A stretch of DNA of 22,929 nt from IMG/VR virus record IMGVR_UViG_3300025135_000029, positions 1 through 22,929 of that record, one strand, 5' to 3'. The number at the start of each line of letters is the position of its first letter. Within the stretch, counting starts at the first letter, position 1. Below the pieces are notes generated by a model that ran no database searches, was not told the DNA's origin, and saw only the letters and a list, made by a program, of their open reading frames with translations. Both the position numbers and the translations under genes were made by a program. Positions 1 through 22,929 of the stretch are shown piece after piece. The DNA is from a virus.

Positions 1-226
1 AGTTTCAGTAAACAGATTCGGAGGGAAAATAACAAGAGTAATTGCCTTGACTGAAACTCATTCGATATACATTTCGGACGATAACATATCTTTTAACGAT
101 GCTTACGAAGATGATAAAGAATGGTATATAGAAGAATGGAGGGCGGTTGAATCAAACAAAGAAGAGTTTGACGCTTTTTATATTGAACAAGTGAACATTT
201 TAAACGATTTAATAAAAGAATTATGA
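1..226 (+). CDS. Hypothetical protein, 3' end only (5' end outside window)
   Basis: An open frame runs in from the left edge (first full codon at base 2) and stops with TGA at 224-226, giving 74 visible residues. The visible part is acidic, rich in Asp, Glu and Trp (EWYIEEW-like stretch), and ends in a helical LIKEL tail. I do not recognise the family. Its stop overlaps the ATG of the next gene in an ATGA arrangement (223-226), typical of translationally coupled phage genes, which supports it being real. No ATG is visible, so the true length is unknown. Confidence 0.6.
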   Translation, partial: VSVNRFGGKITRVIALTETHSIYISDDNISFNDAYEDDKEWYIEEWRAVESNKEEFDAFYIEQVNILNDLIKEL

Positions 227-426
227 AAAACCAACACGATATACCAATCAGCGGTGGATGCGTTCCAAAAGGACATCACCCCGTAACGCCACAAAGGGTT
301 AAACAATGGATGGAGAAATTGCCAGACGTTCAAGACTTGCGAATCACGAAAGAAATAGATGAGAAATATGAATTTTTAAAATTGATATTTGCACAACAAT
401 TAAACAATAATTTGCACAATAATTAA
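223..426 (+). CDS. Small hypothetical phage protein (67 aa)
   Basis: A 67-residue open frame with an ATG overlapping the previous stop by 4 bases (ATGA). The N-terminal half contains GGCVPKGHHPVTPQRVKQWMEKLP, a Pro/Gly-rich loop followed by an amphipathic helix; the C-terminus is Asn/Gln-rich. No catalytic motif or membrane segment is visible and I do not recognise the family. Position at the head of a recombination gene block suggests an accessory early protein, but that is inference only. It is the only plausible coding frame here and its spacing to the next gene (12 bases, A-rich) fits the local pattern. Confidence 0.6.
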   Translation: MKNQHDIPISGGCVPKGHHPVTPQRVKQWMEKLPDVQDLRITKEIDEKYEFLKLIFAQQLNNNLHNN

Positions 427-438
427 AAACTAAACATT

Positions 439-813
439 ATGAACAGAGAAAGAATTACGGAATTGTACAAGAAGTATGAGCTGACAAAAGAAGATGTATT
501 TAAGCATCAGCATTACCTTATTATAACCCGAAGTGGCATTGAAAAGATACAAGCCATTGAAAAGATTGATGTTAACTACGATGTTATAAAATGTGAAACT
601 AACTTCGCAGCAGTCAAAGCATACAATGACAAACTGCAAACGTTTGGAAGTGCTATAAAAGGCGAGTCTTTTAAAGACGGAAACACTAACAGCTGGTATG
701 TTTTAGAAATGGCAGAAAAAAGAGCCCTGAGCCGTTTAGTATTAAAGCAAACAGGCTTCTATGAGTTGGGAGTGTTTGCAGAAGATGAATCAGAGGACTT
801 TAAACGCAAATAA
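439..813 (+). CDS. Conserved phage protein, possibly a single-strand-annealing/recombination factor
   Basis: 124 residues. The N-terminal third (RITELYKKYELTKEDVFKHQHY, then a beta-rich stretch with IITRSGIEKI) and the C-terminal motif EMAEKRALSRLVLKQTGF (about residues 90-107) are the notable parts. The MAEKRALSR helix resembles the A-x-T/K-R-A-x-x-R-A helix seen near the end of single-strand annealing and related recombination proteins (Sak/Rad52/RecT-like). The neighbours (Gp157 family, OB-fold DUF3127, RusA, HNH) also belong to a recombination block, which fits. Family membership is inferred from pattern and context, not established. Alternatively it is an uncharacterised Bacteroidota phage family. 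The ATG at 439 follows an A-rich leader. Confidence 0.55.
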   Translation: MNRERITELYKKYELTKEDVFKHQHYLIITRSGIEKIQAIEKIDVNYDVIKCETNFAAVKAYNDKLQTFGSAIKGESFKDGNTNSWYVLEMAEKRALSRLVLKQTGFYELGVFAEDESEDFKRK

Positions 814-814
814 T

Positions 815-928
815 ATGGAAGGGTCAAAAGAACAATTTTTTGCAATGCAGGAAATGGAATACTACGAAAGTATAGAAGAACAAAAATTATTAACCTTTAA
901 AAACAAAGATTATGAAAAGTTTATTTGA
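815..928 (+). CDS. Very small hypothetical protein (37 aa)
   Basis: ATG at 815-817 lies 1 base after the previous stop (TAATATG), and TGA at 926-928 ends 37 residues. The peptide is acidic with repeated EMEYYESIEEQK-type helix-forming residues. It overlaps the next gene by 17 bases, so it fills an otherwise empty 98-base gap between two well-supported genes. No homologue is recognised. Coding status rests on position, spacing and amphipathic composition alone. Confidence 0.4.
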   Translation: MEGSKEQFFAMQEMEYYESIEEQKLLTFKNKDYEKFI

Positions 929-1397
929 AATTACGCTGACACAAAAAGAATTAATTAACGAGATTGAACTTATGGAGGGGGAATTAACCTCTGAAATGGA
1001 TTTAAAACTTGTTATAACAAAAGGCGAATTAGAGCAAAAGTCTATTGCCTATTTGGAAGTAATAAGAAAAAAGGAATCGTTTAATGATTTAATCGATAAT
1101 GAAATTAAAAGGCTTCAGGCAATGAAAAAAAGCAACGCCAATTTAATTGATAGGCTTTCCGATAATTTACTTACAGCAGTCAAGGTGTTTGGTGAATTTA
1201 CAATTGGCACACAAAAATTTGGCACACGCAAAAGCAGTCAGGTAATTGTTGACGATGTGAATAGTTTGCCAAAAGAATACAAAACGATAAAAGTTACTGA
1301 AGCTGCAGATAAAAAAGCATTAAAAGAGGCTCTGCAAAGTGGTGAAGAAATTGAAGGAGTTTACATTCAGGAAAATGTTAATTTAAAGATAAACTAA
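912..1397 (+). CDS. Gp157-family phage protein (Sipho_Gp157)
   Basis: 161 residues matching the layout of the siphovirus Gp157 family, first noted in Streptococcus thermophilus phages. There is a long N-terminal coiled coil (about residues 10-90) with a Lys/Glu heptad pattern and the EIKRLQAMKKSNANLIDRL stretch. A C-terminal domain follows with VIVDDVNSLPKEYKTIKVTEAADKKALKEAL and GEEIEGVYIQENVNLKI. The V-D-D-x-x-x-x-P-x-E-Y and D-K-K-A-L/I-K-E-A-L signatures are typical of this family. Members usually lie next to recombination or ssDNA-binding genes, as here. The biochemical role is not firmly known. It overlaps the next gene by 1 base (TAATG). Confidence 0.85.
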   Translation: MKSLFEITLTQKELINEIELMEGELTSEMDLKLVITKGELEQKSIAYLEVIRKKESFNDLIDNEIKRLQAMKKSNANLIDRLSDNLLTAVKVFGEFTIGTQKFGTRKSSQVIVDDVNSLPKEYKTIKVTEAADKKALKEALQSGEEIEGVYIQENVNLKIN

Positions 1398-1711
1398 TGG
1401 AGGAAATATTGAACAAAATAACATCGTTAATTGAAACCTATGAGAGTGGCACTTGGTCAACAAGCGAGAATTTGCGCATAATGCTTAGGGAGTTAACCGC
1501 TAATTATTACTATCTTACAAAGCACAATATTGAAGCCTACCAAAAATACAACGAGGTACAATATAAGCACAAAGGGAGTGTTTCAGCGGGAAAAATCTTA
1601 GCAGATGAGCAAGTGCCAGAACTCAGGATGTTGCGCAAAATAATGGAAGCGACAGACCACGTAATGTGGGCAATGCGTTCCGAATTATCAATTATTAAAA
1701 AAGAATCTTAA
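1397..1711 (+). CDS. Hypothetical helical phage protein (104 aa)
   Basis: 104 residues, almost wholly alpha-helical by inspection. Notable stretches are MLRELTANYYYLTKHNIEAY and SAGKILADEQVPELRMLRKIMEATDHVMWAMRSEL. ATG overlaps the preceding Gp157-family stop by one base, so it is probably translated by re-initiation. It sits between the Gp157-family gene and the DUF3127 gene, implying a role in DNA recombination or repair, but no domain is recognised. No signal peptide, membrane segment or metal site is visible. Confidence 0.65.
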   Translation: MEEILNKITSLIETYESGTWSTSENLRIMLRELTANYYYLTKHNIEAYQKYNEVQYKHKGSVSAGKILADEQVPELRMLRKIMEATDHVMWAMRSELSIIKKES

Positions 1712-1723
1712 AAACAAAAACAA

Positions 1724-2104
1724 ATGAATTTAACAGGAACAATTAAAGTAATCAATGAAACGCAAACTTTTGGAGACAAAGGGTTTCAAAAAAGAGAGGT
1801 TGTAATTACAACCAATGAATCTTATCCACAAGATATAATCATTGAATTTGTACAGGACAAGTGTTCAATACTTGACAAATACAAAGTAGGTCAGGATGTA
1901 ACTATTGGCATCAATATTACAGGCAGGGAATGGACAAACCCACAAGGCGAGGTTAAATATTTCAACTCAATAAAGGGCTGGAAGATTGACAAAGCCGAAA
2001 ACGGTCTTGAAGTAGTTGATGCTGAAACGGTGGCAACGTACACAAAGAACAAGCCACAGCCAACTAATGTAGAACTTGAAGCAGATAATGATTTGCCGTT
2101 TTAA
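1724..2104 (+). CDS. DUF3127 OB-fold protein, SSB-like
   Basis: 126 residues. It starts MNLTGTIKVI and runs through beta-strands with KREVVITT, YPQDIIIEFV, KYKVGQDVTIGINITGREW and FNSIKGWKI, the pattern of DUF3127, a Bacteroidota family with an OB fold related to single-strand DNA-binding proteins. The last residues, DNDLPF, reproduce the acidic C-terminal tip that SSB proteins use to recruit partner enzymes. It likely coats ssDNA during phage recombination and replication. It is preceded by an A-rich leader and abuts the RusA-like gene (TAATG, 1-base overlap). The family assignment is confident; the SSB role is inferred from fold and tail. Confidence 0.85.
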   Translation: MNLTGTIKVINETQTFGDKGFQKREVVITTNESYPQDIIIEFVQDKCSILDKYKVGQDVTIGINITGREWTNPQGEVKYFNSIKGWKIDKAENGLEVVDAETVATYTKNKPQPTNVELEADNDLPF

Positions 2105-2439
2105 TGATTAAACTAAACATAAAGCCACTTTCAGTGAATCAAGCTTGGCAGGGGAGAAGGTTCAAAACCAAAGTGTATAAGCAATTTGAAAAAGATATGC
2201 TTTTAATGCTCCCTAAAAAGCGATTTAACCCCCCTTTTAAAGTGGCTTTTGTGTTTGGGTTTAGTAATTCACTTTGCGACATAGATAACCCCTTAAAACT
2301 AACGATAGACGTATTACAAAAGAAGTATAGCATAAACGACAGGGACATATGGGAGCTGAGCGTAAAAAAGGAAATTGTAAAAAAAGGAAATGAATTTATA
2401 AAATTTAGCATTGAAACAGCACACACGCCTATACCTTAA
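2104..2439 (+). CDS. rusA: RusA-like Holliday junction resolvase
   Basis: 111 residues, close to the about 120 of RusA-family resolvases. The family hallmarks are present: an N-terminal strand with PLSVNQAW, and the acidic cluster CDIDNPLKLTIDVLQ (Asp59, Asp61, Asn62, Lys65, Asp69) followed by INDRDIWEL (Asp79, Asp81). In RusA these aspartates bind the metal ions that cleave four-way junctions as a homodimer. In a phage it would resolve recombination or replication intermediates before packaging. The C-terminus overlaps the HNH gene by 29 bases in another frame. Confidence 0.88.
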   Translation: MIKLNIKPLSVNQAWQGRRFKTKVYKQFEKDMLLMLPKKRFNPPFKVAFVFGFSNSLCDIDNPLKLTIDVLQKKYSINDRDIWELSVKKEIVKKGNEFIKFSIETAHTPIP

Positions 2440-2662
2440 TTATTTTGCTTATCACGAAAGTGAATACATACCTTGCGAGGTTTGTAATAAAAAAGCGGTT
2501 GACATCCACCATATTGACTGCAAAGGAATGGGAGGCTCAAAACAAAAGGACTACATAGAGAACCTTCAGGCATTATGCAGGGAGTGCCATTTAAAATATG
2601 GTGATAAGAAACAATACAAAGAATTTTTAGAAGAAATTCATTTAAAAAAGTTGCAGGAATAG
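2411..2662 (+). CDS. HNH-type zinc-finger nuclease domain protein
   Basis: 83 residues from a TTG start; there is no earlier ATG in frame, and the only internal Met lies inside the motif. It contains a compact HNH core: C22-x2-C25, IHHID (His33, His34), Asn51 in ENLQALC, and C56-x2-C59-H60, so four Cys form the zinc site and HH...N...H the catalytic site. It resembles small HNH proteins found beside RusA in phages (NinG-like context). It probably nicks or cuts DNA during recombination or packaging, though a homing-type activity cannot be excluded. The TTG start inside the upstream gene implies coupled translation. Confidence 0.8.
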   Translation: MKQHTRLYLNYFAYHESEYIPCEVCNKKAVDIHHIDCKGMGGSKQKDYIENLQALCRECHLKYGDKKQYKEFLEEIHLKKLQE

Positions 2663-2680
2663 AAAAAAAGTTTATATTTG
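2651..2680 (+). promoter_or_regulatory. Bacteroidota-type promoter (TTG-N19-TATATTTG)
   Basis: TTG at 2651-2653 and TATATTTG at 2673-2680 match the -33 and -7 boxes known for Bacteroidota primary sigma factors (TTG, 17-23 bases, TAnnTTTG). The predicted start is near 2685-2687, just upstream of the structured leader. It begins a new unit headed by the ParB-methyltransferase gene. Confidence 0.7.
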
Positions 2681-2689
2681 TGTAATTGC

Positions 2690-2771
2690 CGTTCGACATT
2701 ATAGCAATAAGATATTAATCTAAACCCTGTAATAAAAGTTGAAGTCGAACGCAACTGGAGTTACAGGGTTT
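2690..2771 (+). promoter_or_regulatory. Structured leader RNA with predicted pseudoknot
   Basis: Three perfect pairings are visible. CGTTCGAC (2690-2697) pairs with GTCGAACG (2744-2751), 8 bp. AAACCCTGTAA (2722-2732) pairs with TTACAGGGTTT (2761-2771), 11 bp. AGTTG (2737-2741) pairs with CAACT (2752-2756), 5 bp. The 3' arm of the first helix is the loop of the third, so all three can coexist only as a pseudoknot. The RNA would start almost at 2690 from the promoter above. The last stem runs into a short T tract (2769-2773) and ends 14 bases before the methyltransferase ATG. It could be a cis-regulatory leader or attenuator, or a small RNA with its own terminator. No known class is recognised. 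Confidence 0.55.
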
Positions 2772-2785
2772 TTAAATTTATAAAT

Positions 2786-4054
2786 ATGTTAGAAGTAAAA
2801 AAAGAGTTTAAGGAGTTAATACCGCCTTTGACGGTTGAAGAGTTCAAGCAATTAGAAGATAATTGTTTAGCGGAAGGCATAAGAGACAAAATTATAACTT
2901 GGAACGGGTTTATAATTGATGGGCATAACCGTTATGAAATAGCCACACGTTGGAACTTAGACTATCAAACCGAAAGTAAAAGTTTTGACGATGAAGAACA
3001 GGTAAAAGATTGGATGGATGCAAACCAATTAGGAAGGCGAAATTTAACGCTTGACCAAAGAAGAATATTAATTGGACGGCGGTACAATAGAGAAAAAAAT
3101 AAACAAGGTGGAACAGGAATTAATCAATATACAAAAGAGCAAAGTGGTAAATTTTTCCACTCTGCAAAAACATCTGAAATACTTGCAAAACAAAATAATG
3201 TATCTGAAAAAACAGTAAGGACCTACGGGAAAGATGCAGAAAAGTTTGAGCAAATAAAAGAAAAGCAGCCTGAATTAGCCAGTAAAATATGGAGTGGTGA
3301 AAAAACTTTTACGGAAATAAAGAAGGAAGAAAAGAAAGCTGAATACAAAGAAAAGGTTTTGCAATCACGAATTGAAACAGAAATAAACGAAAGTATAAAA
3401 CAAGGGAATAGTTTAGAAATATTAGAAACTTTAGAAGATGGTTGTATTGATATAGTTTTGACCGACCCGCCTTATGGGATTGATTATGTTTCTAATCGTT
3501 CGACAGATGAAAATGCAATTACAAAACGTGGATTGCTTAACGATGGTAAAGATGAAGCCTTTGATTTATTAGATAAAACTTGTGAAATATTACAAAGAAA
3601 AACAGCAGTAAATTCACATTTATATTTCTTTTGTAGTTGGTCTGTGTTTAGTAAATTTGAAGCTATTATAAGTAAGTATTTTACTATTAAAACACCTATT
3701 GTTTGGGATAAGGGAAACAAAGGAAGTGGAGATTTAGAAAACGATTGGGGAAACCAAACTGAAATAATAATTTATTGTGTAAAGGGTAAAAAATTAATTA
3801 ACAAAAGACGCGGAAATTTGATTAGTGTTTCAAGATTACACACTTCAAAAATGATACATCCAACACAAAAACCAAACGAATTAATAAGGGAAATATTAGA
3901 AGTATCTTTTAGTGAGGGAGATTTTGTTGTTGACCCTTTTATGGGTTCTGGAAGTACAATTAAAGTATGTCAAGAATTAAAGGTAAAATGTTTAGGAATT
4001 GAATTAGATAAAGAAATGTTTAATATAGCAAATAATTATATCAATGGAAATTAG
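2786..4054 (+). CDS. ParB-like nuclease/partition domain fused to a DNA adenine-type methyltransferase
   Basis: 422 residues. The N-terminal ParB-like domain (about 1-100) contains the signature IIDGHNRYEIA (Asp45-Gly46-His47-Asn48-Arg49). A helix-turn-helix-like segment (about 128-148, ILAKQNNVSEKTVRTYGKD) follows, then a beta-class amino-methyltransferase. In it, motif IV DPPY (227-230) precedes motif I DPFMGSGST (383-391), with HPTQKP at 358-363. DPPY suggests N6-adenine (or less likely N4-cytosine) methylation of DNA using S-adenosylmethionine. Such fusions occur in phages, where they may protect DNA from restriction or mark sequences. The ParB part may confer site binding. It has its own promoter and structured leader and overlaps the next gene by 11 bases. 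Confidence 0.88.
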   Translation: MLEVKKEFKELIPPLTVEEFKQLEDNCLAEGIRDKIITWNGFIIDGHNRYEIATRWNLDYQTESKSFDDEEQVKDWMDANQLGRRNLTLDQRRILIGRRYNREKNKQGGTGINQYTKEQSGKFFHSAKTSEILAKQNNVSEKTVRTYGKDAEKFEQIKEKQPELASKIWSGEKTFTEIKKEEKKAEYKEKVLQSRIETEINESIKQGNSLEILETLEDGCIDIVLTDPPYGIDYVSNRSTDENAITKRGLLNDGKDEAFDLLDKTCEILQRKTAVNSHLYFFCSWSVFSKFEAIISKYFTIKTPIVWDKGNKGSGDLENDWGNQTEIIIYCVKGKKLINKRRGNLISVSRLHTSKMIHPTQKPNELIREILEVSFSEGDFVVDPFMGSGSTIKVCQELKVKCLGIELDKEMFNIANNYINGN

Positions 4055-4514
4055 GGAATTAGAACGTAAATTTATCAATGATATTAAAAAGATTGTTTAC
4101 AAAAACATTAGCAATTTACCTAAAAATTGTTTTGTTGTTAACGAAAGTTCAGAAATTGAAGATACTAAATTATCTTTTGATTTATATTTTACTGCGGATA
4201 TTCAAATATCAGTAAGAATAAGGTCGTTTAAGTATAAGAATTACGATGACATTACAATTAGAAGTAAATCAAAATATAATGGATTGACTGAAATTGATAA
4301 ATTAATTGATGGTAAAGGACAAATTTATTTTTATGGGGTCTTATCTGAAAATCAAGAAACAATAATAAAATATATTTTATTTGACATTGATAAAATTAGA
4401 AATAAATTAAAAAACAATGGAATCGAAAGAACAAATTTTGATGGCACAAAATTCAAATGTTATAGTTTTAACTTTTTAAAAGAAAACAATGCAATTATAA
4501 ACCAATTTAGTTAA
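4044..4514 (+). CDS. Unknown protein coupled to the methyltransferase; possible nuclease-fold protein
   Basis: 156 residues; ATG lies inside the last codons of the methyltransferase gene. The core alternates strands: SFDLYF (about 44-49), IQISVRIRSF (53-62) and DDITIRS (68-74). Then come a TEIDKLIDGKGQIYFYGVL segment (82-100) and a strand ILFDIDKIR. This strand-Asp-strand-basic-strand layout is reminiscent of the PD-(D/E)XK nuclease fold, and related phage proteins share the RIR...TIRS...E/D-K-I...G-x-G-x-Y-F-Y-G pattern. The exact catalytic E-x-K is not obvious, so activity is uncertain. Tight coupling to a methyltransferase makes a restriction or nicking partner, or a specificity accessory, worth testing. 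I do not assign a function. Confidence 0.6.
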   Translation: MEIRELERKFINDIKKIVYKNISNLPKNCFVVNESSEIEDTKLSFDLYFTADIQISVRIRSFKYKNYDDITIRSKSKYNGLTEIDKLIDGKGQIYFYGVLSENQETIIKYILFDIDKIRNKLKNNGIERTNFDGTKFKCYSFNFLKENNAIINQFS

Positions 4515-4523
4515 ATTTATTTG

Positions 4524-4531
4524 TACATTTG
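4524..4531 (+). promoter_or_regulatory. Probable promoter -7 box (TACATTTG)
   Basis: TACATTTG at 4524-4531 matches the Bacteroidota TAnnTTTG element and lies in the non-coding gap before the replication genes. A clear TTG at the right distance upstream is missing, so this promoter may be weaker or activator-dependent. The predicted start is about 4535-4538, at the first G run of the leader. Confidence 0.5.
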
Positions 4532-4536
4532 TTCAA

Positions 4537-4624
4537 GGGGTTTGCGGAGGCATCCCAGTAAAAGGTTAATCGTGTTTACCTTTCCCCTTTCTTTTTAAAA
4601 CACGAACTAAAAAAAATACACGAT
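4537..4624 (+). promoter_or_regulatory. Leader RNA with alternative pairings that can cover the next start codon
   Basis: A hairpin forms from AAAGGT (4561-4566) and ACCTTT (4578-4583), enclosed by possible GGGG (4537-4540)/CCCC (4584-4587) pairing. Its loop contains ATCGTGTTT (4569-4577). TCGTGTTT (4570-4577) is exactly complementary to AAACACGA (4598-4605), while ATCGTGT (4569-4575) is exactly complementary to ACACGAT (4618-4624), which includes the first two bases of the ATG at 4623. These two pairings are mutually exclusive, so the leader could switch between an open and a closed start codon. The function is inferred from complementarity only. Confidence 0.45.
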
Positions 4625-5321
4625 GGCAACAGGAAAAAAATCATTTATAGCTTATGCAGATTGGAAGTTAACCTTTGATGAACTTCCAGATGAAGATGCG
4701 GGAAAACTAATTAAACACATATTTGCTTATGTGAATGATGAAGACCCAGAAACAGATAGTATTCTTATTAAGGCTGTTTTTGCAAACATTAAAACTACAT
4801 TAAAAAGAGATTTACAAAAGTGGGATAGTCAACGCCAGCAACGTGTTGAAGCAGGTATAAAGAGTGCTGAAATACGTAAACGAAATGCAACGCTCGTTAA
4901 CGGTCGTTCAGTTTCGTCTACTGTAAGTGTAAGTGTAAATGTAAATGATATAAATAAAGGTCTTTTGTCCGAAGTAAAAACTTCAGACGTACCAGATGAT
5001 TTAAAAGAGTATTACAAAATAGCATTGGAGTTCCAAAAGTTGTTTATTAAAAACCAAACAGACCGAACCGTTAAACCAACGCATCAATTAAGAGCAACAT
5101 TTAAAAACTACGTTGACCCTATAAGACTTATTTTGCAACAGGATGAAGCAACAAAAGAGGACTTATTAGATATTTACGATTTTTTAAACAGCAATGCAGG
5201 AACTTTTTGGAAGGAAAACATTTTAAGTACTTCTAAATTAAGGGAAAAACTACCTACGATTTTGATGCAGGCACGTAAACCAAAGACAAAGCAAAATATT
5301 AAATATAACGATAAACTTTAA
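4623..5321 (+). CDS. DUF6291-like phage replication protein (initiator candidate)
   Basis: 232 residues. The N-terminal region SFIAYADWKLTFDEL followed by DAGKLIKHIFAYVNDE and a KWDSQRQQRVEAGIKSAEIRKRN stretch matches the DUF6291-type domain of phage replication proteins (about 1-90). A Ser/Val/Asn repeat linker (about 98-110) follows. The C-terminal helical domain (about 125-230), with LEFQKLFIKNQ and FWKENILSTSKLREKLPTILMQ, resembles the DNA-binding or helicase-recruiting ends of O-like initiators. It is the first gene of the replication operon and precedes the RecA-fold ATPase by one gene. It likely initiates phage DNA replication; the biochemical role is inferred. Its start codon may be regulated by the upstream leader. 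Confidence 0.7.
   Translation: MATGKKSFIAYADWKLTFDELPDEDAGKLIKHIFAYVNDEDPETDSILIKAVFANIKTTLKRDLQKWDSQRQQRVEAGIKSAEIRKRNATLVNGRSVSSTVSVSVNVNDINKGLLSEVKTSDVPDDLKEYYKIALEFQKLFIKNQTDRTVKPTHQLRATFKNYVDPIRLILQQDEATKEDLLDIYDFLNSNAGTFWKENILSTSKLREKLPTILMQARKPKTKQNIKYNDKL
4922..4945 (+). repeat. Four tandem TGTAAR hexamers in a linker-coding region
   Basis: TGTAAG, TGTAAG, TGTAAA, TGTAAA lie head to tail and encode the V-S-V-S-V-N-V-N linker between the two domains of the replication protein. The unit is 6 bases, so gain or loss keeps the frame and changes linker length only. Similar (N/S)V repeats are common in this protein type, from memory of related phages. Confidence 0.75.
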
Positions 5322-5324
5322 ATT

Positions 5325-5831
5325 ATGGCAACACTTGAAGCAAATATAAACAGACTATTTTGGAGAATGGGCAACGGTAAGTTTGAGCCAAACGATAAAG
5401 ACGTAAAAGCATTAACCGAAGTCACGGAATGGATAAACAGACAAAAGGAGCAGGAAATAAAATCTAATCAATTATTTGCCAAACTTTATGTAAAAGCATT
5501 TTTTGAAGATATTGAAAAATATGGAGATGCAAAATTTGCACAATATTCTTTACATTCACATTTACGAAAACCACTTGAAACTATTTTTAAAGAGTTTGAA
5601 ACAAACCTAAACGATTATGAGTTTAAAATGTTTTGTGATAAAATGGGAATTGAATTAGGACAGCATCCAGCACTTGAGCCAGAAGAAAAAAAGGAAAAAG
5701 AAATGGAAATTGTAAAAGCAAACGAAGCAGACTTTTTGAAATTAGTTAACGGCAAATGGGATAGTGATAAAATCACAAAGGCATTAAACAACCAGATAAC
5801 CGAAGCAATCAATAACTTTAAAAACAAATAA
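5325..5831 (+). CDS. Hypothetical replication-block protein (168 aa), possible helicase loader
   Basis: 168 residues, mostly helical and highly charged. The N-terminal MATLEANINRLFWRMGNGKFEPNDKDVKALTEVTEWINRQKEQE is followed by KLYVKAFFEDIEKYGDAKFAQYSLHSHLRKPLETIF, and an EEKKEKEMEI-rich linker leads to a C-terminal helical tail. No catalytic motif is visible. It is sandwiched between the DUF6291-like protein and the RecA-fold ATPase, with gaps of 3 and 1 bases, so it is probably part of the replisome. A helicase-loader or adaptor role is plausible from position but not shown by sequence. ATG follows the previous stop with AATT only. Confidence 0.65.
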   Translation: MATLEANINRLFWRMGNGKFEPNDKDVKALTEVTEWINRQKEQEIKSNQLFAKLYVKAFFEDIEKYGDAKFAQYSLHSHLRKPLETIFKEFETNLNDYEFKMFCDKMGIELGQHPALEPEEKKEKEMEIVKANEADFLKLVNGKWDSDKITKALNNQITEAINNFKNK

Positions 5832-5832
5832 A

Positions 5833-6675
5833 ATGATTGAAATCCCACTAATAAAATTAAACGGCTCAACAAAAGAGCCAAAAGATATATTTCAATCTGC
5901 CTACATTGATTTAAACAAACCAATTAAACCGCAACCGATAGCAATAAGCATCGGAACGCACAACTACAAAGGGTGTGATTATCCAACAGCATTTGCAAGT
6001 TATGGAGACTTCAGCTGCATAGTTGGAGCATCAAAAAGTAAAAAAACCTTTTTAAAGTCTTTAATTTTAGCGAGATACATCGGTGGCAATAGTGATAAAT
6101 TTGGGTTTGACATTAAAGGACACGACACAAAGGATAAGTTAGTAATTGACATCGATACCGAGCAAAGCCAATTTCACAGCGCAAGGTCATTCAGGCGAGT
6201 TTGTGAAATGATAGGAGGTTATCCAGACTTTTATAAGACCTTTTGCCTTAGACCTTATTCGCCAGCTGAGCGGTTCGAGTTTTTAGAATACCTTTTTATG
6301 GAAAGTGAATACAGGGAAAATATCGGTTTAGTAAGTATCGATGGCGTTGCGGATTTAGTTTCAGACACTAACAATTTAGAAGACAGCAACAAAATAACAA
6401 ATGCACTTTTAAAATGGAGCGACACAACAAAGAGCCATATCATAACCGTATTGCACCGTAATTTTCAATCTAACAAACCAACAGGACATTTAGGTAGTTC
6501 GGTATTAAAAAAAGCTGAAACGGTTTTATTCGTAGAAAAAAACGGTGATTTAACAAATGTGAATCCAGAGTACACGAGAAACATACCGTTTGATAGTTTG
6601 AGTTTTGGAGTAGATAAAGACTGGCTACCATATTTGACTGATTTTATTTCACAAGAAAATGAGAGACCGTTTTGA
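5833..6675 (+). CDS. RecA-fold ATPase, RepA/DnaB-like helicase candidate (AAA_25 type)
   Basis: 280 residues. Walker A is variant: GASKSKKT at about 65-72, with Lys where the second glycine of GxxxxGKT is expected. Other RecA-fold features are VIDIDTEQ (104-111), the Walker B strand IGLVSID (Asp170) and IITVLHRN (203-210), whose HRN resembles the sensor segment of RepA-type ATPases. About residues 212-225 (QSNKPTGHLGSS) match the loop-2-like region. It likely unwinds DNA as a hexamer during phage replication; the G-to-K Walker A change also occurs in related Bacteroidota proteins from memory. It overlaps the next gene by 4 bases. Confidence 0.8.
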   Translation: MIEIPLIKLNGSTKEPKDIFQSAYIDLNKPIKPQPIAISIGTHNYKGCDYPTAFASYGDFSCIVGASKSKKTFLKSLILARYIGGNSDKFGFDIKGHDTKDKLVIDIDTEQSQFHSARSFRRVCEMIGGYPDFYKTFCLRPYSPAERFEFLEYLFMESEYRENIGLVSIDGVADLVSDTNNLEDSNKITNALLKWSDTTKSHIITVLHRNFQSNKPTGHLGSSVLKKAETVLFVEKNGDLTNVNPEYTRNIPFDSLSFGVDKDWLPYLTDFISQENERPF

Positions 6676-6887
6676 AAGAATCAATATTTAACCCATCAAT
6701 AAGCCACAAAGACAAACAAGGTCGCCCTTTTAGGTTGTCAAAAACCGAAATAATAGGAACGATTGAAAAAAAATACATTAACGGGGAGTATAGAAGCTGC
6801 ACCCGCCACACTTTCAAATACCTTGACAAAGAGCAGCCGATATTCTTTGAAATAGAATTAGACTGGAATAATAAATTAATAAAATAA
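6672..6887 (+). CDS. Small hypothetical protein (71 aa)
   Basis: 71 residues from a TTG start overlapping the helicase stop (TTGA, 6672-6675); no ATG exists in frame. Residues 14-40 contain DKQGRPFRLSKTEIIGTIEKKYING, then a beta-rich tail FKYLDKEQPIFFEIELDW. No known domain is recognised. Overlap with the helicase implies coupled translation and a supporting role in replication. The stop codon ends 2 bases before the palindromic operator-like element at 6890. Confidence 0.55.
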   Translation: MKESIFNPSISHKDKQGRPFRLSKTEIIGTIEKKYINGEYRSCTRHTFKYLDKEQPIFFEIELDWNNKLIK

Positions 6888-6889
6888 AC

Positions 6890-6914
6890 TTTACCATTTA
6901 CAGTAAACAGTAAA
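6890..6914 (+). promoter_or_regulatory. Operator-like 25-base palindrome with two half-sites on each side
   Basis: Two TTTAC units (6890-6894, 6897-6901) are followed, across the single base A6902, by two inverted GTAAA units (6903-6907, 6910-6914). The units repeat every 7 bases and the whole is a near-perfect dyad, with only the CA spacers mismatched. It lies in the 40-base gap before a gene for a DnaA/HTH-like protein (ATG at 6928). This suggests an autoregulatory binding site or a replication-origin element. As RNA it could also fold as a 10-bp hairpin. Confidence 0.5.
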
Positions 6915-6927
6915 CAAACTAAAAATT

Positions 6928-7377
6928 ATGATTACATTAACAAAAATAAAAGAAATAATTGAAGCAAATTCTAAAGCAAAAGTAACACACAAATCAAAGC
7001 TAGGAAGGCAGAATAGGGATTTATTTATTATCCTTTGTAGAAAGTACACCGACGCAACACCCACTGATGTTTCAATATTTTTGGATGTGTCAAATTCCAT
7101 TGTTTTGAACGCCAAGAGAAATTATAAAATCCTAAAACAAAAAGACCACAATTTTAAGATAAAAGCTAAAAAAATAAAACATATAATTTGGACGGAAACC
7201 GAAAATTTAAAAGAATTAACACCCAATTTCTCATACGTAAAAAAAGAAAGCAAGCACTTAATTAATTTAAGTCACCTCCCAGATAATATTAGAGAAAATG
7301 TAATGGAACGTATGGAAATTATAGTAAAAATGGAATCCTTAAAAGTTATGAATTACAGGGAAAGTGTTAAAGTTTAA
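6928..7377 (+). CDS. DnaA domain IV-like DNA-binding protein
   Basis: 149 residues. The first 65 residues, KVTHKSKLGRQNRDLFIILCRKYTDATPTDVSIFLDVSNSIVLNAKRNYKIL, follow the layout of the DnaA C-terminal DNA-binding domain. Basic residues are followed by a long helix, then T-x-x-x-x-x-S/T-x-F-L and a recognition segment SNSIVLNA, in the place of the DHSTVLHA signature. The remaining 80 residues are Lys-rich with no recognised fold. The protein may bind the adjacent palindrome or a phage origin. It lacks the AAA+ ATPase part of DnaA, so it cannot act as a full initiator. The domain call is by pattern; an unrelated HTH is the alternative. Confidence 0.55.
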   Translation: MITLTKIKEIIEANSKAKVTHKSKLGRQNRDLFIILCRKYTDATPTDVSIFLDVSNSIVLNAKRNYKILKQKDHNFKIKAKKIKHIIWTETENLKELTPNFSYVKKESKHLINLSHLPDNIRENVMERMEIIVKMESLKVMNYRESVKV

Positions 7378-7394
7378 AATAAAGTGTGTTTTTG

Positions 7395-7425
7395 TTGTGT
7401 ATTAATAAAAAAATTTGTATATTTG
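7395..7425 (+). promoter_or_regulatory. Bacteroidota-type promoter (TTG-N20-TATATTTG)
   Basis: TTG at 7395-7397 and TATATTTG at 7418-7425 match the -33/-7 consensus with 20-base spacing, in the gap after the DnaA-like gene. The predicted start near 7430-7432 gives a leader of about 25 bases before the ATG at 7456, so a longer GTG-initiated frame from 7384 is unlikely. Confidence 0.72.
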
Positions 7426-7455
7426 TATCATACAAAAACCAAAATACTAGAAATT

Positions 7456-7674
7456 ATGACAACTCAAAAATTTTTAACAAATTTAGAAATTACTCAAAAT
7501 GAATTATTTTCTAATCAACAAATTCTTTTAAATTCTTTCAATAACTTTTTAAAATATAACAAAGAATTTAAAATAGAATTTTTCAAAATGAATAAAGAAG
7601 ACCAAAACAATTTTTTTAAATATGTAGTTAATCACGTAATTGGAAAAATAGCAATAGAAAAAACATTTAACTAA
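7456..7674 (+). CDS. Small hypothetical protein (72 aa)
   Basis: 72 residues starting at ATG 7456 (MTTQKFLTNLEITQNELF). The frame is open from 7384, but the promoter box at 7418-7425 makes the upstream part non-coding. The protein is helical and rich in Asn, Phe and Lys, with two Phe-rich amphipathic stretches (NSFNNFLKYNKEFKIEFFKM). No recognised domain. It heads a short operon of very small genes and is followed 8 bases later by a GC-rich hairpin, so expression of the downstream genes may be reduced relative to this one. Confidence 0.55.
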   Translation: MTTQKFLTNLEITQNELFSNQQILLNSFNNFLKYNKEFKIEFFKMNKEDQNNFFKYVVNHVIGKIAIEKTFN

Positions 7675-7682
7675 AAAAAACA

Positions 7683-7702
7683 GGGGCTTAACCGCCCCTT
7701 TT
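7683..7702 (+). terminator. Hairpin plus T run, copy 1 (possible terminator or attenuator)
   Basis: GGGGC (7683-7687) and GCCCC (7694-7698) pair around a TTAACC loop, followed by TTTT (7699-7702) and preceded by an A tract that can extend the stem against the Ts. The 21 bases 7683-7703 recur exactly at 7955-7975. The ATG of the next gene is only 6 bases after the T run, so partial read-through must occur unless another promoter is used. Confidence 0.55.
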
Positions 7703-7708
7703 ACCACT

Positions 7709-7948
7709 ATGACAACTACAATCGAAATTATCAAAAATGAACTTAAAGAAAATAATCTTCCATTTACAGGTGCTTATGAGCGTATGCCTTTAATGATGCT
7801 TGAAGTAATAAACAATATTAAGCGTTTTGGGGTTGATGCAATAAACAACAGTACTTTAGGAAGAGCCACTAAAAGAATAGCTTTGCAATTGGCAGAAAAA
7901 GACACAAGAGAATTAGTTATTATTAACGGAAAAACAATTTTAAGATAA
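7709..7948 (+). CDS. Small hypothetical protein flanked by hairpin copies (79 aa)
   Basis: 79 residues, MTTTIEIIKNELKENNLPFTGAYERMPLMMLEVINNIKRF followed by a helical VDAINNSTLGRATKRIALQLAEKD and a terminal strand LVIINGKTIL. No recognised family and no membrane segment. It is bracketed by two exact copies of a 21-base hairpin, so it looks like a self-contained cassette that could have been gained or could be lost by recombination between the repeats. Both hairpin copies end in ACTATG-type junctions, placing the start codon immediately behind the stem. Confidence 0.6.
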   Translation: MTTTIEIIKNELKENNLPFTGAYERMPLMMLEVINNIKRFGVDAINNSTLGRATKRIALQLAEKDTRELVIINGKTILR

Positions 7949-7954
7949 AAATAC

Positions 7955-7974
7955 GGGGCTTAACCGCCCCTTTT
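7955..7974 (+). terminator. Hairpin plus T run, copy 2 (possible terminator or attenuator)
   Basis: This is identical to copy 1: GGGGC (7955-7959), loop TTAACC, GCCCC (7966-7970), TTTT (7971-7974). It lies 6 bases after the stop at 7948 and 4 bases before the next ATG (7979). The placement of both copies right behind a stop and right before an ATG is the same. Confidence 0.55.
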
Positions 7975-7978
7975 AACT

Positions 7979-8155
7979 ATGAAAACAAGAGTAAACATAT
8001 CAATAAACAAAGACCTACACGATAAGCACAAAGGCAAATTCTCGGCAAAGGTTAGGGAATGCCTAAAGCTGAAAGATACCTTGCAAGAACTTAAAGAGCA
8101 ATACCCAAACGACCAGATGCTCGGTGCGGTGGTAAGGAATATTTTAAATAATTAG
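7979..8155 (+). CDS. Very small hypothetical protein (58 aa), possibly ribbon-helix-helix-like
   Basis: 58 residues: MKTRVNISINKDLHDKHKGKFSAKVRECLKLKDTLQEL and a short helical tail ending VVRNILNN. The N-terminal strand (RVNISINKDL) followed by two helices resembles small ribbon-helix-helix DNA-binding proteins, but the match is loose. The ATG directly follows hairpin copy 2. It is 5 bases from the next small gene. Coding is supported by tight spacing and composition. Confidence 0.5.
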   Translation: MKTRVNISINKDLHDKHKGKFSAKVRECLKLKDTLQELKEQYPNDQMLGAVVRNILNN

Positions 8156-8160
8156 AAACT

Positions 8161-8316
8161 ATGAACGAACAACAAAAGCAACTAATAAAAGACCTTTACA
8201 AAAAAGGAGGCTACGAGCAAAAACAATTAATAAAGGAAGCGTTCCCTGAGATGTTTATGCAAGAAGAAACAATCCACCTATTCGGGAATATGTACAAAAT
8301 CAGTTTAATAAATTAA
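8161..8316 (+). CDS. Very small hypothetical protein (51 aa)
   Basis: 51 residues beginning MNEQQKQLIKDLYKKGGYEQKQLIKEAFPEMF and ending in a beta-rich FGNMYKISLIN. The Gln/Lys-rich helical N-terminus has no recognised domain. ATG is 5 bases after the previous stop and its own TAA is 3 bases before the next ATG, so it belongs to the small-gene operon. Too short for confident homology by eye. Confidence 0.5.
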   Translation: MNEQQKQLIKDLYKKGGYEQKQLIKEAFPEMFMQEETIHLFGNMYKISLIN

Positions 8317-8319
8317 GAT

Positions 8320-8496
8320 ATGATACCACTATCACTTATCACACTCGGAATTATACTTGCAGGCTCAGGATTCTATCAGCTGAAGAGGCCTAAATTATAC
8401 CCAAAAGAACAAGAAGAAAAAGAAATACAAACGGGATTTATACTTGTTGGAATTATATTTGTATTTTTGGGAATGTTTATATTGTTATTAAAATAA
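8320..8496 (+). CDS. Small two-pass membrane protein (58 aa)
   Basis: 58 residues with two hydrophobic segments, about 3-19 (PLSLITLGIILAGSGFY) and 40-57 (FILVGIIFVFLGMFILLL), joined by a charged loop KRPKLYPKEQEEKEIQ. The hairpin topology with a charged loop is compatible with a small holin or another phage inner-membrane protein. Without a neighbouring endolysin in this window, a holin role is speculative. The -33 TTG of the next promoter lies inside its last codons. Confidence 0.55.
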   Translation: MIPLSLITLGIILAGSGFYQLKRPKLYPKEQEEKEIQTGFILVGIIFVFLGMFILLLK

Positions 8497-8510
8497 AAAT
8501 ACTATATTTG
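8482..8510 (+). promoter_or_regulatory. Bacteroidota-type promoter with nearly no leader (TTG-N18-TATATTTG)
   Basis: TTG at 8482-8484 and TATATTTG at 8503-8510 fit the consensus with 18-base spacing. The ATG of the sigma-like gene is at 8516, only 5 bases after the -7 box, so transcription should start at or within a few bases of the ATG. This predicts a leaderless or near-leaderless mRNA. Confidence 0.72.
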
Positions 8511-8515
8511 CGAGT

Positions 8516-8929
8516 ATGGATAAAATAACCTCGCAGCATAAAAAATGGGTTTCAATTAGCGAAACACTTGGTGCAGGTGATATGGCTGAAGATTTAGTGC
8601 AAGATACTTACATAAAATGCCTAAAGATAAAGAGAATAATAACAGAGCCATTTTTTTATTTTTGCCTTAGAAGCACTATAATAGATTATTTTAGAGAAAG
8701 TCAAAAGGTATTTTATCAGGTAGACACAGAAACCGAAAGCATACCCGATGAGATTTATCAATTTATAAATAAAATGTACTGGTACGATAAAATGATTTAT
8801 CTATCTTATATGCAGGATGGCATAAAGATTGAAGAGATAGCACGAAAAACAAATAAAAGCCATCAGGCAATTTCAAAAACAATAATAAAATGCAATACAT
8901 TAATTAAAAACTTTGTAAATGGCAAATAA
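8516..8929 (+). CDS. Small sigma-70-like (ECF-type) transcription factor
   Basis: 137 residues, with a compact region 2-like part and a region 4-like HTH. The first includes GDMAEDLVQDTYIKCLK (21-37) and FFYFCLRSTIIDYFRESQK (46-64), matching the D-x-x-Q-D-x-F/Y and F-x-Y-x-x-x-x-x-x-x-x-D-x-x-R patterns of region 2. The second is MIYLSYMQDGIKIEEIARKTNKSHQAISKTIIK (about 93-125). It would bind host RNA polymerase and redirect it to phage promoters, probably of the late genes that follow. The short linker and divergent sequence could also mean a terminase-like HTH or host-takeover regulator. ATG 8516 is favoured because region 2 begins soon after it. It overlaps the next gene by 11 bases. Confidence 0.72.
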   Translation: MDKITSQHKKWVSISETLGAGDMAEDLVQDTYIKCLKIKRIITEPFFYFCLRSTIIDYFRESQKVFYQVDTETESIPDEIYQFINKMYWYDKMIYLSYMQDGIKIEEIARKTNKSHQAISKTIIKCNTLIKNFVNGK

Positions 8930-9332
8930 AAAGAAAAGCAAAGGCTTAGGAGATACAGTAGCAAAAGTGACCAAAGCCACAGGTATTGATAAAGTAGTTA
9001 AGGCAATAGCAGGAGATGATTGTGGGTGTGATGAAAGAAAGGAACTGCTTAACAAATGGTTTCCATATAAGAAAGTAGAATGCCTTACAGATAATGATTA
9101 CGAATATCTTGGTAATTTATTTGAACAAAAGAAAAGCACTATTTCAATTTCAGAGCAAAGAGATTTAATGGGAATTTACTTAAGGGTCTTCAATGAAAAA
9201 CTACAAGACACATCTTGCGCAAGTTGCTGGAGGGATTATGTAAACAACTTAAAACAGGTTTATTTAGAAACCCAAAAAGATAAGATTGCATCTATTGAAG
9301 TAACTTTGGAAGTAGATAAGGAAATTGAATAA
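8919..9332 (+). CDS. Conserved hypothetical protein upstream of terminase (137 aa)
   Basis: 137 residues. A basic start, MANKKKSKGLGDTVAKVTKATGIDKVVKAIAGDDCGCDERKELLNKWFPYKK, is followed by a helical body and a CASCWRDYVNNL motif. Two Cys clusters (CGC near 35-37, CxxC near 99-102) could bind zinc or a metal. Similar Bacteroidota phage proteins with the GLGDTVxKxTKATGI...AGDDCGCDERKE start precede terminase genes, from memory. Function is unknown; the context hints at packaging or capsid assembly. It overlaps the preceding sigma-like gene by 11 bases and is followed by the terminase small subunit. Confidence 0.6.
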   Translation: MANKKKSKGLGDTVAKVTKATGIDKVVKAIAGDDCGCDERKELLNKWFPYKKVECLTDNDYEYLGNLFEQKKSTISISEQRDLMGIYLRVFNEKLQDTSCASCWRDYVNNLKQVYLETQKDKIASIEVTLEVDKEIE

Positions 9333-9348
9333 ACAAAAATTTTCAATA

Positions 9349-9624
9349 ATGGGAGATAAAAGAAAAAATAATGGAGGGGCGAGAATTGGTGCAGGTAGAC
9401 GACCAAAAGCTGATGAGTTGAAATTCTTAGAACGTTTAGATAATGTTATTGATAAAGACGATGCAATTGAAAAGTTAAAAGAATTTATTATTGAGGGTAA
9501 TTTTAATGCCCTTAAATTATATCTTGAATATCGATTCGGTAAACCAAAAGAAACAATAGATAATAATATTTATTTAAACGAACAATTCAATATAAAGGAT
9601 ATTTATAAAGTTGAAGAAACATAG
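9349..9624 (+). CDS. Terminase small subunit candidate
   Basis: 91 residues from ATG 9349; an earlier TTG at 9325 would overlap the upstream gene and adds only 8 residues, so I prefer the ATG. The N-terminus MGDKRKNNGGARIGAGRRPKA is basic and disordered (the GGARIGAGR-type motif is frequent in phage small terminases). A helical ALKLYLEYRFGKPKETID segment follows. No clear HTH is visible, so the role in recognising the packaging site is inferred mainly from position immediately before the large subunit, with a 14-base overlap. Other DNA-binding proteins remain possible. Confidence 0.6.
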   Translation: MGDKRKNNGGARIGAGRRPKADELKFLERLDNVIDKDDAIEKLKEFIIEGNFNALKLYLEYRFGKPKETIDNNIYLNEQFNIKDIYKVEET

Positions 9625-10813
9625 GGACACTTGGGACTTATTAGGAAGCAATACTCGATTCTTTGTCATAACAGGTGGCAGGGGCTCAGGTAAGAGTTTT
9701 GAGGTTGGCAGATTCGCCAGCCTTTTGTCGTTTGAAAGTGGCAACAAGATTCTGTTTACAAGGCAAACGATGACAAGTGCCCATCTATCAATCATTCCAG
9801 AGTTTCAAGAAAAATTAGACTTATTAAATATCGGATTTAACTTTGAAGTCAACCGTAGTGAGATTGTAAATAAAGCCTCCAGAAGCGAGATAATTTTTAA
9901 AGGGCTAAAGACTTCAAGCGGAGACCAAACAGCAAACCTAAAGTCATTGCAAGGCGTTACAACGTGGATAATGGACGAAGCCGAAGAACTCACAGACGAA
10001 GCGACCTTTGATAAGATAAATTTATCCATAAGACAAAAGGGCGTACAAAATAGAGTTATCTTAATACTAAACCCCGCCACTAAAGAGCATTGGATATATA
10101 AACGATTCTTTGAAGATGCAGGGGTGCAGGAAGGGTTCACAGGCTCAAAAGGAAACACCACATACATACATACCACATACCTAGATAACTATGATAATTT
10201 AGACGAAAGTTTTATTAATGAGGTGGAGCGTATAAAGAAGTCAAACCCTGAGAAATATAAGCACGTTATTTTGGGTGGTTGGCTTGACAAAGCTGAGGGG
10301 GTTGTATTCACGAATTGGAAGTTTGGCAAGTTCAACCCGGATGGATTGCAAACATCTTGTGGGATGGATTTTGGATTCAGTGTTGACCCAGATACATTGA
10401 CAGAAATAGCTATTGACAAAATCAAAAAGAAAATATACGTCAAGCAGCATATCTACTCAAACGGAATTAAGACTCACGTACTGGCACCAAAGATACTTAA
10501 TTCAGTAGGTAATAAATTAATAATTGCAGATAGTGCAGAGCCTCGTTTGATTGCCGACTTAAAACATTTAGGAGTAAATATTCAAGGAGTAAAAAAAGGT
10601 ACAATAGAAAGCGGCATATTAAGAATGCAGGATTTTGAAATAATAGTTGAGGAAAACTCAAATGATGTTGCAAAGGAATTAAATAACTATTGTTATGCAG
10701 ACAAAGGGAGTAATTTATACCTTGATAAATACAACCACGCAATTGATGGAATTAGATACAATGTGATGTTTCACTTAGATAACCCAAACAAAGGAAATTA
10801 CGCAATACATTAA
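9611..10813 (+). CDS. terL: Terminase large subunit
   Basis: 400 residues, typical of the shorter PBSX/Terminase_3-like TerL. The N-terminal ATPase has Walker A GGRGSGKS (22-29), Walker B with TTWIMDEAEEL (Asp122, Glu123) and coupling motif LILNPATKEHW (151-161). The C-terminal RNase H-like nuclease has GMDFGFSVDPD (Asp253), IIADSAEPR and a final DGIRYNV, which carry the metal-binding acidic residues. It packages DNA into the prohead and cuts it. Start is TTG 9611, overlapping the small subunit by 14 bases; there is no useful in-frame ATG before Walker A, and a start 21 codons before it suits this family. Confidence 0.92.
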   Translation: MKKHRDTWDLLGSNTRFFVITGGRGSGKSFEVGRFASLLSFESGNKILFTRQTMTSAHLSIIPEFQEKLDLLNIGFNFEVNRSEIVNKASRSEIIFKGLKTSSGDQTANLKSLQGVTTWIMDEAEELTDEATFDKINLSIRQKGVQNRVILILNPATKEHWIYKRFFEDAGVQEGFTGSKGNTTYIHTTYLDNYDNLDESFINEVERIKKSNPEKYKHVILGGWLDKAEGVVFTNWKFGKFNPDGLQTSCGMDFGFSVDPDTLTEIAIDKIKKKIYVKQHIYSNGIKTHVLAPKILNSVGNKLIIADSAEPRLIADLKHLGVNIQGVKKGTIESGILRMQDFEIIVEENSNDVAKELNNYCYADKGSNLYLDKYNHAIDGIRYNVMFHLDNPNKGNYAIH

Positions 10814-10816
10814 GAT

Positions 10817-11449
10817 ATGACAATTAAAATACCAGAGAATTTAAACGAAGTAAGATTAGAGCAATACCAAGAGTATTTAAAATTAACCAACAGGCCAGAC
10901 CTTAATGAAGATTACGCCAAACTAAAAGCGGTTAGCATATTCTGTGATTTAGATTTGGAGACTGTTAGAAAAATAAAGCTCAATGATATTAATGAAATAC
11001 TGGAGCAGATAGATAGCGTTTTTAAAGTTGCAACCCCGCATTTAAAAAGGTTTAAACACAAGGGCGTTGAATATGGATTCATTCCAAACCTTGAAGATAT
11101 AACAGCAGGTGAGCATATTGATGCAGAGAAATACCTATCGGACTTTAAAACGTTTCATAAGGCAATGGCAGTACTTTACAGACCCGTTATTACAAGTTTT
11201 AACAATATGTACACTATTGAAAAATACAACGGCTCAGAGGCTTATAGTGAGATAATGAAAGAAGTATCAGTTGAGGTTTATTTAGGCGCGTATCTTTTTT
11301 TTTGGAATTTAGCAAGCGAATTAATATTAGATATGAAAACCTCTTCACAAACTCAGGAAATTCAACAAGCGGTGAAGAAGGCTTTGGAAAAAAATGGGGA
11401 TGGTACACAAGTTTATACGCAGCTGCAAAAGGGGATGTCCTTAAATTAA
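10817..11449 (+). CDS. Tail assembly chaperone-like protein, G-like part with frameshift to T-like part
   Basis: 210 residues from ATG 10817, 3 bases after terL. The helical body, with RLEQYQEYLKLTNRPDLNEDYAKLKAV and VYLGAYLFFWNLASELILDM, has no enzyme motif. Near its 3' end, a slippery A AAA AAT stretch (11389-11395) would shift ribosomes to frame -1, giving a fusion of about 244 residues with the downstream frame. This G/GT arrangement is characteristic of tail assembly chaperones, which keep tape measure protein soluble before tail-tube assembly. No start codon other than TTG serves the second frame. The role is inferred from genetic layout; the sequence itself is not recognisably related to lambda gpG. 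Position beside terL is unusual. Confidence 0.65.
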   Translation: MTIKIPENLNEVRLEQYQEYLKLTNRPDLNEDYAKLKAVSIFCDLDLETVRKIKLNDINEILEQIDSVFKVATPHLKRFKHKGVEYGFIPNLEDITAGEHIDAEKYLSDFKTFHKAMAVLYRPVITSFNNMYTIEKYNGSEAYSEIMKEVSVEVYLGAYLFFWNLASELILDMKTSSQTQEIQQAVKKALEKNGDGTQVYTQLQKGMSLN

Positions 11450-11550
11450 AAGAGGTAGCAGAGCTGCCATTGCATCAATTATTAACTTGGTTAATGTTCA
11501 CGAAAGAAAACAACGAATTAGAAATTCAAAAAATAAAAAATAGACGATGA
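11302..11550 (+). CDS. T-like second half of frameshifted tail chaperone
   Basis: This frame is open from a TTG at 11302 to TGA 11548-11550, but only the part from about 11395 (51 residues, WGWYTSLYAAAKGDVLKLKEVAEL then PLHQLLTWLMFTKENNELE) looks like a folded helical protein. The upstream residues read as noise from the overlapping gene. No ATG exists before the Met inside LLTWLMF. It is therefore most likely made only as the C-terminal half of a frameshift fusion with the preceding gene. Its stop overlaps the ATG of the next gene (ATGA at 11547-11550), which indicates that ribosomes do reach it and couple to the next gene. Confidence 0.6.
   Translation: MEFSKRINIRYENLFTNSGNSTSGEEGFGKKWGWYTSLYAAAKGDVLKLKEVAELPLHQLLTWLMFTKENNELEIQKIKNRR
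11389..11395 (+). other. Predicted -1 ribosomal frameshift site (A AAA AAT)
   Basis: In the frame of the 210-residue gene this reads gaA AAA AAT GGG, matching the X XXY YYZ slippery pattern. A one-base backward slip continues with TGG GGA TGG TAC, giving WGWYTSLYAAAKGD, exactly where the conserved-looking part of the second frame begins. The product is about 244 residues. A run of nine Ts (11295-11303) upstream is a second possible but less likely slip site. Confidence 0.65.
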
Positions 11551-12044
11551 TATATTTTATAATTCAAAAGATAAAAGACGCATTACAAGAAGACCCATTT
11601 GTTACAACGGTAACGGAAGGGGATATATTCGACGTGGACTTAAACAAAAAAACTTTATTCCCTTTGTCGCATATCATAGTAAACAACGCACAACATCAGG
11701 GCAACGTTTGGGAGTTTGGCATTTCAATTCTTTGTATGGATATTGTAGATGAAGGACAATTGACCGACAACAAGCTTGATATTTGGAACACTCAATTTTT
11801 AGTTGCCAATAGATTACTGGATAGATTAAATAGGGGGGATTTAGCTTATGATAATTTTCAGTTAGTAGCGAATCCAACTTTAGAGCCGTTCACAGAGAGA
11901 TTTGAAAACAGCCTCGCAGGTTGGAGTGTTGACTTTTCAATCCAAGTGAGAAATGATATGACTATTTGCGATGACGTAATAAAAACATTTGATAAAACCT
12001 TTGATAAAACCTTTGATAAAACCTTTGATAAAACCTTTAAATAA
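11547..12044 (+). CDS. Tail terminator/neck-like protein with FDKT tail
   Basis: 165 residues. The body has DALQEDPFVTTVTEGDIFDVDLNKKTLFPLSHIIVNNA, WEFGISILCMDIVDE and EPFTERFENSLAGWSVDFSIQVRNDMTICDD. This is recognisable from memory as a Bacteroidota siphophage neck or tail-completion protein; the alpha/beta layout resembles tail terminators such as gpU. After residue about 147 the protein ends in four tandem FDKT units, absent from what I expect for the family. It starts by ATGA overlap with the chaperone's second frame and ends one base into the next ATG (TAATG). The terminator role is inferred. Confidence 0.6.
   Translation: MIYFIIQKIKDALQEDPFVTTVTEGDIFDVDLNKKTLFPLSHIIVNNAQHQGNVWEFGISILCMDIVDEGQLTDNKLDIWNTQFLVANRLLDRLNRGDLAYDNFQLVANPTLEPFTERFENSLAGWSVDFSIQVRNDMTICDDVIKTFDKTFDKTFDKTFDKTFK
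11988..12035 (+). repeat. Four exact 12-base tandem repeats (TTTGATAAAACC)
   Basis: Units 11988-11999, 12000-12011, 12012-12023 and 12024-12035 are identical and encode FDKT each; a fifth, partial TTT follows before AAA TAA. The unit length is a multiple of three, so copy-number change leaves the frame intact and only changes the number of FDKT units at the end of the tail protein. Confidence 0.95.
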
Positions 12045-12547
12045 TGAACTTAATACAAAAAGCACAGCAGATTAAAAATGAAGTACAAGAGAACGCCAAC
12101 ACCGCCTTAAGAGTTGGTGGGTTACTTGAAGATATTGTAACGCCTGCATCAGGTAGGATTAGTTATTTTAACGCAACAACGGTAAGCTTAACAGCCAACA
12201 CACCTAAAAAGTTAGATGTTGACTGGGTTAATTCCAGAGAGGTCAACGTTAATTGCGACACCGACAACAATCAGATAGTTGCCTTAATTGCAGCGGAGTA
12301 TTTATGTTATGGAATGCTAACCTTTACAGGGACAAATAACACAAAATACGAGATTCAGTTAAGAAAAAATGGAAATCTTATTTGCACTTGCAACCCGCAA
12401 ACAGAACTCCCATTAGGGCGTGGACTTAATATAACAACAACCGACGTGGCTGATTTTGAAGAGGGTGATAATTTGAGCCTTTGGGTGGTAAGTTCAAAAA
12501 CAGAAACTATAAACATACAAAGAGCAAAGTTAGTTATTAAAAAATAA
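12044..12547 (+). CDS. Beta-sandwich structural protein (tail or head fibre-like)
   Basis: 167 residues. A helical N-terminus, IQKAQQIKNEVQENANTALRVGGLLEDIV (residues 4-33), likely anchors the protein to the virion. The rest is beta-rich with hydrophobic strands ending YLCYGMLTFTGTNNTKYEIQLRKNG, GRGLNITTTDVADFEEGDNLSLWVVSS and INIQRAKLVI, a layout like C1q/TNF-type jelly rolls. The ANTALRVGGLLEDI motif occurs in Bacteroidota phage structural proteins from memory. It may be a receptor-binding or decoration protein. The start overlaps the previous stop by 1 base (TAATG) and it overlaps the next ATG by 1 base. Confidence 0.55.
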   Translation: MNLIQKAQQIKNEVQENANTALRVGGLLEDIVTPASGRISYFNATTVSLTANTPKKLDVDWVNSREVNVNCDTDNNQIVALIAAEYLCYGMLTFTGTNNTKYEIQLRKNGNLICTCNPQTELPLGRGLNITTTDVADFEEGDNLSLWVVSSKTETINIQRAKLVIKK

Positions 12548-13086
12548 TGCAAGCAAACGAAACACAAAAGGCGTTAAATAAATTTGCAAAGGATGTAATG
12601 CAAGGAGCAAAAAACAACCTTGACAAAAAAAACAGTTCCTTTAGATTATGGAAGTCTTTAGATTCAGAATTAACCGTAAACCCTAATTCTTTTTCGCTTA
12701 GTTTTGAGATGCTGAATTATGGAGTATTTCAAGATAGAGGAGTTGATGGAGTTGAACAGAAGCACAATGCAAAAGACTATAATGGCAATAATATATCATT
12801 TAAGCGCAAAGGGGGCGGGAAGAGTTTAAAAGGTATGCCACCTCCGAAAGCGTTTGACAAATGGAGCGTAAAAAGAGGAATAGCACCAAGGGATAAACAA
12901 GGTAAATTTTTAAGCAGGGAATCGGCAAATTTTGCAATAGCGAGAGGGGTCTTTTTAAAAGGGATAAAACCAAGTTTCTTTTTTACCAAACCATTTGAAA
13001 AGCAGTTTACGGAATTACCAGACCAATTGATACAAGCGTACGGGTTGGATGTAGAAAACTTTTTAAAATTTACACTAAAAAAATAA
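12547..13086 (+). CDS. HK97 gp10-like neck/tail-completion protein
   Basis: 179 residues. The family-like part is YGVFQDRGVDGVEQ (about 58-71), then a Lys/Gly-rich loop, PPPKAFDKWSVKRGIAPRDKQGKFLSRESANFAIARGVFLKGIKPSFFFTKPFEKQF (about 98-153). Similar Bacteroidota phage proteins with the Y-G-x-Y/F-Q-D-x-G-V and GIAPRDxxGK...SFFFTKPFE pattern are assigned as gp10-like head-tail joining proteins; I rely on memory for that. It would sit at the head-tail interface. Start overlaps the previous TAA by one base. Confidence 0.6.
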   Translation: MQANETQKALNKFAKDVMQGAKNNLDKKNSSFRLWKSLDSELTVNPNSFSLSFEMLNYGVFQDRGVDGVEQKHNAKDYNGNNISFKRKGGGKSLKGMPPPKAFDKWSVKRGIAPRDKQGKFLSRESANFAIARGVFLKGIKPSFFFTKPFEKQFTELPDQLIQAYGLDVENFLKFTLKK

Positions 13087-13089
13087 GAT

Positions 13090-14184
13090 ATGTCAGCACA
13101 AAAAGGAAGGTTGCTAAATATTAGAAGTCCGTATATAATATCTATTAACGAAGCAACACAAACTGAAACAAAAGTTGAGTTAAGGATATGGAATCGCACC
13201 CAAACAAAGCCAACGGCAGCCACTTTTATATTAACAAAGAAAATAGCAAGTGCAACCCAAAGGGAAACCATATACAATATATCTAAATTCATTGAGGAGT
13301 TTATAAACCCTGTAATTCCGCAAGCAGTTGTTTTGGCTCAGGAAAGCGAAAAAAATATGGTATTTGTTGAAGTAAAAACATTCTATAAGACAACGGGAAA
13401 TTTTATTTTAAAAGCCACACTGACTTATGAAGCGGTAGAAGGTTATAATTTGTACGTACAAGGCAGCAGCAAAGAAAGCACAAAACAAATATTAAGAAAC
13501 AATAATATAAAAGTACAATATTCAACACCTAAATATGTCAATGCCTTTTTATTAACAGGTTTATATGAATGGAATAGTACGCAGATTTTAATTGATACAA
13601 CTAATAAACTGTACAAGCTGCCAATACAAGAGGGCGAAAACATTTTAAATAAAAGTAATATTGGATTTAGTTTTTTTCAAAGGGTTATTGATGACGGTGG
13701 CACATTTGAGGGCGGATGCTTATTTGACATATTAACCGACTTGGGTGCACCAGTTGTCTCTGAAAGTTTTATCGCTGAACAAGTATGCGAGCCTAAATAT
13801 ACACCCGTACAATGCAACTTTATAAACAGGCACGGAGGTTGGGAATTTCTTACATTCTTTAAAGCAAAGACTGAAAGGATAGACACAAAGAGCGAGAATT
13901 TCCAACTATTGCCCGAAAGCTACGACTACAACCCACAGATAGGGCAAAGTCAAGATTTTAATTTTAGCGGTACACAATCAATCACTTTAAATACGGGATT
14001 CGTACCTGAGAATTACAAGGAATTAATACAGGACTTACTACTCAGTACGGTGGTATTATTAGATAGTGAGCCTGTAAAACTAAAAACAAAAAGCACGAGT
14101 TTAAAGCAAAACATTATAGATAAAAATATTAACTATACAATGGAGTTTGAATATGATTACAACCTTATAAATGATGTGATATAA
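13090..14184 (+). CDS. Tail/baseplate protein, Bacteroidota siphophage type
   Basis: 364 residues, beta-rich with no signal peptide. The N-terminal GRLLNIRSPYIISINEATQTETKVELRIW is followed by YKTTGNFILKATLTYEAVEGY. The C-terminal part runs from EPVKLKTKSTSLKQNIIDKNINYTMEFEYDY to the end. Related Bacteroidota phage proteins share the RSPYII start and the NTGFVPENYKELIQDLLLS segment, and are placed with tail genes; I recall this pattern but did not search it. Likely a distal tail or baseplate component. It has Cys residues near 230 (QVCEPKY, VQCNF) and overlaps the next ATG by 1 base. Confidence 0.6.
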   Translation: MSAQKGRLLNIRSPYIISINEATQTETKVELRIWNRTQTKPTAATFILTKKIASATQRETIYNISKFIEEFINPVIPQAVVLAQESEKNMVFVEVKTFYKTTGNFILKATLTYEAVEGYNLYVQGSSKESTKQILRNNNIKVQYSTPKYVNAFLLTGLYEWNSTQILIDTTNKLYKLPIQEGENILNKSNIGFSFFQRVIDDGGTFEGGCLFDILTDLGAPVVSESFIAEQVCEPKYTPVQCNFINRHGGWEFLTFFKAKTERIDTKSENFQLLPESYDYNPQIGQSQDFNFSGTQSITLNTGFVPENYKELIQDLLLSTVVLLDSEPVKLKTKSTSLKQNIIDKNINYTMEFEYDYNLINDVI

Positions 14185-16481
14185 TGAAGGTAAATCTATA
14201 TATTTATATTGACGAGATTGCGCATAAATTGGAAACGTTTAAAGATGAGCAAATATCCGTTACCTCAACGGCTAAAAACCTATCTGACATAACTAAAATT
14301 TATGCGGACTACTCAAAGACTTTCACAATACCAGCGAGCAAAAAGAATAACCAGATACTTTCTCATTGGTATGAAAATGCAGTTGAAGATGGATTCGACC
14401 AAAGGATAAAAGCGAAAGGATATATTGAGATTGACACAATACCATTTAGAGAAGGAGTTTGGCAAATAGAAGCAGCATCTGTAAAGGAAAACAAAATACA
14501 AAGCTACTCACTTACTTTTTTTGGTGAGTTGAAAACCCTTGTTGATGTTATAGGGGAAAATGAAGTAAGGGATTTAGATTTCACAGACATTATAACATCG
14601 TTTGGAGAAGGAGATGTACTTAATTTAGTTAAAGGAGATTCACCGACCGCCCCTGTATTATTTCCATTAATAGCAAATGAAAAGAAATGGTTTTTTTCTA
14701 CTGGTCAACAAGGAAATGATAAAAATATAACACGAGCTAATACTATTAATAGATTTAATTTACCTCCAGCGGTTAGCGTAGATAAAATATTTGATGCAAT
14801 TGAAACGGATTTTGGACTTACTTTTTCAGGGAGTTTTTTAAACTCAGAAAGATTTAAAAGGCTATACTTATATTTTAAAAATGAAGAGGAATATGTAACG
14901 CTGCTAAAACCAAAAAGGATTGATTTTTCTACAGCATCAGGCTCAGGAACAACGCCAATAATTTTCACTGAAAACGATGATTTTTTTGAATACAAAAGTT
15001 TTGAAGTAGATGCTTTTAATAGTCAGGTTGTATTAACTATAGACCCCGATACTGCAATTGTCATTCCTTATTATGTAAGTGTGTTTAGAGTTTCATCAAC
15101 AGGATTTGCTAGTAATATAATAAATTTTGATGGAACGGGAAGTGGTCCTGAAAGTTTTACAATAATTGAAGAAGATACGCCAGCAACAGAACCCGCAGGC
15201 GATGGTACAATAGGACAAGGAACTGGAAACAATGAAGGCGTATATTTTATTCAAATAAGCTCAGAAATCGGAAATGACTTTGAGGGGACATTGGTTTATA
15301 CGGGGCAAACGTTAGCGGGAACACCAATTAATAAAACCATTGTAATTCCATTACAAAGTATTGCAGAACAATATGATTTTAATAAAATAGCACCGAGAAT
15401 TAAAATTATAGATTTTTTATCTGGGTTGATAAAAATGTTTAATTTAACTATAATTCCACTTTCTGAAACATCATATAGATTTGAAACTTTAGACACTTTT
15501 TACCAATTAGGTAAAATAAGAAACTTGACAAAGTATTCAGACACTTCAAACAAAATAGAAAGAGTAAAAGTTTACAATGAAATTAATTTTGAGTATCAGA
15601 AAAGCGGTACTATTGTAAATACAAAGTTTAGAGACTTAATAACAAGAGCTTACGATTACGGAGATTTAAACGCATCCTTTGATGGAGATGGTGGGGAGTT
15701 TTCAGTAGAATTACCTTTTGAAACTTTATTGTTTACTGACTTAAAATATACATCAGGGGGGAGCACTCTTTCAAGTAATATTTTAATGGGGTTTAATATA
15801 ACGCCAGATGAAAAGCCTTATAAAAATAAACCTATTTTATTGTATAGAGATTCTGTAAAAACATCAGCGCAGCAGTTTCGTTTTGGGCTTTCCCCCATAC
15901 AGACCTATGTAGCATTTGGAAATCAAACAACGATAGGAACTGAAATATTTTCTTTGAATTTTGGGATAGAAAATACCATTGACACAAACCAGCCAATATT
16001 TAACAGTTTATACCAAAATTTTTATTCAAGTTATTTAGAGAATATATTTAATAAAAAGGCAAGAATTATAAAAATAAAAATGCGTTTGCCTTTGTCTATA
16101 TTGACACAATTGAAGCTAAATGATAGAATAATCTTGAGAGATAAAAGGTACTTAATTAACAACTTCACAAACGAATTGACAACAGGGGAAACAAGTTTTG
16201 AATTAGTGCAAGACCTTAGGTCTGTAATACTGTTTCAAGGGAGTACCAGACCCACGTCTGAGGCACAAACTAAAGTATTAGACGCAACGGGATTACCTGA
16301 CGATGTTACTTTTGTACCTATTATAGATAATTTTTCCACACTTTTATTTGAGGCTGAACAAAATGAAATAACAATTACAGTAACTGAAAACACAAGTGCA
16401 GATGCAAGAATAGATGAGTATAAAATAGTTCAAGATGGTTCAGGGATACAATCATTTTATGTAATACAACAAGGAACGTAA
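14184..16481 (+). CDS. Large tail/baseplate protein (765 aa)
   Basis: 765 residues. The N-terminus MKVNLYIYIDEIAHKLETFKDEQISVTSTAKNLSDITKIYADYSKTFTIPAS, with KTFTIPASKKNNQILSHWYENAVEDGFDQR, is typical of the large Bacteroidota siphophage baseplate/tail proteins. The middle (about 240-390) is beta-rich with Gly/Thr/Ser-rich repeats (EGTLVYTGQTLAGTPI). A C-terminal Ig-like or beta-domain region with SFELVQDL and NTSADARIDEYKIV follows. It probably forms the baseplate hub or tail tip and touches the host surface. Start overlaps the previous TAA (TAATG). It ends by TAATG overlap with a 47-residue gene. Confidence 0.6.
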   Translation: MKVNLYIYIDEIAHKLETFKDEQISVTSTAKNLSDITKIYADYSKTFTIPASKKNNQILSHWYENAVEDGFDQRIKAKGYIEIDTIPFREGVWQIEAASVKENKIQSYSLTFFGELKTLVDVIGENEVRDLDFTDIITSFGEGDVLNLVKGDSPTAPVLFPLIANEKKWFFSTGQQGNDKNITRANTINRFNLPPAVSVDKIFDAIETDFGLTFSGSFLNSERFKRLYLYFKNEEEYVTLLKPKRIDFSTASGSGTTPIIFTENDDFFEYKSFEVDAFNSQVVLTIDPDTAIVIPYYVSVFRVSSTGFASNIINFDGTGSGPESFTIIEEDTPATEPAGDGTIGQGTGNNEGVYFIQISSEIGNDFEGTLVYTGQTLAGTPINKTIVIPLQSIAEQYDFNKIAPRIKIIDFLSGLIKMFNLTIIPLSETSYRFETLDTFYQLGKIRNLTKYSDTSNKIERVKVYNEINFEYQKSGTIVNTKFRDLITRAYDYGDLNASFDGDGGEFSVELPFETLLFTDLKYTSGGSTLSSNILMGFNITPDEKPYKNKPILLYRDSVKTSAQQFRFGLSPIQTYVAFGNQTTIGTEIFSLNFGIENTIDTNQPIFNSLYQNFYSSYLENIFNKKARIIKIKMRLPLSILTQLKLNDRIILRDKRYLINNFTNELTTGETSFELVQDLRSVILFQGSTRPTSEAQTKVLDATGLPDDVTFVPIIDNFSTLLFEAEQNEITITVTENTSADARIDEYKIVQDGSGIQSFYVIQQGT

Positions 16482-16624
16482 TGATAGGATATATATTAAA
16501 ATTATTAAGTTTTGTTGAGGTTAGAGACTCAGAGTTAATTAACCAAGCAAAGGGAAAATACAAACTCCCTGAAAATATTAACGAATTTAAAAGACAGATA
16601 AAATGGCGATTAAGAAAAAAATAA
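16481..16624 (+). CDS. Very small hypothetical protein (47 aa)
   Basis: 47 residues from ATG 16481, which overlaps the previous stop by 1 base; TAA at 16622-16624. The peptide starts hydrophobic (MIGYILKLLSFVEV) then turns charged (DSELINQAKGKYKLPENINEFKRQIKWRLRKK), giving a short hydrophobic N-terminus and a basic C-terminus. It overlaps the tape measure gene by 22 bases. Its position between the large tail protein and the tape measure is where small tail-assembly genes often lie, but no function can be assigned. Confidence 0.5.
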   Translation: MIGYILKLLSFVEVRDSELINQAKGKYKLPENINEFKRQIKWRLRKK

Positions 16625-18372
16625 TAATAACAGCAGAAACTGAAGCAGCTCAAAAAAATGTCAAGAACTTAGAAAAAGAAGTAAAAGACTTAACTAAGGC
16701 GCAAAAAGAGCAAGAGAAACAATCGGTTAATAGTAATAAAATTATTCAAGCCTTAGACGATGCTACTGGTGGTGCTGTTTCAAGATTTAGTAGATTAAAA
16801 GATGCGGCGTTTGAGTCTGTTAAATCTGTTAAATTATTTAGCGCATCTTTATCGGGTTTAAGCAAGGCGTTAATAGCTACAGGTATTGGTGCGTTAGTTG
16901 TTGCCTTAGGTGCTATTGTTGCGTATTGGGATGAAATAGTGGCTTTTATAACACAGGCAGAGAAAAAGCAAAGAGAGTACATTGAAAGTTTAAAAGCGAC
17001 AAAATCACTAATAAGCTCTCAAATAGATTTACTTGACAAGCAAATAAAATTAGCTGAAGAAAATAATGACTCAGTAGAAGAGCTTGTGTTAAAGAAAAAA
17101 GAGTTGTTAATTGACCAAATGAAGATTAACAACCTACTGCTTAAAGCCCTTGAAACTGAGTTGGAAATGGAAAAATCCACAGGAACTCAGGTGGGATTTT
17201 GGGAGGGGATTTGGGTTTCTATGAAGGGAGCGTTAAGCACGTCTTTAATATATGAGCACATCGCAAACAAAACCATCGAAAGTGTTGAAAGGCAAAGAGA
17301 AATTCAAGAAAAAATAAATGCATTAACAGGTGAGACTATTGATTTAGAACTTATAATGCTTCGTTTAAACAGACCAAAACAGGACAACAAACAAAAAGAG
17401 TTAGACCTTGACAAGCAAATACTTGAAGAGCTAAAAGGCAAACATGGTGTTTTAATGGAAATTCAAGCCCTTGAAAATGAGTTTTTACAATCCAGATTAG
17501 AAGCCCAAACACAAGAGGAAAACGCCGTCAGGGAAAAGTACTTTAGGTTAATTGAATTAGCTAAAGAGTTTGGAGAAGAGACCGAACTTTTAGAGGAAGC
17601 GCAACAAACTGCACTTCAAGAAATACGTGACAGATATGAAAAAAAGCGTGCAGAAATTGCAGAGGTCGAAAGAATGGCAAAACTAGAGCTTGAGCTTTTG
17701 CAAATGGAAGAAGAAGGCGAGATAAAACTCGCTAAAGAAATTGAAATTGAAGAAGCCAAAAGGGATGCTTTATTAGCGAATGAAGATTTAACCGAAAGCC
17801 AAAGGGCGTTAATCATTCAAAAGAGTGCGAACAAAATAACAGGAATTAGAGAAGATGCAGCCAAAGCAGAAGAAGAAATTGAGCGATTAAAAAATGAAGC
17901 ATCCCTTCAAATGTTATCAGAAACAATTGGGGCAATATCAAGCATATTAGGCAACCAATCTAAAGCAGGAAAAGCCTTTGCAATCGCTCAAGCATTAATA
18001 AATACATATCAAGGTATTACGGCAGAGTTAGCCACAAAGACTATTACACCTTTTGAATTTGGTATTAAGTTGGCAAATATTGCTTCTACTGCTGCAATAG
18101 GATTCGCAGCGGTTAAAAATATAGTCAAAGTAAAAACTCCAGGAGGAGGTGGGGGTGGTGGAGTTTCAATACCAAGCGCACCGAGCATACCGACAGCATC
18201 GACAAGCGAGCCAACCCCTCCAGAGTTTGATGTAAATACAGGAAGTGTGGCAAATCAATTAGCAGGGTTAGGAGAGAACCAAGCACCAATTCAGACGTAT
18301 GTGGTTGCAAATAATGTTACAAGCGCACAATCGTTAGACCGCAATATCATTGAGAGCGCAAGCATTGGTTAA
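16603..18372 (+). CDS. Tail tape measure protein
   Basis: 589 residues. It has extended coiled-coil stretches throughout (residues about 15-45 and 115-440, Glu/Lys/Leu-rich heptads) and a hydrophobic helix near 88-110 (KALIATGIGALVVALGAIVAYW). A second hydrophobic region lies near 485-510 (LANIASTAAIGFAAVKNIV), then a poly-Gly run and a Ser/Pro/Thr-rich tail. This is the tape measure architecture: it sets tail length, is threaded in the tube, and may pass into the host membrane during injection. By the usual rule of about 0.15 nm per residue the tail would be about 90 nm. It is preceded by a 47-residue gene with 22-base overlap. Confidence 0.82.
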   Translation: MAIKKKIIITAETEAAQKNVKNLEKEVKDLTKAQKEQEKQSVNSNKIIQALDDATGGAVSRFSRLKDAAFESVKSVKLFSASLSGLSKALIATGIGALVVALGAIVAYWDEIVAFITQAEKKQREYIESLKATKSLISSQIDLLDKQIKLAEENNDSVEELVLKKKELLIDQMKINNLLLKALETELEMEKSTGTQVGFWEGIWVSMKGALSTSLIYEHIANKTIESVERQREIQEKINALTGETIDLELIMLRLNRPKQDNKQKELDLDKQILEELKGKHGVLMEIQALENEFLQSRLEAQTQEENAVREKYFRLIELAKEFGEETELLEEAQQTALQEIRDRYEKKRAEIAEVERMAKLELELLQMEEEGEIKLAKEIEIEEAKRDALLANEDLTESQRALIIQKSANKITGIREDAAKAEEEIERLKNEASLQMLSETIGAISSILGNQSKAGKAFAIAQALINTYQGITAELATKTITPFEFGIKLANIASTAAIGFAAVKNIVKVKTPGGGGGGGVSIPSAPSIPTASTSEPTPPEFDVNTGSVANQLAGLGENQAPIQTYVVANNVTSAQSLDRNIIESASIG

Positions 18373-18423
18373 AAATATTAAAAATAAAAGTTGCAAAAAG
18401 GTAATTTTTTACGTTATATAAGT

Positions 18424-18987
18424 ATGAGAATAGTCGAATTAATCATTGAAAATTTTAACGATGGGATAGATGCTATTTCATTAGTTGACCGACCAGCGAT
18501 TGAAAGTAATTTCATTTCTCTAAATGAGGACATTAAAATTGAGTTTAAAGAAGTAGATAAGGAACGAGGTATTTTAATGGGTGCAGCTTTAATCCCGAAC
18601 AAGCAAATATTTAGAAAGGGAAAAGATGATGATTACTATGTTTACTTTTCAAAAGATACAGTAAGGCAAGCCAGCGAAATGTTTTTTAAAAACGGAAACC
18701 AAAACAAGGCAACACTTCAACACGATAAAGCCATTAATGGTATGACGGTAGTTGAAAGTTGGATTGTAGAAAATAGTGAGAAAGACAAATCTAATTTATA
18801 CGGCTTTTCATATCCCGAGGGCACTTGGGTTATTTCAATGAAGGCAGACAACCCCGAAATTAAAGAAGACGTTAAAAACGGAAAAATAAAAGGCTTTTCA
18901 ATAGAAGGGTATTTTACTGACAAAGTAGAATTAATGCAGGAAAGTAAATTAATTGAAAAATTAAAACAAATATTAGAAAATGATTAA
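18424..18987 (+). CDS. Prohead serine protease (XkdF-like, Peptidase_S78_2)
   Basis: 187 residues from ATG 18424; a TTG 33 bases upstream adds 11 residues without domain content and is not favoured. The body matches XkdF-like prohead proteases: MRIVELIIENFNDGIDAISLVDRPAI start, LMGAALIPNKQIFRK (51-65), catalytic His100 in TLQHDK and catalytic Ser159 in GFSIEG. The His-Ser pair and the GFS-x-E motif are diagnostic of the family. It cleaves capsid and scaffold proteins during prohead maturation. It lies upstream of scaffold-like and capsid genes, as in related phages, but downstream of the tape measure gene, which is unusual. Confidence 0.85.
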   Translation: MRIVELIIENFNDGIDAISLVDRPAIESNFISLNEDIKIEFKEVDKERGILMGAALIPNKQIFRKGKDDDYYVYFSKDTVRQASEMFFKNGNQNKATLQHDKAINGMTVVESWIVENSEKDKSNLYGFSYPEGTWVISMKADNPEIKEDVKNGKIKGFSIEGYFTDKVELMQESKLIEKLKQILEND

Positions 18988-19162
18988 AAAAACATCAAGC
19001 CCAAAAGGAGGAAAAAAAGCGTGTCTTTGTGATGACGGGAAAACCTACTCAAAGGAATGCTGCGAAGGAAAACTCCAAAATCAAGGAATTGGAACTTTGC
19101 AAAATCAAAGTGAAAATAATGTAAATAATATTAATCAAGTTAGAACAATCACAAGCGAATGA
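18980..19162 (+). CDS. Small Cys-rich conserved protein (60 aa)
   Basis: 60 residues starting MIKKTSSPKGGKKACLCDDGKTYSKECCEGKLQNQGIG, then an Asn/Gln-rich tail. The CLCDDG...KECCEG core carries four Cys in C-x-C and CC pairs, suggesting metal binding or disulfide pairing. Similar tiny proteins with a CxCxDGxTYxxxCCxGxLxxQGIG pattern occur in Bacteroidota phages from memory. It overlaps the protease gene by 8 bases and the scaffold gene by 4 bases, placing it among head genes. Its role is unknown. Confidence 0.6.
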   Translation: MIKKTSSPKGGKKACLCDDGKTYSKECCEGKLQNQGIGTLQNQSENNVNNINQVRTITSE

Positions 19163-19848
19163 AAAGTAAATTAAACAAAATTAAGGAACTATTAGGAATG
19201 GAAATTAAGTTAGAGCAAGCTATGCTTATAGATGGTGTCACAACCGTTGAAGCAGAAGAATTTGCACCTGACTTTTCTATAGGGATAGTAACAGAGGACA
19301 CTATTGTACCTATGCCAGTTGGTGAGTATGAAACCGAAGATGGAAAGGTTATAGTCGTAGCGGTTGAAGGAATAATTGAATCCGTAAGTGATAAACCTGC
19401 TGAAGAACCACAGTCTGAAGTACAAGTTGAGGCAGAAGTAGAATCTGAGCCGCAACCTAAACAAATAAAAGAAATACGTGAAATTAACTTTAAAAAACAA
19501 AAAATGGCAAGAAAATTTAAACTAAGCGAACAAGCTATCGAAGAAGCTATCGAAGAGATAGTAGAAGTAGCTCCTGAAATTTTAGAAAAATTAACGGAAG
19601 TAATTAATGCTGATACTCCTGATGAGGTGTCGGTAGAAGATTCAAAAGAAATTGCAGAAGATGTAATTGATGCAATTATTGAAATCTTAGATGAACAACC
19701 TGATGCGTTTAGAAAAAAATCAAAAATGAGCGCACAAACAGCTAAAGTTATTGTACACAATCCAGAGCCTAAAGAGGTCGAGCAATTTAAACTTTCAAAA
19801 AAAGGGAACACAAGAATGAACTCAGTATTAAACAAAATCTATAAATAA
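19159..19848 (+). CDS. Scaffold-like / capsid assembly protein
   Basis: 229 residues. The N-terminal domain (1-80), LEQAMLIDGVTTVEAEEFAPDFSIGIVTEDTIVPMPVGEYETEDGKVIVVAVEGII, is a beta-rich unit found upstream of capsid genes in Bacteroidota phages from memory. An acidic, Glu/Pro-rich disordered linker (80-110) and a helical, acidic C-terminal half (116-229) with EAIEEAIEEIVEVAPEILEKL follow. The helical acidic half suits a scaffolding protein that lines the prohead and is removed by the upstream protease. It starts in the last codons of the preceding small gene. A second ATG at 19504 could produce a shorter, purely helical form. Confidence 0.65.
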   Translation: MKSKLNKIKELLGMEIKLEQAMLIDGVTTVEAEEFAPDFSIGIVTEDTIVPMPVGEYETEDGKVIVVAVEGIIESVSDKPAEEPQSEVQVEAEVESEPQPKQIKEIREINFKKQKMARKFKLSEQAIEEAIEEIVEVAPEILEKLTEVINADTPDEVSVEDSKEIAEDVIDAIIEILDEQPDAFRKKSKMSAQTAKVIVHNPEPKEVEQFKLSKKGNTRMNSVLNKIYK

Positions 19849-19854
19849 AAAAAA

Positions 19855-20805
19855 ATGGCAACAACAACAACAATCACAACAACTTATGCAGGCGAGTTTG
19901 CATCAAAATACATTGCAGCCGCCCTACTATCTTCACCAACCATTGAAAATGGAGGTGTTGAGATTTTACCAAACGTTAAATACAAGCAGGTTATTCAAAA
20001 GGTAGCAACAGGCGATTTATTGGCTAATGGGTCTTGCGACTTTTCAGCTACTTCAAGCGTTACACTTACCGAAAGAATCCTTGAGGTAAAAGAATTGCAG
20101 GTTAATCTACAACTTTGTAAAAAAGACTTTAGAAGCACTTGGCAAGGTATCGAGATGGGATTCTCAAACTTTGACGTACTACCCAAATCATTTGCTGACT
20201 TCCTTATTGCTCACGTAGCTGAGAAAGTAGCTGCAGCAAACGAAGTAAACATTTGGAGAGGTGTTGGAGCAACAGCAGGACAATTCGCAGGACTTGGAAC
20301 GCAAATCGCTTTAGATGCTAATTTACCAGCAGCTCAAGAAGTAGCAGGTACAACCGTAACGGCTGCAAACGTAATCGCAGAACTTGGTAAAATCGTAGAT
20401 GCTATTCCGGCTACTTTGTACGGCAAAGAAAACCTATCTATCTATGTAGCACAAAACATCTACAAGGCTTATGTAAGAGCATTAGGTGGATTCGGTGCAA
20501 ACGGATTAGGTGGTAGCGGTGTTAACGGACAAGGTAACAACCAAGCTTTAGGAGACCTAATGTTTGACGGTGTAAACTTGTTTGTGGCTGAGGGATTACT
20601 TCCAAACACAGCAATCGCTGCAGAAAAAGATAATCTTTATTTTGGGGTTTCTCTTTTGGCAGATACCAACGAGGTGAAAGTTATCGATATGTCAGACATC
20701 GACGGCTCGCAGAATGTAAGAGTAGTTATGAGAATGAGTGCAGGTACTCAGTACGGCATCATCGAGGACATCGTGACTTACGGTATCGTTAACGCAGCTA
20801 ATTAA
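19855..20805 (+). CDS. Major capsid protein (HK97-like, Bacteroidota type)
   Basis: 316 residues. The N-terminus MATTTTITTTYAGEFASKYIAAALLSSPTIENGGVEILPNVKYKQVIQKV is followed by TLTERILEVKELQVNLQLCKKDFRSTWQ and ADFLIAHVAEKVAAANEVNIWRG, which I recall as the major capsid protein family of Bacteroidota siphophages. The C-terminal part has Gly-rich loops (GFGANGLGGSGVNGQG) and ends in beta strands (RMSAGTQYGIIEDIVTYG). It forms the prohead shell. It lies 6 bases after the scaffold-like gene with an A-rich leader. Codons look more strongly biased and GC richer than in its neighbours, as expected for a highly expressed gene. Confidence 0.85.
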   Translation: MATTTTITTTYAGEFASKYIAAALLSSPTIENGGVEILPNVKYKQVIQKVATGDLLANGSCDFSATSSVTLTERILEVKELQVNLQLCKKDFRSTWQGIEMGFSNFDVLPKSFADFLIAHVAEKVAAANEVNIWRGVGATAGQFAGLGTQIALDANLPAAQEVAGTTVTAANVIAELGKIVDAIPATLYGKENLSIYVAQNIYKAYVRALGGFGANGLGGSGVNGQGNNQALGDLMFDGVNLFVAEGLLPNTAIAAEKDNLYFGVSLLADTNEVKVIDMSDIDGSQNVRVVMRMSAGTQYGIIEDIVTYGIVNAAN

Positions 20806-20816
20806 TAACAAAAAAA

Positions 20817-20836
20817 GGGGCGTTAATCTGCCCCTT
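20817..20836 (+). terminator. Weak hairpin after the capsid gene
   Basis: GGGGC (20817-20821) pairs with GCCCC (20830-20834) around an 8-base loop, with only TT after the stem and a preceding A tract. It resembles the two hairpins near 7683 and 7955 in stem sequence but has a different loop. It may slow transcription or protect the capsid mRNA 3' end rather than stop fully, since the tube-like gene follows 20 bases later. Confidence 0.45.
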
Positions 20837-20853
20837 ATAAAAACATATAAAAG

Positions 20854-21381
20854 ATGAGTTGTGATATAGGATTAGGCAGACTTGAGGTCTGTAAAGATAC
20901 AATAGGAGGATTAAGAGCGGTTTATCTGGGTAATTTTGGAGATATTGCGACAGTTACTTATGACTCGACTGATACGGACGTGATAGATGCATTAACGGGA
21001 AACCCAGACGCTTTTAAATACGAGTTGAAAGGTAGCTCAAGTTTCACAGAGACGGTGGTATCTTCAAGAGAAACGGGAACTACATATTTTGAGCAAGTTT
21101 TGGAATTGTCTTTAAAAAAATTAACCCCAAAAATGCATAAGGAGTTGAAGCTAATGAGTTTCGGCAGACTTACCGCAATTGTTGAAGATAACAACGGGAA
21201 TTTCTTTTTGGCAGGTCTTGCAAGAGGTTTAGAAGTAACAGGTGGAAGCGTTCAAACGGGTGCAGCCTTAGCTGATATGAATGGTTATTCAATTACCTTG
21301 ACGGGAGAGGAGCCAGTACCAGCTAATTTCTTAGACGCTGCGCCAGCATCTGTTGGATTCACAGTAGTAGTGGGTGTTTAA
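20854..21381 (+). CDS. Major tail tube-like protein
   Basis: 175 residues. It starts MSCDIGLGRLEVCKDTIGGLRAVYLGNFGDIATVTYDSTDTDVIDAL, with YELKGSSSFTETVVSSRETGTTYFEQVLELSLKKLTPKMHKELKLMSFGRL in the middle and GNFFLAGLARGLEVTGGSVQTGAALADMNGYSITLTGEEPVPANFL at the end. The compact beta-rich fold with a long central helix and the SSRETGT...EQVLEL...KLT segment correspond to tail tube proteins of Bacteroidota siphophages from memory. It would polymerise into the hollow tail. A strong terminator follows immediately, and the portal gene comes after one unknown gene. Confidence 0.7.
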   Translation: MSCDIGLGRLEVCKDTIGGLRAVYLGNFGDIATVTYDSTDTDVIDALTGNPDAFKYELKGSSSFTETVVSSRETGTTYFEQVLELSLKKLTPKMHKELKLMSFGRLTAIVEDNNGNFFLAGLARGLEVTGGSVQTGAALADMNGYSITLTGEEPVPANFLDAAPASVGFTVVVGV

Positions 21382-21404
21382 GGATTCTGTTTTGTAAACA
21401 AAAG

Positions 21405-21441
21405 AAAAAAGACAATTCTTAGCGGTTTTGTCTTTTTTTTT
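21405..21441 (+). terminator. Rho-independent terminator after the tail tube gene
   Basis: AAAAAAGACAA (21405-21415) pairs with TTGTCTTTTTT (21428-21438) as an 11-bp stem with a 12-base loop, followed by Ts up to 21441. It ends the transcript carrying the capsid and tube genes. The following gene starts at 21457, so a weak box TACCTTTA (21445-21452) may act as its promoter. Confidence 0.75.
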
Positions 21442-21456
21442 AAATACCTTTATAAA

Positions 21457-21858
21457 ATGATACTAAAATCAACGCAAACAATTCAGGAAATTTTTTTAAC
21501 GCCTTCAAATTTGGAAATATTTTTAGATTTCAAAAAAAAGGTAATAGCTGATGGAGGTATATTTGAAGCAATAGAATGTTTATTTAATATTGATACTATC
21601 ACTTTTACTAATGAAACTACAAAAGAGGTTTTAACTTATCAGGTTGCAAATGTAGTTCCGTTTAATTACTATTATATTGTTAATTTAGCGTTGGATTTGG
21701 TAGAAAATGAAACCTATCTAATGCAGGTTTTTGCTGATAATAACGAGGTGTTTAAAACTTTAGTATTCTGCACTAATCAAAACCCTGATGACTTTAGCAT
21801 AAATAACAATAGGTACACACAAAGAGCATCAAACAATCAATACAAAGTTTATGAGTAA
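21457..21858 (+). CDS. Hypothetical structural-region protein (133 aa)
   Basis: 133 residues. N-terminal MILKSTQTIQEIFLTPSNLEIFLDFKKKVIADGGIFEAIECL leads to beta strands VLTYQVANVVPFNYYYIVNLALDLV and a C-terminal tail LVFCTNQNPDDFSINNNRYTQRASNNQYKVYE. The FCTNQ...INNN...SNN motif recurs in Bacteroidota phage proteins from memory, but no function is recognised. It is separated from upstream genes by a terminator and overlaps the portal gene by 8 bases, so it probably belongs to the portal transcription unit. The start ATG at 21457 follows an AT-rich stretch. Confidence 0.6.
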   Translation: MILKSTQTIQEIFLTPSNLEIFLDFKKKVIADGGIFEAIECLFNIDTITFTNETTKEVLTYQVANVVPFNYYYIVNLALDLVENETYLMQVFADNNEVFKTLVFCTNQNPDDFSINNNRYTQRASNNQYKVYE

Positions 21859-22929
21859 TCTACATTTTATAGAATTAGCAGCTTATAAGCCGCCAAAGAG
21901 CATCGAGAGCAACCAAAAGGACTGGGTTTTATACGGTGAAGATGATAATCACTATCAATACCTTATAAATTCTTATAATAATAGCACCACAAACAACGCA
22001 ATTATAAACAATGTCGTTAAATTAGCGTATGGAAAAGGCTTAAAAGCAAAGGATGCGAGGGTTAAACCTAATGAATTTGCACGCTTTAAGTCTTTAATGT
22101 CCAATGATTGTCTTAAAAAGGTACTAATTGACCTAAAATTATTAGGGAATTTCAGTATGCAATTGCTATTTAATGGTAAAAATGAGCTTGTAAAAATAGA
22201 GCATTTGCCCGTTCAGCTATTAAGAGCCAATAAATGCAACAAAGACGGTATAGTTGAACAGTATTGGTACTCTGATAATTGGGAAGACTTGCGAAAATTC
22301 CCGCCTAAACCTATTCCAGCTTATGGATTTGGTGGTGAAATACAAATTTTATTCGGTGGCAATTACTCAGTAGGTCAGAAATACTATTCAAATGTAGACT
22401 ATTTAGGTGCAATTCCTTATGCGACTTTAGAGGAAAACATAGCTGAGTACCTTATTAATGAGGTGCAAAACGGATTCAGTCCTACAACGGTTGTAAACTT
22501 CAACAACGGAGTACCTGATGAAGAAAAGCAGCAAATTACAGCCAGTAAAGTTAAAAATACATTAACGGGGTCAAATGGTAAAAAAGTTGTAGTTGCTTTC
22601 AATGAAGATAAAGACCACAAGACAACAGTTGATAGCATCCCGTTAAATGATGCACCCGCACATTATAGCTACTTAAGTGAGGAGTGTATGAGAAAAATAA
22701 TGTTAGGGCATAATGTTACAAGTCCGTTATTGTTTGGTATTGCATCAACAAACGGATTTAGCAGCAATGCAGACGAACTGAGAAACAGTTTTATTCTGTT
22801 TGAAAATATGGTTATTAAGCCTTTACAGAATGTTGTATTGGAAATATTAGACCCTGTTTTAAATGAAGCGGGTGTAAACTTAAATTTGTACTTTGAAACT
22901 TTGCAGCCATTGGACATAGAGGGCGACTT
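21851..22929 (+). CDS. Portal protein, 5' part (3' end outside window)
   Basis: 359 complete codons are visible from ATG 21851 with no stop, so the gene continues beyond the window. The beginning, MSNLHFIELAAYKPPKSIESNQKDWVLYGEDDNHYQYLINSYNNSTTNNAIINNVVKLAYGKG, and the central HLPVQLLRANK...QYWYSDNW and GHNVTSPLLFGIASTNGFSSNADELRNSFILFENMVIKPLQ segments match Bacteroidota phage portal proteins as I recall them. The portal forms the dodecameric DNA entry ring in the prohead and docks the terminase. The conserved SPLLFGI...F...ADELRNS motif is typical. It overlaps the previous gene by 8 bases. Confidence 0.8.
   Translation, partial: MSNLHFIELAAYKPPKSIESNQKDWVLYGEDDNHYQYLINSYNNSTTNNAIINNVVKLAYGKGLKAKDARVKPNEFARFKSLMSNDCLKKVLIDLKLLGNFSMQLLFNGKNELVKIEHLPVQLLRANKCNKDGIVEQYWYSDNWEDLRKFPPKPIPAYGFGGEIQILFGGNYSVGQKYYSNVDYLGAIPYATLEENIAEYLINEVQNGFSPTTVVNFNNGVPDEEKQQITASKVKNTLTGSNGKKVVVAFNEDKDHKTTVDSIPLNDAPAHYSYLSEECMRKIMLGHNVTSPLLFGIASTNGFSSNADELRNSFILFENMVIKPLQNVVLEILDPVLNEAGVNLNLYFETLQPLDIEGD

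Follow-up and report, generated by a model that had tools for sequence, protein, structure and literature searches.

A compact RNA, in which two hairpins are joined by an 8-bp loop-loop helix, precedes a DNA methyltransferase gene in the window (the whole 22,929-nucleotide stretch of DNA analysed here, positions 1-22,929 of IMG/VR record IMGVR_UViG_3300025135_000029), and the same architecture, with different sequences, also precedes unrelated genes in other Bacteroidota phages. Comparative sequence analysis makes the existence of this RNA family and of its kissing fold close to certain. As to its role, we consider it fairly probable from sequence that the element is a cis-acting leader or attenuator RNA, ended by a terminator, that gates read-through into early phage genes.

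Architecture of the element and its promoter

Direct reading of the sequence confirmed three exact helices noted in a preliminary description of this DNA, namely K (8 bp), P2 (11 bp) and P3 (5 bp). These had been taken to form a pseudoknot; the long-range helix K stands, whereas the plain pseudoknot does not, because a fourth exact helix, P1, absent from that description, encloses the 5' arm of K in its hairpin loop and thereby makes K a loop-loop (kissing) helix. The element is built from hairpin P1 and from hairpin P2 capped by P3, joined via K. With K left out, the nested fold gave a z-score of -3.96, equalled by none of 200 shuffles.

The 5' end of the RNA is predicted to lie at P1, since the box at 2673-2680 matches TAnnTTTG, which has been reported as the -7 consensus for the primary sigma factor (sigma-A) in Flavobacterium psychrophilum (PMC9723704), in agreement with the earlier proposal of a promoter ending at 2680 and an RNA starting at the structure. 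TAnnTTTG was found upstream of nearly all members of the family; the box was required by the search descriptor, whilst the members anchored by protein similarity, most of which also carry it, were chosen without that requirement (one of them, L011, has TATATTAT). At the other end, as had also been described, the last stem runs into a short T tract, P2 ending at 2771, 14 nt upstream of the ATG at 2786. The features are as follows.

2651-2653, + strand: possible -33 element TTG, not conserved across the family
2673-2680, + strand: -7 promoter box TATATTTG, fitting the Bacteroidota TAnnTTTG
2685-2689, + strand: P1 5' arm ATTGC, predicted RNA 5' end
2690-2697, + strand: 5' kissing arm K5, CGTTCGAC, within the P1 loop
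2698-2703, + strand: P1 loop, 3' side, ATTATA; many relatives have a similar motif
2704-2708, + strand: P1 3' arm GCAAT; covariation
2709-2721, + strand: A/T-rich linker joining P1 to P2; in most members an A-rich stretch is followed by a T-rich one
2722-2732, + strand: P2 5' arm AAACCCTGTAA; covariation
2733-2736, + strand: P2/P3 internal loop, 5' side, TAAA; family consensus UGAA or GAGUA
2737-2741, + strand: P3 5' arm AGTTG; covariation
2744-2751, + strand: 3' kissing arm K3, GTCGAACG, within the P3 loop and exactly complementary to K5; covariation
2752-2756, + strand: P3 3' arm CAACT; covariation
2757-2760, + strand: P2/P3 internal loop, 3' side, GGAG; family consensus GGAU or GAAA
2761-2771, + strand: P2 3' arm TTACAGGGTTT; covariation
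2769-2773, + strand: T tract of five T, three of them paired in P2, resembling the end of an intrinsic terminator; T is enriched after P2 in the family
2786-4054, + strand: downstream gene, 422 aa, with a ParB-like N-terminus and an N6_N4_Mtase DNA methyltransferase domain

Pfam supported the methyltransferase domain of the 2786-4054 gene, and the ParB_N cut-off was reached in the relative L033. The internal loop between P2 and P3 distinguishes two subfamilies; one, with (G/A)AGUA opposite GAAA, resembles a loop-E or bulged-G motif (L033:4581, L121:2399, L128:936, L055:3938, L235:30070 and L236:33621), and the other, with UGAA opposite GGAU, resembles tandem G-A pairs. Elsewhere in the window, three clustered TATATTTG/TATTTTTG boxes (8454-8510) lie immediately upstream of the open reading frame at 8516, and two near-identical, terminator-like hairpins GGGGCTTAACCGCCCC with short T tracts (7682-7699 and 7955-7970) stand directly before ATG codons.

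Relatives, compensatory changes and occurrence

Relatives were first gathered via protein similarity alone, giving 48 viral loci that encode methyltransferase relatives. Those with an intergenic region upstream of the gene have the same architecture in different sequence, with K sequences (CATCTCAC, GTCGCAT, CTTCCAAC, GACTTCAC, GTTGCAT and GGCACTAC) whose exact complement lies in the second loop. In a larger variant (L013, L017, L018, L022, L026 and L047), P2 is C/G-rich and the P3 region contains an extra hairpin; the K sequences of this variant (GTAAGAA, TTAGAAC and TTAAGAC) are each exactly complemented in the second loop. At two loci (L010 and L012) the methyltransferase gene abuts the preceding gene and the RNA instead precedes a later gene, which encodes a DUF6291 protein. 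Loci around the DUF6291 family were added, and a descriptor scan then recovered approximately 70 distinct RNAs, compared with 4 matches in 1.6 Mb of shuffled sequence, a few of the listed matches being false.

Because MAFFT could not align P1 across all of the diverse members, the covariance model was built on a closer subset. Trained on P1, P2 and P3 only, with K left out, it gave 39 matches, including a site missed by the descriptor (L134) in which K (GATCTCAC/GTGAGATC) is perfect. Several of the model sequences had been picked by the K-requiring descriptor, a selection bias from which the methyltransferase-anchored set and L134 are exempt. BLASTN searches of phage records with the element gave chance matches only, its sequence being too diverged.

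Across 22 aligned sequences, 94.4% of cells were paired and both sides had changed in 22 of the 28 pairs, a result reached by none of 500 shuffles. Over the 39 model matches, K was paired in 99.7% of cells, with double compensatory changes in six of its eight pairs, whilst double changes were found in all five pairs of P1 (91% of cells paired), in 10 of the 11 pairs of P2 and in three of the four modelled pairs of P3 (100% paired). Sliding the partners by one column cut pairing in these matches from 95% to 40%, and covariation as high was seen in 0 of 500 shuffles. When ten methyltransferase upstream regions were shuffled 3000 times, a helix of at least 7 bp in the full geometry arose in 44 shuffles and a score of 36 was reached in five; six of the ten real regions passed the strict descriptor, the other four being L011, which lacks the exact box, and three loci of the larger variant (L013, L018 and L022). 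Relatives that keep the methyltransferase gene do therefore show compensatory pairs in the helices, which strongly supports the original suggestion of a structured leader or small RNA made from a promoter. Nearly no nucleotides are invariant across the family. Deviations from Watson-Crick pairing in 14 non-redundant sequences comprised 24 G-U, 1 A-C and 15 others; wobble is thus tolerated solely on the + strand, which argues for selection on RNA.

The element is present in cultivated phages, including Flavobacterium phages tooticki6-1, hemulen6-1, stinky9-1, elemoD and 11b, Polaribacter phages Freya_1 and Danklef_1, Olleya phage Harreka_1 and Cellulophaga phage phi19:3. Each carries one or two copies, preceding annotated genes on the same strand; phi19:3 has copies in both orientations, and behind each lies a gene that runs the same way. 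Where a phage has two copies these differ in K, with a longest cross-match of 2-4 bp versus 6-9 bp within each RNA (six loci or genomes). A similar element, in a candidate prophage of a bacterial genome (L242:1343-1470), lies upstream of a DUF6291 gene. A covariance-model search of ten Bacteroidota genomes had no element among the matches listed, which does not imply absence, and none was present at the DUF6291 relatives in two human-gut phage records (L239 and L240). At 4524-4620 of the window, upstream of a DUF6291 gene, a candidate further copy was rejected, as it has no kissing fold and a z-score of -0.28; relatives do carry the RNA at this gene, whose upstream sequence in the window contains a TACATTTG box together with the inverted repeat CGTGTTT/AAACACG (4524-4622).

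The 3' end, downstream genes and proposed function

Descriptor matches formed 45 clusters, of which 36 were retained for having an open-frame ATG after P2; neither the T tract nor the ATG had been used in finding them. In these 36, P2 gives way to a T-rich tract and then the ATG, with T making up 64-86% at positions 0 to +7 past P2 and A 55-69% at positions +9 to +13. The gene lies on the same strand at a gap of 7-45 nt (median 17.5; 14 nt in the window), a space too small for a second promoter, whereas for positions drawn at random an ATG-started frame lay 60 nt away or less in just 28.5% of draws. Of the other nine clusters, most have neither tract nor gene and appear to be false matches. 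A T-rich tract followed by a gene, with no room for a promoter, reads as the signature of an intrinsic terminator directly before that gene. The T tract of the window is shorter than the family norm, with only TT past the 11-bp stem unless basal A-U pairs are counted, and the tracts of some relatives are broken; the outer P2 pairs have a formation probability of 0.85. The downstream genes are diverse, encoding ParB-methyltransferases of more than one type, DUF6291 proteins, DnaD-like helicase loaders, NUMOD4-HNH endonucleases, a product with similarity to primosomal proteins and small proteins, several of which have no family in Pfam or PHROGs.

In the leader model that we favour, transcription would begin at approximately 2685 and P1 would fold first, holding K5 in its loop; K3 would emerge in the P3 loop and then lock onto K5, and P2 would close last, serving with the T tract as an intrinsic terminator. 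The majority of transcripts would end as a compact RNA of approximately 90 nt, this terminated state being the default, and the gene downstream would be reached only by read-through transcripts. As no conserved antiterminator helix was found in the family (pairing of the 5' arm of P2 with the sequence upstream of it is 0.26, compared with 0.29 in shuffles), something other than the RNA itself, either the state of RNA polymerase or a phage or host factor that recognizes the kissing fold, would determine how much read-through occurs. One expression device could in this way serve early replication, modification and endonuclease genes that differ between phages. Termination at P2, the regulation of read-through and the agent behind it are parts that we infer from sequence, and position is not by itself proof of cis action, since nearly any intergenic element in a compact phage genome will have a gene behind it. 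More tentatively, the kissing fold made at the promoter may control termination by polymerase, either directly or via a phage or host factor common to these systems, and the element may form a widespread RNA class that Bacteroidota phages share as a switch for early genes, a broader proposal that is possible and on the doubtful side.

The breadth of downstream genes bears directly on two other explanations. A methyltransferase leader that senses S-adenosylmethionine or the protein, as a riboswitch or an autoregulatory element, had been thought conceivable because enzymes of the downstream family use S-adenosylmethionine, but the fold also stands before many genes of unrelated kinds (DUF6291, DnaD-like and HNH among them), almost no invariant nucleotides are available for a ligand pocket and Rfam riboswitch models gave no match, making regulation by S-adenosylmethionine very unlikely. 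The origin structure raised in the same description, or more generally a DNA-level element such as a replication origin or protein-binding inverted repeats, could draw on the many copies that precede replication genes; copies also precede HNH and methyltransferase genes, and different genes within one genome, and the 24:1 excess of G-U over A-C deviations indicates selection on one RNA strand, so that this reading is already largely refuted and retains a negligible probability. Copy-number-type antisense control was likewise rejected, opposite-strand TAnnTTTG being found in 6 of the 36 clusters versus 22% expected, with no enrichment of antisense promoters.

An autonomous trans-acting small RNA, a stable fold binding a host or phage factor with the gene as a mere neighbour or leak-through product, would account for a compact unit delimited by promoter and terminator and for a kissing fold that is kept whilst downstream genes vary; we nevertheless judge it unlikely, given that a same-strand gene starts 7-45 nt past P2 in the retained clusters, that the complete divergence of K leaves no conserved target-recognition sequence and that K sequences show no clear excess elsewhere in the genomes. 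The one exception is an octamer in the window, where an extra, third copy of CGTTCGAC lies inside the methyltransferase gene at 3497-3504 (0.11 expected per window); pairing of K3 with the downstream mRNA through this octamer was rejected, as nothing similar occurs in 13 relatives. A 5'-end stabilizer or translation leader, in which the folded end protects the mRNA and the U/A-rich start region is left unstructured, would suit the position of P1 at the predicted 5' end and the A-rich stretch before the ATG, and to our knowledge Bacteroidota do not rely on Shine-Dalgarno sequences. We find this improbable, however, as it leaves unexplained a T tract proper at positions 0 to +7, as opposed to mere A/T-richness. 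A nascent RNA that acts directly on RNA polymerase to promote read-through of later terminators, like the put RNA of phage HK022, has in its favour two hairpins right after a promoter, low sequence conservation and one or two copies per phage, but the element's own end is a terminator-like stem with a T tract, and we hold this reading to be quite improbable.

Little is known of gene timing in Bacteroidota phages, and if the terminator of the favoured leader model is regulated, annotation pipelines will have overlooked a phage-wide expression switch. Carriers amongst cultivated Flavobacterium, Polaribacter, Olleya and Cellulophaga phages make the element testable at the bench now. Ultimately, a kissing helix that has been rewritten many times yet stays complementary, with non-matching K sequences within a genome, offers a collection of naturally occurring RNA folding devices that are orthogonal to one another.

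Comparison with known systems

The element matches no catalogued RNA family in Rfam 15, and the earlier statement that no known class was recognizable holds against that release: no family reached the gathering threshold in the window, in eight related loci or in three isolate phages, and a permissive search of 2600-2900 returned one chance miRNA match (E 4.1). The SAM riboswitch covariance models had no match in the window or in the permissive search, and no Rfam c4 match pointed to the c4 or P4 CI antisense RNAs, K sequences not being consistently repeated in the genomes. Literature searches covering open-licence papers found no published description of the element. The HK022 put RNA is an antiterminator near the start of a phage transcript that has no terminator of its own and acts on RNA polymerase. 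As generally described, put shares with the element two hairpins near a phage transcript start that are thought to work through their structure; it is set apart by this description, rather than by sequence, in that the element has a terminator-like end and put has no terminator.

Of the nearest published systems (STAXI, type III toxin-antitoxin and IsrK), none has all of the defining features. The STAXI motif is a pseudoknot found in 2-3 tandem copies, with frequent UUCG loops, near genes for DNA-handling proteins (Weinberg 2010; PMC2864571), and the element shares the setting of a pseudoknot RNA near such genes but is a single kissing-hairpin unit per locus, with no tandem repeats and no Rfam match. 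Type III toxin-antitoxin systems such as ToxIN place a terminator between a pseudoknotted RNA and a protein gene (PMC5772629), an order also seen here, with the terminator recognized from sequence alone; in contrast to these systems, the element has no tandem RNA repeats, and no ToxN/AbiQ-like endoribonuclease was found downstream with Pfam or PHROGs, several small proteins there having no family. IsrK of the Salmonella prophage Gifsy-1 occurs in two forms, a short RNA and a read-through mRNA, and so resembles the proposed element as a phage RNA unit with promoter and terminator whose downstream genes would be reached by read-through, but it can adopt alternative structures and works in trans, its target being the read-through mRNA (PMC4825925). 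The element instead has a covarying kissing fold across many phages.

The likeness to intrinsic-terminator attenuators lies in the promoter, the structured leader, the terminator-like hairpin with its U tract and a gene with no second promoter of its own, all of which can be read in the sequence. Classical attenuators have in addition a mutually exclusive antiterminator helix, which is not conserved in the element (0.26 versus 0.29 in shuffles, as above), although attenuators driven by outside factors need no such helix. The element is further distinguished from attenuators by its loop-loop helix and by the placement of one architecture before many unrelated phage genes.

Follow-up and report, generated by a model that had tools for sequence, protein, structure and literature searches.

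Directly after the gene for the large terminase subunit (terL), the window analysed here, a 22,929-base IMG/VR virus record taken at its full length, carries two overlapping reading frames. The locus raises the question of whether both frames are read as one gene and, if so, where and by what the frame is changed and what the products do. A preliminary description had proposed a -1 fusion beside terL, with a G/GT-like function and a slip at an A AAA AAT heptamer. In our analysis the fusion proved well supported and the function moderately so, while the named slippery site did not hold. The features under discussion are the following.

9611..10813, + strand: terminase large subunit gene (terL), matching TIGR01547 (PBSX family) with E 3.7e-42
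10817..11449, + strand: ORF1, putative short G-like product of 210 aa (ORF list, family alignment, model pLDDT 83.1)
11295..11303, + strand: T9, the proposed slip tract (9-11 Ts in 324/324 relatives with the -1 arrangement)
11302..11550, + strand: -1 frame part including its stop, conserved from the tract onward
11389..11395, + strand: A AAA AAT heptamer, most likely unused (in 11/84 distinct sequences)
11547..12044, + strand: next gene after the -1 frame part (ORF list; phrog_30964; syntenic in relatives by tblastn on loci)
16603..18372, + strand: tape-measure-like gene (PHROG tape-measure families, best E 4.3e-16)

The frames, their overlap and a fusion of about 244 residues are as had been described. 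ORF1 runs from 10817 to 11449 and the -1 ORF to 11550, and the first 162 residues of ORF1, common to the short product and the fusion, joined to 82 residues from the -1 frame give 244 aa. The lack of an ATG ahead of the conserved part of the second frame also holds in the window, and the TGA of this frame indeed shares bases with the start codon of the following gene (ATGA at 11547-11550). ORF1 begins 4 bases past terL and 5 kb ahead of the tape-measure-like gene at 16603, in agreement with the earlier statement that the pair adjoins terL and is far from the tape measure. The T9 tract holds an in-phase heptamer, T_TTT_TTT, at 11296-11302, and lies about 90 bases upstream of A AAA AAT.

Two further observations concern the rest of the window. 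The 11547 gene carries at its 3' end (11982-12038) a 12-base tandem repeat in 4.8 copies, encoding repeated FDKT. Between 16603 and 22927 the tape-measure-like gene comes first and is followed by capsid-like and PBSX-type portal genes (the capsid being assigned by eye), an order that looks inverted relative to common siphophages.

Conservation of the T tract and of the fusion

Nine Ts in identical codon phase were found in the window, in phages P12024S and P12024L and in six IMG/VR loci, and in all of these the -1 frame is open and similar from the tract onward. After enlargement of the set by the best 80 relatives of the scan, with locus L010 left out before the count, 9 or 10 Ts were present in 89/89 loci, window included. 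The preliminary description had the -1 frame looking like protein from WGWYTSLYAAAKGD; its conservation starts right after the run at 11295-11303, approximately 30 codons earlier. Codon usage at the tract is uniform as well. Among 84 distinct sequences, which are related and do not represent independent events, the Phe codons of the tract are TTT in 168/168 cases (both in 84/84 sequences) against 553/701 in the upstream background, and the Val codon preceding them is GTT in 75/75 against 275/681.

The substitution pattern was studied in 29 disjoint close pairs picked from 79 sequences, with the expectation taken from random placement. In the -1 frame, 257 non-synonymous substitutions were counted from the tract to the WGW motif against 294.9 expected (sd 7.9), fewer than in any of 300 simulations, and 126 against 194.7 (sd 6.7) past the motif. 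For the zero frame, the values of these two segments are 278 against 289.9 (sd 8.2) and 204 against 192.2 (sd 6.5). The -1 frame between the tract and the WGW motif is under purifying selection, and as its substitutions alter the protein less than random placement would, this frame is protein-coding right from the tract. The short product's zero-frame tail varies in length and is under hardly any constraint.

Three more viral scans and a second scan of genome contigs, sampled by the best 80 per scan and located with peptide patterns that exclude the T tract, brought the relatives to 329 loci. Contigs may recur among these, and distinct counts are therefore used; the window itself lies outside the sets of 325, 299 and 232 given below. 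Both parts are held by 325 of the 329 loci. Those omitted are L010, L177 and L256, in which the first part reaches or nearly reaches the locus end, and L335, from a Nitrospirota MAG, where about 60 residues were matched. A -1 offset with 9, 10 or 11 Ts at the junction was observed in 324 of the 325.

The exception is L277, which has both parts in one frame and no T run. Its single ORF of 258 aa (2983-3759) is flanked by a terminase-like ORF and by an ORF resembling the same next gene, the neighbours being judged from their translations, and it supports the fusion as a real protein. In addition, eight single viral proteins of 226-267 aa in BFVD match both the N and the C models, the C part mostly weakly; together with L277 they suggest that the fusion is also used elsewhere as a plain protein. 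Given the conserved tract, -1 frame and junction and the relative with a single-ORF fusion, the comparison supports a frameshift with two products. We thus regard the -1 fusion of the two parts, predicted from the sequences to give a short and a long product, as real.

L277 also contains, perhaps by chance in an AT-rich gene, the overlapping zero-phase heptamers T_TTA_AAA (3453) and A_AAA_AAA (3456), within 3453-3462. A slip there would lead to a stop in the -1 frame after 14-15 codons, so that in this relative the shift might yield the short form.

RNA polymerase or ribosome

We propose that a programmed frameshift on the T9 tract would yield the 210-aa short G-like product from the zero frame and the 244-aa G-T fusion from the -1 frame. 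If RNA polymerase slips, an mRNA with one extra U would be read into the -1 frame, while on an mRNA missing one U, reading would stop in the +1 frame within a few codons. According to passages in two papers, nine is the length for efficient slippage of bacterial RNA polymerase, and selection against A and T runs appears at nine in many genomes (PMC5009743, PMC1088944).

In 299 distinct regions the run consists of nine Ts in 258, ten in 38 and eleven in 3, and is never shorter; an earlier, smaller set gave the same picture. The tract slides against the codons, as in GTT TTT TTT TAC, GGT TTT TTT TTG and TTT TTT TTT CTG, and its two ends compensate each other. Relative to T_TTT_TTT, an additional 5' T is absent from 36 regions, each of which has two or more additional Ts on the 3' side; in the three regions that lack an additional 3' T, there are two on the 5' side. 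With independent ends, 17.77 runs shorter than nine would be expected among 170 cluster representatives; none was seen, and none of 20,000 shuffles matched this. Loss of one U would open the +1 frame, and in 272 of the 299 regions this frame reaches a stop codon within 3-7 codons. Since the runs are never shorter than nine, though seven Ts suffice for tandem tRNA slippage, polymerase slippage is favoured over ribosomal slippage, and the frameshift probably arises mainly from RNA polymerase slipping on nine Ts. Counted against this are covarying residues, which could partly mimic the end-to-end trade-off in such related sequences, and, as regards slippage in the hosts, the only mild rarity of T9 outside the site (25 against 40.6 expected in 1.32 Mb; for T10, 2 against 13.4).

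The same tract and products could also result from a ribosomal shift, with tRNA-Phe slipping in tandem by -1 on U_UUU_UUU, the way G/GT frameshifts usually work; we consider this a serious but less probable explanation. An in-phase T_TTT_TTT is present in every tract (232/232, and all 299 distinct regions), although any run of nine implies one. No conserved nested RNA structure was found downstream of the tract (0 consensus pairs in 20 sequences). Single-sequence folding of seven sequences gave z values from -2.48 to +1.50, six of them folding like shuffles and L011 (z -2.48) being the exception. A stimulatory stem-loop or pseudoknot is frequent, though not obligatory, in programmed -1 ribosomal frameshifts. 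Passages in the literature give ribosomal -1 shifting as the known mechanism of lambda- and HK97-type chaperones, and they also describe U_UUU_UUU as much less shift-prone in E. coli than A_AAA_AAG (PMC5009743).

Transcriptional slippage on runs of nine A or T is described, in passages of three papers, for Thermus dnaX, the Shigella mxiE and spa genes, Citrobacter tssM and IS elements (PMC1088944, PMC4256274, PMC5009743). As described there, these genes resemble the pair studied here in the run of nine and in a long and a short product per gene; they also have no conserved stimulator, and none was found here. In those cases slippage was demonstrated by experiment, whereas for the present gene we infer the polymerase step from the run-length pattern. 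In the open-access literature, outside which most subscription papers lie, no report was found of a tail chaperone made via transcriptional slippage, or of a frameshift in the T9-tract gene family. With RNA polymerase as the slipping machine, the ratio of short to long chaperone would be set by its behaviour on at least nine Ts, and L277 may invert the logic, with a short form of about 174 aa in a dnaX-like manner; we give this proposal an even chance.

Role and genome position of the pair

Lambda G/GT and HK97 gp13/gp13-14 likewise consist of two overlapping frames, the second in -1, with a short and a long product. By analogy with lambda G and GT, the short form would bind the tape-measure protein and the long form would recruit the tail tube protein, and neither would be expected in the virion. 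The slip tract differs, being T9 or longer here and a heptamer with a purine site in lambda and HK97, and no sequence similarity between their chaperones and the present pair was found.

The structure model of ORF1 reached the pLDDT listed above, with low confidence at the zero-frame end, and the model of the C part was poorer (68.2). Foldseek returned no PDB chain at E 0.001. Re-alignment to 594 PDB chains placed the HK97 tail assembly chaperone gp13 (2ob9) first, with Z 4.0, a weak value of a kind that can be due to chance (rmsd 3.5, 62 aligned), ahead of an unrelated chain at Z 3.1; the C model gave no entry in the re-alignment. BFVD returned 39 matches at E 0.001, with only uncharacterised proteins among those bearing a name; a protein labelled tail assembly chaperone appeared at E 0.034. 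At the sequence level, no relation to lambda G and T, HK97 gp13 or T4 gp26 was detected, in comparisons where a lambda V control also gave nothing. A PDB sequence search with both profiles yielded nothing significant, and searches of Pfam, PHROG and NCBIfam gave no family named as a chaperone. At a cutoff of E 0.1, weak matches to phrog_166 (tail protein) were obtained for 11 members out of 44, the best with E 0.00098, which is a lead only; T4 gp26 and gp51 belong to other PHROGs.

A weak BFVD match, gp10 of Flavobacterium phage 6H, was not counted: its frame ends at CFFY with T6 and the -1 frame stops at once. Directly 3' of gp10 in this phage (L091, 10048-10351) are some 300 unannotated bases with an open frame of about 100 codons.

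G/GT genes typically adjoin the tape-measure gene, a typical rather than strictly defining trait. Such adjacency fails here, both in the window and in the relatives, where the pair also follows terL. Among the long contigs listed, as in P12024S and P12024L, terL is followed by the frameshift gene, the 11547 gene and then, where matched, the 12547, 13090 and 14184 genes, and a tape-measure match, where found, comes after these. The per-gene numbers are rough, being taken from the matches listed in a tblastn search of a locus set with 278 entries, among which repeats are possible. Judging from this gene order, the position after terL is a stable trait of the T9-tract gene family. In lambda and HK97, used as controls, the chaperone pair lies between the tube and tape-measure genes, which bears out the earlier remark that a place after the terminase is unusual.

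A frameshift gene with two products in a tail module is a known mark of tail chaperones. The two-frame anatomy, the weak fold match to 2ob9 and the tape-measure-like gene downstream make a G/GT-like role most likely, with membership of the lambda/HK97 chaperone families no more than possible, and we consider it likely that the pair acts as tail assembly chaperones. A real frameshift in some other protein, for example a head-tail or packaging factor sitting with the terminase, would suit the place directly after terL, away from the tape-measure gene, and the lack of a sequence match to chaperones. We judge it unlikely in view of 2ob9 heading the re-alignment, the type of gene and the phrog_166 matches. 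The T9 frameshift, polymerase slippage and the tail chaperone role, taken jointly, appear to us about as probable as their opposite.

Other readings of the junction, hosts and implications

Separate translation of the two frames, the second part having its own start codon or being re-initiated, is how the homologous pair of the Nonlabens (Persicivirga) phages P12024S and P12024L is annotated. The genes gp38/gp39 and their counterparts (phrog_32199, phrog_38404) are recorded as two hypothetical proteins, with an in-frame ATG for the second that overlaps the stop codon ending the first. The preliminary description had counted an own start in relatives against the frameshift; the Nonlabens records do contain such an ATG gene (gp39, P12024S), but the pair occupies the same place and keeps T9 and the open -1 frame. 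Across the family, 208 of 232 distinct relatives lack both ATG and GTG in the stretch of the -1 frame that precedes the conserved motif. The TTG at 11302 merely reflects how the ORF list opens the frame; 52 of 84 distinct sequences have TTA or TTT there. An independent start as the general mechanism was therefore rejected, and with L277 forming one ORF and the eight BFVD proteins containing both parts, we regard separate proteins as very improbable. An in-frame ATG before the WGWY motif was observed in the two P12024 phages (L002 and L003, at 11594) and in L092, and these may additionally make the second part alone.

A slip at A AAA AAT (11389-11395), as first proposed, is more improbable still. 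The heptamer is present in the zero-frame phase in the window, where the -1 frame Lys-Lys-Trp codons spell it, but it is not conserved: the T run occurs in all 84 distinct sequences, window included, and A AAA AAT in the few listed above, and the heptamer was therefore rejected as the slip site. Furthermore, the -1 frame is already conserved and constrained upstream of 11389, which a slip at that point would not require. Homopolymers are error-prone in sequencing, but a sequencing or assembly error as the source of the frame break can be dismissed, since length errors would scatter the frames, and the 324 loci keep the -1 offset in all three phases whether the run has 9, 10 or 11 Ts.

Concerning the hosts, P12024S and P12024L infect a flavobacterium. 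A first scan of genome contigs found no relative; four loci came from the second, of which two lie in Bacteroidetes MAGs. The hosts of this phage group are most probably Bacteroidota, as extrapolated for the contigs. The gene pair with T9 was also observed in a contig assigned by binning to a Pseudooceanicola MAG (L334), which is perhaps a mis-binned phage or points to a host outside Bacteroidota.

As a textbook case of recoding in tailed phages, the G/GT shift is attributed to the ribosome. Through the present analysis phrog_32199 and phrog_38404, both without a named function, gain a likely role and a corrected gene model, the deposited records having split the single frameshift gene in annotation. 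The two cultured phages P12024S and P12024L allow slippage to be tested directly. If the shift is indeed made by the polymerase, selection would keep the ratio of the products rather than the way of making them, and tail assembly would be tied to the fidelity of RNA polymerase.
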